A stretch of 64,000 nucleotides of DNA, taken from assembly GCA_016788045.1 (NCBI GenBank), contig JAEUTG010000042.1, positions 1 through 64,000 on the forward strand, given 5' to 3'. Positions 1 through 64,000 of this stretch are shown in pieces. The translations under genes and the position numbers were made by a program. Source of the stretch: Bacteroidales bacterium. Its GTDB lineage: Bacteria > Bacteroidota > Bacteroidia > Bacteroidales > Lentimicrobiaceae. The notes beneath the pieces were generated by a model that saw nothing but the letters and a program-made list of their open reading frames with translations, was not told where the DNA came from and did not search any database. The stretch's first letter is position 1. Every line of letters begins with the position of its first letter.

Positions 1-1
1 C

Positions 2-580
2 TGGACCGCCCAGAGCAATGCCGGCTGGTGCACGGTCACTTCCGGAGGCACGGGCAATGGCACGATCACGGCGACCTACACGGCCAACACAGAATTGAGC
101 AGCCGCACGGCCACCATCACGGTGTCGGGAAACGGGGCGAACAGCCAGACGGTCACGGTGGTACAGGCCGGAGCTGCGCCGGCACTAATGGTCAGCCCAT
201 CATCACAGAGTGTGACCGCTGCTGCCGGAACTACGAATTTCACCGTCACCTCCAACACCACCTGGACCGCCCAGAGCAATGCCGGCTGGTGCACGGTCAC
301 TTCCGGAGGCACGGGCAATGGCACGATCACGGCGACCTACACGGCCAACACAGAATTGAGCAGCCGCACGGCTACCATCACGGTGTCGGGTAACGGTGCC
401 AACAGCCAGACGGTCACGGTGGTACAGGCCGGAGCCGCACCGGCACTAACGGTCAGCCCATCTTCGCAGAGTGTGACCGCTGCAGCCGGAACCACGAGTT
501 TCACGGTCACCTCCAACACCACGTGGACGGCTCAGAGCAATGCCGGCTGGTGCACAGTCACTTCCGGAGGAACAAGCAAC
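2..580 (+). repeat. near-identical 261-bp intragenic tandem repeats
   Basis: The tgg codon opening the WTAQSNAGWC core recurs at 2, 263 and 524, an exact 261-bp period (87 codons). Bases 1-111 match 262-372 without a difference, and the rest of the first two units differ at scattered sites. The third unit matches for about 55 bases and then diverges. The period keeps the frame, so unit gain or loss would change repeat number without breaking the protein. Confidence 0.9.
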
Positions 581-1747
581 GGGGCGTTGCTGGTGAATTA
601 TGAAGAGAACACGGCAACATCCTCCCGGTCGGCTGTGATCACTGTTTCCGCGGATGGAGTTGCTGATCAGGTCGTTACCGTAGATCAGATTGGTACTGAC
701 CCGGCCCTTTCGGTATCGCCTTCCAACCAGGATGTTTCTTATGAATCCGGAACTACCGGGTTTACCATTGCTTCGAATGTCGGATGGACCGCTGTGTCCG
801 ATGCACCCTGGTGCACTGTGACATCCTCAGGATCGGGGAGTAGTATCCTCACAGCGGTTTATGAAGAAAATCCGGAGCTCATGGTTCGTACTGTATCCAT
901 TACCATTAGTGCTGCCGGACTTACCGGTCAGGTGGTGACAATTACACAGGGCGGTACCCCGGTTACACTCACAGTGAGTCCGGGAGCTCAGTATGTCAGT
1001 TCTGCAGCAGGAGACACGACCTATGCAGTCTTCAGCAATGCCGCCTGGTCTGCCAGCAGCAGTTCGGAATGGTGTCTGGTGACTTCCGAAGGTACGGGGA
1101 ACGGGATTTTGCTTGCGCAATACGAAGAAAATCCGACCATCTATGAGCGGTCCGGAAGCATCATTGTTTCGGCCGAGGGTGCTGCGGATCAGTTGGTTTT
1201 GCTGATACAGGCCGGTGCAGAGCCTTTGTTGGTGCCCGGTAACGATTCAGTGGTTGTTAGTCCCGAAGCCGGTTATTTTTCGGTGGAGGTTACCAGCAAC
1301 TCGTACTGGTACGCGCAAAGTGATGCAGAATGGTGTAAGACCACATCCTCCGGGAACGGAAATGGGATGCTGTATGTGGTTTATGATGAAAATGAAAGTT
1401 CAGATGACCGGAGTGCCAGCATTATTCTGACCGGAGAGGCTTCCAACCAGCAGGTGATCAAGGTGATACAGGCTGGTATGATTACTTCGGTTACTGATTT
1501 TGTTACTCACCCGCTGAAGATCTTCCCCAATCCGTCAACAGGATCATTTACCATTGCCGGTCAGGCTGGAAACGCAGGGATTACTTTTGTTTCACTGAAA
1601 GACATGACCGGAAGGCCTGTGTTTTGTCAGGTAAGGCAAAGTTCAGCAGGGCTGATCGTTGATACGGCAGGTGCTGCAGAAGGATTGTACATCATTACCC
1701 TGAGCAGTGGAACGGAGATTTATCAGGGTAAAATACTGATAAAGTAG
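2..1747 (+). CDS. BACON-repeat T9SS cargo protein (5' partial)
   Basis: The open frame enters from the left edge, so the N-terminus is missing; 581 residues are visible. It holds at least six beta-sandwich repeats of about 87 residues, each marked by a W-x6-7-WC core (for example WTAQSNAGWCTVT and WSASSSSEWCLVT) and ending in VTVxQAG. This is the pattern of BACON domains, which in Bacteroidota sit in cell-surface proteins and are thought to bind carbohydrate or mucin. The last 80 residues (from about HPLKIFPNPSTGSF to GLYIITL and a basic KILIK end) form a type A T9SS sorting domain, so the protein is probably exported across the outer membrane and anchored. The first three repeats are nearly identical in DNA, while later ones have diverged. 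Family assignment is firm; the ligand is unknown. Confidence 0.85.
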   Translation, partial: WTAQSNAGWCTVTSGGTGNGTITATYTANTELSSRTATITVSGNGANSQTVTVVQAGAAPALMVSPSSQSVTAAAGTTNFTVTSNTTWTAQSNAGWCTVTSGGTGNGTITATYTANTELSSRTATITVSGNGANSQTVTVVQAGAAPALTVSPSSQSVTAAAGTTSFTVTSNTTWTAQSNAGWCTVTSGGTSNGALLVNYEENTATSSRSAVITVSADGVADQVVTVDQIGTDPALSVSPSNQDVSYESGTTGFTIASNVGWTAVSDAPWCTVTSSGSGSSILTAVYEENPELMVRTVSITISAAGLTGQVVTITQGGTPVTLTVSPGAQYVSSAAGDTTYAVFSNAAWSASSSSEWCLVTSEGTGNGILLAQYEENPTIYERSGSIIVSAEGAADQLVLLIQAGAEPLLVPGNDSVVVSPEAGYFSVEVTSNSYWYAQSDAEWCKTTSSGNGNGMLYVVYDENESSDDRSASIILTGEASNQQVIKVIQAGMITSVTDFVTHPLKIFPNPSTGSFTIAGQAGNAGITFVSLKDMTGRPVFCQVRQSSAGLIVDTAGAAEGLYIITLSSGTEIYQGKILIK

Positions 1748-1888
1748 GCGGGATTACACTTTTTCCTTCCGGTATCTGATGTTACCTTTATTCAAACGAG
1801 GGATGTACGGATTGTCAGATTACTGTTCTTACTAAAAGGTTGGCTGAGGGCTTATCTTATTGATTGTCAGGCTTATCGGAGTCGAAGC

Positions 1889-1974
1889 CATGTTTCGACT
1901 CCGCCTGCCTCTTTGATATGGCAGACAGGCCTGCTTGTATGCTTGAGGCAACAAGCAGACAAGCTCAACATGAC
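1889..1974. repeat. dispersed repeat, copy 1
   Basis: This 86-bp block matches 3533-3618 at 84 of 86 positions. It contains a perfect inverted repeat, CTGCTTGT (1931-1938) with ACAAGCAG (1951-1958), and is bounded by TTTCGACT on the left and TCAACATGAC on the right. It is non-coding and lies in the 473-bp gap (1748-2220) between the BACON gene and the helicase. The rest of that gap holds only the helicase promoter and leader. Confidence 0.85.
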
Positions 1975-2034
1975 ATCGGCTCAGCCTGCCTGTTTGAATA
2001 GGCAGACACGTTGTTTTATAATGTTTTCAATGAT

Positions 2035-2067
2035 TTGTGCATTGCAATGAACAATAGTCTATCTTTG
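2035..2067 (+). promoter_or_regulatory. candidate promoter of the rhlE-like gene
   Basis: TATCTTTG at 2060-2067 fits the Bacteroidota -7 box TAnnTTTG, with TTG at 2035-2037, 22 bases upstream. Transcription from here would give a 5' leader of about 145 nt before the helicase start at 2221. Confidence 0.45.
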
Positions 2068-2220
2068 CAGTTCATTTAAAGTAGCTGATACTCATTTATA
2101 GGTTTATATCCTTTCCTGCCAATCGAACCTTCGTTAATCTCCGATTCTTTCAGAATTTAACACAGGACACTCCGAAAAGCCACGGTTGTTTGCCGGCTGC
2201 GATCACTTTATTATTTTTAC

Positions 2221-3468
2221 ATGACATTCGAAGATCTGAACATCATTGCGCCCATTACCCAGGCGTTGAAACAAAAGGGTTATGTTGAACCAACACCCAT
2301 TCAGGAAAAAGCAATTCCCCATCTGTTAAAAGGCTCCGATGTGTTCGGAACAGCCCAGACCGGCACCGGAAAAACGGCTGCCTTTGCCATTCCCATCCTT
2401 CAGAAATTATACAACCAGCAGGCTGACCGCAGGAGTGCGGGTATCCGTGCGCTGGTACTCGCGCCCACCCGTGAGCTGGCTATACAGATCAGCGAAAGCT
2501 TTTCTGACTACAGCAAAGGCCTGCGCCTGAAACATACCGTTGTCTATGGCGGGGTATCGCAAAACCCGCAGACTGACATTCTCCGCAAAGGGATTGACAT
2601 TCTGATTGCCACCCCGGGTCGACTGCTTGACCTGATGAATCAGGGATTTATCCGCTTGAATACCATTGAGTTTTTTATCCTCGATGAAGCCGACCGCATG
2701 CTGGATATGGGTTTTGCACCGGACATCAAACGGATTATCGCAAAACTGCCTGCACAGAAACAAACCGGTTTCTTTACGGCCACCATCCCGGATGAAATAA
2801 AAAGTCTGGCAGACAGTCTTTTAAGGAATCCGGTCAAGGTAAATGTGGCTCCTGTTTCTGCCCCGGCAGAGCTTGTGAACCAGTCGGTTTATTTTGTGGA
2901 AAAGGCTGATAAGAAAGCCATGCTTCAGCAGGTATTTGATTCTGAAGAGATTGAATCGGCGTTGATCTTTACCCGCACCAAGCATGGTGCCGATAAAGTA
3001 ACCCGTGACCTCATCAAACTTGGGATTCCCGCTGTAGCCATTCACGGCAACAAATCGCAGAATGCCCGTCAGAAGGCCTTACAGGGTTTCAAAGACAGGA
3101 GCATTAAGGTGCTTGTAGCCACCGATATTGCTTCGCGCGGAATCGATGTGGATAAGCTGTCGCACGTCATCAATTTCGAATTACCCGAAGTGCCTGAAAC
3201 ATATGTCCACCGCATCGGCCGCACCGGCAGGGCCGGGGAGTCGGGAACTGCCATCTCCTTTTGCGCCAGCGAAGAACGCGGCAGCCTGAAAGACATCAAC
3301 AAACTGCTGCCCCGGGCTATTGAAGTAAAACGGATGAACGGGTTCGTGGCCAGTTCACATACCGCCCTCGATATGGTTGCAGCTGAGCGACCGGAAAGGG
3401 AAAATACACACAACCGTCATGCACGGCCAAACAACGTAAAAAGGCCGTTTCAGCGGAAGCGCTGGTAG
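2221..3468 (+). CDS. rhlE: DEAD-box ATP-dependent RNA helicase, RhlE type
   Basis: This 415-residue RNA helicase would unwind structured RNA during ribosome assembly or mRNA decay in the cytoplasm. Motifs appear in order: Q motif with F3 and PTPIQ near 25-29, Walker A AQTGTGKT at 45-52, PTRELA, DEAD at 155-158, motif III as TAT (186-188) instead of the usual SAT, and motif VI HRIGRTGR from residue 330. The tail after about 375 is short and basic (RPNNVKRPFQRKRW), as in RhlE proteins. The gene stands alone, with about 145 nt of leader and a copy of the same dispersed repeat on each side. Long leaders are common for cold-inducible helicases, but cold regulation here is only inference. Other DEAD-box subfamilies are possible. 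Confidence 0.9.
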   Translation: MTFEDLNIIAPITQALKQKGYVEPTPIQEKAIPHLLKGSDVFGTAQTGTGKTAAFAIPILQKLYNQQADRRSAGIRALVLAPTRELAIQISESFSDYSKGLRLKHTVVYGGVSQNPQTDILRKGIDILIATPGRLLDLMNQGFIRLNTIEFFILDEADRMLDMGFAPDIKRIIAKLPAQKQTGFFTATIPDEIKSLADSLLRNPVKVNVAPVSAPAELVNQSVYFVEKADKKAMLQQVFDSEEIESALIFTRTKHGADKVTRDLIKLGIPAVAIHGNKSQNARQKALQGFKDRSIKVLVATDIASRGIDVDKLSHVINFELPEVPETYVHRIGRTGRAGESGTAISFCASEERGSLKDINKLLPRAIEVKRMNGFVASSHTALDMVAAERPERENTHNRHARPNNVKRPFQRKRW

Positions 3469-3532
3469 ATTCTGACATTCTGTTGATATGGATCGCATCA
3501 GCAGTGCGGGTAAGTCAGCAGCAGGAAATGAT

Positions 3533-3660
3533 CATGTTTCGACTTCGCCTGCCTCTTTGATAAGGCAGACAGGCCTGCTTGTATGCTTGAGGCAACAAGC
3601 AGACAAGCTCAACATGACCACGACAACGCCTGCCTGTAAGTGCAAGCAAACAGGCAGGCG
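3533..3660. repeat. dispersed repeat, copy 2, with extra hairpin
   Basis: Bases 3533-3618 match 1889-1974 at 84 of 86 positions, including the CTGCTTGT/ACAAGCAG hairpin (3575-3582 with 3595-3602). Directly after it lies a second perfect inverted repeat with 11-bp arms, 3627-3637 and 3650-3660 (CGCCTGCCTGT). The element fills much of the 340-bp gap between the two helicase genes; no gene is seen in the remainder. Confidence 0.85.
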
Positions 3661-3808
3661 CAGTCGATGACAGTTTCACCAGGCTGGAACACACTATTCT
3701 GCAAGCGTTCTTTACCATCTGATCTCGTTAAAAATCTTAATTCTGCAGTCAACGCGCCACCGATGGATTTGGATTTTTCGCTAATTTAGTTGGCTCAGAA
3801 ACATCAGG

Positions 3809-5668
3809 ATGACCTTGAAGACAGACCAGTTCCGGCTCGATGAAAGCAACGCTGAATTCCGCTATGCCACTGAGTTTGTGCTTCACACCAACCGGATGTT
3901 GTACCTTACCGGAAAAGCCGGCACCGGGAAAACCACCTTTCTGCGACTGCTGAAGCAGATCACCAACAAGAACATGGTGGTGCTCGCCCCCACCGGAGTG
4001 GCGGCGGTGAATGCAGGCGGGCAGACCATTCATTCGTTTTTCAACATCAAACCCAGTGTTTATGTGCCCGGCGACAAGCGCCTGAGGGTGCGTGTTCCGG
4101 CCGACGACCCCGACAAGAGTGTCATCAACGACCATTTCCGGTATCACCGCGACAAGCTGGAGATTATCAGGGGGCTTGAACTGCTGGTGATTGATGAGAT
4201 TTCCATGGTCCGTTGCGACCTGCTTGATGTGATCGACCGCCTGCTGCGCGTCTTCAGGAAGCGTGAGTTCACTCCCTTTGGCGGCGTTCAGGTGGTGCTG
4301 ATCGGCGACACCTTTCAGTTGCCCCCCATCGTTAACCACGACGACTGGAACATCCTCGGGCAGTTTTATAAAAGTCCTTTCTTCTTCAGCGCCAGGGTGA
4401 TGCAGGATCAGAAACCTGTTTACATAGAGCTTAAAAAGATCTACCGCCAGACCGATCAGGATTTTATTGACCTGCTTAACCGCATCCGGATCAATCAGCT
4501 GAAGGACGAAGACCTGCGTTTGCTTAACAGCCGTTATCTGCACGGGTTTACACCGACGGAAGAGGAGGATTACATCATCCTGGCCACGCACAACCGCATG
4601 GTGGAGGAAACCAACGAACGAAGGCTACGGGAGATCGACGAACCGGTGTTCCGGTTTGAGGCGGTGGTGGAGGGTACTTTTCCTGAGAGCAGTTATCCCG
4701 CCGATTCGATACTCAAACTGAAAGAGGGCGCCCAGGTGATGTTCCTGCGCAACGATCGCAACAGGCGTTACTACAACGGAAAGATCGGTCATGTGGTGGA
4801 AATTTCAGATGAGGGTCTTTTTGTGGAACTCCCCGAAGGAGACATCATCAACGTTGAACGGGAGGAGTGGGCCAACATCCGGTATTCATGGGACAGCAAG
4901 GAAAGTAAGGTCGTGGAGGAAGCCATCGGCAGTTTTGTGCAGTACCCGCTCAAGCTGGCGTGGGCCATCACGGTGCACAAAAGCCAGGGACTGACCTTTG
5001 AAAAAATCATTGCTGACCTGGAGGAAGCTTTTGCCCCGGGACAGGTGTATGTGGCTTTAAGCCGGTGTACCTCCTTTTCAGGGGTATTGCTGAAGACTCC
5101 CCTGAATGCCCGTGCCATCAAAACCGACCCGGTGGTGCTTGAATTCGCCCACAACGAAACGCCGGAAACCCTGCTGGTGAGTGAACTGGAAACGGGCAAA
5201 TCGGCCAATTTCCTGAAGCGTGCCCTGGCTGCTTACCTTGCCGGGGATTACAGCAAATCGGGCAGCATGCTGATCGAAGCACTGGGTCAGCAGGGGAATG
5301 ATGCCCACCCCAGGGCCTTCGGATTGCTGCAGTTCGTGGTAGAACGCTTTCTGCGCAGCAGCCGCTTGCTGAATGATTTGGATGCTGATACAGGCGATGG
5401 TGCGGATGAGCAGGTTTCTTTCGGGGATGTCATGGTATCAGGTCGGAACAGTTCACCCACGGCGGTAAGGCGGAAAACTACTGCCCGGATCAAAAAACTG
5501 CTGAAACTCGCCGAATCGCTTCAGGACATGCTGGCTAAACTCGAATTTCTGGGGTATTTACCTGACCAGCTCAATGGAGCTGCCGCTCAGATACGGCAGG
5601 AGTCAGACAGGCTGAACGGTGTACTGGCTGCGATTAAGTCCATTAAGAAGAAGAAAAGGGACGGATAG
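3809..5668 (+). CDS. PIF1/RecD2-like SF1B DNA helicase
   Basis: A 619-residue superfamily 1B helicase, expected to translocate 5' to 3' on single-stranded DNA. Walker A is GKAGTGKTT at 35-43, Walker B is VIDE with D129 and E130, then APTGVAA and a QLPPI motif. The UvrD-like C-terminal motif with TVHKSQG and YVALSRC lies near 390-425. The core matches the PIF1/Dda-like helicases common in Bacteroidota. After about residue 450 comes an extension of some 165 residues with a lysine-rich end (IKSIKKKKRDG) and helical, heptad-like stretches, which I do not recognise. The ATG is preceded by a weak AGGA. It is monocistronic, with 211 bp to the next gene. Repair or R-loop/G4 processing is inferred from the family, not visible here. 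Confidence 0.85.
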   Translation: MTLKTDQFRLDESNAEFRYATEFVLHTNRMLYLTGKAGTGKTTFLRLLKQITNKNMVVLAPTGVAAVNAGGQTIHSFFNIKPSVYVPGDKRLRVRVPADDPDKSVINDHFRYHRDKLEIIRGLELLVIDEISMVRCDLLDVIDRLLRVFRKREFTPFGGVQVVLIGDTFQLPPIVNHDDWNILGQFYKSPFFFSARVMQDQKPVYIELKKIYRQTDQDFIDLLNRIRINQLKDEDLRLLNSRYLHGFTPTEEEDYIILATHNRMVEETNERRLREIDEPVFRFEAVVEGTFPESSYPADSILKLKEGAQVMFLRNDRNRRYYNGKIGHVVEISDEGLFVELPEGDIINVEREEWANIRYSWDSKESKVVEEAIGSFVQYPLKLAWAITVHKSQGLTFEKIIADLEEAFAPGQVYVALSRCTSFSGVLLKTPLNARAIKTDPVVLEFAHNETPETLLVSELETGKSANFLKRALAAYLAGDYSKSGSMLIEALGQQGNDAHPRAFGLLQFVVERFLRSSRLLNDLDADTGDGADEQVSFGDVMVSGRNSSPTAVRRKTTARIKKLLKLAESLQDMLAKLEFLGYLPDQLNGAAAQIRQESDRLNGVLAAIKSIKKKKRDG

Positions 5669-5879
5669 CTGTACACCTGCAGGGGCGGGTGCTTTGGGGG
5701 AGTTGATGTGACAGGCGGGAGTTGAAAGCAGGTCGGGCCGGGTTGATGATTCAGGATTTTCAGAATGGTAGGCTTCAAACAGGTGTTAAAGGAATATTTT
5801 TCACTTGTTCAGTACCTTGCAATAAATATCCGGTCTTGAAAATCAGAATGAAATCAGGGATTTTCATTACCTTTAGTGC

Positions 5880-6347
5880 ATGAAACAAAGAATTTATATC
5901 GACACTTCAGTTTTTGGGGGCTATTTCGACGAGGAATTTTCTGAATTCACCAGACCGCTATTTGAGAGACTTCAAAATGGGGAATTCAGACTTTTATTCT
6001 CTGCTGTAACTCAGGACGAGTTGAGTTATGCACCTGAGAAGGTTAAGAAACTTGTTACAGGTTTAAGAGTTGAGAATACCGAATTTTTGGATACCAACGA
6101 CGAAGCTGTTGAGTTGGCAACTCAGTACATTGCAGAGAAAGTTGTAGGCCAGACAAGTTTTGCAGATTGCCTTCACATCGCCCTCGCAACAATAAATCGT
6201 GCAGACTATCTGATCAGCTGGAATTTCAAACATATTGTGAATGTTCAACGGATTCGCGGCTACAATTCAATCAACATCAAGAATGGTTACAAAGAATTAG
6301 AAATTCGTTCACCCAGAGACTTTATGACCTATGAAGACAATAACTAA
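5880..6347 (+). CDS. PIN-domain protein, VapC-like ribonuclease toxin
   Basis: A 155-residue protein starting MKQRIYIDTSVFGG, with the first PIN acidic residue at D8, an internal TQDELSYAP, and FADCLHIALA later carrying further acids. PIN proteins of this form are Mg-dependent ribonucleases, usually toxins of type II modules. A TACCTTTA box at 5868-5875 lies only 4 bases before the ATG, so the transcript may have almost no leader unless initiation is further upstream. The gene overlaps by 17 bases a 51-codon frame that may encode its partner. The pair is more AT-rich than the helicases upstream, which fits acquisition by transfer. Toxicity is inferred. Confidence 0.75.
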   Translation: MKQRIYIDTSVFGGYFDEEFSEFTRPLFERLQNGEFRLLFSAVTQDELSYAPEKVKKLVTGLRVENTEFLDTNDEAVELATQYIAEKVVGQTSFADCLHIALATINRADYLISWNFKHIVNVQRIRGYNSINIKNGYKELEIRSPRDFMTYEDNN

Positions 6348-6486
6348 GAAAACGTTTGACGCAGTAAAATTCATGCGTGACCAGAGAGAGAGATTGACTG
6401 AAAAGCTCTCCAAAATGACAAAGGAAGAGATTGTGGAGTATTTCAGGAAGAAAAAACTGGAGGATTCAACTAAGCCCGGTGCTTAA
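6331..6486 (+). CDS. 51-aa putative partner (antitoxin) of the PIN protein
   Basis: ATG at 6331 opens a frame of 51 residues ending TAA at 6484-6486. It begins inside the PIN gene in another frame (17-base overlap), which suggests translational coupling. The product is highly charged and mostly helical: MKTITKKTFDAVKFMRDQ, then RLTEKLSKMTKEEIVEYFRKKK. Short proteins of the shape FDAVKFMRxxR...MTxEEIxxYF beside PIN genes in Bacteroidota are, in my recollection, annotated as hypothetical or antitoxin-like. In classical vapBC the antitoxin gene comes first; here it is second. Function is inferred from position and size. Confidence 0.6.
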   Translation: MKTITKKTFDAVKFMRDQRERLTEKLSKMTKEEIVEYFRKKKLEDSTKPGA

Positions 6487-6907
6487 CAGTATCTCTGCAC
6501 AATGGCCTGGTAAAGTGTAAGTTGAAACAGCATGGCTCGTGGGGGCATTATCCCGGAATCAAAAATAATGCAATTCCATTCTTTATAGCAATCAACTCCC
6601 GCATCTGACTAGCATTTTCCTCCTTTATTATGGTTTTTTTGAGAAAAGATCAGACAGCTAACGAAATATCAAAAGATGCAGTTCGATGGAGGTTTACAAA
6701 TGAACTAATAAACCATTTGATATTCAGTCAGGGACTTTTCTTTTGATGAAGTGGGGTTTAGAGATTCCTGGCTGCAGTTATTGAGAAATGCAAACTTATA
6801 CGAACAGTGTTTTATGAGCAATGTCTGGCAATATCCTGAATATGTTGATGTTAAACATTTTTTCATCTGACCAAATTGAATTACTTTAATGAATCCAATG
6901 TACCATT
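6487..6907. other. gene-poor AT-rich spacer
   Basis: No supported gene lies in these 421 bases. On the minus strand, bases around 6540-6650 carry an open stretch of about 34 codons that reads like coding sequence (KEENASQMRELIAIKNG) but lacks a start and is closed upstream by TGA, so it may be a gene remnant. A 68-codon minus-strand frame (6705-6911) overlaps the next gene by ATGA, but its composition does not look protein-like. Confidence 0.4.
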
Positions 6908-7282
6908 TCATAAAATAAAAAGATCCTGATCTATGTATAGCTTGTTGGCTTTAACAAACAGATTACTAGACCAAAGTTCAATAACGATATTATAGTCAAT
7001 GGTTTCGTTAATATTAATTGAGGTTAATATTTTCATTGTCTGATGAGGCAAATAATTAACACTCGTTAGTTCAATGCTATCCCAGTTAAAGTCTAAGAAT
7101 GAATCCGCCCTTGAATCTTCAAAAAAGAAAAGAGATACTTCGTCTAATACTATTTCAAATTTGGTGATTTTTGCGTCATGATTAACCTCAACTGAAAGTG
7201 TAATGCAATGGCTACCAATATCGTAATGGAAACTTGTTACAATACCACCATATAAATAATTTAATTTTTCTTGTAAGTTCAT
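6908..7282 (-). CDS. hypothetical protein, possible orphan immunity protein
   Basis: A 124-residue acidic, soluble protein beginning MNLQEKLNYLYGGIVTSF, with alternating hydrophobic beta-strand-like segments and no signal peptide or membrane segment. I do not recognise the family. Size, acidity and strand-rich pattern resemble small immunity or YxiG-like proteins, but that is a guess. It is much more AT-rich than the surrounding genome. One base upstream of its ATG ends an open stretch (7284-7370) that could be the C-terminal remnant of a larger gene, as when an immunity gene follows a toxin tip. The tandem repeat array begins at that point. Confidence 0.5.
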   Translation of the reverse strand: MNLQEKLNYLYGGIVTSFHYDIGSHCITLSVEVNHDAKITKFEIVLDEVSLFFFEDSRADSFLDFNWDSIELTSVNYLPHQTMKILTSININETIDYNIVIELWSSNLFVKANKLYIDQDLFIL

Positions 7283-7283
7283 T

Positions 7284-7370
7284 TTACTTTTGCTTTGCTA
7301 TTTCAACAATCCTTTCCCAAAACCAGGATGTAGATCTTTGCTCCAAGATCAAGCCTGCTTGGCATAACAC
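7284..7370 (-). pseudogene. possible C-terminal remnant of a gene upstream of the orphan protein
   Basis: On the minus strand 28 codons read in frame to a TAA at 7286-7284, ending RSTSWFWERIVEIAKQK, with the next ATG one base later (TAAAATG). The tryptophan-rich, charged end looks like real protein. The frame is cut off where the repeat array begins (about 7368), so any larger gene is lost. It is too short for firm assignment. Confidence 0.3.
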
Positions 7371-8481
7371 CCCACCCTCTTCCCGAAGAAGAGTCGGAAC
7401 AGGTCTTCAAGGAGAGGGCTGCTTTTGATGAGTATGAGTGTTTGAGTAACATTCTGAACAAAAATCAAATAATCAAAAATTATCGAAATCCAGCTCCCTC
7501 TCCTTCTGGTCCCTGAGCTTTTCGCCGAAGGCAGTAGAGGCGGGGGGTGAGGCCTTACCCAGCCGCACAATGAATTATTGCTTTTCTACTATCAAAGATG
7601 TTGTTTACCGGCTGCCTGAGTATTGCACCTCACCCAACCCTCTCCTCAAGGAGAGGGCCGCAATTGAGAATTTTGAGTTTGTTAGTAACAACCTGTTCAA
7701 AAATCAAATAATCAAAAATTAACGGGATCCAGCTCCCACTCCACCAGGAGAGGGCGGGGGGTGAGGCCTTACCCAGCCTCAAAAGTGAATTATTGCTTTT
7801 CTACTATCAAAGATGTTGTTTACCGGATGCTTGAGTATTGCACCTCACCCCACCCTCTCCTCAAGACGAGGGCTGCAATTGAGAATTTTGAGTTTGTTAG
7901 TAACAACCTGTTCAAAAATCAAACCTACAAAAATTAACGGAATCCAGCTCCCTCTCCTTCTGGTGCCTGAGCTTTTCGCCGAAGGCAGTTGAGGCGGGGG
8001 GTGAGGTCTTACCCAGCCGCACAATGAATTATTGCTTTTCTACTATCAAAGATGTTGTTTACCGGCTGCCTGAGTATTGCACCTCACCCCACCCTCTCCT
8101 CAAGGAGAGGGCCGCAATTGAGAATTTTGAGTTTGTTAGTAACAACCTGTTCAAAAATCAAATCTACAAAAATAACGGAATCCAGCTCCCTCTCCTCCAG
8201 GAGAGGGCGGGGGGTGAGGTCTTACCCAGCCGCACAATGAATCATTGCTTTTCTACTATCAAAGATGTTGTTTACCGGATGCCTGAGTATTGCACCTCAC
8301 CCCACCCTCTCCTCAAGGAAAGTGCCGCAATTGAGAATTTTGAGTTTGTTAGAAACAACCGGTTCAAAAATCAAACCTACGAAAATTAACGGGATCAAGC
8401 TCCCTCTCCTTCTGGTGCCTGAGCTTTTCGCCGAAGGCAGGAGAGGGCGGGGGGTGAGGCCTTACCCAGCCTCAAAAGTGA
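7368..8481. repeat. tandem array of five 213-258 bp hairpin-bearing units
   Basis: Units begin with CACCTCACCCCACCCTCT-like sequence at about 7368 (degenerate), 7626, 7841, 8080 and 8293, giving spacings of 215, 239 and 213 bp among the last four. Each carries a CCCTCTCCT-AGGAGAGGG-type hairpin near its start, an AT-rich middle, a second hairpin of the same sequence followed by GGGGGGTGAGG, then TGAATTATTGCTTTTCTAC. In the fourth unit the arms are 8092-8100/8103-8111 and 8188-8196/8199-8207, both perfect with 2-nt loops. The 239-bp unit and two others carry an insert with GAGCTTTTCGCCGAAGGCAG inside the second hairpin. Short frames across it are accidental. Not a CRISPR array. Confidence 0.9.
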
Positions 8482-8581
8482 CATTTACCTGACCATTCTT
8501 ATAAATGCAGATTCCCAATTGCCTTCTGTTCAGCGGCTTTTCTGGTAGCCGGGTTCAGGAAACGGAGCTTCCAGAAGTCGA

Positions 8582-9022
8582 TTATCCCCCGAATATCCCC
8601 CTGATCTTACCAAGGACATCTCCTCCACCTTTTCCGGTCAGCGACCCGATGATGCCTTCAAGATCAATGCTTGAGTCGTTCGGGTCGTTGGTTTTGCTTT
8701 TCAGTTTATCCATCACCACTGGAACAATCTGCTGTACGATGTTCCCGGCTGCAGCCTGGTCAATCCCGAATTTCTTCATCAGGTCTCCGGCAACACCGGA
8801 AGTCAGGTTTTGGATGACCGGACTTGATGAAACCTGACCACTCCCTTTAAAGATATCGAGGATGGAATCCAAGCCTCCTCCGGCCTGGCCTTTCAGACTG
8901 TTCATGATTGATCCGGCAGCGGTTTCAATGGCCTCTTCGTTGCGCTCATCCGGAATAACCGGATTTTTTACAATAGCCTGACCGGCATTTTCTTTTACCA
9001 ATTGCAGAAGTTGTTCAAACAT
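8582..9022 (-). CDS. DUF937/YidB-like protein
   Basis: A 146-residue protein from ATG at 9022 (MFEQLLQLVKENAGQAIV). An upstream in-frame ATG at 9052 would add ten residues of poor quality and is not preferred. The sequence has glycine/serine-rich segments and repeated amphipathic helices (AAGSIMNSLKGQAGGGLDS, ending GGGDVLGKIRGIFGG), typical of DUF937-type proteins whose function is not established. No signal peptide or membrane segment is seen. It stands alone, divergent from the CobW gene and next to the repeat array. Confidence 0.65.
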   Translation of the reverse strand: MFEQLLQLVKENAGQAIVKNPVIPDERNEEAIETAAGSIMNSLKGQAGGGLDSILDIFKGSGQVSSSPVIQNLTSGVAGDLMKKFGIDQAAAGNIVQQIVPVVMDKLKSKTNDPNDSSIDLEGIIGSLTGKGGGDVLGKIRGIFGG

Positions 9023-9151
9023 AATGGTTGTTTTTGGTAAGTGTATCAACAAAGATCTGAAGCTTAGGTTCTCCCTTCCGTAAAGATGTGATGAAGTCGA
9101 TTCATCTTTTCGCTGTAAGGGCCACCGTGGTGAAGGCTGGCCGGCATTTCT

Positions 9152-9159
9152 TACCTTTG
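9152..9159 (+). promoter_or_regulatory. -7 box of the CobW-family gene
   Basis: TACCTTTG matches TAnnTTTG and lies 14 bases before the ATG at 9174, so the leader would be very short. No clear TTG is seen at the expected upstream distance. Confidence 0.4.
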
Positions 9160-9173
9160 CCGAAAATTAATGC

Positions 9174-10238
9174 ATGTACGACTATACCGATGACGACCGC
9201 CTGCCGGTAACCATTCTGACCGGTTTTCTGGGAGCCGGCAAAACCACCCTGCTCAACAACCTGATCAAAACCGGCCCGGATAAGAAGTTTGCTGTAATTG
9301 AAAATGAATTCGGTGAAATCTCCATCGACAACGACCTGATTGTAGGAGTTGAAAACGACAACATATTCGAAATGTCAAATGGCTGCATCTGTTGTACCCT
9401 CAACGGTGACCTGGCTGAGCTGCTGTTCGATATCCTCAACATCCGCCATAAGCTTACGCACATGGTGGTCGAAACCACCGGTATTGCCGACCCGTCAACC
9501 GTGGTGCAGGCATTTATGTCGTCGGAACAGATCGAGATGTTTTACCGCATCGACAGCGTGGTTTGCCTGGTGGATGCGCGCAACATCAAAGCCATTGCTG
9601 CTGATACGGAGATGGCTGCCAAGCAGATCACCTACGCCGATACCATTGTGCTGAATAAAACAGATCTGGTGGATGAAGCTACCCTGGCGGCAGCAGAGGA
9701 GCTTGTAAGAACCTACAATCCATTCGCGAAAATTATCCGCTGCAGTTTTGGCATGATTGACCCTGAGGCCTTGCTGGATACCTGGGCCTATGCCCCGCCG
9801 GTAATTGAGTCCTTCTCACTGGATGCATCGCGGATGAAATTGTCTTCCGGTGTGCTGAAACCGGCCGGATTTGCCCTGGTACAGAAGCAGCAGACCCCGC
9901 TGGCGCATGACATCGAATCGCACAGCTATACCTTTACCCGCGATTTTGATCCGCACAAGTTCAATTTCTGGCTCGACCACCTGATTGAGTATTACGGGGC
10001 CGGCATCTACCGCATCAAAGGCATTGTGAGTTTCGCCGGGGTGGCTCAGAAAGTAGTGGTTCAATCGGTGCGCGACCACATCATGATTTCAGCCGGTGAA
10101 AACTGGCAAGCGGATGAAAGCCGCAGCAGCAGAATTATCTTCATCGGAAAGCAGCTGAGCCACCTGAGGCTGGAAGAGAGCCTGGTGGAATTGCTGGGAG
10201 GCGACCTGCAGCAGAGTGTAAACCTGCTTCAGCGCTGA
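9174..10238 (+). CDS. CobW/COG0523-family GTP-dependent metallochaperone
   Basis: A 354-residue G3E-family GTPase. The P-loop is GFLGAGKTT at 17-25, the family metal-binding motif GCICC is at 70-74 (C71, C73, C74), followed by ETTG and the guanine-specificity motif NKTD. A CobW C-terminal domain occupies roughly 230-350. Members deliver zinc, cobalt or other metals to client proteins with GTP hydrolysis. The client cannot be told here: no zinc-uptake genes or Zur-like box were seen. It converges on metF, with the two stop codons directly adjacent. The neighbour metH needs both zinc and cobalamin, which makes a link conceivable but unproven. Confidence 0.85.
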   Translation: MYDYTDDDRLPVTILTGFLGAGKTTLLNNLIKTGPDKKFAVIENEFGEISIDNDLIVGVENDNIFEMSNGCICCTLNGDLAELLFDILNIRHKLTHMVVETTGIADPSTVVQAFMSSEQIEMFYRIDSVVCLVDARNIKAIAADTEMAAKQITYADTIVLNKTDLVDEATLAAAEELVRTYNPFAKIIRCSFGMIDPEALLDTWAYAPPVIESFSLDASRMKLSSGVLKPAGFALVQKQQTPLAHDIESHSYTFTRDFDPHKFNFWLDHLIEYYGAGIYRIKGIVSFAGVAQKVVVQSVRDHIMISAGENWQADESRSSRIIFIGKQLSHLRLEESLVELLGGDLQQSVNLLQR

Positions 10239-11195
10239 TCAGAAGACAGCCCTGGCAATCTGCTGTATATTGTCGCTCTTCCCCATCGAATAGAAGTGCA
10301 GCACCGGTACCCCCGAACGGATAAGCCCGCGGCTCTGCTCAATGGCCCATTCTACGCCCAGTTGCCTGATCTGTCTGTTGTCGGTGCATTTTTCGGCCTC
10401 CTTAACGAGATCTTCGGGCAGGTCGATGGAGAATGTTCTGGGTAGTGCCGACAACTGGGCCCGCGTTGACAATGGTTTAAGTCCGGGAATGATCGGCACG
10501 GAAATCCCGGCTTCGCGGCAGGCTTTCTCAAAACGGAAAAAAGCAGCATTGTCGAAAAACATCTGGGTTACAATGTAACTGGCACCGGCATCGATTTTCT
10601 CCTTCAGGTGCTGAATGTCGGTAGCAAGGTTGGGTGATTCGGCATGTTTTTCAGGATAGCCGGCAACCCCGATGCAGAAACCGGTGGGGTTGGGGTTGAT
10701 GATGTCTTCTTCGAGATAAACACCGCGGTTCATGTCAACGGCCTGCTTCACCAGTTCAAGGGCATACCGGTTGCCGCCGGGTTCAGGCCGGAATGATTTT
10801 TCCCCGGCCGGGTTGTCACCCCGGATCAGCAGGATGTTGTCGATGCCAAGAAAATAAAGGTCAATGAGCGCATTTTCTGTCTCCTCGCGGGTAAAACCAC
10901 CACAGATCAGGTGGGGAACAACATCCACATTGTACTTGAACTTTATTGCTGCAGAAATGCCCACCGTACCGGGCCGCTTGCGGATGGTCCTCCGTTCGAG
11001 CAGGCCATCGGCCCTTTCCTTGTAGATGATCTCTTCCCGGTGATAAGTTACGTCAATGCAACAGGGGTCAAACTCAATCAGGGGGTCGATGGTCTGGCTG
11101 GTTGAATCGAAATTTTCGCCTTTCAGCGGAGGGAGCAGCTCAAAACTGAAAAGGGTCCGTTCGCCGCGATTCGCTATATGTTCGGTAAGTTTCAT
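10239..11195 (-). CDS. metF: 5,10-methylenetetrahydrofolate reductase
   Basis: A 318-residue flavoprotein that reduces methylene-THF to 5-methyl-THF, the methyl donor for MetH. Characteristic segments are FSFELLPPLKG near the N-terminus (catalytic glutamate), DVTYH, LIRGDNP, GVAGYPEKH, and TQMFFDN near 205-215. It starts 63 bp after metH on the same strand and is probably co-transcribed, so it should fall under the same SAM riboswitch. Length and motifs are normal for the family. The pair makes the last two steps of methionine formation. Confidence 0.95.
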   Translation of the reverse strand: MKLTEHIANRGERTLFSFELLPPLKGENFDSTSQTIDPLIEFDPCCIDVTYHREEIIYKERADGLLERRTIRKRPGTVGISAAIKFKYNVDVVPHLICGGFTREETENALIDLYFLGIDNILLIRGDNPAGEKSFRPEPGGNRYALELVKQAVDMNRGVYLEEDIINPNPTGFCIGVAGYPEKHAESPNLATDIQHLKEKIDAGASYIVTQMFFDNAAFFRFEKACREAGISVPIIPGLKPLSTRAQLSALPRTFSIDLPEDLVKEAEKCTDNRQIRQLGVEWAIEQSRGLIRSGVPVLHFYSMGKSDNIQQIARAVF

Positions 11196-11258
11196 CAGAA
11201 TGGTTCAGTAATTCAGTTTTAATGTTAAAGTTTGTCCGGGCAGGTGCCGCAGTATGGT

Positions 11259-14200
11259 TCAGTAGTTCAGGTTCTGCGCCAGCAGTTTTTCAACATCAGC
11301 AACAGAGAGTTTTTTTCGCCGGGCATAGTCAGCCACCTGATCGGTGCTGATGCGCCCAACGTTAAAGTACTGGGAGCCGGGGTGGGAGAAATAATACCCG
11401 CAAACCGAGGCTGCCGGATACATGGCATAATTTTCAGTCAGGTGTATGCCCGACTTCTCAACATCCAGCAGGTCGAAGAGTTTGCGTTTCTCGCTGTGTT
11501 CCGGACAGGCGGGATAGCCCGGCGCAGGTCGGGTGCCCTGATACCCTTCCACCAGTATCTGCTCCAGCTTCAGGTTCTCATCGGGTGCATACCCCCAGTA
11601 TTCCTTACGCACGTAGAGATGAAGCACTTCGGCGAAGGCTTCGGCCAGCCGGTCGGCTAAAATTTTGATCATGATGGCCGAGTAGTCATCGTTTTCAGCA
11701 ACGTATTTTTCGGCATGTTGCTCAATTCCAAGGCCCGCTGTCACAGCAAAGAATCCGATGTAATCCTTCAAACCGGAATCGCCCGGGGCAACAAAATCAG
11801 CCAGGCACAGGTTGTGAACGCCTGTTTCTTTCTCTTCCTGGTTTCTGAGAAAATGGAAGGTTCCGATGGGGTTATCCGATGCCTCACCGTACAGGTGAAC
11901 GCTCTCATTTTCAGAGTTGGCCGGGAACAGGCCGATCACTCCGTCGGCCCTCACCAGTTTCTCATCAATGATGCGTTTCAGGATCACCTGGGCGTCGTTG
12001 AACAGCTTGCGGGCTTCGGTTCCTTTGGCCGGATCGTCAAAAATATCGGGGTATCTGGCCCCGATCTTCCAGGCATAGAAGAAATAGGTCCAGTCGATGT
12101 AGCGGCTGATCTCTTCAAGGGGCCAGTCGGTGAAACGGGTGATTCCGGTTTTTTTCGGAACCGGCGGGGTGTAGTTGTTCCAGTCGGGAAGGAAGCGGTT
12201 TGCCCGGGCTGTTTCAAGCGGGATGTAAGCGACTCCCGCGCGGGTATTGAGGTGCTTCTGCCTCAGGCCTTCGAATCGTTCACGCAACGAGGCGGTGAAG
12301 GCCGGTTTCTGATCGGCCGACAGCAAGGCAGCAACCACCGAAGTGGCCCTGCTGGCATCCCGCACATGAACCACAGGTTCGGAGTAGTGCGGCGCAATTT
12401 TCACCGCGGTGTGCATCTCGCTGGTGGTGGCACCTCCGATAAGCAAGGGCACCTTAAGACCTGCCTTCTCAAGTTCAGCAGCTACATGCGCCATCTCTTC
12501 AAGCGAGGGCGTAATCAGTCCGCTAAGGCCGATGATGTCAACCTTATGCAGGATAGCCTGTTCCACGATGCGGGCTGCAGGAACCATTACCCCGAGGTCG
12601 ACCACTTCATAATTGTTGCAGCCCAGAACCACCCCCACGATGTTTTTACCGATGTCGTGCACATCTCCCTTTACGGTAGCCATCAGCACCTTTCCGGCAG
12701 AATGACTTCCGCCCTCCGTCTTTTCGGCTTCGAGGTAGGGGAGCAGCACTGCCACCGCTTTTTTCATGACCCGCGCACTCTTCACGACCTGTGGAAGAAA
12801 CATCTTGCCTTCGCCGAACAGGTCGCCCACGATGTTCATGCCTTTCATCAGCGGTCCTTCGATCACATCCAGCGACCGGGGGTACTGTGGCCTGATCTCT
12901 TCAACATCTGCGGCAATGTGGGCGTCAATGCCATGAACCAGGGCATGCGAAATCCGTTCCTCTGCCGGCAGTAACCTCCAGGCTTCAGTTTTCTCTTCAC
13001 GGGCGCTCTCCTTTCCCATGCCGGCTGCATAGGCGGTTAAACGTTCAGTAGCATCGCTGCGCCGGTTGAAAATCACATCTTCAATCATTTCAAGCTCGGC
13101 CGGGTCAATGTCGCTGTACACCGGCAGGTTTCCGGCGTTCACAATGCCCATATCCATGCCGGCTTTCACAGCATGAAACAGGAAAACGGAGTGCATGGTT
13201 TCGCGCAGTTTCTCGTTTCCCCTGAAGGAGAACGATAGGTTGCTGATGCCTCCGCTTACCCTGGCGTGAGGAAGGTTTTGTCTGATCCAGACAACGGATT
13301 TCAGGAAATCCACAGCATAGGTGTTGTGCTCTTCGATGCCGGTGGCCACCGTAAGAATGTTCGGATCGAAGATAATGTCCTGAGGCGGGAAACCAGCTTT
13401 TTCTGTCAGCAGGTTGTAGGCCCTGCTGCAGATTTCGGTGCGGCGTTCAAAAGTGGTGGCCTGACCCTGTTCATCAAAGGCCATAACCACCACGGCAGCT
13501 CCGTAATTTCTTACCAGTCGGGCATGGTGCAGAAAGGCTTCTTCGCCCTCCTTGAGGCTGATGGAGTTGACGATTGCTTTGCCCTGAAGGCATTTCAGCC
13601 CTGCTTCGATCACACTCCATTTGGAGGAGTCGATCATCACCGGAACGCGGGCAATTTCGGGTTCGGCCATCAGCAGGTTCAGGAACCTGACCATCGCTTT
13701 TTCGGCATCGAGCAGGGCGTCGTCCATGTTGATGTCGATCACCTGAGCGCCGGATTCAACCTGTTGCCGGGCTATTTCGAGGGCTTCGTCGTATTTTTCT
13801 TCACGGATGAGCCTGGCAAATTTCCGTGAGCCGGAAACGTTGGTGCGTTCTCCGATGTTGATGAAGTTGCTGCCCTCGAACGTTTGCAGTGGTTCAAGTC
13901 CGCTGAGGGTGAGGGTGGCTGGGATTACGGGTCGTGGCCTCACAGCCTGTGTGCCGGCCAGACGGGCAAGCTCACGGATGTGGTCAGGCGTGGTGCCGCA
14001 GCAGCCCCCGATGATGTTCACTGAGCGGCTGCTCAGCATGGGTTTCATATGCCCGGCCATGGTATGCGGCGATTCGTCGTATTCGCCAAACTGGTTGGGC
14101 AGCCCGGCATTCGGGTAGGCACTCACATAAAACGGCGACTTTTCCGAAAGTTCTTCGATAAACGGCCGCAGCTGCTCTGCCCCGAGTGAACAGTTAAAGC

Positions 14201-14924
14201 CGATGCTCAGCAGGTCGATATGGGATACAGAGTGAAGAAAGGCCTCGAGGGTCTGGCCTGAAAGTGTCCGTCCGCTGAGGTCGGTAATGGTTCCGGATAC
14301 CATCACCGGGAGTTTCAGGTTTCTTTCTTTCAGCACGTTGTTGATGGCAAACAGGGCTGCTTTGGCGTTCAGGGTATCGAAGATGGTTTCAACCAACAAC
14401 AGGTCTGCACCGCCGTCGATCAGTCCCCGGGCTTGTTCGCTGTATGCGTCTACCAGATCGTCGAAGGTCACGGCCCGGTATCCGGGATCGTTCACATCGG
14501 GCGACATGGAAGCGGTTTTGTTGGTCGGTCCCAGGGCTCCGGCCACAAAGCGCGGCTTCTGCGGATCGGCCCGGGTAAAGTCATCGGCTGCCCTGCAGGC
14601 TATTTCTGCCGCCGCCCGGTTGATCTCATAGACCAGCCCTTCCATCCGGTAATCAGCCATGGAGATGCTGGTGCCGTTGAACGTATTGGTTTCAATAATG
14701 TCGGCTCCTGCTTCCAGATAGGCCTGGTGAATTTCTAGGATGATATCGGGACGGGTAAGGCAGAGCAGGTCGTTGTTGCCCTTCAGGTCAACCGGATGAT
14801 TCTGGAAACGCTCACCCCTGTAATCTTCCTCCTTGAGCCGGTACTTCTGTATCATGGTACCCATGGCGCCATCGAGCACCAGGATGCGTTTTTCAAGTTC
14901 CCTGCGGATATTTTTATCTTTCAT
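11259..14924 (-). CDS. metH: cobalamin-dependent methionine synthase
   Basis: A full-length MetH of 1221 residues. Domains in order: homocysteine-binding barrel ([10 protein letters not shown] at the start, [11 protein letters not shown], zinc-ligand [11 protein letters not shown] near 325-335), pterin-binding barrel ([12 protein letters not shown] near 375), B12-binding module with [15 protein letters not shown] near 745-760, and the C-terminal SAM-binding activation domain ending near [11 protein letters not shown] 14924 ([13 protein letters not shown]) is chosen because the homology begins there; the frame is open for 36 further codons, but these overlap the leader. A SAM-I riboswitch about 107 nt upstream should shut the gene down when SAM is plentiful. 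metF follows. Confidence 0.97.
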
Positions 14925-14986
14925 ATTCTCAGTTTTCCGGTACGGCAGGAGTCGGCGCGACCATGCGTACATTTTATGATTAAGCA

Positions 14987-15029
14987 AAACACAATGAGAA
15001 TAGCCGGATTCTGCAATGCAATTGTGTTT
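14987..15029 (-). promoter_or_regulatory. candidate expression-platform hairpin of the SAM riboswitch
   Basis: Perfect 9-bp arms 14987-14995 and 15021-15029 (in RNA AAACACAAU and AUUGUGUUU) start one base after the aptamer P1 helix. The 3' arm runs into UUUUGC, so it could act as a weak intrinsic terminator or as a switch partner. It lies about 60 nt before the metH start. Confidence 0.5.
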
Positions 15030-15030
15030 C

Positions 15031-15138
15031 AATTATAATTTCCCTGTGAAGGGAACAGGTTTTGGCACCGTTTCTGCCGGTAAGCAAATGGTTGCCAGAG
15101 GTTCACTGAGCCTGGTCTCTCCCCTCTTCTTTATAATT
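15031..15138 (-). promoter_or_regulatory. SAM-I (S-box) riboswitch aptamer upstream of metH-metF
   Basis: Read on the minus strand, the P1 arms AATTATAA (15131-15138) and TTATAATT (15031-15038) pair perfectly. Between them lie the S-box signatures GAGGGGAGAGACCAGGCTC, then TGAACCTCTGGCAACC, then GGTGCCAAAACCTG, in the correct order and spacing for a 108-nt aptamer. SAM-I RNAs bind S-adenosylmethionine and normally repress methionine genes. Position, strand and sequence all agree with control of metH. Confidence 0.9.
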
Positions 15139-15178
15139 CAAACATTTTTCCGGACAGGAAAGATGTTGTGTGATGGTG

Positions 15179-15208
15179 CAAAAATACAACCAAATTTAAG
15201 TGCTACAA
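15179..15208 (-). promoter_or_regulatory. promoter of the metH-metF operon
   Basis: On the minus strand TATTTTTG (15186-15179) fits TAnnTTTG and TTG (15208-15206) lies 19 bases upstream, the preferred spacing. The start site would fall near 15172, about 35 nt before the riboswitch. Confidence 0.6.
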
Positions 15209-15388
15209 CAGTTTTGCCCTCATTTTGTTTCACTGATTCCAGATGCTGTATTCTGAATAAACACTGTATCAGCTGATTCCGGCTATTTTTAACTTACAGA
15301 AATGACTATTGAACTAAGTAATGATTAAATTTGTTCAGAACATGTGTCAATCTGATTGCCCCTGTTGAATTAAAATAAAGTTACTGCC

Positions 15389-16684
15389 ATGAAAATTCTT
15401 ACCGGAATACTGCCCATACTTTCTGTTGTTTTCTTGCTCAATGTATTTCCGCTGGCTTCCCCTGCGCAGATTGTGGCCGATCATACGGTTGTAGCTGATT
15501 TTGATAAAATACCCCAGTCGTATCTGAACGAGGTAAAGAAAATGTGGGTGATTCTGGCTGGCGAATCTCATTCCAAGGGGTACCGTATTGGTTGTCAGTT
15601 GCTCGAGAATCTGGATCCCCGGTATCAGGTCAGTATCAAAGAATCGGGCACTCCCGAAGGTTACACCGATCAGCACCTGCGTTTCAGCCGGGCCACCTGG
15701 GGCGATTATACGAATGCCAGCGGATGGATTTACAATTACGGGGAGGAAGACTGGTTTACCAACGAAACCGCGGTTGCACGCACCAAAGCACATCTGACCT
15801 ATTGCAACACCCACAACCTTGCAATTGCTGCCATGGGTTTTGGCTGGTGCTGGGACATGACCGGCAACAACTGGCCTTCGGGCACCCCAGATCCGGTGTA
15901 CCAGGTGCGGTGGGCCGGAAGAACCGAGTATGGTCCGGAGGGAAGCCGCCGCTGGGGACTCGATGCAGGAGACTTTGACCTCACCGGCAACAGCGTAAGC
16001 ATGGATACATACCTCGATGCTACGCAGCAGTATGAGAACCATTGTGCTTCGAATGGTTATCCCACGAAGATATTCTACACCACAGGTCCGGTGGATGCCA
16101 ACGAAAACCTGGGTGAAAACGGCTATCAGCGACACATCAAGCATCAGTACATCCGCAATTTTGTGGTATCCTCACCGGGCAGATACCTGTTCGACTACGA
16201 CGATATCCTCTGCTGGAGCGATGCCGGAGAACGCCGGGAGATTACCTGGACCGACTATGCCGGGGTTACACAGACCTTTCAGGCCATTCATGCCGATAAC
16301 ATGCTCGATATGGATGGTACTTACACCGAGGATGGCGATCACATCGGTCAGCGGGGTGCCCTCAGACTGGCCAAAGCCTTCTGGTGGATGCTGGCCCGCA
16401 TGGCAGGCTGGGATGGAGAAACACTGGGCGTGAATGAAACAGATAAGCCCTGCAGGGTTACCATTCAGCCCAATCCGGTGTCGGATTATCTGGCAGTCAG
16501 GCTGGATGATTCTGTTCGTAACGGAAGCCTGGTGCTCACCGATATGAACGGAAGGGAAATCCTCAACCGCCCGCTGGCGGAAACAGGCAATGGCATCGAC
16601 ATGCGTGGATTTTCAGATGGGATGTATATTGTTAAGCTCATTTTTGACGATACAATGCAACTGCATAAAATCGTAAAAAACTGA
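15389..16684 (+). CDS. secreted SGNH-like hydrolase with T9SS sorting domain
   Basis: A 431-residue protein with an N-terminal signal peptide (MKILTGILPILSVVFLLNVF, cleavage near ASPAQ). The segment WVILAGESHSKG (S60, H61, S62) resembles SGNH block I, and DGDHIGQRGALRLAK supplies a D315-x-x-H318 pair like block V, so a lipase/esterase-type catalytic site is likely. The middle is rich in W, Y and G. The last 75 residues (TIQPNPVSDYLAV to GMYIVKLIF) are a T9SS type A domain, predicting export to the surface. It converges on the ATL gene 18 bp away. TAAATTTG at 15326-15333 may be its -7 box. Substrate unknown; the hydrolase call rests on two motifs. Confidence 0.65.
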   Translation: MKILTGILPILSVVFLLNVFPLASPAQIVADHTVVADFDKIPQSYLNEVKKMWVILAGESHSKGYRIGCQLLENLDPRYQVSIKESGTPEGYTDQHLRFSRATWGDYTNASGWIYNYGEEDWFTNETAVARTKAHLTYCNTHNLAIAAMGFGWCWDMTGNNWPSGTPDPVYQVRWAGRTEYGPEGSRRWGLDAGDFDLTGNSVSMDTYLDATQQYENHCASNGYPTKIFYTTGPVDANENLGENGYQRHIKHQYIRNFVVSSPGRYLFDYDDILCWSDAGERREITWTDYAGVTQTFQAIHADNMLDMDGTYTEDGDHIGQRGALRLAKAFWWMLARMAGWDGETLGVNETDKPCRVTIQPNPVSDYLAVRLDDSVRNGSLVLTDMNGREILNRPLAETGNGIDMRGFSDGMYIVKLIFDDTMQLHKIVKN

Positions 16685-16702
16685 TTTCCAGGTCCCGGAT
16701 GC

Positions 16703-17056
16703 TTAGATTTTCAGTTCCCGGGCAGGATCCCAGAAAATGGTTTTAAAATCCTTTATCTGGTTATTTTCTACAATAATACCCTCACTTTCAAGTAGTTGTT
16801 GCATCAATTCAGGGGCCCCGAAATGGTGCCTTCCGGTGAGTACGCCGATGCGGTTTACAACCCTGTGTGCCGGAATTGCTTCAGCCGATTGGTGTGAAGC
16901 ATTCATGGCCCAGCCCACCATGCGCGCCGATCCGCGGCTGCCCAGATAGTTGGCGATGGCGCCATAAGAGGTAGCCCGGCCATAGGGGATCAGTTTCACC
17001 ACCTCGTAAACATTCTCAAAGAAAGAGAATTCTGTATCGACTTTATAGTCAGCCAT
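16703..17056 (-). CDS. alkyltransferase-like (ATL/MGMT-fold) protein
   Basis: A 117-residue MGMT C-domain homologue: IPYGRATSYGAIA near 24-36, GSARMVGWAM, and IPAHRVVN where active methyltransferases have PCHRV. The catalytic cysteine is replaced by alanine, so it should bind alkylated guanine without repairing it and flag the lesion for nucleotide excision repair, as ATL proteins do. ATG 17056 overlaps the trmB stop as TGATG; a GTG one codon earlier is possible. Co-transcribed with trmB. Confidence 0.85.
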   Translation of the reverse strand: MADYKVDTEFSFFENVYEVVKLIPYGRATSYGAIANYLGSRGSARMVGWAMNASHQSAEAIPAHRVVNRIGVLTGRHHFGAPELMQQLLESEGIIVENNQIKDFKTIFWDPARELKI

Positions 17057-17715
17057 CACGAACTGATTCTGAATCTGAGGTATTTGATGGGTATGCCTTC
17101 AGCCAGGAATATTTTTTCGTAATGCGTCTGCGTGAGCATCACGTCCTCCTGAAGTCCGCTGTTGTAAAGATCAAAGGTATGCATCAGCAGCTCCAGCCCC
17201 TGCGCCTGGATGGTTTCAAGCGTATATTCGAAAAAGCCCGGGTTGTCAGTTTTCAGGTGCACAATGCTGCCGGGTTTGAGAATCTGCCGGTACCGGTCGA
17301 GAAACATTGGTGAGGTGAGTCTTTTGCGTGCCTTCTGAGGCTGGGGGTCGGGAAAGGTAATCCAGATGCCTGAAACTTCCTGATCAGCAAATGCTTTCAG
17401 AATCATATCGATACGCATTCTCAGGAAAGCAACATTGGTGTAGTGGTTTTCCTGTGCTGTTTTCGCACCTCTCCACATGCGGGCACCTTTGATATCAACC
17501 CCGATGTAATTATTCTGAGGGTACCGGGCTGCTAGTGCCGTGGTATATTCTCCTTTACCGCAGCCCAGTTCGAGGATAACCGGATGCGTATTTCCGAAAA
17601 ATGTGTTCCAGTTGCCTTTCTGACTGAAACCTGACTGAAGCTCATTGAAATCGGGCTGAAAAAGATGCCGGAAGGTTTTGTTCTCAGCAAATCGTTCGAG
17701 TTTTCTTTTTGCCAC
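17056..17715 (-). CDS. trmB: tRNA (guanine-N7)-methyltransferase
   Basis: A 219-residue SAM-dependent enzyme that methylates G46 in the tRNA variable loop. Motif I is LELGCGKGEYT near 48-58, the acidic end of beta-2 is in GVDIKG, and the family signature appears as FPDPQPQKARKRL near 124-136. LKTDNPGFFEYT follows. Length is normal for the Bacteroidota type. It lies 115 bp after the HU-SPOR gene and overlaps the ATL gene by one base at the stop. Confidence 0.95.
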   Translation of the reverse strand: MAKRKLERFAENKTFRHLFQPDFNELQSGFSQKGNWNTFFGNTHPVILELGCGKGEYTTALAARYPQNNYIGVDIKGARMWRGAKTAQENHYTNVAFLRMRIDMILKAFADQEVSGIWITFPDPQPQKARKRLTSPMFLDRYRQILKPGSIVHLKTDNPGFFEYTLETIQAQGLELLMHTFDLYNSGLQEDVMLTQTHYEKIFLAEGIPIKYLRFRISS

Positions 17716-17830
17716 TTAACGTTGTTGTTGAGATTTATGCAAAGTATTCCACCGGTTGAGCGCAGAGCCGTGAATGCCTGGAGCATCAGCCGGCAGCATG
17801 AACGGAACCATAGTTTGGGGTGTGATTAGC

Positions 17831-18850
17831 TTATTCTTTGCTGAGCAGCCAGGCATTGGGATAACCGTTGGTTCTGATTTCGGCCATCTTTTCAATAGCC
17901 AGCTGCTTGTCGCTGAATCCAAGGATACTTACCATGTAGAGCCCTTTCCGGTTCTGGCCGGTGATGAAGGAGTCATATCCCCGGGTTCTGAGGTCTGATA
18001 CGAGGTTTTCTGCATTTTCTTTCACTCCGAATGCCCCGACAATCACAAATTGGGTCATGGATTTTTCTGTTTCCGGCGCAGAAATGCTGACATCTTCCGG
18101 TGCTTTTTCCGTTTCGGCGACGGGATTGTTTTCTGCTGATGTCAACGGTTCCACTGCGGTTTCCTGGTTCGTGAGCTCAGCGGCATTCACTTTTTTCGTT
18201 TCTGGCTTCAACCTCACGGGTGGAGTTTCGGCAGTCCATTCAGCGGGCAGGAAAGTAGCCGGGTTGGAGTAAAGGTTTGTTATTTTATCGGGATTCAGGG
18301 TAGCCCAAAGCCCGAGACCGATCAACGGCAGCGCAACGGCAGCCCATTTCAGCGTGGCTGGTAAAAGCCTGGCCGATTTGATAGCCTGCCGGGGAGCAAG
18401 CTTGCGGCTGATTTTTTCATGCATGGCCTCGCGTTTGATGGCCGGTGATGTAAAAGAGGTAAGCCCGAAAGAATCGTTGAGGTAATTAACACTCAGATCG
18501 GGATTGAACTGTACGTTCCGCTCTTTGTCAAGAAAAAGAGAACCGATTTTCGGAAGGTGCAGGTTCTGGTTATTGTTCAGGTTTTTCTTCAGATCACCGA
18601 CTTCCCTGGCAATGATGTCAACAGCTTCATTATAAGAGATTCCCATTTTGCCAGCAATGGCGTTGGCGAGCAAACCATCGTTGTGACGCAATGCGGCATT
18701 GAAGGCAATGCTGCGCGCAGGCGGGCTGAAAGTGTGCAGTACCGGATGAATCTGTGCAGGGGTATATTTGGCGATGAACCCGCCCAGATCAGGCACTATC
18801 ACACAGTCGTGCTCATAAAGAAGACTGATCAATAATTCTTCGGTAATCAT
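17831..18850 (-). CDS. HU-CCDC81/SPOR-domain membrane protein
   Basis: A 339-residue protein from ATG 18850 (MITEELLISLLYEHDCVIVP); an ATG 11 codons upstream gives a poorer N-terminus. Residues 1-130 form the HU-CCDC81 pair (VPDLGGFIAKYTPA, FNAALRHNDGLLANAIA). A single membrane segment follows near 175-190 (WAAVALPLIGLGLWATL), then a low-complexity linker rich in E, T and A. A C-terminal SPOR domain starts at QFVIVGAFGVKENAE and ends near GYPNAWLLSKE. SPOR domains bind denuded peptidoglycan at division sites, so a cell-envelope or division role is likely. The architecture is characteristic of Bacteroidota. Confidence 0.85.
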   Translation of the reverse strand: MITEELLISLLYEHDCVIVPDLGGFIAKYTPAQIHPVLHTFSPPARSIAFNAALRHNDGLLANAIAGKMGISYNEAVDIIAREVGDLKKNLNNNQNLHLPKIGSLFLDKERNVQFNPDLSVNYLNDSFGLTSFTSPAIKREAMHEKISRKLAPRQAIKSARLLPATLKWAAVALPLIGLGLWATLNPDKITNLYSNPATFLPAEWTAETPPVRLKPETKKVNAAELTNQETAVEPLTSAENNPVAETEKAPEDVSISAPETEKSMTQFVIVGAFGVKENAENLVSDLRTRGYDSFITGQNRKGLYMVSILGFSDKQLAIEKMAEIRTNGYPNAWLLSKE

Positions 18851-18967
18851 GGCATGCGATTTTGCAGTGAAACAACTCAGCACACAGTCATTTGATTGTG
18901 AGGATATCTCACCCCGTATCTCTTAGCTGTTCTGAACCCGCTAAAATACGGCGAATGCGACCAAATT

Positions 18968-19735
18968 TCAAGAAATGTTGGTAAGTTTTAATAAATCCTC
19001 AGGGGTGTCAATGCCGACAGTTTCAAAATCAGTTGTTTCGGTATAAATCCGGTACCCATTCCAAAGCCAGCGCAACTGTTCGAGTGATTCAGCAATTTCA
19101 GGCGGTGCAGGACTTAACCGGATAAGCTGTTGCAGCATTTTTGTGGTATAGGCATAGATGCCAATGTGTTTCCAGTACACATGGTTGTGAATCCATTCGT
19201 TTTCAGGAAGTCCACGAAAGTAGGGGATGGGGTGGCGGCTGAACATCAGGGCCTGCCCGCTGATACCTGTAAGAACCTTCACAACATTGGGATTAAAAAG
19301 TTCGTCGGGTGCTTCTATTTTTTTAATCAGGGTCGCAATTTCCGTTTCCGGATTGTTGAACAGGCTGATCACCTTTTCGATCTGACCGGGCTGTATGTAG
19401 GGCTCATCACCCTGGATATTCACGGCAATATCGAAGTTCAGGCCTTCATCCGCGAGCAGTTGTAAGGCTTCACCAAGCCGGTCGGTGCCGCTGGGGTGGG
19501 TTTCTGCCGTCATCACCACCTTGCCGCCGAAATAGGTTACATGATCAAAGATTCGCTGATCATCGGTGGCAACCACCACTTCATCAACAGAGCGGCAGGA
19601 AAGAACCTGGCGGTAAACCCGTTCAATCATGCTGAAGCCATTGATGATGGCCAGTGGTTTTCCCGGAAATCTCGTGGATGCATACCTGGCAGGGATTATC
19701 CCCACGATTCTGCGCTTTTTTTCAGAAAAGGCCAT
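18968..19735 (-). CDS. kdsB: 3-deoxy-manno-octulosonate cytidylyltransferase
   Basis: A 255-residue enzyme that activates Kdo as CMP-Kdo for lipopolysaccharide core assembly. Signatures are IPARYASTRFPGKPL near the N-terminus, VVATDD, and NIQGDEPYIQP near 110-120. It overlaps the deoxynucleoside kinase gene upstream by 14 bases, which suggests coupled translation of functionally unrelated genes. Start MAFSEKKRRIVGIIP is well placed. Confidence 0.95.
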   Translation of the reverse strand: MAFSEKKRRIVGIIPARYASTRFPGKPLAIINGFSMIERVYRQVLSCRSVDEVVVATDDQRIFDHVTYFGGKVVMTAETHPSGTDRLGEALQLLADEGLNFDIAVNIQGDEPYIQPGQIEKVISLFNNPETEIATLIKKIEAPDELFNPNVVKVLTGISGQALMFSRHPIPYFRGLPENEWIHNHVYWKHIGIYAYTTKMLQQLIRLSPAPPEIAESLEQLRWLWNGYRIYTETTDFETVGIDTPEDLLKLTNIS

Positions 19736-20336
19736 GAATTTCGGCGTTTATTTTATCGATGACACCGGCAAGGTCTTCAGGTTTTTCAGAGAAATTGATG
19801 TTATCGACTTCAACAATCAGCAGCTTGCCGAGGGTATATTTACTGATCCAGGCTTCGTAACGGTCGTTGAGGCTTTTCAGGTAATCGATGCGGATGGAGT
19901 TCTCATAATCACGTCCGCGTTTCTGAATCTGGCTTACCAGTGTAGGGACACTGGCGCGCAGGTAGATCAGCAGGTCAGGCGGTTTCACAAAAGTACTCAT
20001 CAGTTCAAAAAGCGAGGCGTAATTGTCAAAATCACGGGTGGTCATCAGGTTCATCGCGTGAAGGTTGGGCGCGAAGATGTAGGCATCTTCGTAGATCGTG
20101 CGATCCTGGACGACCGTTTTTCCACTGCTCCTGATCTCAATGATCTGCCTGAACCGGCTGTTGAGAAAGTACACCTGCAGGTTGAACGACCAGCGTTGCA
20201 TGTCTTCATAAAAACTGGGAAGGTAAGGATTGGTTTCCACATCCTCATAATGTGGCTGCCAGCCGAAATGTTTGGCCAGAAGTCCGGTAAGCGTTGTTTT
20301 TCCGGAGCCGATATTGCCTGCGATTGCTATATGCAT
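19722..20336 (-). CDS. deoxynucleoside kinase
   Basis: A 204-residue kinase of the dCK/dGK/TK2 family from ATG 20336 (MHIAIAGNIGSGKTT, P-loop 7-15); an upstream in-frame ATG adds 14 unconserved residues. Further motifs are the substrate glutamate region YEDVETNP, DRTIYEDAYIF (DRS-like), and a LID arginine segment QIQKRGRDYE. It phosphorylates deoxynucleosides for salvage; purine versus pyrimidine preference cannot be read. It forms an overlapping pair with kdsB. Confidence 0.9.
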   Translation of the reverse strand: MHIAIAGNIGSGKTTLTGLLAKHFGWQPHYEDVETNPYLPSFYEDMQRWSFNLQVYFLNSRFRQIIEIRSSGKTVVQDRTIYEDAYIFAPNLHAMNLMTTRDFDNYASLFELMSTFVKPPDLLIYLRASVPTLVSQIQKRGRDYENSIRIDYLKSLNDRYEAWISKYTLGKLLIVEVDNINFSEKPEDLAGVIDKINAEIHGLF

Positions 20337-20389
20337 ATTTCTGAAAGATAATATTGAAGTACTTTTTCCCGGTATCACCGGCCAAAGGT

Positions 20390-20397
20390 CAAATGTA
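20390..20397 (-). promoter_or_regulatory. -7 box before the deoxynucleoside kinase-kdsB pair
   Basis: On the minus strand TACATTTG fits TAnnTTTG and lies 53 bases before the ATG at 20336. No convincing TTG is seen at the expected distance. The 290-bp spacer to the GH3-type gene holds nothing else I can support. Confidence 0.35.
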
Positions 20398-20626
20398 AGA
20401 AGTAAAAGTTTAAAGCAGAAGCTTTTTTAGTGTGAAATGGCGAAAGAGTTTACTGTTTTTGGGTTCAGAACAGAGAATCAATAAATTACACTTTTGATAT
20501 GGTCGGGTATTGACTGAACAGGTCTGCTGACAGTTTTATAGCATCTGTGGAGAGGTCAGAACAGCCTCTGCCCCTTGCCAGCAATACCCGGGACCGGAAG
20601 TTTCCGGAATGCCTGAAGGCTCTTAT

Positions 20627-22132
20627 TCAGATGACTGTAAGAATGTCTTCCAGGATTTGCCGGTTGTTCGAAAGACGGGGCACCTTGAATTGTCCTCCGA
20701 GTTTGTCGCGCTTTTTAAGCCAGTTGTAGAAAGTTCCATTAGGCATCGCCCTGACGATGGGTTCTCCCAGGATCATGTTGTGATAGCGTTTGGCCTCATA
20801 ATCTGAATTGAGCGCTTTCAGAGCGTTGTCGAGCATCTCGGTGAAATAGGCGAGGTCAGAAGGTTCCTTCTCGAACTCAATCAGCCATTCGTGGGCACCA
20901 CTGCTTGTCTCTCCGAAATATACCGGTGCCGCGGTGAACTCGTTGATCTGGGCACCCGTTTTTTCACAGGCACTCTGCAGGGCTTTCTGGGCATTGTCAA
21001 CGATCAGCTCTTCACCAAATGCGTTAATAAAGTTTCTGGTTCGCCCTGTAATCCTGATTCTGTAGGGGTCGGTGGAGGTAAAGGTGACAGTGTCGCCGAT
21101 CTGGTAACGCCACAGGCCTGCATTGGTGCTGATTACCATGGCATAATTGACGCCGGTTTTAACGCCGTAAAGGGGAATGGCCATTGCTGATGATTCCCCG
21201 GCCTCGGTGAGTGGTAAAAATTCGTAGAAAATGCCATAGTCCAGCATCAGCAGCATGTCTTCAGCCTCATTGCGGTCCTGAATGCCAAAAAAGCCTTCGG
21301 ATGCATTGTAGGTTTCAAGGTAGTTCATCGCACCGGGTATCAGTTGCATAAACTGGTTACGGTATGGCAGAAAACTCACCCCGCCGTGGATAAACAGTTC
21401 CAGGTTGGGCCAGACTTCCCTGATGTTGCTTTTCCCGGTGATTTCAAGCACCCTTTTGAGCAGTACCAGGGTCCACGACGGCACCCCGGTGATGTTGGTA
21501 ACATTCTCGTTTCGGGTAATCCGGGCAATCTGCTCAATTTTGCTTTCCCATTCAGCCATCAGTGCGATCGAAAGGTCAGGGGTTCTGATAAGTTCAATCC
21601 ACGATGGAAGGTTCTCCATAATGATGGCGGAAACATCGCCTACGAAGGTGCCGGCCCCGGGATTGTCAGGGAAGTGTGATCCGCCCATACCCAGTAAGCG
21701 GCCAGAAAAAATTTTTGTATCGGGATTGTTTGAGCAATAGATCGAAAGAAGGTCTTTCCCTCCCTTGAAATGACATTCTTCAAGCGCCTCCTGGCTCACA
21801 GGGATGAACTTGCTCTTGTCGCTGGTGGTTCCCGATGATTTGGCAAACCACTTTACTTCAGAGTTCCAGAGAAGGTTCTGCTCTCCGTTCCTCAAACGGT
21901 CGATGTAGGGCTTCAGGTCGTTGTAATCATTCAGCGGCACCTGATTGATGAACTGATGATAATTGCCGATTGACGCATATCCGTACTTCTTGCCCCACTC
22001 TGTATTTTTGCCTGAATTGATGAGCTTCTTAAACCATTCCTCCTGCACATCGAGGGGGTATTTCATAAACAGTTCAATCTGATGCATACGCTTCTTCATG
22101 AACCATGAGATCACGGAGTTAATAATGGTCAT
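20627..22132 (-). CDS. GH3 auxin-responsive-promoter family protein (acyl-adenylate ligase)
   Basis: A 501-residue protein of the GH3 family, named after plant acyl-acid amido synthetases and unrelated to glycoside hydrolase 3. Recognisable parts are the P-loop-like AKSSGTTSDKSKFIP near 95-110, YNASEGFFGIQD near 295, YGVKTGVNYAMVIS and GLWRYQIGDTVTF near 345-365. Such enzymes adenylate carboxylic acids and transfer them to an amine. Bacterial members are widespread in Bacteroidota and their substrates are mostly unknown. It diverges from ispE across a 200-bp region. Confidence 0.85.
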   Translation of the reverse strand: MTIINSVISWFMKKRMHQIELFMKYPLDVQEEWFKKLINSGKNTEWGKKYGYASIGNYHQFINQVPLNDYNDLKPYIDRLRNGEQNLLWNSEVKWFAKSSGTTSDKSKFIPVSQEALEECHFKGGKDLLSIYCSNNPDTKIFSGRLLGMGGSHFPDNPGAGTFVGDVSAIIMENLPSWIELIRTPDLSIALMAEWESKIEQIARITRNENVTNITGVPSWTLVLLKRVLEITGKSNIREVWPNLELFIHGGVSFLPYRNQFMQLIPGAMNYLETYNASEGFFGIQDRNEAEDMLLMLDYGIFYEFLPLTEAGESSAMAIPLYGVKTGVNYAMVISTNAGLWRYQIGDTVTFTSTDPYRIRITGRTRNFINAFGEELIVDNAQKALQSACEKTGAQINEFTAAPVYFGETSSGAHEWLIEFEKEPSDLAYFTEMLDNALKALNSDYEAKRYHNMILGEPIVRAMPNGTFYNWLKKRDKLGGQFKVPRLSNNRQILEDILTVI

Positions 22133-22262
22133 GGCAATTTCTTCCTTTCAGCAAATTTAAACCGAAAACAGCTTGTATTGTTGAATGCTGAGTTAATTTG
22201 GTCAGATGTATTTGCTGTAATCCTTTTCTGAACTCTGACAGCAGATACTGAACACAAATTGT

Positions 22263-22293
22263 TTGCGATTCGGCTCCGATGCATGTATATTTG
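22263..22293 (+). promoter_or_regulatory. promoter of ispE
   Basis: TATATTTG at 22286-22293 fits TAnnTTTG, and TTG at 22263-22265 lies 20 bases upstream. The ATG at 22335 follows about 40 bases later. Confidence 0.55.
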
Positions 22294-22334
22294 CATCTAT
22301 CGCCACTTCCGGTACTTTTAACAATTCTGCCTTT

Positions 22335-23153
22335 ATGATTGTATTCCCCAATGCCAAGATCAATGTGGGCCTGCGCATACTTAACCGGAGAGATGACGGT
22401 TACCACAACATTGAAAGCATCATGGTGCCTGTTAAACTTGCCGACGCCCTGGAGCTTACTCCTTCTGCGGACGGGAAGTTCGGCTTTACCTCCTCAGGAA
22501 TAGAAATCGAAGGGGATCCTGGCGACAACCTCTGCGTGAAAGCCTTTCGCCTGATGCAGTCGCGATACCAGTTGCCTGAAGTGAAAATCCATCTGCACAA
22601 AGTGATTCCTGCAGGCGCTGGTCTGGGCGGAGGTTCTTCCGACGCGGCTTTTACCCTGCGTCTGCTCAACCGGATGTTCTCACTCAGGCTGTGTAATCAG
22701 GAACTGGGCTCTATGGCTGCCGAACTGGGCAGTGACTGCACCTTTTTTATTGAAAATCGCCCGGCATTGGCAGGAGGAAGGGGTGAACTGCTCTCACATG
22801 CTGACTTTTCACTGCATGATTATCAGATAGCGATTGTTAAACCGCATTTCCCGATCTCCACTGCAGAGGCTTACAGCCTGGTGAAGCCCTCGGGCATCGG
22901 CTTGCCATTGCCTGAAATTCAGGGAGCTGATCCGGAGAAATGGAAGGATTTGCTGATCAACGACTTCGAATTACCGGTTATAGAGAAGTGGCCTGAAATC
23001 GGGGATCTGAAGCAGCAATTCATGGGTATGGGCGCTGTTTATGCCTCCTTGAGTGGCAGCGGGTCAGCTGTTTTTGGGTTGTTCCGCAGTTTTCCGCACG
23101 CCCTGAAAGAAGCGTTCGGCGACAGGTTCTTGTGGACCGGCAGCGCTGTATAA
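22335..23153 (+). CDS. ispE: 4-diphosphocytidyl-2-C-methyl-D-erythritol kinase
   Basis: A 272-residue GHMP kinase of the MEP isoprenoid pathway. It opens MIVFPNAKINVGLRIL; the ATG at 22335 is chosen because an upstream in-frame start at 22263 lies within the promoter. The ATP-binding loop PAGAGLGGGSSDAAF is near 94-108, and a glycine-rich SLSGSGSAVFGLF motif is near 236-248. It converges on the LptF/G gene with 15 bp between stops. Confidence 0.93.
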   Translation: MIVFPNAKINVGLRILNRRDDGYHNIESIMVPVKLADALELTPSADGKFGFTSSGIEIEGDPGDNLCVKAFRLMQSRYQLPEVKIHLHKVIPAGAGLGGGSSDAAFTLRLLNRMFSLRLCNQELGSMAAELGSDCTFFIENRPALAGGRGELLSHADFSLHDYQIAIVKPHFPISTAEAYSLVKPSGIGLPLPEIQGADPEKWKDLLINDFELPVIEKWPEIGDLKQQFMGMGAVYASLSGSGSAVFGLFRSFPHALKEAFGDRFLWTGSAV

Positions 23154-23168
23154 GAAAGACCTTTTGTG

Positions 23169-24245
23169 CTATTTGGGAGCTATCCTCAGCAGATAAAAAC
23201 CCAGAATCCCGAAGATCACATTGGGAATCCACACGGCAATAACTGGTGGCAGGTTGCCGAAAGTTGCAAATACAGTGGTTATCTGCATAAACAGAATAAA
23301 GGCAAAGCAGATGGTAATGCCCACCCCGAGGTGGAATCCGATACCGCCCCTTACTTTACGGCTCGACAGTGAAACCCCGATGATGGTGAGCACAATGGTT
23401 GCAAACGGAAAGGCAATGCGCTTGTGTTTCTCAATCTGAAATTTCATCAGGTTACCCGATCCCCGGAGTTTCTCCTGGGCAATAAAGTTGCGCAGTTCCC
23501 GGTAGTTCATGTATAAGGCATCGTCGAAATCTACAGAAAAATCACCGGGTTTAAGGTTAAGTAAAGTGTCTTTGGTAGCACCACGGGTAATCAGTTCGCC
23601 TTTCGGATTGATTTGTCGTTTCACCCACTTATCAAGCTTCCAGATTCCGGCAACACTGTCCCATCGGATATTGTCAGCAGTGATTTTGTATTCCATTCCC
23701 TCCTCATCAAAGCCTTCCAGCGAAAAACGGTAGCCGGTATTGTTTGATTTGTTGAAACTTTCAACATAGGCAAAAACCCCTGGGCTGATCTGCATGTGAA
23801 TATTGCTGTCGCTGCCTTTCTTCCCCTTTTTCAGGTATTTTTTCTGAAACTCCTGCATGTTTTTACTGGTCTCAGGAATAATGAAGTTGGTAAGCACAAA
23901 CGACATCGATGCCAGTACGAATGCGGAAATCAGGTAAGGCCTGAGCATTCTCCTGAAGCTGATCCCGCTGTTCAGAATTGCGACAATCTCGGTATTCGAA
24001 GCAAGTTTCGAGGTAAAGAAAATAACGGCAATAAAGGTAAACAGCGCACTGAACTGATTGATAAAGAACGGTATAAAGTTGAAGTAGTACTGGAAAATGA
24101 TTGACTGAAGCGGTGGTTTGCGCTCCAGAAAGTCATCTATCTTTTCGGAAATATCGAAGATGATGATCACCACCGCCAGCAAAGCAATTGCATAAAAGAA
24201 AGTTCCCAGGAATTTTCTGATGATGTAAAGGTCGAGTTTCTTCAT
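23169..24245 (-). CDS. LptF/LptG-family lipopolysaccharide export permease
   Basis: A 358-residue YjgP/YjgQ-type inner-membrane protein. Three hydrophobic helices lie in the first 120 residues (FFYAIALLAVVIIIF, FSALFTFIAVIFF, ISAFVLASMSFVL). A periplasmic beta-jellyroll region of about 150 residues follows, then three C-terminal helices (AFPFATIVLTIIGVSL, GVGITICFAFILFMQ, VIAVWIPNVIFGILGFYLL). With LptB and the Lpt bridge it would extract LPS to the outer membrane. It begins MKKLDLYIIRKFLGTFFY, typical of the family. Tgt lies 51 bp upstream on the same strand. Confidence 0.9.
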   Translation of the reverse strand: MKKLDLYIIRKFLGTFFYAIALLAVVIIIFDISEKIDDFLERKPPLQSIIFQYYFNFIPFFINQFSALFTFIAVIFFTSKLASNTEIVAILNSGISFRRMLRPYLISAFVLASMSFVLTNFIIPETSKNMQEFQKKYLKKGKKGSDSNIHMQISPGVFAYVESFNKSNNTGYRFSLEGFDEEGMEYKITADNIRWDSVAGIWKLDKWVKRQINPKGELITRGATKDTLLNLKPGDFSVDFDDALYMNYRELRNFIAQEKLRGSGNLMKFQIEKHKRIAFPFATIVLTIIGVSLSSRKVRGGIGFHLGVGITICFAFILFMQITTVFATFGNLPPVIAVWIPNVIFGILGFYLLRIAPK

Positions 24246-24296
24246 TTGCCAGATGCTGTGCTGCGTTGTTTCAACGGGAATTCGTTTGAAATATTA

Positions 24297-25427
24297 TCAG
24301 ATCCGTGACGACAGCCGTTTGACCATCACTGACTTCCATTCTGCAAAAGTCCCTTCAGAAATCCTTCTCCGGGCTTCATCCACCAGCCACAGATAAAAGG
24401 CAATGTTGTGCTGACTGGCGATCATCGGGCCAAGCATTTCACCGGCCACAAACAGATGGCGGAGGTAGGCCCTGCTGTATGCCTGATCAACAAATGAGGT
24501 TCCGTTCGGGTCTAAGGGCGAAAAATCGGCTTTCCATTTTTCGTTTTTCAGGTTGATGATGCCTTCTGAAGTGAAAATCATGCCATTGCGGCCATTGCGG
24601 GTGGGCATCACACAATCGAACATATCTACTCCCAGGGCGATGCTTTCGAGGATATTGACCGGTGTACCAACACCCATCAGGTAGCGGGGCTTGTCTTTGG
24701 GCAATATGCTGCAAACAAGGTCGGTGAATTCGTACATGGTTTCGGTTGGTTCACCTACCGCCAGTCCGCCGATCGCATTGCCTTCAGCGTTGCAGGAAGC
24801 AATTTTTTCAGCCGAAACAATCCTCAGATCGCGGTAAATACTGCCCTGGACAATGGGAAAGAGTGTCTGGCTGTATCCGTAAGGGTTTTCCGTTTCCCCA
24901 AACCGTTGTATACAGCGATCGAGCCAGCGGTGGGTGAGCTCCATCGATTTCCTGGCATAGTCATATTCGCAGGGGTAGGGGGTGCATTCATCAAAAGCCA
25001 TGATGATGTCAGCCCCGATGATCCGCTGTATATCCATCACCCTTTCGGGACTGAAAAGGTGCCTTGATCCGTCGATGTGCGACTGAAACACCACCCCTTC
25101 TTCCTTCATCTTTCTGCGATCGGTAAGTGAATAAACCTGATAACCGCCGCTGTCGGTGAGTATCGGTTTGTGCCAGCCGTTGAATTTGTGCAATCCCCCG
25201 GCTTCGCGCAGTACATCCAGTCCGGGCCTCAGATAGAGATGGTAGGTATTGCCCAGAATAATACGGGCCTTAACATCCTCATCCACATCACGGATGTGCA
25301 CTGCTTTTACACTGCCGGCAGTGCCCACCGGCATAAAAACCGGGGTGGCAATTTCGCCGTGGTCGGTGGTGATTAACCCCGCCCTCGCATTGGATCCGGT
25401 ATCGCTTGACTGTAAACTGAATGTCAT
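24297..25427 (-). CDS. tgt: queuine/preQ1 tRNA-ribosyltransferase
   Basis: A 376-residue TGT that exchanges guanine-34 of tRNA-Asp/Asn/His/Tyr for preQ1. Motifs: MPVGTAGSVKAV, the catalytic region TDSGGYQVYSL near 92-102, GGLAVGEP near 230, and GVDMFDCVMPTRNGRNG near 265-280. The usual CxCxxC zinc motif before the YSRAYLRHL segment is absent: the stretch reads DPNGTSFVDQAYSRAYL. This loss seems typical of the phylum from memory and should not abolish the barrel active site. It is followed by lptF/G and probably forms a two-gene operon with it. Confidence 0.93.
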   Translation of the reverse strand: MTFSLQSSDTGSNARAGLITTDHGEIATPVFMPVGTAGSVKAVHIRDVDEDVKARIILGNTYHLYLRPGLDVLREAGGLHKFNGWHKPILTDSGGYQVYSLTDRRKMKEEGVVFQSHIDGSRHLFSPERVMDIQRIIGADIIMAFDECTPYPCEYDYARKSMELTHRWLDRCIQRFGETENPYGYSQTLFPIVQGSIYRDLRIVSAEKIASCNAEGNAIGGLAVGEPTETMYEFTDLVCSILPKDKPRYLMGVGTPVNILESIALGVDMFDCVMPTRNGRNGMIFTSEGIINLKNEKWKADFSPLDPNGTSFVDQAYSRAYLRHLFVAGEMLGPMIASQHNIAFYLWLVDEARRRISEGTFAEWKSVMVKRLSSRI

Positions 25428-25597
25428 TGCCTGATTTTCATGCCTGAAGTTATTCAGGGCGGCAAAGTTAGCAATCTTATGGGTACATCTGCCTGCCGAA
25501 ATGCCAACCTTCCACTTTTCCTGGAATTTTCAGTTGCAGCGTGTCCTTTCAGGGAAACATATCCGCTGACAGAAGGTTCCGGTTTCAGACCAGCTAC

Positions 25598-27934
25598 TCA
25601 GGGTGTAGCTATAACACGGGTATTCAGGACTTTAAATTCCGCCCTGAGGTTGTTTGTACTCAACGTGAAATCACCCTGCTCCACCACCCAGGCGTTGTCG
25701 TTGTTCACAAAAGCAAGGCTGCTGACTGGTATTTCAAAGGCAACGGTCTGCGACTCTCCGGGCTGCAGCATGATTTTCGTGAACCAGCGCAGGCGTTTTA
25801 CAGGGGGGGTGATGGAAGCCACCAGATCGGAGCAGTATAGCTGTATTACTTCCATACCCGGTCTGTCAGACAGGTTCATCACCTTCACACTTCCTTTAAG
25901 GGTATCGGCAGCCCTGTATTTGTTACTGCTTAAAATAAGGTTACTGTATTCGAAAGTGGAATAACTCAGGCCGGACCCGAATTCCCATTGCGGGAAGAAA
26001 GCAGATTTGTTTGGCGATGAAGGATCGTCAAGCTGCTCGGTATAGGCATGATAATATTGCTCCAGCGAGTTCTGGTAACGGGGATAGGTAAAAGGCAACC
26101 GCCCTGAGGGGTTTACATCGCCATACAATATGGATGCGATGGCGTCACCCCCATAGTTGCCTGGCAGATAGGCCTGAAGGATGGCTGCGGCCAGTGGCTC
26201 AATGGCACTGATGATTCTCGGCCTCCCCTGTACCAGTAGCAGAATCACCGGTTTCCCGGTCGAAGCTGCCAGCCGGGTCAGTTGCTGCTGATTTTCCGAC
26301 AATGCCAGATCATTCAGGTTGCCGGGGGTCTCGGTATAGGAGTTCTCACCAAGGCATAAAACGATGTAGTCCGCTTTTCGGGCAGCAATGAGAAATTCGC
26401 CGGGGTTTCCGTTGATCTCATTCCTGTAATCACCTTTTTTGTCATATTTTAATACCTCGCTGAGCATTATATGCAGGCTGTCTTCAGCCATTCGTTGGAG
26501 GGCTTCGTAGATGGTATGCTTGTCAGACGCAAATTCATCCGACAAATCACCCTGCCACGAATAACTCCACCCTCCGTTAAGGGGTCTCATGGAGTTTGCG
26601 GCGGGACCGGCAACCAGGATTTTTGCATTTTTGGACAAAGGAAGAATCTTATCCTGATTTTTGAGCAGGGTCACCGATTCTTCGGCAACCTGACGCGCCT
26701 GGGCTGAGAATTGCTCCGAACCGAATTCGGTATAGGAATCTGCAGTAGCTGAAGGCTTACCGAAAAGCCCCATGTTGTATTTGACCGTCAGAATCCGGCT
26801 TACGGCATCGTCGATTCTCGAAACAGGAACCTCGCCCTCCTTTACCAGCTCAATCAGGGTGGTGGCAAAGTCAAAATTGTATGGAACCATGGACATGTCA
26901 ATGCCTGCATTGATGGCCATTTTTACTGCTTCTTTATAACTGGCAGCAACCTTGTGCCGTGTATAGAGAAATTCAATATCCTGCCAGTCAGTAACGGCAA
27001 ACCCTTTGAATCCGAGTTCTTTTTTCAGCACATCGGTGATCAGGTGTTTATTGGCATGTGCAGGCAGCCCATTCACGGCTCCGGAGTTGATCATAACGGT
27101 CATCGCACCTGCCTCAATCGCAGCTTTGAAAGGGGTGAGGTGATATTCGGTAAACTGGTGATCAGGAATCATGGCCGGGGTTCGGTCTTTCCCGGTTCGT
27201 GGCTGCGAATATCCGGCAAAGTGTTTGAGGCAGCATCCTACCCTGTTGAACTCGTCTGTTTGATTCTTTTCGCCCTGAAGGCCAATGATGAGCGACTTTC
27301 CCATCATGGAAACAAGGGTGGGATCTTCGCCGAAGGTCTCCCAGAACCTTGGCCAGCGGGGATCAACGCCCAGATCCATTACCGGGCTGAAAATCCAGCT
27401 GGCTCCTGTTGAACGGGTTTCGTAGGCTGTGATTTCACCGGCAGTGCGCGCGAGCTCGGTGTTCCAGGTGGCTGCCAGTCCCGACTGCTGCGGGAAGAAT
27501 GTAGCTCCGGCTACATAGGAAGCCCCATGGATCATATCGAGGCCATAGATTACCGGAATCCGGTTGGGCGAATACTTCATTGCCGCATCCTGAATCTGCC
27601 CGATCAGCCTGTTCCACTCCCTTGGATCGCGGGCACGGTTATTGGGCGTATTGAGCACCGAGCCGATAAAGTATTTTCCGAATGCTTTTCTGAGCATCGC
27701 CGTGTCGAGCACTACCGGTTCGTAACTGCTCAGGTGATCAGGCCCGAAGGTGAGTACATCCAGGGTTACCTGAGTCATCTGACCCACCTTCTCTTCGAGG
27801 GTCATCCGGCTCAGCAGTTCCTTCACCTTTGCCGCTGTCTCATCTTCGGACGATGAGGTCCGGGTTTTGAAACTACACGACGAAAGAAGCATCAGACTGC
27901 AGAGCAGAAAAAACGCAGCATTGCTGATTTTCAT
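25598..27934 (-). CDS. glycoside hydrolase family 3 beta-glucosidase lipoprotein
   Basis: A 778-residue enzyme with a lipoprotein signal (LLSSC, C20). The GH3 N-terminal barrel contains VIYGLDMIHGA, CLKHFAGYSQP and the nucleophile region GFAVTDWQD near 311-319. The middle alpha/beta sandwich contains YIVLCLGE...TPGN and the general-acid neighbourhood. The C-terminal fibronectin-like domain begins near FGSGLSYSTFEYS. Such enzymes release glucose from oligosaccharide ends; in a beta-glucan locus the product would be glucose from laminari-oligosaccharides. It is the last gene of the PUL, 87 bp after the periplasmic GH16 gene. Length is normal. Confidence 0.92.
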   Translation of the reverse strand: MKISNAAFFLLCSLMLLSSCSFKTRTSSSEDETAAKVKELLSRMTLEEKVGQMTQVTLDVLTFGPDHLSSYEPVVLDTAMLRKAFGKYFIGSVLNTPNNRARDPREWNRLIGQIQDAAMKYSPNRIPVIYGLDMIHGASYVAGATFFPQQSGLAATWNTELARTAGEITAYETRSTGASWIFSPVMDLGVDPRWPRFWETFGEDPTLVSMMGKSLIIGLQGEKNQTDEFNRVGCCLKHFAGYSQPRTGKDRTPAMIPDHQFTEYHLTPFKAAIEAGAMTVMINSGAVNGLPAHANKHLITDVLKKELGFKGFAVTDWQDIEFLYTRHKVAASYKEAVKMAINAGIDMSMVPYNFDFATTLIELVKEGEVPVSRIDDAVSRILTVKYNMGLFGKPSATADSYTEFGSEQFSAQARQVAEESVTLLKNQDKILPLSKNAKILVAGPAANSMRPLNGGWSYSWQGDLSDEFASDKHTIYEALQRMAEDSLHIMLSEVLKYDKKGDYRNEINGNPGEFLIAARKADYIVLCLGENSYTETPGNLNDLALSENQQQLTRLAASTGKPVILLLVQGRPRIISAIEPLAAAILQAYLPGNYGGDAIASILYGDVNPSGRLPFTYPRYQNSLEQYYHAYTEQLDDPSSPNKSAFFPQWEFGSGLSYSTFEYSNLILSSNKYRAADTLKGSVKVMNLSDRPGMEVIQLYCSDLVASITPPVKRLRWFTKIMLQPGESQTVAFEIPVSSLAFVNNDNAWVVEQGDFTLSTNNLRAEFKVLNTRVIATP

Positions 27935-28021
27935 AGTACTATACGGCTTAAAAATCTCCCTGTCCGGAAAAGGATGTTATATCAGATATTCAACTCAGCA
28001 TAATGGTGGGAGGTTGTCGCA

Positions 28022-28798
28022 CTATTTTGTATAAAGGCGCACATAGTCAATTTCCATTACAGCTTCTGAAAGAGCCGGGTCAATCCCTTTTTCTCCGCCC
28101 CAGTTGCCTCCCATGGCAATGTTCAGGATCAGATGGAAACGTTTGTCGAAAGGCCAGGTCTTAAAATCTCCGGCTTTATCGTTGTTGAAAGTAAAATATT
28201 TCTGGTCGTCGATGAATACATCAATTTTGTCGGCCGTCCATTCAACCGAATAGGTGTGAAACTGTGTGGCATAGTCAGGAACATTGATTTTTGTGCCAAC
28301 CTGTGTACCTTCAACATGATTGTATGCTTTGGTATGAACAGTTGCATGCACAACCGTGGGGTTATGTCCGACATGTTCCATGATGTCAATCTCACCGCTC
28401 TCGGGCCAGCCACCATATTCCCAGTCGGTTGACAGCATCCAGATTGCAGGCCAGGTGCCAATTCCGGTGGGGAGTTTTGCCCTTACTTCGAGACGACCGT
28501 AGAGAAAATCAACTTTGTTCTTCGTCACCAGTCTGGCCGAAGTCCACTTTCCGTCCTCTTTAATGGCCCTGATGAGGAGTTTACCGTCTTTCACTTCAGC
28601 ATTGCGGAGCTGGCTGGTATAATTCTGCATTTCATTGTTGCCCCAGCCATGATCACCCAGATCATAGCCCCAGAATTCCGTAGCAGGTAACCCGGTATAG
28701 TCGAACTCATCAGCCCATTTCAGCCTGTAAGCGTCCTGAGCAAATGCAGAGGTGGAGGTGATGAGAAATGCAGAAATCAAAATGCTGAGTTTTTTCAT
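28022..28798 (-). CDS. GH16 endo-beta-1,3-glucanase, secreted
   Basis: A 258-residue single-domain GH16 with an ordinary signal peptide (cleavage near SAFA-QDAYR). The catalytic motif GEIDIME carries nucleophile E136, D138 and acid/base E141; the extra methionine (E-x-D-x-x-E) is the laminarinase/lichenase-type beta-bulge form. WADEFDYTGLP and LILNIAMGGNWGG are typical flanks. It lacks a lipobox and is probably periplasmic, in contrast to the lipoprotein GH16 upstream in the same locus. A 293-bp spacer, which holds only a short palindrome near 29050-29073, separates it from susD. Confidence 0.93.
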   Translation of the reverse strand: MKKLSILISAFLITSTSAFAQDAYRLKWADEFDYTGLPATEFWGYDLGDHGWGNNEMQNYTSQLRNAEVKDGKLLIRAIKEDGKWTSARLVTKNKVDFLYGRLEVRAKLPTGIGTWPAIWMLSTDWEYGGWPESGEIDIMEHVGHNPTVVHATVHTKAYNHVEGTQVGTKINVPDYATQFHTYSVEWTADKIDVFIDDQKYFTFNNDKAGDFKTWPFDKRFHLILNIAMGGNWGGEKGIDPALSEAVMEIDYVRLYTK

Positions 28799-29091
28799 TG
28801 CTTCTTCTTTTATGTTTTTATTTCATGTATCCTGAAAATGGTTGTAAAGGATTCCCCTTATCCGGAAAGCATTCCCGAAAGCCTGAAGAGCGTGAGTGAA
28901 AAGAAAATCAGGGAATGGTTAAACGATGCTGCAATTCGATAAAAACCAACCATTATCATCATAAGCACCAACAGAATGAACTGTTTGATTTAACCACCCC
29001 TGATTTCAACAGGCACACATGTTAACCAACCAACCTGTGTATTATAGCCTATCAGCAGTTACAGTAACTGATAAGACGAAGTGTAAAGCGA

Positions 29092-30648
29092 TCAGTAACC
29101 TGCATTCTGGGTAAATGAACCGCCCGACATATCCAGTTCTGACTGCGGAATCGGTAAAAACCCTTTGGTAGCAGGATTGAAGGTTACATCAAAAATCTGC
29201 TGGTCTCCCACGTAATTGGGGCCCCTGATTCCTGAGTAGGTGAAGGTCTGGTTTGCATAATCCAGCCCTTTGCGCAAAACATCAAAGTAGCGGATGCCTT
29301 CGAGGGAGAGTTCCAGCCTTCTTTCCTTGTAGATATTTTCCTGTGTTGCAGGAATGCTGCCGAGACCGACCCTGGCACGCACCCTGTCGAGGTATTGCTG
29401 GGCATTGCCTGAACCCAGCTCTGCGGCCATCAGCAGTACATCCGAAAAGCGGATTACACGATGGTTACAGGTGCGGTTGAGCTCAAACTGACCGTTGCTT
29501 CCCCAGTGTTCAGCATCGGAGCTGTATTTCTCTGAGAAATATCCTGTATGCTGGTACCCTTTATCAAGTGTGCCATCAAGCTCCTCCTGTGTAAGCACGG
29601 TAAACTCAAACCTCGGATCGTCTTCCAGGTCATTGACCAGTTTCTGGCTAACGGTTCCGAAGCTCCAGCCACGGTTCCATTTCTGTGACCCGGTAACACG
29701 CGGTCCCTGCATCTGGGCGGAAAGGTTGCCTTCACCACCCCTTACATAGCCCCAATCCCACCAGGGAGGGGTGTCGCCGTAAGAGATTTCAAACACCGAC
29801 TCTTTGCCGTATTCTCCGGCAAGCTTGAAATTCTGGCTGTAATCTTCGAAAAGATCGTGTCCGCTGTTTGCAATCAGGTTGTCGAGGTAACCAACCAGTA
29901 CCTGTTTGTTCACCACCTGATCACCAGCCTGAAGGTCATTCCCGTAAACGCCGTTGTAGAAAAGGTACACCCTGGCCAGCAAAGCCTGTGCAGCCCATTT
30001 GGTGATCCTTCCGGCTTCAGCGGGAGGTACACTTTCAGGCAGGTCGTTCATGGCCTCGGTAAGGTCGAGTGCAATCTGGTTGTATACATCTGCAGGGGCT
30101 GCCTGCGGCTGTTTGTATTCCGAAGGGCCGCTAAGTGTGCGGGTCAGCAATGGGATATTTTCAAAGTAAGCAACCTGCTCAAAATAAAAATATGCCCTGA
30201 GAAACTTGCTCTCAGCAATCAGTCGCTTTTTAAACTCATCGGAAGCATCCACACCCTCGATCTTCTCAAGCAGAACATTGGCCCGATAGATTCCGGTGTA
30301 GTTCTTAATCCAGATAGCCTGAACAATTTTGCTCGTGGTAGGGATGTTGAAGTTGTTCAGTTCATCTTCATCCTGACCATCGTTGGCATCGGCACCACCG
30401 GCATAAGAGTCATCGGAAAGCACATCAGAGATGGTAATAAACGGAGCCCAGGAATAACCCGGGGTGTCCTGGTAGCCCAGTACGTCATACACCGCAATCA
30501 GGGCCTGCATGGCCTGCTCTTCTGTTTTATAGAATGTTGAAGTTACTTCCTGATCCAGAGGACCCAGGTCAAGAAAATCGTCGCTGCAGGATACTGAAAG
30601 CGTCACCAACGTGATGGAAGCGAGTATTTTATAGATTATTTTTTTCAT
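29092..30648 (-). CDS. SusD/RagB-type glycan-binding outer-membrane lipoprotein
   Basis: A 518-residue lipoprotein from ATG 30648 (LVTLSVSC, C21); the longer in-frame start at 30696 lies inside susC. It shows SusD hallmarks: SCSDDFLDLGPLDQ at the mature N-terminus, ESKFLRAYFYFEQVAYF in a TPR-like helix, KWAAQALLARVYLFY, and the C-terminal RxxRLELSLEGIRYFDVLR motif. It forms the lid of the SusC transporter and captures oligosaccharide at the surface. It lies 17 bp after susC, the usual tight pair. Confidence 0.95.
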   Translation of the reverse strand: MKKIIYKILASITLVTLSVSCSDDFLDLGPLDQEVTSTFYKTEEQAMQALIAVYDVLGYQDTPGYSWAPFITISDVLSDDSYAGGADANDGQDEDELNNFNIPTTSKIVQAIWIKNYTGIYRANVLLEKIEGVDASDEFKKRLIAESKFLRAYFYFEQVAYFENIPLLTRTLSGPSEYKQPQAAPADVYNQIALDLTEAMNDLPESVPPAEAGRITKWAAQALLARVYLFYNGVYGNDLQAGDQVVNKQVLVGYLDNLIANSGHDLFEDYSQNFKLAGEYGKESVFEISYGDTPPWWDWGYVRGGEGNLSAQMQGPRVTGSQKWNRGWSFGTVSQKLVNDLEDDPRFEFTVLTQEELDGTLDKGYQHTGYFSEKYSSDAEHWGSNGQFELNRTCNHRVIRFSDVLLMAAELGSGNAQQYLDRVRARVGLGSIPATQENIYKERRLELSLEGIRYFDVLRKGLDYANQTFTYSGIRGPNYVGDQQIFDVTFNPATKGFLPIPQSELDMSGGSFTQNAGY

Positions 30649-30665
30649 GGTTTCAGGTGTTAAGG

Positions 30666-33600
30666 TTAGAAAGTAATGGTGGTTCCTAAACGCCATGTTC
30701 TGGCCTGTGGATAAATACCACGGTCAATGCCGATGTCAAAAGCACTTCGGGCCCCGATTTCAGGATCTGCACCGGTGTATTTGGTCAGCGTGATCAGGTT
30801 TTCACCGGATACATAGATCCGCCATACGGATGCCCCGATTTTTTTAAGGAAATCTGCCGGAATAGCATAACCCAGCTGCGCATTTTTCAACCTGAGGTAC
30901 GATCCGTCTTCAATATACAGGTCAGAAACCCTGTAGTTGTTGTTGATGTCGATCCAGGTGTAACGGGGTACATCGGTGGAGGTTCCTTCGCCTGTCCAGC
31001 GGTCAAGAATGGCTGTGGTGCGGTTGGTGAACCGCAGGTCCTGACGCTGGCTGCCATTGAATATCTCATTTCCGTAGGAGCCGGTGATCAGCATGGAGAA
31101 ATCGAAATTCTTATAATTCGCCGATGCATTAAAACCGAAGGTCCAGTCAGGAGTCGGATTTCCGATCATAGTGCGGTCGTCGGTATCAATTTTTCCATCG
31201 TTGTTGACATCCACAAAACGTACATCTCCAGGTTCTGCATTGGGCTGCAGGGGCAGTCCGGTAATCCCGATGTGCTGGAAAATCTCTGATTCATTCTGGA
31301 ATATTCCATCGGTCTTGTAACCCCAGAAATAGCCGATGGGCATACCTTCTTCGGCCCTGGTGACGGTTCCGGCAATGGCCCAGGAAGCTCCGTTGAGCAC
31401 CTTGTCTTCATTCCCGATGTATGTCATCTTGTTCTCGTTGTATGAAGCATTGAATCCCAGTGAATACTGGAAGCCTTTCTTCATGTGCCGCCAGGTGATG
31501 TCAAATTCAACCCCCTTGTTCTGCACACTGCCGACATTGGCTACCGGTGCATCGTTGCCGACATGTCCGGGGATGGGAATTCTTTCAAGCAATCCCTTGG
31601 TGGTTTTAATATAATAGTCAACAGTGGCAACCAGGCGGTTGTCGAAAGCACCCAGGTCAATGGCAACATCAATTTGTTCTGATTCTTCCCAACGGATGTC
31701 GGCATTCTCAATGTAGGAAGGCGATGCTCCTACGATACGACCCGAGCCGAAGATGTAACCCCTGCTTTTGTTGATGGTTGAGATGTACTGGTAATCCCCG
31801 ATGTTTTCGTTTCCGTTGATACCCCAGGAGGCTCTCAGTTTCAGATTATCCAGATTCCTGACTTTCCCGAAGAAGGGTTCATCACTGATCACCCAGGATG
31901 CTCCGAATGAGGGGAAAACACCGTAGCGGTTGTTGGCCCCAAATCTGGAGGATCCGTCGCGCCTGATGATACCGGTAAATGCATACCGGTCCTTAAAGTC
32001 ATAAGTTAAACGGCCAAAAACGGAAGCCAGTGCCGAATGAGAGGCGCCGCCATTGGCAACCCATACCGTATCGGTAGCCATGCTCAGGTATACATTGTCG
32101 GGATCGAACAGCGGAACCTTGGCATTAAAGCCATAGAGGTTCTCATAGTTTCTTTTGAATGCAGATGTTCCGGCAAGTAATGAGAAATTGTGTTCCTTGA
32201 TTTTCCGGCTGTATGAAACGGTATTCTCCCACTGCCAGTTGTAATACCTGTCAATGCTTTTGTTAACAGAAGTCTTTTCAACATTCAACTGCGCTCCATT
32301 GAGGTAAAAGAGCGGGCGATACCCGCCATTGAGTACATAAGCCAGATCAATACCCAGACTGGTGTTGACCTTAAGTCCCTTAATGATCTCAGCCTCCCCG
32401 AAGATGTTGCCGACAATCTTATCAACCCTGGTTTCACCGTTCTGAATTTCAAGCAGGGCCATGGGGTTAACGACCTCTGCCCCTACGTAGTTTGAGATAC
32501 CGTAAACCCTTCCTGAACCATCCTTAACAACCGGTTCTGTGGAGTAGGGTGCCTGTGCGAGAATATCAGGATTCTCTTCGTAAAGCGGGGTTAGCGGATC
32601 GAGGTTCAGGGCGCTGCTGTATGCTCCGTTGAAGGATTCGTTACTTCCGATACTTTTGCGGGCTATGTAGGTATAGGCCAGATTGTTCCCGAATGTAAAG
32701 ACTTTGTTTACCTTACTCTTGGTGTTCAGCCTGGCGGTAATCCTGTCGAACTGTGATTTCTCACCGCCGATGATCCCTTGCTGGGAGAAATAGGAGAGGT
32801 TTGAAACATAGGTGGTCACCTCATTGCCTCCGGTTACAGAGAATTCATGGTTCTGCATGGGTGCATTTTTCTGAAACAGGTGATCCTGCCAGTTGGTATT
32901 GTGCAGCGGTATTTCATTCAGATCAAAGGGTTCAGATAAGCCGGCATTGCGTGCACCTTCGTTCATAATCATGCGGTACTGTTCAGCATCCAGCATATCC
33001 AGCGTATGCGCAACATTCTGAATTCCGGTATATCCTGAATAGGTGACATTCATTTTTCCGGCTTTCCCGCTTTTGGTTGTTATCAGGATAACGCCGTTGG
33101 CTGCCCTGGCTCCGTAGATGGCCGCGGAGGCTGCATCCTTCAGTACATCCATTGATTCAATGTCGCCGGGATTCAGATAGTCAATTCCGCCAACAACAAT
33201 TCCATCAACAACGTATAGTGGAGAAGCATCACCGGTGGTTCCTGCACCGCGGATGCGGATAGAGGGAGCTTCACCAGGCTGACCCGAAAGATTGGTCACC
33301 TGAACCCCGGCAGTGCGGCCCTGAAGCGCCTGCTCAACACGTAGAATCGGGGTGGAGGTAATATCCTCACTGTTTACACTCGAAATGGCCCCGGTCACCA
33401 CCTTTTTCTTCTGGGTTCCGTAACCGATTACCACCAGCTCGCTGAGGTTGGTGGCTTCTGCCTTCAGTACAACATCGATCACCGATTTGCCGCTTACGGC
33501 AATTTTCTGCTTCTGAAAACCGATAAACGAAATGTCAAGTGAAGCATTCTGATTGCTGACCGTAATTGTGAATTTACCATCGATGTCAGTAGTGGTTCCG

Positions 33601-33755
33601 TTGTAGGTACCCGTTTCAACTACCGTTACACCAGGCATTCCCATACCGGTTTCCTCTTCGGTGATTTTTCCGCTTACCTTAAACCCCTGGGCGAACAGCA
33701 GGTTGGAAGTGAAAAAGGAAACCAGCAATATGATTAATTGTAGTTTTTTCTTCAT
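30666..33755 (-). CDS. SusC/RagA-type TonB-dependent glycan transporter
   Basis: A 1029-residue outer-membrane transporter with a signal peptide (SNLLFAQ), an N-terminal carboxypeptidase-regulatory-like domain (GMGMPGVTVVETGTYNGT near 38-55), a TonB box region near 105-115 (LSELVVIGYGTQKKK), a plug with RIRGAGTTGDASPLYVVDG, and a 22-strand barrel ending RTWRLGTTITF with terminal F. It imports glycan fragments using TonB energy. Its partner SusD follows. In this locus the likely cargo is beta-1,3-glucan oligosaccharide, inferred from the GH16/GH3 neighbours. Confidence 0.96.
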   Translation of the reverse strand: MKKKLQLIILLVSFFTSNLLFAQGFKVSGKITEEETGMGMPGVTVVETGTYNGTTTDIDGKFTITVSNQNASLDISFIGFQKQKIAVSGKSVIDVVLKAEATNLSELVVIGYGTQKKKVVTGAISSVNSEDITSTPILRVEQALQGRTAGVQVTNLSGQPGEAPSIRIRGAGTTGDASPLYVVDGIVVGGIDYLNPGDIESMDVLKDAASAAIYGARAANGVILITTKSGKAGKMNVTYSGYTGIQNVAHTLDMLDAEQYRMIMNEGARNAGLSEPFDLNEIPLHNTNWQDHLFQKNAPMQNHEFSVTGGNEVTTYVSNLSYFSQQGIIGGEKSQFDRITARLNTKSKVNKVFTFGNNLAYTYIARKSIGSNESFNGAYSSALNLDPLTPLYEENPDILAQAPYSTEPVVKDGSGRVYGISNYVGAEVVNPMALLEIQNGETRVDKIVGNIFGEAEIIKGLKVNTSLGIDLAYVLNGGYRPLFYLNGAQLNVEKTSVNKSIDRYYNWQWENTVSYSRKIKEHNFSLLAGTSAFKRNYENLYGFNAKVPLFDPDNVYLSMATDTVWVANGGASHSALASVFGRLTYDFKDRYAFTGIIRRDGSSRFGANNRYGVFPSFGASWVISDEPFFGKVRNLDNLKLRASWGINGNENIGDYQYISTINKSRGYIFGSGRIVGASPSYIENADIRWEESEQIDVAIDLGAFDNRLVATVDYYIKTTKGLLERIPIPGHVGNDAPVANVGSVQNKGVEFDITWRHMKKGFQYSLGFNASYNENKMTYIGNEDKVLNGASWAIAGTVTRAEEGMPIGYFWGYKTDGIFQNESEIFQHIGITGLPLQPNAEPGDVRFVDVNNDGKIDTDDRTMIGNPTPDWTFGFNASANYKNFDFSMLITGSYGNEIFNGSQRQDLRFTNRTTAILDRWTGEGTSTDVPRYTWIDINNNYRVSDLYIEDGSYLRLKNAQLGYAIPADFLKKIGASVWRIYVSGENLITLTKYTGADPEIGARSAFDIGIDRGIYPQARTWRLGTTITF

Positions 33756-33833
33756 AAAAGGAATTATTAGAGTTTAATTAATTGACTCTGAGTGTTTCTT
33801 GTAAAATCAATTGCACAATGATGCATCAGGATG

Positions 33834-34940
33834 TCAGTTTTTCTGAAATACCCTGATGTAATCAACCTTCAATTGCTGAGGGAAAACTGTGGTTGCATCG
33901 GGATTACCTGGCCAGATTCCACCTACAGCTACATTAAAAATGAAAAACTGCTTGAGGTGAAATTCAGTCATGTGCCCGGGTGTGATATCAACTTCGTTGA
34001 ATTTCACATCGTTAACATACCATTTAATGGTTGTTTCATCCCAGATGATGGTAAATACATGGTATTCATCGGCGAAGATTCCGGACGAAAGGGTATACGA
34101 CTGCCCATACTGTGCGTGACCGTTGTTTTCCCAGTGCAGGGTTCCGTGAACGGTTTTTTCGCGGTTGCTGCCACCGATCATTTCCATAATGTCGATTTCC
34201 CCGCAGGCCGGCCAGCTTACAGTGGTGATGTTGTTGCCCAGTGTCCAGAGCGCAGGCCAGATACCTTGTCCTTTCGGAAGCAACGCCCTGATATCCACCC
34301 TGCCATAGGTAAAGGTTTTTTTATCGCGGGTTACAAGTCGTGATGAGGTGTAGGCACTGCCGGAGTAACTCTCCTTACGTGCTTCAATGGTAAGCACCCC
34401 GCCATCAACACTGGTATTCTCGGGGCGGTAATACTGCAGTTCATTGTTGCCCCAGCCTCCGGCCCCTGTTTCGTAACTCCAGAACTGGGTGTTCAGCACG
34501 TTTCCGTCAAATTCGTCATTCCACACCAGCTGATAGCCATCATACTGCAAAGGGGTTGTATATCCCTCACCGATGGTTATCGGGTCCTCATCGGTAAGAA
34601 CTATCTGACGCGAATCCTTAATATAGCGGCCTGAACTTCCATAGGCCCTGACCTCAATCTGGAAGGTTCCCGCAAGGGGAAACTCGTATTCGAAATGTCC
34701 GCTGGTGTTTGTGGCAGCCGCAGTCGTGGAACTTCCCACATACAAGCGGTATTCGGTTGCATTGTCTGCTGTTGCATGAATTACAACCACACCGGGACCT
34801 TCATCGGGGAGTGTTACTTCCACGGTAAGATTTGTCGGGTCGCCGGTTGGATTTTCTTCTTCATCCTTGCAGGAGATCAGGCTGATCGTTACTAAAAAGA
34901 GGAAACTCAGTAACAGACCGTGAAAGATTGGTTTTTTCAT
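33834..34940 (-). CDS. surface GH16 laminarinase lipoprotein with N-terminal Ig-like domain
   Basis: A 368-residue lipoprotein (LISC, C24, followed by acidic KDEEEN, which favours surface export). Residues 35-120 form an Ig/PKD-like module (TVEVTLPDEGPGVVVIHATA). Residues 130-365 are GH16 with GEIDIME carrying E248, D250 and E253. The endo-enzyme would cut beta-1,3-glucan at the cell surface to fragments small enough for SusCD. It sits between the PKD lipoprotein and susC; a 119-bp inverted-repeat element lies in the gap upstream. The family is clear; laminarin as substrate is inference. Confidence 0.92.
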   Translation of the reverse strand: MKKPIFHGLLLSFLFLVTISLISCKDEEENPTGDPTNLTVEVTLPDEGPGVVVIHATADNATEYRLYVGSSTTAAATNTSGHFEYEFPLAGTFQIEVRAYGSSGRYIKDSRQIVLTDEDPITIGEGYTTPLQYDGYQLVWNDEFDGNVLNTQFWSYETGAGGWGNNELQYYRPENTSVDGGVLTIEARKESYSGSAYTSSRLVTRDKKTFTYGRVDIRALLPKGQGIWPALWTLGNNITTVSWPACGEIDIMEMIGGSNREKTVHGTLHWENNGHAQYGQSYTLSSGIFADEYHVFTIIWDETTIKWYVNDVKFNEVDITPGHMTEFHLKQFFIFNVAVGGIWPGNPDATTVFPQQLKVDYIRVFQKN

Positions 34941-34955
34941 TGTCGTGCTGACTTA

Positions 34956-35074
34956 TATTATCAGGCTGTTTCAGAAGTCCGTATTGCTCATTGTCAGGCC
35001 ATGAGAGCAAGCACAGAACGAATGCTGTCTGCAGGGCCGGATTCAGAACAGGCTTCTGAAACAGTCTGATAATA
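34956..35074. repeat. 119-bp element with 22-bp terminal inverted repeats
   Basis: Arms 34956-34977 and 35053-35074 (TATTATCAGGCTGTTTCAGAAG and its complement) match at 21 of 22 positions and enclose 75 bases. It fills almost the whole intergenic gap between two PUL genes. It encodes no convincing protein. It looks like a miniature inverted-repeat element, or else an intra-operon RNA hairpin. Confidence 0.75.
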
Positions 35075-35084
35075 AGGTGAATAA

Positions 35085-36590
35085 CTATTCAAATTTGAAA
35101 TTGCGGATGTAGAACGTACCCTCGTCATCGTGGCCGCCACCACCGAGTGATACGGCAAAGAAGTCAAGGTCGGTTCTGGTAGCCGGGGTATATACACCCA
35201 TTCCTGGTCCGCTGGAAGGCGCATCCAGGTTAAAGGTATAGGTTACCCATTGATCCATAACCGTTGCCTCAGCATCGTACTGGACATGACCATTCCACCA
35301 CTGTGCTGTCTGGCTTGCTTCACCGATGATAAGGGCGATCCCTTTGGTGAGCGTTCCGGAATAATCGTTTGAGGATGGTACGTAGACCTCAATGGATATT
35401 TTTGTGAAATTGTTAAACTGGATGTCATTCGGCATCTGGAACTGAAGCTCCTGATAGGTGCCTTTTCTTTCGTACATACCACAGTTTGGACCAGCACCTG
35501 CAGGATCAGCAACGCCCATGGTAAATACCATTCCGCCATTGGCAGCTGTGCCATTGCCCGGGTAAACACCTGCGGTGTCAAGCACGATGAAACTCGTGGC
35601 TGTTTCGAAAGTATTCCACATTTCAGTCGGTGTCAGATTGGGAAGGTCTTCACCATATGGAGGCTCAACCTGAACAACATCAGGCTCGAGTGCGGGGTTT
35701 GAATAGCTGACATAGGTGAAATCCCAGTAAAGGGCAGCATAGGTATAGGAAATGGTCATCAGATCGTATCCGTCTTTTTCTTCAATAACGGCTTTGAACG
35801 ATTTTGAAGCTTCTGGTACAATGGATTCAACGGAGGTGCCAAGCTGAGGAAGACCCATCCAGGCTCCCAGACCGGTTAAAGTAATGGTGTTGGTTGTAGG
35901 TTCATAAGTATAGGAATGTGTCCCGCTCAACCAGGCGCTGACATCTGCTCCGGCTGAATTGATCATGTTGGCTGGAATTGCTTCGAAACATGATTCATTT
36001 ACGGCTGTGCCGGAAAAAACAGCACCCTCACCCCAGAAAGCTCCTTTATCATCAAATACAAAGGAACCATCGCGTTTAAAAGTAAACTCCTGGAAGTAAT
36101 AACATGGTCTGGCGCCTTCATTCGACAGCGACCACCAGATGCGGGGACTGTTGGCATCGGGACCAACACCCATGGAGGTTCCTTCACGGAAAAGCTTCCA
36201 TGTTTTGGAAGTCTCGCCTGCCAGCAGACCCAGGGCAGAGTTCGGATCCTTGATCTCAACGGTCTGGTTAAAAGTAGCAGACGCATTGGCTGAATTCTTG
36301 GCCGTCAGCACAATGGTATAATTACCTGCTGCTGCATAAGCATGCACCGGGTTGGCCTCTGTTGAAGTCTGACCATCACCGAAATTCCACTCGTATGAAG
36401 TAGCGTTCTGTGAATAATTGGTGAAGGTAACTTCAAGGTAATTGGTAGTACTGACTGCATACTGAAAACTGGCGATCGGATTTTTTGGCGGATCTTCATC
36501 CTCATCCTTGCAGGAAACAATCGTCATCGTCGAAAGAACTGCAACAAAAACCAGCAATAACTGGCTCCATTTTGAAAATTTGTTTCTCAT
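35085..36590 (-). CDS. PKD-domain surface glycan-binding lipoprotein
   Basis: A 501-residue lipoprotein from ATG 36590 (TIVSC, C27, then acidic KDEDEDPP). A PKD domain covers about 38-115 (YEWNFGDGQTSTEANPVHAY). A lipocalin-like or beta-rich middle follows (GLLAGETSKTWKLF). A C-terminal jelly-roll module from about 330 resembles a carbohydrate-binding module (ISIEVYVPSSNDYSG, WVTYTFNLD). No catalytic motif is visible. Similar PKD lipoproteins accompany SusCD in laminarin loci and bind the polysaccharide at the surface. It is the first gene of the locus and lies behind the candidate promoter and phased repeats. Confidence 0.8.
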   Translation of the reverse strand: MRNKFSKWSQLLLVFVAVLSTMTIVSCKDEDEDPPKNPIASFQYAVSTTNYLEVTFTNYSQNATSYEWNFGDGQTSTEANPVHAYAAAGNYTIVLTAKNSANASATFNQTVEIKDPNSALGLLAGETSKTWKLFREGTSMGVGPDANSPRIWWSLSNEGARPCYYFQEFTFKRDGSFVFDDKGAFWGEGAVFSGTAVNESCFEAIPANMINSAGADVSAWLSGTHSYTYEPTTNTITLTGLGAWMGLPQLGTSVESIVPEASKSFKAVIEEKDGYDLMTISYTYAALYWDFTYVSYSNPALEPDVVQVEPPYGEDLPNLTPTEMWNTFETATSFIVLDTAGVYPGNGTAANGGMVFTMGVADPAGAGPNCGMYERKGTYQELQFQMPNDIQFNNFTKISIEVYVPSSNDYSGTLTKGIALIIGEASQTAQWWNGHVQYDAEATVMDQWVTYTFNLDAPSSGPGMGVYTPATRTDLDFFAVSLGGGGHDDEGTFYIRNFKFE

Positions 36591-36695
36591 TTTTGGTGTG
36601 TTTTGGTGATTGGTTGAATAATTGGTTAACTGTTTATGTTGGTTACAATAATTTTCAATTCCCACATTCATTGAAAAATTTCTGCTTACAGAAGC

Positions 36696-36727
36696 CAATA
36701 TTAGCGTAATTCAGGCACACTTGTCAA
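36696..36727 (-). promoter_or_regulatory. candidate promoter of the beta-glucan PUL
   Basis: On the minus strand TAATATTG (36703-36696) is one base from TAnnTTTG, with TTG (36727-36725) 21 bases upstream. The transcript would have about 100 nt of leader before 36590. The weak -7 box fits an activator-dependent promoter. Confidence 0.45.
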
Positions 36728-36736
36728 GATTTGTTC

Positions 36737-36844
36737 TACATCAAATTTACGTCATGCCATTTTTTGTATTACATCAAAATTACATCAATAACTTCATAAT
36801 AGCAACAAAATCAATAAATAATCAATGGAATATAATTACATCAG
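36737..36844 (-). promoter_or_regulatory. phased direct repeats, candidate operator of the PUL regulator
   Basis: TTGATGTA occurs on the minus strand at 36744-36737, 36777-36770 and 36788-36781, with a partial TGATGTA at 36844-36838. Distances of 33 and 11 bp put the first three on the same helix face. They begin 10 bp upstream of the candidate -33 element, where an activator would sit. The rest of the 506-bp gap (36591-37096) shows no gene. Confidence 0.45.
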
Positions 36845-37096
36845 GGTGCAATGATCCACTTACACAAATGAAAAATTAACTTGCATAGTCATCATGGAGT
36901 CTGAGGGTTTCACAAAAGGTGAAAAATTCGTTTTTCTTAAACCGGAGGTTTGGTCCCCTGTTTTATAAACATCTCTCAATCAATAATATGCACTTTATTT
37001 CTATTCAAATTCCAGGGGTAAATCATCAACATACACCCGGCAAATCTCCGGGAACCTCTTACAAAAGCAGGTTTACTTACCTCAATCGATTGAAAT

Positions 37097-40039
37097 CTAA
37101 AAATTCAGGATGTAGTCTGTCAGATTGGCTTCCCGTTCGAGCTGCAGTTTTTTTCTCAGGCGGTAACGGCTGATTTCAACACCCCGCACCGAGATATTCA
37201 TCAGGGGTGAAATCTCTTTGGTGGAAAGATTCATCCGCAGGTAGGCGCATAACCTGAGATCTTTCGGCGACAATTCCGGGTGTGCATCCTTGAGCCGTTT
37301 CAGGAAGTCCTGGTGTACCTCATCAAAATAGGCGTTGAAAGCTTCCTGGTGTTTTTCATTGCTGAGTTCCCTGTTGATTTTTCTGACCAGTGAAGCAATT
37401 TCATGTTTGTGGTCGTTCCCGGATCCGGCTTTCTGCAAAAGGTCGGATAACTGGAGTTTCAGTGTAGTCAGGATTTTGTTTTTATGCAGCAGATTCAGGG
37501 TAGAGTTTGCCAGCTCTTTGTTCTTATGGTTCATTTCATTGATCAGGGTCTCATTTCTGAGGTTGATGATCTCTTTTTCCTGTATCAGGGTTTGTTCTCT
37601 GAACTGCATCACCTGATTGTTAAGTTCTTTTTCGTGTTTCTGAAGTTCGCTGGCTCTGGTTTTTTCAATTCTTCTTTTCTGGAAATAAATATTACCGATC
37701 AGCAGAATGACGAGAAAAGCAGAGTAGATCGAATAAGCCGCTACTGAGCGGTGGAAAGGCGGTTTTATGCGGAAAGTAAAACGGCTTGCCTCTCCCGTGG
37801 CATGATAGGCATTCATGGCCCTCACCTCAAAGGTATAGATTCCTTCCCTGAGGTTGGTGTATTCCTTAAAGCTGTTTTTATCCCATTCTGACCAGTTATC
37901 ATCAAAGCCTGTGAGACGGTAAGAGAAAAGGGTACTTCCGGGTTGTTCGTAACAGGGACTGGTAAAACTGAAGGTTACGGAGTTGTTTTTATAAGGGATT
38001 TCAGCCCTGACTGAATCATTTTTCGCGGATCTGAGCAACTGATGATTACCGGAAGCCAGAAAAATGGTTACCGGGTTTTCCGGATCCGGAAAGGTTGCCT
38101 GCCTGATGTAAACCGGATCTGTCTGACGGTAATTCACGGTCAGTTCAGGGTTGTAATGAATCAACCCGTTCTGGGAACCAATAAAGATATTCTTGTCATC
38201 ATGCAGGTAAATACTTTCGAAGGTCGGAAGCAGTGAAGAATTGATGGGATAAAAAGGGATCTCGATGTTGTTGAAGCTTCCATCCTCCAGCAAACGGTTA
38301 ACCCCGGTTTTGTATAGCGAAAAATACCAGAGGTTGCCGGAGGCATCTTTGCTTATTTCGCTGATAAATTCCTGATTTCTGAAGATTTCATTGTAGTTGC
38401 CCTGGCTCACAAACTGCTGACGATCCTTGTTAAAGGCATAAAATCCCCGGGGGGTAGAGATCAGGATTTCATCATCAATCTTGTTGAGGTTGTAAGGAAA
38501 TTTCCCCGGCAATCCATGCCCTTTGTCATACAGAACAGAATTTTTTACCGTAGTCAGATCATCACTCAAAATAAGGTGAAAAAGTCCGCGGTAACCATGG
38601 GCTACCCAGATGCTGCCATCTCTGTCCTGTTCCAGAAACCGGCAGGACTCGGTAAAACCCTTGATTTTACCGGCATCTTTCCAGGTGTTGTTTTTTCTGA
38701 GCAACAGCACCAGCCCGTTGTAGGTGCCTGCCAGCAAGGTATCGGAAGAGCCATTGTATTCTATTATTTTCCAGAATCCCGGGGTATCGGATATGCGCAC
38801 TGCTGTGCCGTTTTCAATCTGAAAACACCCGTAGTTGTGCCCGCAGAGCAGTTTGTTGTCAATAATCGTCAGTGACCAGACCTGGCCTTCGGTGCCTTTG
38901 ATCAGGCTGAAGCTGTTGTTCAGATTACGGTTCGTCAGGTTCTTCAGCTCAGAGGCATACAGGCCCTGATTGGTGCCGACATACAGCTTGTCCTCAAACG
39001 CAATGGCTGCATAGGTACTTTCCAGATTATAAGTATAGTTGTAGATACTAAGCGGTGAATTCAGTTCGATGTAGTCGATTCCGTTATCCAGCCCCAGCCA
39101 GAGGTTATGACGTTTGTCTTCAAACAAACTGAGGATGGTGTTGTTCTGCAATCCCTTCTGCCTGGTAATCTGCTGAAATATAACACCTTTCAGGTCGGCA
39201 ATATAAAGCCCGTTTCTGACTGTGCCGAAGGCGTAAAATCCGTTGCTCAGTTTTATTCCGGTGAATAAACCGTATTCAATGAGAAACCTGTTAAGGGTAT
39301 CATCCCAGGGATAAAGTTCCTTACCATCGAAAACAAAAACCCCGCTCGTGAAAGTGCCTATCAGCAGTTTGCCCGGGCTGAGTTCCATCACACACCTCAC
39401 TTCATCGCGTTGAAATACCGGATGATTAAACATGAATCGAAGTCCCCCGGGTGTAAGTTCATACATGCCGGTCTCCTTATCAAAAACAACCAGCCGGTTG
39501 TTGAGGTGAAAAGAATACAGAAATGAGGATTTTGGTTTTATTACATTAATCCGGTTGTTGTTATACACAAAGATGTATCTGAACGACTGAAAGACGATGC
39601 CAAAGTCCGTGCGGTGAATTTTCCAGACCTCATCAAATTTCCGGTATGGTTTGGGAATAAGCTCCACATAAGACCGGTACTCCAGCTGTCCGTTGCCGGA
39701 AGCCGAGAAATATCCGATCTCCTCAAACGAACCGGTGTAAATGGTGTCGCCAACGGTAAGTACCGAACGTACAATGGTTTGTGCCGGCAGCGCTTTGGTT
39801 ACCCAGTGCTGGCCGTCGAATTCAAGCAGTCCGTCGTTGTTGCCGAAATACAGAAAACCCTGGGAATTCTGGGCGATTGACCAGTTCTGTGTACTGGCAT
39901 TGTAAGTAGATTTTGAGTAGTTGCTGATAAATGGCAGACCGGTCTCCTTTATCTGGCTGGTTCCGCGAAAGGGCAGGCACAGCAAAGTTGCCGTAATGAT
40001 CAGTAAAGAAGAAAGTGCCGTATTAACGCTTCTGTTCAT
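37097..40039 (-). CDS. membrane-spanning Y_Y_Y/LuxR-type transcriptional regulator
   Basis: A 980-residue sensor-regulator. After a signal or anchor segment (LLIITATLLCLPF), about 650 residues form a two-component-type beta-propeller sensor (repeats such as GFLYFGNNDGLLEFDG, NLWLGLDNGIDYIE, SIWVAHGYRGLFHL). A Y_Y_Y domain follows near 690-755 (YRLTGFDDNWSEW), one membrane helix near 770-785, a long coiled coil (about 790-870), and a LuxR-like HTH near 905-965 (LSPKDLRLCAYLRMNLSTKEIS, RGVEISRYRLRKKL). There is no histidine kinase or receiver, so signal passes directly from periplasm to DNA. Its place beside the PUL suggests it senses a beta-glucan oligosaccharide. Confidence 0.88.
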   Translation of the reverse strand: MNRSVNTALSSLLIITATLLCLPFRGTSQIKETGLPFISNYSKSTYNASTQNWSIAQNSQGFLYFGNNDGLLEFDGQHWVTKALPAQTIVRSVLTVGDTIYTGSFEEIGYFSASGNGQLEYRSYVELIPKPYRKFDEVWKIHRTDFGIVFQSFRYIFVYNNNRINVIKPKSSFLYSFHLNNRLVVFDKETGMYELTPGGLRFMFNHPVFQRDEVRCVMELSPGKLLIGTFTSGVFVFDGKELYPWDDTLNRFLIEYGLFTGIKLSNGFYAFGTVRNGLYIADLKGVIFQQITRQKGLQNNTILSLFEDKRHNLWLGLDNGIDYIELNSPLSIYNYTYNLESTYAAIAFEDKLYVGTNQGLYASELKNLTNRNLNNSFSLIKGTEGQVWSLTIIDNKLLCGHNYGCFQIENGTAVRISDTPGFWKIIEYNGSSDTLLAGTYNGLVLLLRKNNTWKDAGKIKGFTESCRFLEQDRDGSIWVAHGYRGLFHLILSDDLTTVKNSVLYDKGHGLPGKFPYNLNKIDDEILISTPRGFYAFNKDRQQFVSQGNYNEIFRNQEFISEISKDASGNLWYFSLYKTGVNRLLEDGSFNNIEIPFYPINSSLLPTFESIYLHDDKNIFIGSQNGLIHYNPELTVNYRQTDPVYIRQATFPDPENPVTIFLASGNHQLLRSAKNDSVRAEIPYKNNSVTFSFTSPCYEQPGSTLFSYRLTGFDDNWSEWDKNSFKEYTNLREGIYTFEVRAMNAYHATGEASRFTFRIKPPFHRSVAAYSIYSAFLVILLIGNIYFQKRRIEKTRASELQKHEKELNNQVMQFREQTLIQEKEIINLRNETLINEMNHKNKELANSTLNLLHKNKILTTLKLQLSDLLQKAGSGNDHKHEIASLVRKINRELSNEKHQEAFNAYFDEVHQDFLKRLKDAHPELSPKDLRLCAYLRMNLSTKEISPLMNISVRGVEISRYRLRKKLQLEREANLTDYILNF

Positions 40040-40182
40040 TTTCGCCTGAATGATGTGGTTGCTGAAACCTGAGATGGGATAAAATTACTTATTTCTGCCG
40101 GAAATGCGCACACCCCTGATTCTTTCGGCCATGCTTTTTTCTTTTTCGTTAGGGCAGGCCCGGATGTTGAAAACTTGTTTCA

Positions 40183-40210
40183 TTGTTTTGGTGCCGTTTG
40201 GGTAAATTTG
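40183..40210 (+). promoter_or_regulatory. promoter of the glycosyltransferase-sigma pair
   Basis: TAAATTTG at 40203-40210 fits TAnnTTTG and TTG at 40183-40185 is 17 bases upstream, slightly short. The ATG at 40231 follows 20 bases later. Confidence 0.45.
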
Positions 40211-40230
40211 CCGTTCGAAATTCTTTTTCA

Positions 40231-41367
40231 ATGATCTGGCTTCAGGAATTGTTAGCTTCATTCTGGTTTCCGTATATCATCGCCCTGTTGGCGGCATTGC
40301 TGATCCAGCTGGTTTATTATTGGTTGATATTCAGCCGTCTGGCATTTTACAACGGGAAGAAGCGAGCAGTTGCCGAACAGAAAGAAGCGGTGTCGGTGGT
40401 GATTTGTGCGAAAAATGAATACCACAATCTCGTAAAATACCTTCCCCTGATCCTGGAACAGGATTACCCGGAATATGAAGTAGTGGTGGTAAACGATGCT
40501 TCGGATGACGATACTTTTTACCTGCTCAGGGAACTGGCCGATAAATACAGTCACCTGAAACTGGTGAATATCACCCATAACCTCAACTTTTTCAGTGGCA
40601 AGAAATTCCCTTTGTCAATCGGCATCAAATCAGCCCGCTACGATCTGGTGCTTCTTACCGATGCTGATTGTTACCCAACAGGCCCGAAGTGGATAGAGTC
40701 CATGCAGGCGGCATTTACAGGCAAAACGGAGATTGTTCTTGGCTACGGTGCTTACTTTCCGCAACCTGGCCTGCTCAACCGGATTATCCGGTATGATACC
40801 GTCTCCGTAGCCATGCAGTACCTTTCTCTGGCCCTGGCTGGCATGCCCTATATGGGTGTGGGACGAAACCTTGCCTACCGCAAGTCACTTTTCTACAAAG
40901 AAGGTGGTTTTGTAAAGCATTATAAAATTATTTCGGGCGATGATGACCTTTTTATCAATGCAGTCGCCCGTAAAAGCAATACCAGGATTCAGCCCCTGAA
41001 TGAAGCTACAACCTATTCACGTGCCAAGCAGACTTTTGGTGCCTGGATACGTCAGAAGAAGCGCCACCTCACTTCAGGGAAATTCTACAGGCCGGAACAT
41101 AAACTTGTGCTTGGTTTATTTGGATTTAGTCAGCTTGCTTTCTTTTCGCTGATCGTTTTTCTGGCCATCGTGGGTGTTGACTGGATGTTGCTGGCAGGTG
41201 TCTTCGCCCTCAGACTCTTCAGTCAGTTGTTTATTCTTAAAAAATGCATGATCCGGTTAAAAGAGAGGCAATTCCTGTTACTTTCACCCTTGTTTGAGAT
41301 TATACTATTGTTGATCAACCTTATACTCGGTTTCACCGGACTTTTTTCCAGAAAGACCCAATGGTAA
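40231..41367 (+). CDS. family 2 glycosyltransferase, membrane-associated
   Basis: A 378-residue GT-A enzyme from ATG 40231 (MIWLQELLASFWFPYIIALL); the earlier in-frame start at 40183 coincides with the promoter. One N-terminal membrane helix is followed by the GT2 core: SVVICAKNEYHNL, VVVNDASDDDT, the DxD-type TDADCYP near 150, and a Q/RxxRW-like region IRQKKRHLTSGKFY. Two or three C-terminal helices follow (LVLGLFGFSQLAFFSLIVFL onward). The acceptor and sugar are unknown; envelope polysaccharide or lipid glycosylation is likely. It overlaps the sigma-factor gene by 7 bases. Confidence 0.88.
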   Translation: MIWLQELLASFWFPYIIALLAALLIQLVYYWLIFSRLAFYNGKKRAVAEQKEAVSVVICAKNEYHNLVKYLPLILEQDYPEYEVVVVNDASDDDTFYLLRELADKYSHLKLVNITHNLNFFSGKKFPLSIGIKSARYDLVLLTDADCYPTGPKWIESMQAAFTGKTEIVLGYGAYFPQPGLLNRIIRYDTVSVAMQYLSLALAGMPYMGVGRNLAYRKSLFYKEGGFVKHYKIISGDDDLFINAVARKSNTRIQPLNEATTYSRAKQTFGAWIRQKKRHLTSGKFYRPEHKLVLGLFGFSQLAFFSLIVFLAIVGVDWMLLAGVFALRLFSQLFILKKCMIRLKERQFLLLSPLFEIILLLINLILGFTGLFSRKTQW

Positions 41368-41954
41368 AAGATATCCCGAACAATAAAGACTCTTTTTCGC
41401 GTGATCTCAGATTGGTAGAAGAGGCCATCAGCGGAAATCAGAAGGCATTTGCCGGTCTGATGGATCTTTATGAGGATTCCCTATACCACATGTTACTTAA
41501 GAAGGTGAACGATCCGGTGGTTGCCGAAGATCTGACCATTGAAGCTTTCAACAAGGCTTTCCAGAATCTTGCCCGCTTTTCACCCGATTTTGCATTCAGC
41601 ACCTGGTTATTCAAAATTGCCAACAACAACTGTATTGATTACCTGCGCCGTCAGAAAAAAGACCCTTGTGTCAGGGACAGCAACCAGTTGCTTGCGGTGC
41701 AGTCTGATATCGTCGATTTATCGTTCGGGCCGGAAGAAACTTTTATCCGCGACCAGCGGCAACGGCTGCTCAGGGATGTTGTTGAAAAACTCAATCCGCG
41801 CTACCGTCAGCTCATCCGGCTGCGTTATTTTGAGGAACTCTCCTATGAAGAAATCTCAGTGCAGCTCAACCTCCCCGTGGGCACTGTTAAGGCTGGTATA
41901 TTCAGGGCCAAAGATCTGCTTTACCTTATTCTGAAGAATTCAAGGGATATCTGA
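41361..41954 (+). CDS. ECF-type RNA polymerase sigma factor
   Basis: A 197-residue sigma-70-family protein. Region 2 spans about 20-95 (FAGLMDLYEDSLYHMLL, AEDLTIEAFNKAFQNL, FSTWLFKIANNNCIDYLRR). Region 4 spans 130-190 (LNPRYRQLIRLRYFEELSYEEIS, LNLPVGTVKAGIFRAKDLL). There is no region 1 or 3, as expected for ECF sigmas. It overlaps the glycosyltransferase gene, so the two are coupled. No anti-sigma factor is adjacent, so its control is unclear. Confidence 0.92.
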   Translation: MVKDIPNNKDSFSRDLRLVEEAISGNQKAFAGLMDLYEDSLYHMLLKKVNDPVVAEDLTIEAFNKAFQNLARFSPDFAFSTWLFKIANNNCIDYLRRQKKDPCVRDSNQLLAVQSDIVDLSFGPEETFIRDQRQRLLRDVVEKLNPRYRQLIRLRYFEELSYEEISVQLNLPVGTVKAGIFRAKDLLYLILKNSRDI

Positions 41955-42160
41955 ACGGCATTCTCCGGGAATGCCTGATTCCCTCTCTGTGACCTGACAC
42001 AGACATTTCATCATTGTTTCTTACTTATGTCGCTGTATTTTGCTTTTTTAAAGGCACTTTCAGGGTTACATTCATGCATATCTGCGATTAACTGAAACAA
42101 TTGAAATTCAAATCATTTTCAGAAAAATTATCATCCTTTCAGTTACTTAAACTATTGAAT

Positions 42161-43303
42161 ATGCAGACAGAACAGGTGATTTATACAGAAAGTGACGGAT
42201 GGGTATTTGTGAAACAGGCGGAAGAAAGGCTGAAAGCCTCTCTGGTTCTGGTTTTCGGTCACAAGGATCTGCTCCGCGAACAAAAACATTACAATCATCT
42301 GAAGCAGTTGTATCCGGAAGCTGAGATCGTAGGGTGTTCAACTGCCGGAGAGATCAGCAATCCGGGTATACGGGGCAACAGCCTTGTTTGCAGCGCAGTA
42401 AGATTTGAGCATACCCGCTTTAAGGTAGTGAAAGCGCTCATCAGCCAGGCTGACGAGAGTTTTATGCTTGGCCGGCAGATTGCTGATCAGTTATTCAGCG
42501 AAGATCTTACCCATGTGATGATCCTTTCTGAGGGAATTAACATCAACGGAAGTGACCTTACCCGTGGCCTGAATGACCGGCTTGGGCTGAAAGTGCCGGT
42601 AACTGGCGGACTGGCCGGTGATCAGTCGGATTTCTCTGAGACATACCTGATTCACAACGGGCAGGTTGACAAGAACCTCATTCTGGGGCTCGGATTTTAC
42701 GGAAATCATATCCGGGTAGGATACGGATCGATGGGTGGCTGGGATTCCTTTGGTGTTGACCGTCTGGTTACAAAGGCAAAAGCCAATGTCCTGTATGAAC
42801 TGGATGGACAGCCGGCGCTGGAGTTGTACAAGAAATATCTGGGACATCATGCAGGCGGATTGCCGGCTTCCGCAATGCTTTTCCCCCTGAGCCTGAGATT
42901 CAGCAATTCAGACAAGGTGCTGGTCCGGACAATTCTATCGGTAGATGAAGAAAATGGCAGTATGACCTTTGCCGGGGATATTCCGGAAGGTGAATATGTG
43001 AGACTGATGAAAGCCAGTTTTGAAAAGCTGGTGCAGGGCGCCGGGGATGCTGCGCAATATGCAGTCAGTAGTCTGGGCTTCGAAAACCCTGATCTGGCCA
43101 TTCTGATCAGCTGTGTTGGCAGAAGACTGGTGCTGAAACAAAGAACCGATGAAGAAGTTGATGCTGTAAAGGAAGAACTGGGCATGGACACCACCATAAC
43201 AGGTTTCTATTCTTACGGCGAAATCTGCCCCCATCATACCGATGGAAAACAGTGCGAGCTTCATAACCAAACCATGACCATTACCCTGTTCAGGGAGTTA
43301 TAA
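42161..43303 (+). CDS. FIST-domain signal-sensing protein
   Basis: A 380-residue protein from ATG 42161 (MQTEQVIYTESDGW); the frame extends upstream only to a TTG. The FIST N domain covers about 20-210 (ASLVLVFGHKDLL, EIVGCSTAGEIS, PVTGGLAGDQSDF). FIST C follows to the end (GLPASAMLFPLSLRF, AVLISCVGRR-like AILISCVGRRLVL, TGFYSYGEICP, LHNQTMTITLF). FIST domains are predicted small-ligand sensors, possibly for amino acids, and commonly pair with kinases or cyclases. The hybrid kinase gene starts 11 bp downstream, so the two probably form one signalling unit. No membrane segment, so it acts in the cytoplasm. Confidence 0.9.
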   Translation: MQTEQVIYTESDGWVFVKQAEERLKASLVLVFGHKDLLREQKHYNHLKQLYPEAEIVGCSTAGEISNPGIRGNSLVCSAVRFEHTRFKVVKALISQADESFMLGRQIADQLFSEDLTHVMILSEGININGSDLTRGLNDRLGLKVPVTGGLAGDQSDFSETYLIHNGQVDKNLILGLGFYGNHIRVGYGSMGGWDSFGVDRLVTKAKANVLYELDGQPALELYKKYLGHHAGGLPASAMLFPLSLRFSNSDKVLVRTILSVDEENGSMTFAGDIPEGEYVRLMKASFEKLVQGAGDAAQYAVSSLGFENPDLAILISCVGRRLVLKQRTDEEVDAVKEELGMDTTITGFYSYGEICPHHTDGKQCELHNQTMTITLFREL

Positions 43304-43314
43304 CTGCATTCCCT

Positions 43315-46038
43315 ATGGAAGAAGCATACAACAAGCTATTCCTCAGACAACTAAAGAGGCATTTTGGTTCCCCGGATAACATCCCGGTTCAACTTGCTGC
43401 TTTTATCCATGATATCAACGGAACTTATCAGAGCTTTGAAGATGACATCATGCTGCTTCAGCATTCGCTTGATCTTAGCTCGCAGGAGCTAAGAGAGGCA
43501 TTTCAGAAGAAGAAACAGGATGCCGATAGCCGCAAAGAGATCATCGATAAAATAAAAGCCGCAATTTTTGCCCTCAATCCCTCTTCTTCAGGCAGGCAGG
43601 AATGCCAGACTGATGAGGATACTGACTTCCTGTTTGAATCCTTACTCAACCTGATCAGACAGCGTCAGCAAATGGAAATCTCCCTGAAGGAGAATGAATT
43701 TTACCTGCGCGAAATTCTCGATTCCCAGGATGTGGGTGTGACAATCATTGATCTGGAAACCCACGAGATTTCTTTTATCAACAAGAAAGGGGCTGCACTC
43801 TACGGGGCTGAGAAAGAGGCCATCATTGGTCAGGTATGCTATGAATTTATCTGCCCAACCCGTTGTGGTGATTGTGGATTTTCCGGCGAACTCGACAATC
43901 ATGTTTCACTCGAAAAAACCTTACTGACAGCCAAAGGAGAACAGATCCCCGTGATTAAGTCGGTGGTTCATGCCAATTTCAATAACCGCAGATGCCTTGT
44001 TGAATCCTTTGTCGACATCACCGAACTGAAGAAGGCTGAAGCAGCCATCATCAGGGCCAAGGAAGAGGCAATCGCGGCCAGCCACGCCAAATCAGAGTTT
44101 CTTGCCAACATGAGTCATGAAATCCGCACTCCGCTCAATGGAGTCATCGGATTCTCCGACCTGCTTATGAAATCTGAGCTGAACAGTACCCAGTTGCAAT
44201 ACATGCAAACGGTCTATTATTCAGCCAATTCTTTGCTTGATCTGCTCAATGATATCCTCGATTTTTCAAAAATCGAAGCAGGAAAACTCGAATTGCTGGT
44301 TGAGAAGACTGACATTATTGACCTTTCAGAGCAGATCATTGACATGATGCGCTTCAAGGCTCATGAGAAAGGGCTTGAGCTCCTGCTGAATGTACCGGTG
44401 GATATCCCCAGGTTTGTTTTTACCGATCCGGTCCGGTTGCGCCAGATTTTGGTCAACCTGCTTGGGAACGCGCTGAAATTCACCGATGAAGGGGAAGTTG
44501 AGCTGCAAATTGAAATGTACAGGGAGGAAGCTGACACAAGCTCAGCACGCTTCACCTTCGGAATAAGGGATACCGGGATCGGAATTCCCAAAGACAAACA
44601 GCACAAGATTTTCGAATCGTTTTCACAGGCTGACAACACTACAACCCGTAAATACGGCGGTACCGGGCTCGGTCTCGCGATTTCAGCCAGGCTCGTCGAA
44701 ATGATGGGTTCTTCACTTCTGATCGAAAGCGAAGAAGGCCTGGGAAGCCGGTTTTTCTTTACCGTCGACCTTAAAACAGAAGAGGGAGAGCCCCTCGACA
44801 GGCAGAATTTCAGCCATATCAGCAAGGTGTTGATTGTTGACGACAACGAAACAAACCGTCTGATTCTTCAGCGAATGCTCGATGGTGTCGGAATAAAGTC
44901 GGATATGGCTGAGAACGGTGTTGAGGCGCTTTCATTGGTGGGAGGCAACAATGGGTATGATGTTGTAATCATGGATTACAACATGCCCGGGATGAATGGT
45001 ATTGAAACCATCCGTTCAATCCGGAACAGGATAGGTCTCCCCAAACCTGAACAGCCGGTTATCTTTCTGCACAGTTCTTCTGATGACCAGGAGATACGCA
45101 ATGAAAGTCAGAAGCTTGGTGTTAGCCATGCCGTGATCAAACCGGTTAAAATGAGCCAGTTGCTGGCTGCTCTCACTGCGGTGGAATCAAAGTCTGCTCC
45201 CGCTGATGTGGAACCGGCACTTAAGAATGACCTTCAGTCGGTACTTCATCAAGCGGTGAATACATACAGAATTATGATCGCTGAAGACAACCGGACCAAC
45301 ATGATCCTGGCAAGGGCCATCATCAACCGCCTCCTGCCCGGCTCAGAGGTTATACAGGCTGTAAATGGGGCTGAAGCCGTGGAGAATTACCGCCTTTACC
45401 GGCCTGATTTCATCTTTATGGATATTCAGATGCCTGAGATGAACGGATATGATGCAGTGAAACAGATCAGGGAAATAGAATCTTCCGGCAACCGGCACTG
45501 CCCCGTAGTTGCACTTACTGCAGGGACTGTAAAAGGGGAGGAAGCCAGGTGTATCGAAGCAGGAATGGATGACTATATTTCAAAACCTGTTGTTGAAAGT
45601 ACCATTGAAAGGGTCATCCGCACATGGCTTACCCACCGGTCAGAAATTCCTCAGCAATCACTCAACGGATTGCCGGAAGGAGGACTCCTGCATTTCGACT
45701 ACGATATCCTGCTCAACAGGTTGAATGGAGACAAAGAACTGGTCAGGGTGCTTTTACTCGATGCAATAAACAGATACCCCGGAATGGCCGGAAACCTGAG
45801 AGCTGCATTTCAGAAGGAGAACTGCATGGAAGTCAGACTGATTGCTCATTCGTTAAAAGGTGCCGCCCGCAGTATTTGTTGTTACGGACTGGCCGACATA
45901 GCCACCCGTATTGAGCTCCTGACCGGTGAGGATAAAAGCAGACTGCTTGGATTGCTCGAACTGCTTGACGAAGAACTTAAAATACTGCTCGGGGATTTCC
46001 GGATGATAATCCATGATGAGGTGCCTGAGGAGAACTGA
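43315..46038 (+). CDS. cytoplasmic hybrid histidine kinase with PAS, two receivers and HPt
   Basis: A 907-residue phosphorelay protein. Residues 1-120 are helical. A PAS domain follows at about 125-240 and contains CYEFICPTRCGDCGFSG, four cysteines in 15 residues. HisKA has phospho-acceptor H268 (NMSHEIRTPLNG). The ATPase N box is VNLLGNALKF and the G boxes are DTGIGIP and GGTGLGLAI. Receiver 1 has D554 (MDYNMPGMNG) and receiver 2 has D703 (MDIQMPEMNG). A C-terminal HPt domain has H845 (AHSLKGAA). No membrane helix, so the input is cytoplasmic, most likely through the FIST protein encoded upstream. No DNA-binding response regulator is adjacent; the output partner is unknown. Confidence 0.93.
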   Translation: MEEAYNKLFLRQLKRHFGSPDNIPVQLAAFIHDINGTYQSFEDDIMLLQHSLDLSSQELREAFQKKKQDADSRKEIIDKIKAAIFALNPSSSGRQECQTDEDTDFLFESLLNLIRQRQQMEISLKENEFYLREILDSQDVGVTIIDLETHEISFINKKGAALYGAEKEAIIGQVCYEFICPTRCGDCGFSGELDNHVSLEKTLLTAKGEQIPVIKSVVHANFNNRRCLVESFVDITELKKAEAAIIRAKEEAIAASHAKSEFLANMSHEIRTPLNGVIGFSDLLMKSELNSTQLQYMQTVYYSANSLLDLLNDILDFSKIEAGKLELLVEKTDIIDLSEQIIDMMRFKAHEKGLELLLNVPVDIPRFVFTDPVRLRQILVNLLGNALKFTDEGEVELQIEMYREEADTSSARFTFGIRDTGIGIPKDKQHKIFESFSQADNTTTRKYGGTGLGLAISARLVEMMGSSLLIESEEGLGSRFFFTVDLKTEEGEPLDRQNFSHISKVLIVDDNETNRLILQRMLDGVGIKSDMAENGVEALSLVGGNNGYDVVIMDYNMPGMNGIETIRSIRNRIGLPKPEQPVIFLHSSSDDQEIRNESQKLGVSHAVIKPVKMSQLLAALTAVESKSAPADVEPALKNDLQSVLHQAVNTYRIMIAEDNRTNMILARAIINRLLPGSEVIQAVNGAEAVENYRLYRPDFIFMDIQMPEMNGYDAVKQIREIESSGNRHCPVVALTAGTVKGEEARCIEAGMDDYISKPVVESTIERVIRTWLTHRSEIPQQSLNGLPEGGLLHFDYDILLNRLNGDKELVRVLLLDAINRYPGMAGNLRAAFQKENCMEVRLIAHSLKGAARSICCYGLADIATRIELLTGEDKSRLLGLLELLDEELKILLGDFRMIIHDEVPEEN

Positions 46039-46050
46039 AAGGGTATATCC

Positions 46051-46974
46051 TCAGATAATCCATTCCCTTACAAGCCCTGATTCGTTTCCGGCATTGGTTT
46101 CGGCAGTTGGAAGGCGTAGCCCCGCGAGGGTCGCTCTGTACCCTGTTTCTATAATGTCTTTCGCCTTGTAAAATTCCAGCATGTCGGCCATATTGACCGG
46201 AAGGTTAATCAGGAGGTCGGGCTTCTGCTCCTTCAGCGAAGCCTCGGTGAGTTTGTGCTGCATCATTTCAAAAGACCCGCTCACAATGTCGAAGAAGCCA
46301 TGGATGGGAGGAACTGCCGCCTTTCTGCCCGACATCGCCCCGTTCCATTTCTGATTGACAAACTCCCTGATTTTATGATAGGATGAGTTTGAAGGAGTCT
46401 CCTTTTTCGCGTGAAGCGGTTGCCGTGGAGCATTTACATTTACAGCCACCAGACGGTCATTGCCGCTTCGGCTTACCCGATTGATTGGCAGGGGATTAAC
46501 CAGTGCACCGTCAACAAAGCAGTCGTTACCATACTGCAACGGAAGCAGCACGGTGGGAATGGCCGCTGAAGCCCTTACCGCTGAAAAGAGACTGCCATGC
46601 CTGAAGATGATCTCCCGGTGATTAAAAAGATCGGTTGCAACAGCGGCGAAGGGAATGGGCAGGTCTTCAATGTTGCCCTCACCGATAAAGCGTTTGATTT
46701 CTCCGAACACTCTTTCGCCTTTGATGATACCCTGTTTGCTCACAGCCAGGTCCATCAGCCGGATGACATCGATTCGGGTAAGGTTGGTTATAAAATCGGA
46801 AAATTCCGGCAGTTTCCCGTTGGCAAGTATGGCCCCCACCAGAGCCCCCATGGAGGTGCCCGAAACAGCCGTGATGCGGTATCCCTGCTCATGCAACGCC
46901 CTGATCGCCCCGATGTGCGCCAGTCCCCTGGCTCCACCGCTCGACAACACCAAAGCTATGTTTTTCGTTTCCAT
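46051..46974 (-). CDS. patatin-like phospholipase
   Basis: A 307-residue serine acyl hydrolase: oxyanion-hole SSGGARGLAHIGA near 11-23, nucleophile elbow GTSMG with S41, and the dyad aspartate in FVDGALVNP. No signal peptide, so it acts in the cytoplasm or on the inner leaflet. It is the last gene of a seven-gene run, 12 bp after the phosphopantetheinyl transferase. Substrates of bacterial patatins are membrane lipids or acyl-thioesters; which applies here is not visible. Confidence 0.9.
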   Translation of the reverse strand: METKNIALVLSSGGARGLAHIGAIRALHEQGYRITAVSGTSMGALVGAILANGKLPEFSDFITNLTRIDVIRLMDLAVSKQGIIKGERVFGEIKRFIGEGNIEDLPIPFAAVATDLFNHREIIFRHGSLFSAVRASAAIPTVLLPLQYGNDCFVDGALVNPLPINRVSRSGNDRLVAVNVNAPRQPLHAKKETPSNSSYHKIREFVNQKWNGAMSGRKAAVPPIHGFFDIVSGSFEMMQHKLTEASLKEQKPDLLINLPVNMADMLEFYKAKDIIETGYRATLAGLRLPTAETNAGNESGLVREWII

Positions 46975-46986
46975 CGTTTCGCCAGC

Positions 46987-47694
46987 CTAAAGATACGGGA
47001 TTCCAGCCGGATTCAACAACACTGATTTGTCAATTTCGGTCACTTCACTTCCGAAGTCATCAGTCATTGAACAGGCTGAAAGCTTGTATCCTTCATAAAA
47101 ATGGTAATTCTTCAGAAAATAGCCCTCGGCTTCAGGATCTCCCGACAGTATATACCTGCCCTGTCCGGATCGCTGCACAGAAAACGACCCGAGGCTTTTG
47201 GTCAGCCCCTTGCCTGTCGCTTTCAGAAAACTCTCTTTCAGGGTCCACAATGTGAAGAAGATGTCGGCTTTCTCCGTTTCATTTTCTGCATGTTGTAACA
47301 TTTCGTTCTCTGGCATGGAGAAAAACCTCACGGCTACACCTTCCGGTACTTTCTTTATTTTCTCAACATCAACTCCTACAATCGTGTCTGAGACAGCCAC
47401 TACCACCCAGGCTCCCGAATGAGAAATGTTGAAATATTTTCCGTTGAAGCCTTCGTGGAAGGGTTTCCCTTTGCTCCCGGTTGTAAAGGCCTGATCAGGA
47501 AATTCCGTACCTGTTTCTCTGGTCATCAGATACCGCGAGAGCAATTCGCCCCAAAAACTTCGCTGGGCATCGTCGCTTCTGACAAACTGGCTGATCTTAT
47601 GCCGTGCAGCTTCAGGCAGCAATTGCAGAGCCTGAGGCCTGATGTGCTCAAACAGGCCTTCATCCATCAGTGAAACCGCATAAATGGTTGTCAT
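46987..47694 (-). CDS. 4'-phosphopantetheinyl transferase (Sfp-like)
   Basis: A 235-residue two-lobed transferase. Motifs are IVGVDVEKIKK near 104-114 (metal-binding D/E) and FFTLWTLKESFLKATGKGL near 145-163 (WxxKES). Sfp-type enzymes install the pantetheine arm on carrier proteins of fatty acid, polyketide or peptide synthesis. No carrier protein or synthetase gene is in the window. It sits in the tight operon between the M19 dipeptidase (24 bp) and the patatin gene (12 bp). It may serve the general acyl carrier protein. Confidence 0.9.
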   Translation of the reverse strand: MTTIYAVSLMDEGLFEHIRPQALQLLPEAARHKISQFVRSDDAQRSFWGELLSRYLMTRETGTEFPDQAFTTGSKGKPFHEGFNGKYFNISHSGAWVVVAVSDTIVGVDVEKIKKVPEGVAVRFFSMPENEMLQHAENETEKADIFFTLWTLKESFLKATGKGLTKSLGSFSVQRSGQGRYILSGDPEAEGYFLKNYHFYEGYKLSACSMTDDFGSEVTEIDKSVLLNPAGIPYL

Positions 47695-47718
47695 GGGTAA
47701 ACTATTTGATCCTCAGCA

Positions 47719-48960
47719 TTACTTCGTAGCGGAGGCATAAGCTTCCACCTCCCGCATTACCCTCAGCAGGTTGCCACTCCAGATCATCCGGATTTGTCTG
47801 GCCGAATAACCTCTCCGGAGGAGTTCAAGTGTGATGTTTCCCATCTCTGAAGCGTACTCGCAGCCCTTCACAGCGCCGCCTCCGTCAAAATCAGTGCCAA
47901 TGCCAACATGCCTGATGCCCGCAACGCTGACTATGTGATCTATGTGGTCAACCACATCACTTACGGTCGCAAGTTCCTGAGGATAAGTATCTTCTATGGC
48001 GTACCATTCTTTGCGTGCCTGATTCATCTCTTCGTCACTCAGGCCTTTGAATCCCCTGTATTTCAAACGAAGCGCTGCCTGCGCCGAATCGCGCTGCGGG
48101 TAAGGGACCGGTGTCTTCACATAACTGCTCAATATGCACATCTGTATTACTCCGCCGTCAGCGGCCAGTGCTTTTAGCATAGCATCGTCAAGGTTTCTGG
48201 GATTGTTGCAGATAGCTCTGGCGCAAGAATGGGAAGCAATCACCGGGGTTTTGCTTGCCTTTATGGCATCATAAAACGATTTGTCAGAAACATGCGAAAC
48301 ATCCACCATCATCCCTAGCCTGTTCATCTCTTCAATGACTTTATAGCCAAACGGACTTACCCCCTGGTGTTCGGTAGTGTCGGTGGAGGAATCACAAAGG
48401 TCGTTGTTACGCGTGTGACAGAGGGTGATGTACCTGGCCCCGAGGTTATAAAACTTCTCCACGTTTTTAAGGTCATTCCCGATCGGATAACCATTCTCAA
48501 CACCAATAAAAACGGCCAGTTTGCCCCGTTTGTTGATGGTATAAGCCTCCCTGGAGGTGGTTGCCATTTCCAGAATGCCGGAGTGCCGGTCAACGGTTTT
48601 CCCGATGGCTTCGAACAATTTAAGGGCCTCTTTCATCGCATGGAGGTTGCCTTCTTCGGTACGTTCTCCCTGACTGGTAAACACAGCAAAAAAAGCACCG
48701 TCAAGTCCGCCGGTCCTCATGCCCGGAATGTCAACCCGGTTGCGCGGCCTTTTGCCACGGTGATCTTCGGCAAAATTATAAGTGGTATCGGCCAGCCACA
48801 TGGGCGTGTCGTTGTGCGAATCCAGTGTCAGCACACTGCGGTGGATGCGATCGGCTTTCTGCCTTAGCCTGGCTTCAGGGTCTTTTCCGGCAAATCCGGG
48901 TTGAGCGGTGAGTATCAGAAATGCTGTGAGTGCAGCGACCCGGTATGCAGAGTTTTTCAT
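47719..48960 (-). CDS. membrane dipeptidase (peptidase M19)
   Basis: A 413-residue exported zinc dipeptidase. A signal peptide (LTAFLILTAQPGFAG) is followed by the first metal pair in TLDSHNDTP (HxD) near 46-54, the bridging glutamate in FIGVENGYP, and histidines in MVDVSHVSD and IASHSCARAI. A later GIGTDFDGGGAVKG segment carries the substrate-binding aspartate. Renal-dipeptidase relatives cleave dipeptides, including ones with D-residues. It starts 5 bp after the methyltransferase stop, in the middle of the operon. Confidence 0.93.
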   Translation of the reverse strand: MKNSAYRVAALTAFLILTAQPGFAGKDPEARLRQKADRIHRSVLTLDSHNDTPMWLADTTYNFAEDHRGKRPRNRVDIPGMRTGGLDGAFFAVFTSQGERTEEGNLHAMKEALKLFEAIGKTVDRHSGILEMATTSREAYTINKRGKLAVFIGVENGYPIGNDLKNVEKFYNLGARYITLCHTRNNDLCDSSTDTTEHQGVSPFGYKVIEEMNRLGMMVDVSHVSDKSFYDAIKASKTPVIASHSCARAICNNPRNLDDAMLKALAADGGVIQMCILSSYVKTPVPYPQRDSAQAALRLKYRGFKGLSDEEMNQARKEWYAIEDTYPQELATVSDVVDHIDHIVSVAGIRHVGIGTDFDGGGAVKGCEYASEMGNITLELLRRGYSARQIRMIWSGNLLRVMREVEAYASATK

Positions 48961-48965
48961 GGGTA

Positions 48966-49580
48966 TTAATGGTTAAGTGTGGCTGCTTTTCTGGCAAACA
49001 ACCGTACAACATTCGCTTCGCCCCTGTGCAGCAATCCTTCGTCCAGGTGGGCAATGGCATCTCCGGACTCGAGAAAGTCAAGCTCGGGAAAATCTCCGGT
49101 AATCTGTTCGTTATTGTATAAAAGTTGTTCTGTTTTCGGGCCGCCGCTGTTATTTTTCAGCTGATCTTTGGTAAACGCCTCGAGAATCAGGTATCCTCCG
49201 GGTTTAAGATATTTTGTAAGGGTTTTGTGAACACGGCTTCTGATCTCTTCCGGCATGTGAACAAAAATCAGCGCGATAACATCAAATGACCCGGGTTCAG
49301 CTTCAAAATGGGTAAGGTCGCTGAGATTGTACACGATCTGTACATTTTTCTCAGCAGCCAGCCTCAACGCTTTCGACCGTCCTTCAGCACTCTGATCAAA
49401 AGCTGTTACCTCCCATCCAAGGGTGGCTGCGTACACGGCATTCCGCCCTTCGCCTTCCGCCGGAAACAAAATTCTGCCCACAGGGATTTCCTTCAGCTTT
49501 TCAGCCAGCCAGGCATTGGGTTGTTTCCCATATATGTATTCGGGTTGGGCATAACGCTCATCCCATGTATTTTTCATCAT
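48966..49580 (-). CDS. class I SAM-dependent methyltransferase
   Basis: A 204-residue Rossmann methyltransferase. The opening WDERYAQPEYIYGKQPNAWL is typical of TehB/thiopurine-type enzymes. Motif I reads ILFPAEGEGRNAVYAA, with E replacing the usual central glycine motif, then VTAFDQS (motif II acidic), FDVIALIFVHM and LKPGGYLILEAF. It overlaps the 3' end of the decarboxylase gene by 23 bases, a strong sign of coupling. A second codon ATG offers an alternative start. The substrate is unknown; an amine or oxyanion is plausible given the neighbours. Confidence 0.85.
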   Translation of the reverse strand: MMKNTWDERYAQPEYIYGKQPNAWLAEKLKEIPVGRILFPAEGEGRNAVYAATLGWEVTAFDQSAEGRSKALRLAAEKNVQIVYNLSDLTHFEAEPGSFDVIALIFVHMPEEIRSRVHKTLTKYLKPGGYLILEAFTKDQLKNNSGGPKTEQLLYNNEQITGDFPELDFLESGDAIAHLDEGLLHRGEANVVRLFARKAATLNH

Positions 49581-51000
49581 TTAGCTTTTTACTTGTTTCA
49601 AGGATAATTTTCCAGGCGTTCTCAACATGATGCTGACCGATATAAGTTTGTGCTGTAACCATGCGCAGACAGTAACTTCCATTGAGCAGGGTATGCGACA
49701 GGTAAAGCTTGCCGCTGCTGTTAAGGCGTGCGAGCAGTTCCTGATTGAGCTCATTCAGATGTTCTGCTTCCCGGATGTGCGACGGGGTGAACCTGAAACA
49801 TACCAGACTGAAGTTTACAGGGGCCATCAGTGTAAAATCATCAGACTCTCCGATTCTTTCGCTCAGCCAGCTGGCCATCTCAAGGTGTTTCCTGACCGTT
49901 TCCCGGATGCCTTCCGTTCCGAAATTCCGGATGACAAACCACAACTTGAGTGCCCTGAACCTCCGTCCGAGGGCTACCCCCCAGTCGCGGTAATCATTTA
50001 CTTTTCCCCTGGTGCGGGTTTTCAGGTACTCGGGCAGGATTTCAAACGTGCGGATCAGCAACTCCGGGTCACTCACATAGTAGGCCGATGCATCAAAATT
50101 GGTGAACATCCACTTGTGCGGGTTGAATACATAGCTGTCGGCCAGCTCCAGCCCATCGGCAAAATGCCGCATCTCAGGCAGTATCAGGGCAGTTCCTGCA
50201 AAAGCGGCATCAATGTGCAGCCATACATGATATTTCCTGCAGATTTCACCGGTTTTCCTTACCGGATCTACCGCTGTTGACCCCGTGGTGCCAATGGTTG
50301 CAACCACACAGCAGGGCGTAAACCCTTCCGATAAATCGCGGCGGATCGCTTGTTCCAGCGCCTCAGCATCCAGAGCGAAATTCTTGTCTACTGGGACCTT
50401 GACCAGATTTTTCCTCCCGAATCCTGCTATTTTTACTGCCTTTTCAATGGATGAATGGGTCTCGGTGGATGCATAAATCCTCAGTCCGGAAGCAGAAGGA
50501 AAGCCCTCACTGTTGGTAATGAAGCCGGTGCATTTCTCCCTGGCCGTAAGCAAAGCTGCGAGGGTTGAGGCTGAGGCCGTATCCTGCAGCACCCCGGTCC
50601 AGTGTAAAGGCAGGCCGAACATCTGCTTCATCCACTGCATCACACGCTCTTCCAGTTCTGTCGCAGCCGGGGAGGTTTCCCAGATCATGGCCTGCTGGCC
50701 AAGGGCGGCGGTTAACCATTCTGCCAGTACGCTGGCATAGCTGCTGTTGGCGGGAAAATAAGCGTGAAAATCCGGATGTTGCCAATGGGTAATTCCCGGC
50801 ATGATCACCCGCTCAAAGTCGGCCATAATGTCCTGAATCTCCTCCGGTAATGCCGGTGGCTGTTCAGGCAGTAAGGAAAGGATTTCCCCGGGTTTTACCT
50901 GCGATTTTACAGGATAACTGCCGATTTCTTCAAAATAATCGGCGATCCGGTCAGCCATCCGGTGAGCCTCACGTCTGAATTCACTGGGGTCTTTTATCAT
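49558..51000 (-). CDS. PLP-dependent group II decarboxylase, aromatic-L-amino-acid type
   Basis: A 480-residue decarboxylase. Signature segments are HPDFHAYFPANSSY, WETSPAATELEERVMQWM, HIDAAFAGTALILPE (PLP-ring histidine/aspartate) and the Schiff-base lysine in FNPHKWMFTNFD near 300. Members convert tryptophan, tyrosine, DOPA or phenylalanine to amines. The arrangement is closest to animal/plant AADC-type enzymes. It follows the lipoprotein gene by 26 bp and overlaps the methyltransferase. A diverged paralogue lies two genes upstream. Confidence 0.92.
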   Translation of the reverse strand: MIKDPSEFRREAHRMADRIADYFEEIGSYPVKSQVKPGEILSLLPEQPPALPEEIQDIMADFERVIMPGITHWQHPDFHAYFPANSSYASVLAEWLTAALGQQAMIWETSPAATELEERVMQWMKQMFGLPLHWTGVLQDTASASTLAALLTAREKCTGFITNSEGFPSASGLRIYASTETHSSIEKAVKIAGFGRKNLVKVPVDKNFALDAEALEQAIRRDLSEGFTPCCVVATIGTTGSTAVDPVRKTGEICRKYHVWLHIDAAFAGTALILPEMRHFADGLELADSYVFNPHKWMFTNFDASAYYVSDPELLIRTFEILPEYLKTRTRGKVNDYRDWGVALGRRFRALKLWFVIRNFGTEGIRETVRKHLEMASWLSERIGESDDFTLMAPVNFSLVCFRFTPSHIREAEHLNELNQELLARLNSSGKLYLSHTLLNGSYCLRMVTAQTYIGQHHVENAWKIILETSKKLNDEKYMG

Positions 51001-51026
51001 TGTTTTTTCCGGATTCTCCTTTGGTT

Positions 51027-51503
51027 TTACTTAACGGCAACAAGAACCGCTTCCGTTGTCTTGCCGTTGTTTACCGACCGGTAGTGAAATTCGTTTTCGT
51101 TCAGGTTAATGATCTCAAGTGTAAACAACGAAGTGCCCATTTTTACTTCTACCGCAGTAGAATCTGCATTGAGCGACCACTTGCCCCTTTGCCGGATATC
51201 GGGATCACTGTCGTTGCAGCGGCTTTTGCCTTCCCGTGCTTCATACACAAGGTTCCTGAAATAATGGTCTGTATTGTCAAGTTCACAAGGGTTCAATCCT
51301 TTTAACTGATCCTCACCATCAACGTGAAAGGATTTGATTGCCCAGGCTTTGCTGACATCGCCGGCCAGCAACCGGGAAATGCTTTTCCTGCTTACCGCAC
51401 TGTCAGCCGGTATTTCGGCAGATTTATTGTTTACCTTGCACGATAAGAGTGTGGCAGACAGCAGAATCAATGCGGATATTGCCAGGGTCAGACTGATTTT
51501 CAT
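51027..51503 (-). CDS. small lipoprotein, lipocalin-like, unknown function
   Basis: A 158-residue lipoprotein from ATG 51503 with signal and lipobox TLLSC (C22). The mature part starts with a flexible KVNNKSAEIPADS, then SRLLAGDVSKAWAIKSFHVDG, RGKWSLNADSTAVEV and LEIINLNENEFHYRSV. This pattern (SKxWxIxxxx...GxWxLxxD...IxxLxxxxxxL) is that of lipocalin-like outer-membrane proteins common in Bacteroidota. It lies between the two decarboxylase genes (20 and 26 bp gaps), so it is co-transcribed. Ligand unknown. Confidence 0.7.
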   Translation of the reverse strand: MKISLTLAISALILLSATLLSCKVNNKSAEIPADSAVSRKSISRLLAGDVSKAWAIKSFHVDGEDQLKGLNPCELDNTDHYFRNLVYEAREGKSRCNDSDPDIRQRGKWSLNADSTAVEVKMGTSLFTLEIINLNENEFHYRSVNNGKTTEAVLVAVK

Positions 51504-51523
51504 TCCGTGTGTTTTCTGCAAAA

Positions 51524-52984
51524 TTAATGTACTTTTTGCATAAGTGCCGTTGCAATGTTGCCCGCAGTATCCCTGATTTCATTCAGGAGCAGCCGCAGGT
51601 CGTGATTACCGGTAAAAGGGTTCATCAGGGTAACCCGCAGAAAAATCCTGCCTTTGATACTGGTCTGGACAATGTAAAATTCCGCTTTTTTCACAATCTC
51701 CTGCCTGACCATTGCGTTCAGCGTGTTTAAATCTCCGTTAAAACCTTCGGGGCAGCAGCGGAAACAGACGATGTTGCCATCCGGTTCTACCGCCAGTTCA
51801 ACATCGTCGTAAAGACCGGTGAGTCCGGCCAACTCTTTCCCAAGATCGTAGGTGCCGGTGATATAATCCCTGAAAAGCTCTTCACCGTAAAGTTTAAGCA
51901 GGACATATACTTTTACGCCCATCATTTTCTTGGTACATTCCAGCGTTCTACCAGCGCTGTCGTACCAGGGTTTCTGCTGTCCGTCGCCCAACAGGTATTC
52001 CGCTTTCTGAGCGAACGTTTCTCCGGCATGTTGCCCGTTTTTAAAAAGTACTGCAGTGGTAAGGGCTGGCGCCAGCATCATCTTATGAAAGTCAATCACC
52101 AAAGAATCAGCGCGTTCAATGCCATGTGTAAGGTGTTTGTATTTTCCGGCCAGGGCAGCGGCGCCGCCGTGAGCCCCGTCAACATGGAACCAGAGTCCGT
52201 GTTTTGCGGCAAAATCAGCCATGGTATTCAACGGATCATAGGTTCCTGTGGAGGTGGTGCAGGCATTCCCGACAATGGCAATGACCTTCAGCCCTTTAGC
52301 GATTGCTGCCTGATACGTTTCTTCCAGTTTCGAAGCATCCAGTTGCATCCGTTTATTCACGGGCACTTTAACCACACCTTTTTCGCCCCATCCCATAATG
52401 CGGGCTGCTCTCGAAACACTGTAATGGGCTTCTTCCGACACCATCAGGGCCAGGGGTTCCGAAGCTGTATTGCCCTCGTCCCAGACATTGAATCCGCACA
52501 TGGCCTGCCGGGCAGCCAGCAAGGCGGTCAGGTTGCCAGCTGAACCTCCGGAGGTAAGTACCCCATCAGCCTTGTCGCTGAACCCCATTTTCCCGGCCAG
52601 CCATTGAATCACCGTTCTCTCAATGGCCGTAGAGGCAGGCCCCATCTCGTAAATGGCCATGCCGTTGTTCAGAAAGGCTTCCAGCAATTCGGTGAGCGCC
52701 GACAACGGTGCCGGTGGTACCACCTGGTGCCCCATGTAACGCGGGTGATGCAGGTGGTTCGACTGTCGGATCAGGGTTGAATAAAAATCGTGAAGTTTGA
52801 AACCAGGCGTTTCCAGGTCTTTCTTCCAGAATTCAGCCAGGGCATCGGGATCGGAGGGAGGCAGCACTGGCATGGGCTTTCCGCTGAGGCAATCCTCCAG
52901 GTATGTCGAAAGCTGATCAACCAGTTTGTGGCCTTCACGCCGGAATTCCTCAGGGTCGAAGGCTTTATGAATCAATGAATTCAT
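51524..52984 (-). CDS. PLP-dependent group II decarboxylase, diaminobutyrate/aromatic type
   Basis: A 486-residue enzyme from ATG 52984 (MNSLIHKAFDPEEFRREG); 42 further upstream codons are open but unconserved. Segments HHPRYMGHQVVPPAP, YEMGPASTAIERTVIQWL, LTSGGSAGNLTALLAAR, HVDGAHGGAAAL and the lysine in VIDFHKMM mark the group II fold. The region resembles L-2,4-diaminobutyrate decarboxylases more than the downstream paralogue does, so the two probably take different amino acids. It is the first gene of the seven-gene operon, which has a TACATTTG box 23 bp before the ATG. Confidence 0.9.
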   Translation of the reverse strand: MNSLIHKAFDPEEFRREGHKLVDQLSTYLEDCLSGKPMPVLPPSDPDALAEFWKKDLETPGFKLHDFYSTLIRQSNHLHHPRYMGHQVVPPAPLSALTELLEAFLNNGMAIYEMGPASTAIERTVIQWLAGKMGFSDKADGVLTSGGSAGNLTALLAARQAMCGFNVWDEGNTASEPLALMVSEEAHYSVSRAARIMGWGEKGVVKVPVNKRMQLDASKLEETYQAAIAKGLKVIAIVGNACTTSTGTYDPLNTMADFAAKHGLWFHVDGAHGGAAALAGKYKHLTHGIERADSLVIDFHKMMLAPALTTAVLFKNGQHAGETFAQKAEYLLGDGQQKPWYDSAGRTLECTKKMMGVKVYVLLKLYGEELFRDYITGTYDLGKELAGLTGLYDDVELAVEPDGNIVCFRCCPEGFNGDLNTLNAMVRQEIVKKAEFYIVQTSIKGRIFLRVTLMNPFTGNHDLRLLLNEIRDTAGNIATALMQKVH

Positions 52985-53006
52985 CGCGGAGCAGATAAGT
53001 GTGCGG

Positions 53007-53014
53007 CAAATGTA
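53007..53014 (-). promoter_or_regulatory. -7 box of the decarboxylase operon
   Basis: On the minus strand TACATTTG fits TAnnTTTG and lies 22 bases before ATG 52984. No clear -33 TTG was found. Confidence 0.4.
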
Positions 53015-53124
53015 AATAATTCCCGGCTGACGGACCTGAATCCTGTTCCCGGATTTTTTGTTTCCGTGAGGTTGCCGGTGAGGTAAAAATTTAAGTTGCA
53101 GTGATGACAATCAAAAATCCTTTC

Positions 53125-53132
53125 TAACTTTG
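53125..53132 (+). promoter_or_regulatory. -7 box of hutU
   Basis: TAACTTTG fits TAnnTTTG, 37 bases before the hutU ATG at 53170. It shares a 185-bp divergent region with the decarboxylase operon. Confidence 0.45.
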
Positions 53133-53169
53133 CCCCTTTCTTAGTTAATCAATTGTAAATCAATATAAA

Positions 53170-55176
53170 ATGCAATTATCTGATTTTCAAAAGGCCATCA
53201 GTGCCGGTATTCCTTCAGCGTTACCCCAACCCACCCCGCCGGATCCATCGGTAAGCCATGCCCCTGTGCGCAAGGATATACTCACTGCTGAAGAGAAGAA
53301 ACTTGCCCTCCGCAATGCCCTCCGCTATTTCGATCCGGCGCACCATGCTGTGCTGGCTCCTGAGTTTGCCGATGAACTGATGAAGTACGGGCGTATCTAT
53401 ATGTACCGTTTCCGCCCGGCTTACCCAATGTTTGCGCGCCCGATAGAAGAGTACCCTGCCCGCTCCCGACAGGCCGCCGGTATCATGCTCATGATCCAGA
53501 ACAACCTAGATCCGGCCGTAGCACAGCATCCGCACGAGCTGATTACATACGGAGGCAATGGTGCGGTCTTCCAGAACTGGGCCCAGTACCTGCTTACCAT
53601 GCAGTACCTCTCCGAAATGACCGATGAACAGACGCTGGTGATGTATTCGGGCCATCCGATGGGCTTGTATCCCTCGCACAAAGATGCCCCGCGCGTGGTG
53701 GTGACCAACGGCATGGTAATCCCGAATTATTCAAAACCTGATCACTGGGAGAAATTCAACGCACTCGGGGTTTCCCAGTACGGGCAGATGACGGCCGGTT
53801 CCTATATGTACATCGGACCCCAGGGCATCGTTCACGGTACCACCATCACCGTGCTCAATGCCGGACGTAAAATCGACAAAAACCAGCAGGGTATCGCCGG
53901 TAGGTTGTTTGTAACCTCCGGCCTCGGAGGCATGAGCGGCGCCCAGCCCAAAGCCGGTAACATCGCCGGTGTGGTTACCCTCTGTGCCGAAATCAACCCC
54001 CATGCCGCACATAAAAGACACAGCCAGGGCTGGGTGGATGAGCTCTCCGGCGATGTGGATGCGGCCATTGACCTGGCACTGAAATACCAGTCAGAAAAGA
54101 AAGCCCGCTCCATCGCCTACCTGGGCAACATTGTTGACCTGTGGGAGCGGCTGGCCGAACGAAACATCGTTGTGGACCTTGGTTCAGACCAGACCTCCCT
54201 GCACAATCCCTGGGCAGGAGGGTACTATCCCGTCGGATTGAGTTATGAAGCGGCTAACGAAATGATGGCCCACCAACCCGAAGAATTCAGAAACAGGGTC
54301 CAGGAAACACTCAGGCGTCATGTGGCTGCTGTTAATGCACTGTGCAACAGGGGAATGTATTTCTTTGATTACGGAAATGCCTTCCTGCTCGAATCGGGCA
54401 GGGCAGGGGCTGATATTTTCAAATCCGATGGCTCTTTCCGCTATCCCTCCTATGTTCAGGATATCATGGGCCCCATGTGCTTCGACTACGGATTCGGGCC
54501 GTTCCGGTGGGTATGTACATCGGGCAAACCCGAAGATCTCGATGTTACCGACCACATCGCCATGCAGGTGCTGGAAGAAATCGCTGCCAGCGCACCAGCA
54601 GAAATCAGTCAGCAGATGAGGGACAACATTCAGTGGATCAGAGGAGCCAAGGCCAACAGGCTGGTGGTCGGCTCTCAGGCGCGCATCCTGTATGCCGATT
54701 GCGAAGGCCGTACCAGCATTGCCGCAGCCTTCAACAAAGCCATTGCCGATGGACGCATTTCTGCGCCGGTCGTGCTGGGGCGCGATCACCACGATGTGTC
54801 CGGTACCGACTCTCCCTTCAGGGAAACCTCCAATATCTATGACGGAAGCAGTTTCACCGCCGACATGGCCATACAGAATGTGATCGGCGATTCGTTCCGG
54901 GGGGCTACCTGGGTTTCGATTCACAATGGTGGCGGGGTTGGCTGGGGTGAAGTGATCAACGGAGGCTTCGGCATGTTGCTCGATGGCAGTACCGATAGCG
55001 ACCGCCGCCTGCGCTCCATGCTTCACTGGGATGTGAACAACGGCATCTCACGCCGTTCCTGGGCACGCAACCACGAAGCCATCTTCGCCATCAAACGCGC
55101 CATGGAGGCCGAACCACTGCTCAGGGTAACCCTTCCGAACTTTGCCGATGAGGCTCTGATTGACGGGATTTTCTGA
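53170..55176 (+). CDS. hutU: urocanate hydratase
   Basis: A 668-residue enzyme of histidine degradation (urocanate to imidazolonepropionate) using tightly bound NAD. Motifs include ELITYGGNGAVFQNWAQY, MYSGHPMGLYPS, the NAD-binding SGLGGMSGAQPKAGNIAG near 255-272, DLGSDQTSLHNPW, and SIHNGGGVGWGEVINGGFG near 585-600. It is about 110 residues longer than the classic proteobacterial enzyme, in the form common in Bacteroidota. hutH, hutI and ftcD are not adjacent. A strong terminator follows. Confidence 0.96.
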   Translation: MQLSDFQKAISAGIPSALPQPTPPDPSVSHAPVRKDILTAEEKKLALRNALRYFDPAHHAVLAPEFADELMKYGRIYMYRFRPAYPMFARPIEEYPARSRQAAGIMLMIQNNLDPAVAQHPHELITYGGNGAVFQNWAQYLLTMQYLSEMTDEQTLVMYSGHPMGLYPSHKDAPRVVVTNGMVIPNYSKPDHWEKFNALGVSQYGQMTAGSYMYIGPQGIVHGTTITVLNAGRKIDKNQQGIAGRLFVTSGLGGMSGAQPKAGNIAGVVTLCAEINPHAAHKRHSQGWVDELSGDVDAAIDLALKYQSEKKARSIAYLGNIVDLWERLAERNIVVDLGSDQTSLHNPWAGGYYPVGLSYEAANEMMAHQPEEFRNRVQETLRRHVAAVNALCNRGMYFFDYGNAFLLESGRAGADIFKSDGSFRYPSYVQDIMGPMCFDYGFGPFRWVCTSGKPEDLDVTDHIAMQVLEEIAASAPAEISQQMRDNIQWIRGAKANRLVVGSQARILYADCEGRTSIAAAFNKAIADGRISAPVVLGRDHHDVSGTDSPFRETSNIYDGSSFTADMAIQNVIGDSFRGATWVSIHNGGGVGWGEVINGGFGMLLDGSTDSDRRLRSMLHWDVNNGISRRSWARNHEAIFAIKRAMEAEPLLRVTLPNFADEALIDGIF

Positions 55177-55213
55177 TTTGGTAATGCCTTTGCAGAATTT
55201 CGGACAGCTTATC

Positions 55214-55248
55214 AAAAAAAACTCCGGGGGACTCCCGGAGTTTTTTTT
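55214..55248. terminator. bidirectional intrinsic terminator after hutU
   Basis: ACTCCGGG (55221-55228) pairs with CCCGGAGT (55234-55241) across a 5-base loop, with a run of A before and eight T after. It can end both hutU and the converging T9SS gene. Confidence 0.9.
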
Positions 55249-55262
55249 CATTCTGAAACTGC

Positions 55263-56918
55263 CTACCTAACCACACTGATTTTGTGATTGCTCACCTGCT
55301 TGCCCTGTTCAATCCGGATAAGGTAAACGCCCTCTTTCCAGCTGCCGGTGTTAACGTTCAGCTTGCCGGAGATTTCAGTTTCAAAAACTTTCTTACCCAG
55401 CGGATTGTAAATGGTTACCAGAGACTTACCGTTCAGATTGCTCTGGGGTTCAATAGTCAGGCTGCTTTTGGCAGGGTTGGGGTAAAGCCTGTAGCCGTCA
55501 CTGAAGTTCAGATCCTCTGTTCCCACACTGATCACATCGAACTGGGCAAAGACTTCTGCCCCGAACTGGGTGCCCTGCGCAATGGTTACGCTGCCCGATT
55601 TCAGGCTGTAGAAGCCCGTTCCGTTTGAACAGCAGAGTCCGTTGCCACCGGCATCGTACACGGTAAATTCATAACAATCGTCGAGCGGGAGGACATCGTC
55701 GTGGGTGTAAACGGTATTGGTAAGCTCGTAGGGCCCGCCTGAAACCACCACTTCATCGGCGCTGTTTTTAATGTCCCAGGTTACCTCTTCGGGGAAATTG
55801 TCGGTACGGATCTTGATCTGTACGTTTCTCGAAGCTACCACTGCCGGTACAAATGAATGGGCAAGGGTGTCGTTTTTATGATAGTTGTCAGCTACACCGT
55901 TCACAGCATCCACATATACTTTCAGCTCATTCTCCGCCTGAAGGTTAAAAAGAACTTCAGGAAGTTTGATATTGGTTTTATCAAGGAAAGCGAGGTTGCC
56001 ATTCCAGGCGAAATCGTGGATTTCTTCGTCGTTAACCTGATACCGGATCGCCAGGCTGGTAATGGGTGAATTGCCGTTGTTGCGGATGCTGAATTCGGGA
56101 CTGAAGGTCGATTCGCAATATTTTTCAATCATGTTGGTAAAACCGGTGAGCTCAACATCGTTGGCGTGAAGTGCAGTCAGTGGCTCAAGCTGCAGATTGG
56201 CCGACTGATGTACCTCTTTGGTTGTCGGGTTCTGCACAAAACCCACAACACTCAGTTCATCCAGATCATACACATTGGCAAGCGCCCAGTACGACTGCAG
56301 GATCACATAGTCACCTGTCGCCATGGGAGTGGGCAGTGCGATGCCGGTTTTGGTCGGCAACAGTTTTTTCATCACATTGTAGAAATCCTTTTCCCCGTTG
56401 CTGCCCGGAGCAGTGTTGAAGTGAATGTGCTTTTCGATTACGGTCATGTAAGCTGAAATCGGGCCGGTAACATCGGCGGTAGCTTCAATCAGCATGGTAA
56501 CATACAGGGTATCGTTGCCCGGACTGAGTTGCTGATTGATGGAAAGACTGAAAGGGGAGGGGACGGCATACCTGGCGTTTACCGTGTTGATGTTCCATCC
56601 GCCTGGATGGCCATTGTAGTAATTGCCGTCAAGCACCGAATTCGGAACACTCGTTACACCATAATAAGAGGTTCGGGCGCCGGCATCCACGGTGTTGTGG
56701 TTGTACATCGGGTCGTAGCCCGGCCAGCTGGTATGAATGCTGATGGAGGTGATTTTATCGGGATTGGCTACCAGCAGGTTGTGGATGGAAGGATTATAAG
56801 TGGCGCAGGGGTCACAGCTTGCCTGGGTGAATTGCTCAAGCAGAACAAGGCGTTGTGATTGGCTGAATACCGGCAAAGACAGAGTTATTAACAGTGTGTA
56901 AAGAGCTAATTTTTTCAT
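55263..56918 (-). CDS. secreted Omp28-like thioredoxin-fold protein with T9SS domain
   Basis: A 551-residue exported protein with a signal peptide ending near PVFSQ. Residues 20-200 look like a thioredoxin-fold Omp28-related domain: LLEQFTQASCDPCATYNP with CxxC (CDPC), ISIHTSWPGYDPMYN and GVTSVPNSVLDG carrying a cis-proline-like turn. The middle is beta-rich (LAIRYQVNDEEIHDFAW), then DDCYEFTVYDAGGNGLCCSNGTG. The C-terminus (GYRLYPNPAKSSLTIEPQ to GVYLIRIEQG) is T9SS type A. It may hold or reshuffle disulfides at the surface, but redox activity is not shown. It is monocistronic. Confidence 0.8.
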   Translation of the reverse strand: MKKLALYTLLITLSLPVFSQSQRLVLLEQFTQASCDPCATYNPSIHNLLVANPDKITSISIHTSWPGYDPMYNHNTVDAGARTSYYGVTSVPNSVLDGNYYNGHPGGWNINTVNARYAVPSPFSLSINQQLSPGNDTLYVTMLIEATADVTGPISAYMTVIEKHIHFNTAPGSNGEKDFYNVMKKLLPTKTGIALPTPMATGDYVILQSYWALANVYDLDELSVVGFVQNPTTKEVHQSANLQLEPLTALHANDVELTGFTNMIEKYCESTFSPEFSIRNNGNSPITSLAIRYQVNDEEIHDFAWNGNLAFLDKTNIKLPEVLFNLQAENELKVYVDAVNGVADNYHKNDTLAHSFVPAVVASRNVQIKIRTDNFPEEVTWDIKNSADEVVVSGGPYELTNTVYTHDDVLPLDDCYEFTVYDAGGNGLCCSNGTGFYSLKSGSVTIAQGTQFGAEVFAQFDVISVGTEDLNFSDGYRLYPNPAKSSLTIEPQSNLNGKSLVTIYNPLGKKVFETEISGKLNVNTGSWKEGVYLIRIEQGKQVSNHKISVVR

Positions 56919-57179
56919 AGTGTGTGATTTAAAAATTTGTTGCAGTCACAAAGATCAGCATTTTTTTAATCGCTCGTTCATGTTGAAAAGTTTTTAAAAA
57001 TTATTTTAAAGAATTTCTACCCTCCAAATGCTTAATTACTTAGTTTTGCTCGTTCACTGAAGGAAAGGTTTGTTATCGTGTTTAGAATCAGCGTGTTTAA
57101 CAATATTTGTGAATTTGGTGGCTGTGCAATTACCTTTAGCACAATTTTTGATCAATAATTGTTTACTAATTCTGTAGTT

Positions 57180-58313
57180 ATGAAAAAGATTTTACCTTTA
57201 ATATTACTCCTTTTAACCTTGGCTACAGGGCTGAAAGCCCAGTCTTTGCTGCTGTATAATGGAGATGATCCTATAGGCAACGGCTCGGAGTTGTACATTA
57301 ATTATGGCCCTGAGCATGATCCCGTGGAGCTTTCACTTATCGTGCTGAACAACAGCAATAACGGGTTGGATGTTAAGGTGAGGCATACCGATCTGAGCCT
57401 TGTTGAAGGAACCAGTGCCAACGTGTGCTGGGGTGCATCCTGCTACCCGCCGTTTGTTTATGAGACGCCCGAAGCAGTCCGCATGGATGCCGGAACAACC
57501 AACAGCACTTTCAGGGGCGACTATACCCACGGAGGGGCATTGGGTACTTCCAGGGTGATGTTTTCTTTTTTTGATGTCAACAATCCGGCCGACTCAACCT
57601 GGATAATTGTGAACTATACCATTGCCAACATCGCGGCCAATTCCTTCGAAGTTACCTATGCAGGTTCTGTGATTACCAATAACCAGGAGATTACCATTCA
57701 GAACGAACCGAATCACGATCCTTCTGAAATTGCCGCCATTGTAAAAAATATCAATACCATTGGCGTCAATGCCAAGGTCCGGAAATATGATCTGAGCCTG
57801 CTGGAAAACACATCCTCAAATATCTGCTGGGGCCCTTCCTGCTATCCGCCCTTTGTATTTGACACCCCCGAAGCAGTAAACCTCGCTTCCGGTGCTTCCG
57901 ATGAATCATTCCGTGGCGATTATACCCACGGTGGTGTTCAGGGTGCATCAAAAGTCAGGTTTACCGTTTACAATGTTGATAATGCTAACGATACCTTATC
58001 GTTCGTAGTCAACTATATTATTGGCTATGTCGGCGTAGATGATTTTACAGTAAGCAATCCTGAAGTTTCTGCTGCATTCCCTAACCCTGCTACCAGCAGT
58101 ATAAGCTTTAATTACAGGCTTCCCTCTTCTTCTACCGGTGCAAAAGTTAAAATAACCAGCCTTCTCGGCACGGTTGTTGATGAAATTATACTTGACAAAA
58201 CCGAAGGAAAAGCAAACATTAATGTCAGTAACCTTAAGAACGGAATCTATTTTTACTCACTGATGCTCAATAATTCTGCTGCCATCACACGAAAATTCGT
58301 TGTTAAGCGTTAA
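57180..58313 (+). CDS. T9SS cargo with duplicated CWG-CYPPF domain
   Basis: A 377-residue secreted protein from ATG 57180 (MKKILPLILLLLTLATGLKAQ); the frame runs upstream only to TTG. Two tandem units of about 125 residues follow. Each has KVRxxDLSL, NxCWGxSCYPPFV (two cysteines), TPEAV and FRGDYTHGG, then a V/IxFxxxNxxxxxD strand and VNYxI. They are about half identical. The last 85 residues (NPEVSAAFPNPATSSISFNY to GIYFYSLML) are T9SS type A. I do not recognise the repeated domain by name; similar single domains occur in Bacteroidota secreted proteins. A paired-cysteine beta-sandwich is likely. Ends at a shared terminator. Confidence 0.75.
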   Translation: MKKILPLILLLLTLATGLKAQSLLLYNGDDPIGNGSELYINYGPEHDPVELSLIVLNNSNNGLDVKVRHTDLSLVEGTSANVCWGASCYPPFVYETPEAVRMDAGTTNSTFRGDYTHGGALGTSRVMFSFFDVNNPADSTWIIVNYTIANIAANSFEVTYAGSVITNNQEITIQNEPNHDPSEIAAIVKNINTIGVNAKVRKYDLSLLENTSSNICWGPSCYPPFVFDTPEAVNLASGASDESFRGDYTHGGVQGASKVRFTVYNVDNANDTLSFVVNYIIGYVGVDDFTVSNPEVSAAFPNPATSSISFNYRLPSSSTGAKVKITSLLGTVVDEIILDKTEGKANINVSNLKNGIYFYSLMLNNSAAITRKFVVKR

Positions 58314-58359
58314 TTCTCAAAACCCGTAAAACTCGGAATACTTGTTTGACTTAATGTAA

Positions 58360-58388
58360 AAAGCCCCGCCAAAAGCGGGGCTTTTTTT
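58360..58388. terminator. bidirectional intrinsic terminator
   Basis: AGCCCCGC (58362-58369) pairs with GCGGGGCT (58375-58382) across a 5-base loop, with A-run before and seven T after. It serves both the T9SS gene and metK, which converge here. Confidence 0.92.
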
Positions 58389-58405
58389 AACTATCTGTCA
58401 TTCAG

Positions 58406-59731
58406 TCAGATGCCGAATGCTGCTTTCACCTTCTGCACATAATCCAGTTCTTCCCAGGCAAAGAGTTTAACTTTCTTAAAGTGTTTTAATTCACCTTTTA
58501 CTTTTTTGTCAAACGTGTCACCGTTGGTGTAATAGACCTCAACTTCTTCGGTTCTGGCATCGCGTCCGAAATGGCCATAGCTTGCGGTAGGCGTATAAAT
58601 AGGGTTGCGCAGCCCGAAACGGTTCACAATGGCGTAAGGCCTCATGTCGAAGAGATCATTCACCACTTTCGCGATTTCTCCGTCGGGCAGGGGTTCGCCG
58701 GTAATGCCTTTTACTTTGGCCGTTCCGTAGGTGTTGATGTAAAGTCCCACCGGGCTGGCTACGCCAATGGCGTAAGCCACCTGTACCAGTACCTCATCGG
58801 CCACACCGGCTGCCACAAGGTTTTTGGCGATGTGACGGGCAGCATAGGCTGCCGAGCGGTCTACCTTTGAAGGATCTTTTCCTGAGAAAGCGCCACCACC
58901 ATGGGCTCCCTTACCACCATAGGTGTCAACGATAATTTTGCGCCCGGTCAGTCCGGTGTCGCCATGCGGGCCTCCGATCACGAATTTCCCGGTCGGGTTC
59001 ACCAGCAGCCTGAAACTGCTTTCAAACAGCCGGCTGATGCGTTCCGGTAATTTCGATTTTACCCGTGGAATCAGAATGTTGCGGATGTCTTCCTCGATGC
59101 TGAGCCGCATTTTTTCATCACCTTCGGCTTCGGGCAGCGATTTATCGGCAAAATCATCGTGCTGGGTTGAGATCACGATGGTGTCAATCCTTACCGGATG
59201 GTTGTTGTTGTCGTATTCTACGGTTACCTGAGATTTTGAATCCGGCCTCAGGTAGGTCATCATCTTCGCTTCCTTGCGGATGGCGGCCAGCTCCTGAAGC
59301 AGCATGTGCGACAGTTCGATGGGCATGGGCATGTAGTTGTCCATATCGCGTGTGGCGTAGCCAAACATCATTCCCTGGTCACCGGCGCCCTGGTCTTCGG
59401 GTTTCTCGCGCACCACGCCGCGGTTGATGTCCTGCGACTGCTCGTGAATGGTTGAGATTATCCCGCACGACTCCGCTTCGAAGCGGTATTCGTTTCTGGT
59501 ATAGCCGATATCGGCGATGGTTTTGCGAACCACCTTGTGCAGGTCAACATACCCTTCGGTGCGCACCTCGCCGCTGCACACGGTAAGGCCAGTGGTTACA
59601 AGGGTTTCGCAGGCAACTTTTGAGTTGGGGTCAAAACGGAGAAATTCATCAAGCAATGCATCGGAAATCTGGTCGGCTACCTTGTCGGGATGCCCTTCCG
59701 ATACGGACTCTGAAGTAAACAGATATGCCAT
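58406..59731 (-). CDS. metK: S-adenosylmethionine synthetase
   Basis: A 441-residue enzyme making SAM from methionine and ATP. Signatures are [20 protein letters not shown] at the start, [12 protein letters not shown] near 133-144, and [19 protein letters not shown] near 277-295. It is longer than the E. coli enzyme, as usual for Bacteroidota. No SAM riboswitch was found upstream; a TACCTTTG box lies at 59862-59869. With metF and metH at 10-15 kb the window holds most of the methyl cycle. Confidence 0.97.
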
Positions 59732-59861
59732 GATAACATAGAATTAAGAGATTACTGAATGTAGTTAAAGGAAAGGTTGATCAATGGCTGGAATTGCTTT
59801 AGCATTTTTTTAAATGGTCGCAATCAATCAAATTTTTCCATCACGGTGTTCACCGATGCGG

Positions 59862-59869
59862 CAAAGGTA
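59862..59869 (-). promoter_or_regulatory. -7 box of metK
   Basis: On the minus strand TACCTTTG fits TAnnTTTG exactly; the start codon lies about 130 bases downstream. No TTG at the usual distance. Confidence 0.45.
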
Positions 59870-59920
59870 GGTAAAATTTATTTTGGATTGCGGATTATCT
59901 TAAAGGGATGAGTGACGGGA

Positions 59921-60020
59921 GACAAGCTCAAAGCCTGCCTGTATGCCACAGGCAGACTGGTAAAAAGCTCAAAGCCTTCCTGACTGTCGTCATGTCAGAG
60001 CAGGCAGGCTCAAAGCAAAA
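59921..60020. repeat. dispersed repeat relative in the metK-gldA spacer
   Basis: The spacer carries GACAAGCTCAAAGCCTGCC and a perfect hairpin CTGCCTGT (59935-59942) with ACAGGCAG (59948-59955), then GCAGGCAGGCTCAAAG. It shares the CTGCCTGT/ACAGGCAG and ACAAGCTCAA words with the elements around the rhlE gene but is rearranged. No gene is seen in 59732-60100. Confidence 0.55.
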
Positions 60021-60100
60021 AGTAAAAAGTTTCAGACCTCTTACCTCTTACTTCTTACTTCATTTTCATTCCGACCTCCGACTTCTTTCTGTCTCAATTC

Positions 60101-61012
60101 TCAGGGCTTCGTCAGCTGCTGGAACACATCTTCCAGGCTGCTGGTCTGCTTCTGCATGGAGAGTACGGTCAGGTTGTGCTCAACGGCATACCTGAAAATG
60201 TCCTGGCGCACATCGGTGCCCGCTTCGGTTTCTACCAGCCAGGTGTTGCCCTGAAGTTTTTTCGCGAGTGTAACCCCGGTAATGGTTTTAAGATCGGAGG
60301 CTTTGATTTCCCTGTCAAACTCAACGGTGACGCTTTCGTGGGCGCCAGCTTTGCTGAGCAGGTGTCCGGTGCTGTCGTCGGCCACAATTTTTCCCTGGTT
60401 GATGATGATAGCCCGGCTGCAGATGGCTTCGACTTCCTGCAGGATGTGGGTGGATAGCATCACGGTCTTTTCCTTGCCGATCCCTGCGATCAGGTTGCGG
60501 ATTTCCACCAGCTGGTTGGGGTCAAGGCCAGAGGTGGGTTCATCGAGGATGAGTACTTCCGGATCGTGGATCATGGCCTGGGCCAGCCCGACACGTTGCC
60601 GGTAACCTTTCGACAATGCCCCGATTTTCTTACCCTTTTCAGGCATCAATCCGGTCATCTCCATCATTTCGGATACCCGCTTTGTGGCGTTTTTGCCCAG
60701 CTGATGAATTCCAGCAACAAATTCCAGATACTCCCGGATGTACATATCTGTATAGAGCGGGTTGTTTTCGGGCAGATAACCAACTTTCTTCCGTACTTCG
60801 AGTGATTGCTCACGGATGTTGAAGCCATGAACGCTCACCTCACCGGAAGTTGGAGGGATAAAGCAGGTGATGATCTTCATCATGGTGGATTTGCCGGCAC
60901 CGTTGGGGCCCAGCAAACCGACGATCTCACCGGGTTTGATGGTAAATGAAACACGATCAAGGGCAAGCTGCCTGCCGTATTGTTTGCTGATGTTGCTGAC
61001 TGTGATTGACAT
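60101..61012 (-). CDS. gldA: ABC transporter ATP-binding protein, GldA type
   Basis: A 303-residue ATPase from ATG 61012 (MSITVSNISKQYG); an upstream start adds 11 poor residues. Walker A is GPNGAGKST near 38-46, the signature is LSKGYRQRVGLA, and Walker B is VLILDEPTSGLD. A C-terminal extension of about 80 residues (ESVTVEFDREIKASD onward) is as in GldA/NatA-type proteins. In gliding Bacteroidota GldA works with the permeases GldF and GldG; neither is adjacent here, so the partner is elsewhere. Gliding itself cannot be inferred. Confidence 0.82.
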   Translation of the reverse strand: MSITVSNISKQYGRQLALDRVSFTIKPGEIVGLLGPNGAGKSTMMKIITCFIPPTSGEVSVHGFNIREQSLEVRKKVGYLPENNPLYTDMYIREYLEFVAGIHQLGKNATKRVSEMMEMTGLMPEKGKKIGALSKGYRQRVGLAQAMIHDPEVLILDEPTSGLDPNQLVEIRNLIAGIGKEKTVMLSTHILQEVEAICSRAIIINQGKIVADDSTGHLLSKAGAHESVTVEFDREIKASDLKTITGVTLAKKLQGNTWLVETEAGTDVRQDIFRYAVEHNLTVLSMQKQTSSLEDVFQQLTKP

Positions 61013-61042
61013 CTCCTGAAGGCAATGGTTGGATGATTGCCG

Positions 61043-61050
61043 CAAAGGTA
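61043..61050 (-). promoter_or_regulatory. -7 box of the gldA-like gene
   Basis: On the minus strand TACCTTTG fits TAnnTTTG and lies 30 bases before ATG 61012. Confidence 0.45.
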
Positions 61051-61134
61051 GGAAACAAAAAAGGACGTTGTGCGCTTTTTCCTTCCGGATGATCCTGCAG
61101 GCACTGATTCATGAATTGAACTTCAATTCCAATT

Positions 61135-61366
61135 CGCTGGTAATGGGTTCCTGCTTCGTTGCAATGGCGCTTTACCTCAGTCATGGTTGCCAGTCATTGT
61201 GAGTCCCGCATCTGCGGGATGAGAAATCTTCAGATTAGACTCAAACCTGTAACCTTTGTCTTTTTCTATTCGTTGGTTATGGGTTCCTGCTTTGTCGCAA
61301 TGGCGCTTTACCGCAATCATGGTTGCCAGTCAGCTCAAGTCATGCATCTGCGGGGTGAGGAATCCG
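61135..61366. repeat. two direct repeats of about 96 bp, 136 bp apart
   Basis: Copies at 61135-61230 and 61271-61366 share ATGGGTTCCTGCTT, GCAATGGCGCTTTACC, TCATGGTTGCCAGTCA and GCATCTGCGGG. The first copy contains CCCGCA/TGCGGG (61205-61210, 61213-61218). It resembles the GTCATTGCGAG-type dispersed repeats seen in many genomes. It lies between gldA and the MntA-HepT genes and encodes nothing. Confidence 0.8.
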
Positions 61367-61432
61367 GTGGAGAGGCCTTACTTTGACTTGGGCGGTTATT
61401 TTCACGACATAGCCAAATGCCATGGAACATGC

Positions 61433-61463
61433 TTGCCAAAGCAATGTGAAATTCGTAAATTTG
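61433..61463 (+). promoter_or_regulatory. promoter of the mntA-hepT module
   Basis: TAAATTTG at 61456-61463 fits TAnnTTTG, with TTG at 61433-61435 exactly 20 bases upstream. The ATG follows 14 bases later, so the leader is very short. Confidence 0.6.
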
Positions 61464-61477
61464 CCTAAAAATTTGCA

Positions 61478-61783
61478 ATGCAAAGTTTACTGGCCGATAA
61501 CATAGATAAGATAAAAGCATTGTGTGAAGCACATAATGTTAAGTCGTTATTTGCCTTTGGATCAGTTTGCACCGATCGGTTTAATGACGAAAGTGATATT
61601 GATTTATTAATTTCATTCAAGCCGATGGATTATGGCGATTATGCTGACACTTATTTTATTTTAGCCGATAAGTTTGAGTATTTGTTTAACCGAAAGGTAG
61701 ATCTGGTAACAGATAAGTCATTGTCAAATCCTTATTTTATTAGTTCAATAAACCTGACAAAGACATTGATCTATGGAGCTTGA
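61478..61783 (+). CDS. mntA: MntA-type nucleotidyltransferase antitoxin
   Basis: A 101-residue minimal nucleotidyltransferase. The motif GS-x10-D-x-D is exact: G28 S29, then D40-I-D42. In characterised MntA-HepT pairs the MntA protein adenylylates a tyrosine of the HepT toxin and silences it. The gene overlaps hepT by 11 bases. It is AT-rich compared with the neighbours and lies beside dispersed repeats, consistent with a mobile defence or stress module. Confidence 0.88.
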   Translation: MQSLLADNIDKIKALCEAHNVKSLFAFGSVCTDRFNDESDIDLLISFKPMDYGDYADTYFILADKFEYLFNRKVDLVTDKSLSNPYFISSINLTKTLIYGA

Positions 61784-62108
61784 GATAAAGAAGTATCTTT
61801 TTGATATACATGAATCAATAGCATCCATAGAATCCTTTCTGGGAGACACACGTGAATTTAAAAGTTATATGGCTGATAAAATGCTTCGCCGGGCAATTGA
61901 ACGTGAACTGGAAATAATCGGAGAAGCGATGAGCCGGATTGAAAAGCTGGACTCAACAATTGAAATTTCGGGTAAAAGACAAATAATCAGTATGCGTAAC
62001 AGGGTAATACATGGATATGATAAGATTGATAATGAGATTATCTGGGGAACAATCATCAGGCATTTACCAACATTGAAAACCGAGGTTATGAAGCTATTGG
62101 AAAAATAA
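61773..62108 (+). CDS. hepT: HepT-type HEPN ribonuclease toxin
   Basis: A 111-residue all-helical HEPN protein (formerly DUF86). The catalytic R-x4-H-x-Y motif is intact: R75, H80, Y82 in RNRVIHGY. The arginine and histidine form the RNase site, and the tyrosine is the residue modified by MntA in known pairs. All key residues are present, so the module looks functional. It starts inside the end of mntA. Confidence 0.9.
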   Translation: MELEIKKYLFDIHESIASIESFLGDTREFKSYMADKMLRRAIERELEIIGEAMSRIEKLDSTIEISGKRQIISMRNRVIHGYDKIDNEIIWGTIIRHLPTLKTEVMKLLEK

Positions 62109-62349
62109 TGAACCTGGTACGATGTATATGATTTAAACTGACCATTCCTGAACCTTGTCTGAATGCTCATTTATCAGCCTTACAATTTAAGTCCGGGACT
62201 TTATTAAATTCTGGCATATAATTCTAAGCAGAGATACACTACTAAAATTATAAAAACCCAATAGATCGGATTGGGTAAATCGCAATTTGGTTGTTAATAT
62301 TGGCTGTTTTCGCAACTATCATTTTATCAACATTTTATTGTTTACAAAT

Positions 62350-62379
62350 TTGTTAAATCAAAAAAGTTCTCTACCTTTG
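62350..62379 (+). promoter_or_regulatory. promoter of rplM-rpsI
   Basis: TACCTTTG at 62372-62379 fits TAnnTTTG and TTG at 62350-62352 lies 19 bases upstream, an ideal pair. The start site would be near 62386. The AT-rich region 62109-62349 between hepT and this promoter shows no gene. Confidence 0.7.
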
Positions 62380-62385
62380 CACCCC

Positions 62386-62537
62386 TTTTAAAGCACAAGT
62401 GTGTCCGTGAACGGCCGTAACCTGAAACGTGAAATGCTTGTGGCTGTAGAGGCCCATGCCGTAAGCAGCTGAATCTCATGCCCGTGAAACAGTTGCCGGG
62501 ACGGTTGTTTTATTGTTTTTAATAATAAAAATCACAA
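62386..62537 (+). promoter_or_regulatory. structured 5' leader of the L13-S9 operon
   Basis: About 150 nt separate the promoter from the rplM start. They contain a 9-bp stem with two central G-U pairs (62436-62444 with 62458-62466), a CCGT/ACGG hairpin (62405-62408, 62411-62414) and CCCG/CGGG (62481-62484, 62497-62500). Such leaders bind an operon product for feedback control in many bacteria; binding by L13 or S9 here is inference. Confidence 0.5.
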
Positions 62538-62993
62538 ATGAACACGTTAAGTTATAAAACTTTGTCGGCAACTCCGGCTACCATTCAGAAGAACTGGGTG
62601 CTGGTAGATGCAGAAGGACAGACACTCGGACGTATGTCGAGTAAAGTTGCCAATCTGCTGAGGGGCAAATACAAAACCAATTTCACCCCCAACCTCGATT
62701 GTGGCGACTATGTAATCATCATCAATGCAGAGAAAGTAAAACTCACGGGCAAAAAGCTGACTGATAAGGTTTATGTCCGTCATACCGGTTATCCCGGCGG
62801 ACAGCGTTTTACGACTCCGAGGGAGTTGCTTCAGAAACATCCGGAACGGGTGATTGAGTATGCAGTCAGGGGAATGCTCCCATCCAACAAGCTGGGTGAT
62901 GCATTGTACCGTAACCTTAAAGTTTATGCCGGTTCAGAGCATCCGCATCAGGCTCAGCAACCGCAATTGATTAACCTTAATTCTATCAAATAA
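62538..62993 (+). CDS. rplM: 50S ribosomal protein L13
   Basis: A 151-residue ribosomal protein with the family core NWVLVDAEGQTLGRMSSKVA near 20-39, GDYVIIINAEK, YVRHTGYPGG and AVRGMLPSNKLG near 110-121. It binds 23S rRNA early in assembly. rpsI follows 2 bp after its stop, the conserved L13-S9 pair. Confidence 0.98.
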   Translation: MNTLSYKTLSATPATIQKNWVLVDAEGQTLGRMSSKVANLLRGKYKTNFTPNLDCGDYVIIINAEKVKLTGKKLTDKVYVRHTGYPGGQRFTTPRELLQKHPERVIEYAVRGMLPSNKLGDALYRNLKVYAGSEHPHQAQQPQLINLNSIK

Positions 62994-62995
62994 GT

Positions 62996-63382
62996 ATGGA
63001 AGTGATCAACACACTTGGCAGAAGAAAAACTGCTGTAGCCCGTATATATCTGAAAGACGGCAATGGCGTCATCACAGTAAACGGAAGGGATTACAAAGAA
63101 TATTTTCCTACCGGAACCCTGCAGTATGTGGTAACCCAGTCGCTTGAAGTTGCCGAATCAATGGGCAAATACGACATCAAGGTTAATCTCGATGGCGGCG
63201 GAATTACCGGACAGGCCGAAGCGCTTCGTCTGGCCATCGCCAAAGCGCTTTGCGAAATCAATCCCGAACATCGCCCGCCGCTCAAAGCCAAAGGGCTGTT
63301 GCGCAGGGATCCGCGTATGGTTGAAAGGAAAAAACCGGGACAGAAGAAAGCCCGTAAGAAATTCCAGTTCAGCAAACGTTAA
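62996..63382 (+). CDS. rpsI: 30S ribosomal protein S9
   Basis: A 128-residue protein starting MEVINTLGRRKTAVAR, with GGGITGQAEALRLAIAKAL near 68-86 and the C-terminal RRDPRMVERKKPGQKKARK ending in FQFSKR. The basic tail reaches the P-site tRNA. Full length and normal. Confidence 0.98.
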   Translation: MEVINTLGRRKTAVARIYLKDGNGVITVNGRDYKEYFPTGTLQYVVTQSLEVAESMGKYDIKVNLDGGGITGQAEALRLAIAKALCEINPEHRPPLKAKGLLRRDPRMVERKKPGQKKARKKFQFSKR

Positions 63383-63405
63383 CAGTAAATTGTGTTTAGT
63401 ATCTA

Positions 63406-63462
63406 AATTGCCAGGACCTCGTTTCCTGCGCGTTGCTTGCTGAACTGAGCTACCTGGCAATT
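63406..63462. repeat. tRNA-like hairpin between rpsI and rpsB
   Basis: Ten-base arms AATTGCCAGG (63406-63415) and CCTGGCAATT (63453-63462) pair perfectly around 37 bases. On the minus strand the left side reads GCCAGGTAGCTCAGTTCAG, very like the acceptor and D-arm start of a tRNA. The anticodon and T arms are missing and the whole is only 57 nt, so it is not a working tRNA. It may be a tRNA remnant or a leader/attenuator hairpin of rpsB. Confidence 0.55.
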
Positions 63463-63499
63463 GATTTTCACAGAATGTAAACAACTAACAAATTTTTAA

Positions 63500-64000
63500 A
63501 TGGCAAGAACAACTTTTGAAGAATTACTGGATGCCGGTTCACATTTCGGACATCTGAAACGCAAATGGAATCCGAACATGGCTCCCTATATTTTTATGGA
63601 GCGCAATGGCATTCACATTATTGACCTCTATAAAACCGTTGCCAAGATCGACGAAGCTGCTTCAGCATTGAAACAGATTACCAAATCGGGCAAGAAGGTG
63701 CTTTTCGTGGCTACCAAAAAACAGGCCAAGGAAATTGTTGCCGAACATGTAAAAACCGTTGGCATGCCTTACGTTACTGAGCGCTGGCCTGGTGGAATGC
63801 TCACCAACTTTGCTACCATCCGCAAGGCTGTCCGCAAGATGTCGTCGATCGACCGACTGATGACCAGCCCGAGTTATACCAATATTTCAAAACGTGAGCG
63901 TCTGCAGATCGCCCGTGAGCGCGCCAAGCTCGAGAAGAACCTTGGTTCAATCGCCGATCTGAGCCGCCTTCCGGCCGCTGTTTTTGTGGTTGACATCAGC
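63500..64000 (+). CDS. rpsB: 30S ribosomal protein S2 (3' partial)
   Basis: ATG at 63500 opens 167 codons running off the right edge in frame. It shows ELLDAGSHFGHLKRKWNPNM at the start, then FMERNGIHIIDLYKT, KVLFVATKKQAKEIV, ERWPGGMLTNF near 95-105, and the end of the visible part AVFVVDIS. All are S2 signatures. tsf would be expected next. It lies 117 bp after rpsI and is likely part of the same transcript unless the intervening hairpin stops transcription. Confidence 0.97.
   Translation, partial: MARTTFEELLDAGSHFGHLKRKWNPNMAPYIFMERNGIHIIDLYKTVAKIDEAASALKQITKSGKKVLFVATKKQAKEIVAEHVKTVGMPYVTERWPGGMLTNFATIRKAVRKMSSIDRLMTSPSYTNISKRERLQIARERAKLEKNLGSIADLSRLPAAVFVVDIS

Follow-up and report, generated by a model that had tools for sequence, protein, structure and literature searches.

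Helically phased operators built of direct repeats are known in kind, from the SARP and MalT regulators and from predictions for the SusR-like and HTCS regulators. MalT of enteric bacteria is a sugar-responsive activator that likewise has a LuxR-type DNA-binding domain and direct-repeat sites, the latter reportedly the subject, by its title, of work by Vidal-Ingigliardi in 1991; MalT is a cytoplasmic ATPase and its boxes and spacing are other than those of the array described here. The SARP regulators are soluble proteins. In those typified by AfsR the repeats are spaced by 11 or 22 bp and keep a constant distance to the core promoter, but their DNA-binding domain is of the OmpR type and their repeats overlap the -35 element, 8 bp from the -10 (PMC10936776, from the part available).

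Transmembrane one-component regulators are numerous in the Bacteroidota, and the available part of PMC10269533 describes their action from the membrane as poorly understood. The SusR-like regulons predicted in Bacteroides comprise membrane-spanning PUL activators with head-to-tail direct repeats whose centres lie 67 or 77 bp apart (PMC3878776, available in part), a long, helically phased distance that is close to that of the distal box described below, which in relatives of the present locus lies mostly at 66-67 or about 88 bp. The SusR-like systems have two sites and a long spacer, and 11-bp pairs are not described in the available part of that source, whereas here there are four boxes stepped 11/22/11 and a distal box, the comparison being one of layout and not of words. 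The HTCS regulators BT4663 and BT3049 likewise have a periplasmic double propeller with a Y_Y_Y sensor, and HTCS sites are predicted, in the same available part, to be direct repeats of words 12-16 bp long, spaced by 5-9 bp (PMC3878776); however, HTCS proteins contain a kinase, a receiver and an AraC-type domain, and the regulator studied here is without all three.

For regulators of the Y_Y_Y/LuxR type, no description of an operator was found in open PMC papers, supplements aside. The available parts of PMC5698469, PMC11253607 and PMC10858194 contain nothing on this class, and a literal search for the motif in papers returned only unrelated matches among those listed. The direct repeats of PMC12125979 belong, according to the available part of that paper, to a Vibrio XylR-type regulator of another class. 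In the present work, we describe a repeated word, its arrangement in four boxes and its fixed promoter register, which recur together with one regulator class and open the way to regulon prediction across many genomes; the TGATGTA array is, furthermore, a ready target for binding and reporter assays.

The array and its gene cluster

The window is the whole stretch of DNA analysed, 64 kb in length. The array lies between the stop codon of a regulator gene and the ATG, at 36590, of the first gene of a PUL. The features are as follows.

37097-40039, minus strand: transmembrane regulator gene (980 residues; signal/TM, two beta-propellers, Y_Y_Y, TM helix, coiled coil, LuxR/NarL-type HTH)
36837-36843, minus strand: distal single box, TGATGTA, 56 bp upstream of box 1
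36781-36787, minus strand: box 1, TGATGTA, offset 0, exact, position conserved in orthologues
36770-36776, minus strand: box 2, TGATGTA, offset 11, exact, position conserved in orthologues
36748-36754, minus strand: box 3, TGACGTA, offset 33, 6/7 match
36737-36743, minus strand: box 4, promoter-proximal TGATGTA, offset 44, exact, position conserved in orthologues
36725-36727, minus strand: TTG, by sequence a weak -33-like element, 21 bp upstream of TAATATTG
36696-36703, minus strand: TAATATTG, -7-like element, 5/6 of TAnnTTTG, 40 bp from the box 4 start
35085-36590, minus strand: PKD-domain lipoprotein, first PUL gene, probable glycan-binding protein
33834-34940, minus strand: GH16 glycosidase
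30666-33755, minus strand: SusC-like TonB-dependent receptor
29092-30696, minus strand: SusD-like lipoprotein
28022-28798, minus strand: GH16 glycosidase
25598-27934, minus strand: GH3 glycosidase, end of the PUL

Judging by the GH16 and GH3 families, the substrate is likely to be a beta-glucan. Laminarin gene clusters are often headed by a gene annotated as LuxR, and a PKD protein is present in them (PMC13188888, 2026, from the part available).

A preliminary description had claimed three exact copies of TTGATGTA at spacings of 11 and 33 bp, and the minus strand has all three, at 36737-36744, 36770-36777 and 36781-36788. As a geometry this was incomplete, a TGACGTA 11 bp from the proximal copy having been overlooked; given that word, at 36748-36754, the true plan is one of two pairs at offsets 0/11/33/44, which reads toward the PUL as TGATGTA-N4-TGATGTA-N15-TGACGTA-N4-TGATGTA from 36787 down to 36737. 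The C of the TGACGTA in box 3 is also found in the near-identical array of another genome, G004. The supposed partial fourth copy contains a full TGATGTA, with C replacing the T before it, and lies 56 bp from the most distal exact copy.

The number of TTGATGTA words in the 64-kb window (6, with 1.87 expected) is weak evidence taken alone. None of 20,000 first-order Markov simulations produced three exact copies within the 504-bp intergenic region. For the four-box layout the window scores 27 of 28, the simulated maximum of 22 being reached by 7 of 20,000. The array is real, beyond chance, and was understated in the preliminary description.

That the repeats are structural or accidental, as curved or AT-rich promoter DNA, duplication remnants or a leader RNA element, is highly improbable. 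The region is 33% G+C and short repeats do arise in AT-rich DNA, but simulations that preserve dinucleotides do not yield the array. The mean top-base frequency at 11 loci of the genus, moreover, is 0.93 in the box columns, 0.61 in the spacers and 0.90 in the -7 element, where the conservation of the box columns is partly by construction and the -7 element played no part in the alignment. The leader RNA element was rejected because the boxes lie upstream of the predicted transcription start.

The adjacent regulator

The region adjoins the stop codon of the gene at 37097-40039, whose product has Reg_prop, Y_Y_Y and a GerE-like end, and the adjacency to a Y_Y_Y/LuxR regulator gene claimed earlier is borne out. 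Only Reg_prop, Y_Y_Y, a GerE-like domain and a weak TetR_C_30 are found by Pfam, the GerE match, at 20.1 bits, falling below the curated cut-off of 23.5. A PDB profile search returned FixJ, EsrB and EL222 (E 0.01-0.03). In the full-length model (mean pLDDT 84) a double propeller, Y_Y_Y, membrane helix, coiled coil and HTH are predicted. In the fold comparison of the C-terminal part, model residues 105-170 resemble the tetrahelical HTH fold of the DosR, VpsT, LiaR and NarL domains at moderate Z (8.9 to 7.4), with an rmsd of 2.0-2.4 A over about 60 residues and Foldseek E above 0.05. The top Foldseek matches of the sensor part are 4a2l and 3v9f, the sensors of BT4663 and BT3049 (E 3e-35 and 1.6e-33). 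Membership of the HTCS was rejected: the propeller/Y_Y_Y sensor is present, but a histidine kinase, receiver and AraC-type domain are absent by Pfam. Since there is no kinase in the chain, we classify the protein as a transmembrane one-component regulator. For LuxR/NarL-type domains, inverted repeats are more usual than direct repeats.

The same HTH family occurs in six further proteins of the window genome, five of which have TPR repeats. Elsewhere in this genome (contig C55, L213:7274-9025), a 583-residue protein joins a PHO4-type permease (residues 18-329) to the coiled-coil/LuxR-type HTH family (E 1.8e-35), and this fusion is possibly a transporter-like sensor that doubles as a transcription factor.

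Conservation beside homologous regulators

Of 99 related genomes searched at the protein level, 63 have a homologue of the regulator. Comparison of the orthologous upstream regions, as had been proposed, found both word and spacing to be kept; their absence, set beforehand as the refuting outcome, was not found. All 11 regulator loci of the same genus with a downstream region carry the 0/11/33/44 array, with scores of 24-27 of 28. Among the 28 loci with sequence in the first orthologue set, which is without L003 (69 bp downstream) and L014 (contig end), 16 score at least 22, one scores 21 and 11 score below 20. A further 80 named loci were added, of which 78 were usable, L134 and L165 being cut before the regulator end and left out. 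With identical regions merged and those shorter than 120 bp excluded, a score of at least 22 is reached by 43 of 99 downstream regions, by 2 of 76 upstream regions and by none of 3,500 simulated regions, though many of the loci are closely related, so that these counts are not independent events and overstate independence.

In a scan of geometries, 39 regions reach at least 23 with (11,33), 15 with (11,44) and 15 with (11,22), all others giving at most 6; the two runners-up share boxes with (11,33) arrays. The array recurs over much of the phylum, in other families and orders; the taxa include Marinifilum, Labilibaculum, Mariniphaga, Draconibacterium, Prolixibacteraceae and, in a divergent layout, Cesiribacter. 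A homologous regulator without the array, the pair or the Pedobacter-type layout described below is found at 14 of the 78 named loci; these may use different sites, act on targets at other places or have words that diverged.

The genus is represented by 19 genomes, 13 of which have the regulator. When no more than 3 mismatches are allowed, the four boxes are matched in 11 genomes (12 places; 0 control matches), and all 11 are within the 13 that have the regulator, with none among the six that are without it (Fisher p = 0.001). Arrays with 4 mismatches are present in the remaining two regulator genomes, G005 and G012. In G004 and G015 an array is on a contig other than that of the regulator, and in G015 it heads a PKD-GH16-SusC-SusD-like set, as judged by length, order and first residues. 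Two divergent arrays are seen on contig C184 of G015 (L227, about 9485-9780), the second of which points to the contig end, away from the PUL.

Blind genome search for the pair

Across 295 genomes of the order, the pattern TGATGTANNNNTGATGTA was matched 72 times and its reversed control 7 times. These sites were picked without regard to the regulator, and 71 of the 72, the window's own being excluded, were fetched with up to 10 kb on each side, to give 60 loci. The same regulator class is adjacent at 19 of 45 non-coding loci and at 0 of 15 coding loci (p = 0.001); 17 of these 19 regulators are on the same strand, ending 6 to 533 bp upstream, and 2 are divergent. The next gene at the 56 non-coding sites is SusC-like in 19 cases and GH16-like in 2. 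Twenty other next genes were compared with Pfam: five are GH3 (L070, L071, L088, L090, L112), five PKD (L074, L082, L088, L097, L102) and two PF10091 glycosidases (L110, L113), the rest being a glycosyl hydrolase with CBM6, GH5, MFS, a sigma factor or unassigned.

When all spacings were searched (TGATGTAN{0,20}TGATGTA), the matches listed were mostly in-frame coding repeats at multiples of 3. Among 150 of the matches listed, a spacing of 11 occurs 15 times, compared with a mean of 2.8 for the 13 remaining spacings that are not multiples of 3.

The array could in principle be the operator of a different DNA-binding protein, a TPR-type paralogue or another PUL regulator, with the adjacency reflecting nothing but conserved gene order. 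The order of regulator and PUL is itself conserved, and the six paralogues noted above share the HTH family; yet the TGATGTA pair is absent from all six paralogue neighbourhoods, in the stretches fetched from the window genome, which shows that the array does not accompany this HTH family in general and on which ground the paralogues were ruled out as its owners. The array is, furthermore, missing from the 6 genus genomes without the Y_Y_Y regulator, and the blind search arrives at the same regulator class at 19 of 45 non-coding loci in varied PUL contexts. We therefore regard ownership by another protein as improbable.

Several pair loci depart from the common plan. Three-box runs with an 11-bp period (0/11/22) stand before the GH3, PKD and SusC operons of one G214 locus (L088:7001-15700) and before two operons in G298 (L089:9001-11460), and such unbroken runs are a variant array. 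Two pairs 42 or 76 bp apart precede one SusC/GH3 gene at L063:751-793 (coordinates of the reverse strand), L066:10001-10043 and L112:373-449. In L100 and L072 the pair lies between a divergent regulator and a SusC gene; the frame of the L100 regulator has a stop before the HTH, and L170 was excluded from the full-length alignment on account of a stop codon.

Promoter elements and their register to the boxes

Both elements of the TTG/TAATATTG promoter proposed in the preliminary description are present, but TAATATTG agrees at only 5 of 6 positions with TAnnTTTG, the -7 consensus of the Bacteroidetes housekeeping (sigma-ABfr) promoters (PMC7366714, from the part available). About 32 bp separate the end of box 4 from the -7 element downstream. 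A perfect TAnnTTTG stands exactly 39 bp after the box 4 start in 18 of the 45 regions scoring at least 22, and in one region each at offsets of 11, 29, 38 and 72. The window promoter is slightly outlying, with a 5/6 match at -7, an offset of 40 rather than 39 and a distal box at 56. A distal box with 6 or 7 matches precedes box 1 in these 45 regions by 66-67 bp (14 counts) or 87-91 bp (13 counts), the distances stepping by approximately whole helical turns.

In the blind pair set, the distance from the pair to a perfect -7 element peaks at 83 and 50 bp (0 of 15 coding sites), the values expected where the pair represents boxes 1-2 or boxes 3-4, and a further peak at 125 fits two pairs 42 bp apart.

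The sign of regulation is not readable from sequence, and the adjacent regulator might own the operator and yet repress, or both repress and activate. We consider this quite improbable, for all four boxes stand further upstream than the -33 region and keep a constant distance to the -7 element, which is the usual layout for an activator, and SusR is an activator (PMC3878776, available in part).

The Pedobacter and Mucilaginibacter layout

The same word is found, without the four-box array, at 19 loci of Sphingobacteriales type, mostly from Pedobacter and Mucilaginibacter. When they are aligned, most show CTACATCATTACCTCTCAT, the inverted word, immediately past the stop codon of the regulator gene, and TGATGTATTAATGT-AG precedes susC; 18 of the 19 match the second-site pattern and the nineteenth reads AGATGTA. 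The inverted and proximal sites are separated by 149-152 bp at 9 loci, 159-163 bp at 8 and 134 bp at 1, such that the two main classes differ by about one helical turn. Lag analysis did not find an 11-bp period in this group. Perfect -7 elements are absent from the 19 loci, and in most of them a weak -7-like position follows the proximal word at 50-51 bp, which is the register of box 3.

One residue of the predicted recognition helix is Arg at all 19 of these loci (RGVEIRRYR in most), against 0 of 56 other loci, where Ser, Cys, Gly or Ala is found (3 further loci unread). The 19 are largely one clade, and the link between Arg and layout is hence a correlation that goes back to one origin or a few.

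Proposed mechanism

The array is very probably the operator through which the adjacent transmembrane one-component regulator (37097-40039) acts as an activator. Conservation, the link from the blind motif to the regulator, the fixed register, the carbohydrate targets, a second target in its own genome and the HTH fold all argue for this reading, and the earlier proposal of an operator beside a Y_Y_Y/LuxR regulator gains sequence-level support from the orthologue arrays, the blind search and the fixed -7 register in particular. Counting against it are the 14 named loci with none of the layouts and the 11 low-scoring loci of the first orthologue set, the slightly outlying promoter of the window, the close kinship of many loci, the loss of the GH5 pair in most orthologues, the GerE match below its cut-off, and the preference of LuxR/NarL-type domains for inverted repeats.

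The periplasmic double propeller and Y_Y_Y domain would sense a beta-glucan fragment and the coiled coil, as laid out in the model, may couple this sensor to the cytoplasmic LuxR/NarL-type HTH. The HTH domains would bind the TGATGTA heptamers in head-to-tail order, all from the same side of the helix, for which the observed geometry offers two pairs, each with an 11-bp period, set 33 bp apart. The fixed register of box 4 to the -7 element suggests contact with RNA polymerase, and this contact would activate the PKD-GH16-SusC-SusD-GH16-GH3 operon. The distal box, at 56 bp here and mostly at 66-67 or about 88 bp in relatives, presumably belongs to the same system, where it may add cooperativity or looping, and the unlinked GH5-CBM6 promoter described below is likely to fall within it also.

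More tentatively, and on balance doubtfully, a single TGATGTA operator code might extend across the phylum. In such a code a dimer-of-dimers of the membrane-anchored regulator would sit on two same-face pairs in fixed register to RNA polymerase, the distal box (56, 66-67 or about 88 bp) or the Pedobacter/Mucilaginibacter inverted site (149-152 or 159-163 bp) would be bound by the same assembly, with the promoter looped and held at the inner membrane, and the change from Ser/Cys to Arg would have accompanied a switch of layout.

An unlinked GH5-CBM6 promoter

The only other exact pair in the window genome is at 59096 of contig C8, with TATTTTTG at 39 bp. It lies 124 bp before a gene whose product is secreted, combines GH5, CBM6 and CBM35 and has a T9SS tail, and this unlinked gene serves as an example, within the window genome, of the regulon prediction that the motif allows. 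The pair is kept upstream of the GH5 gene in 3 of 12 orthologues, the third being in G015, and is missing in nine. Allowing up to 3 mismatches, the combination of the pair, 39 bp and TAnnTTTG occurs at 23 places in the 19 genomes, with 5 control places. Just 2 of the 23 have no mismatch, those of C8 and of G010; both are before the orthologous GH5 gene, and the two promoters differ from each other between the boxes and the -7 element.
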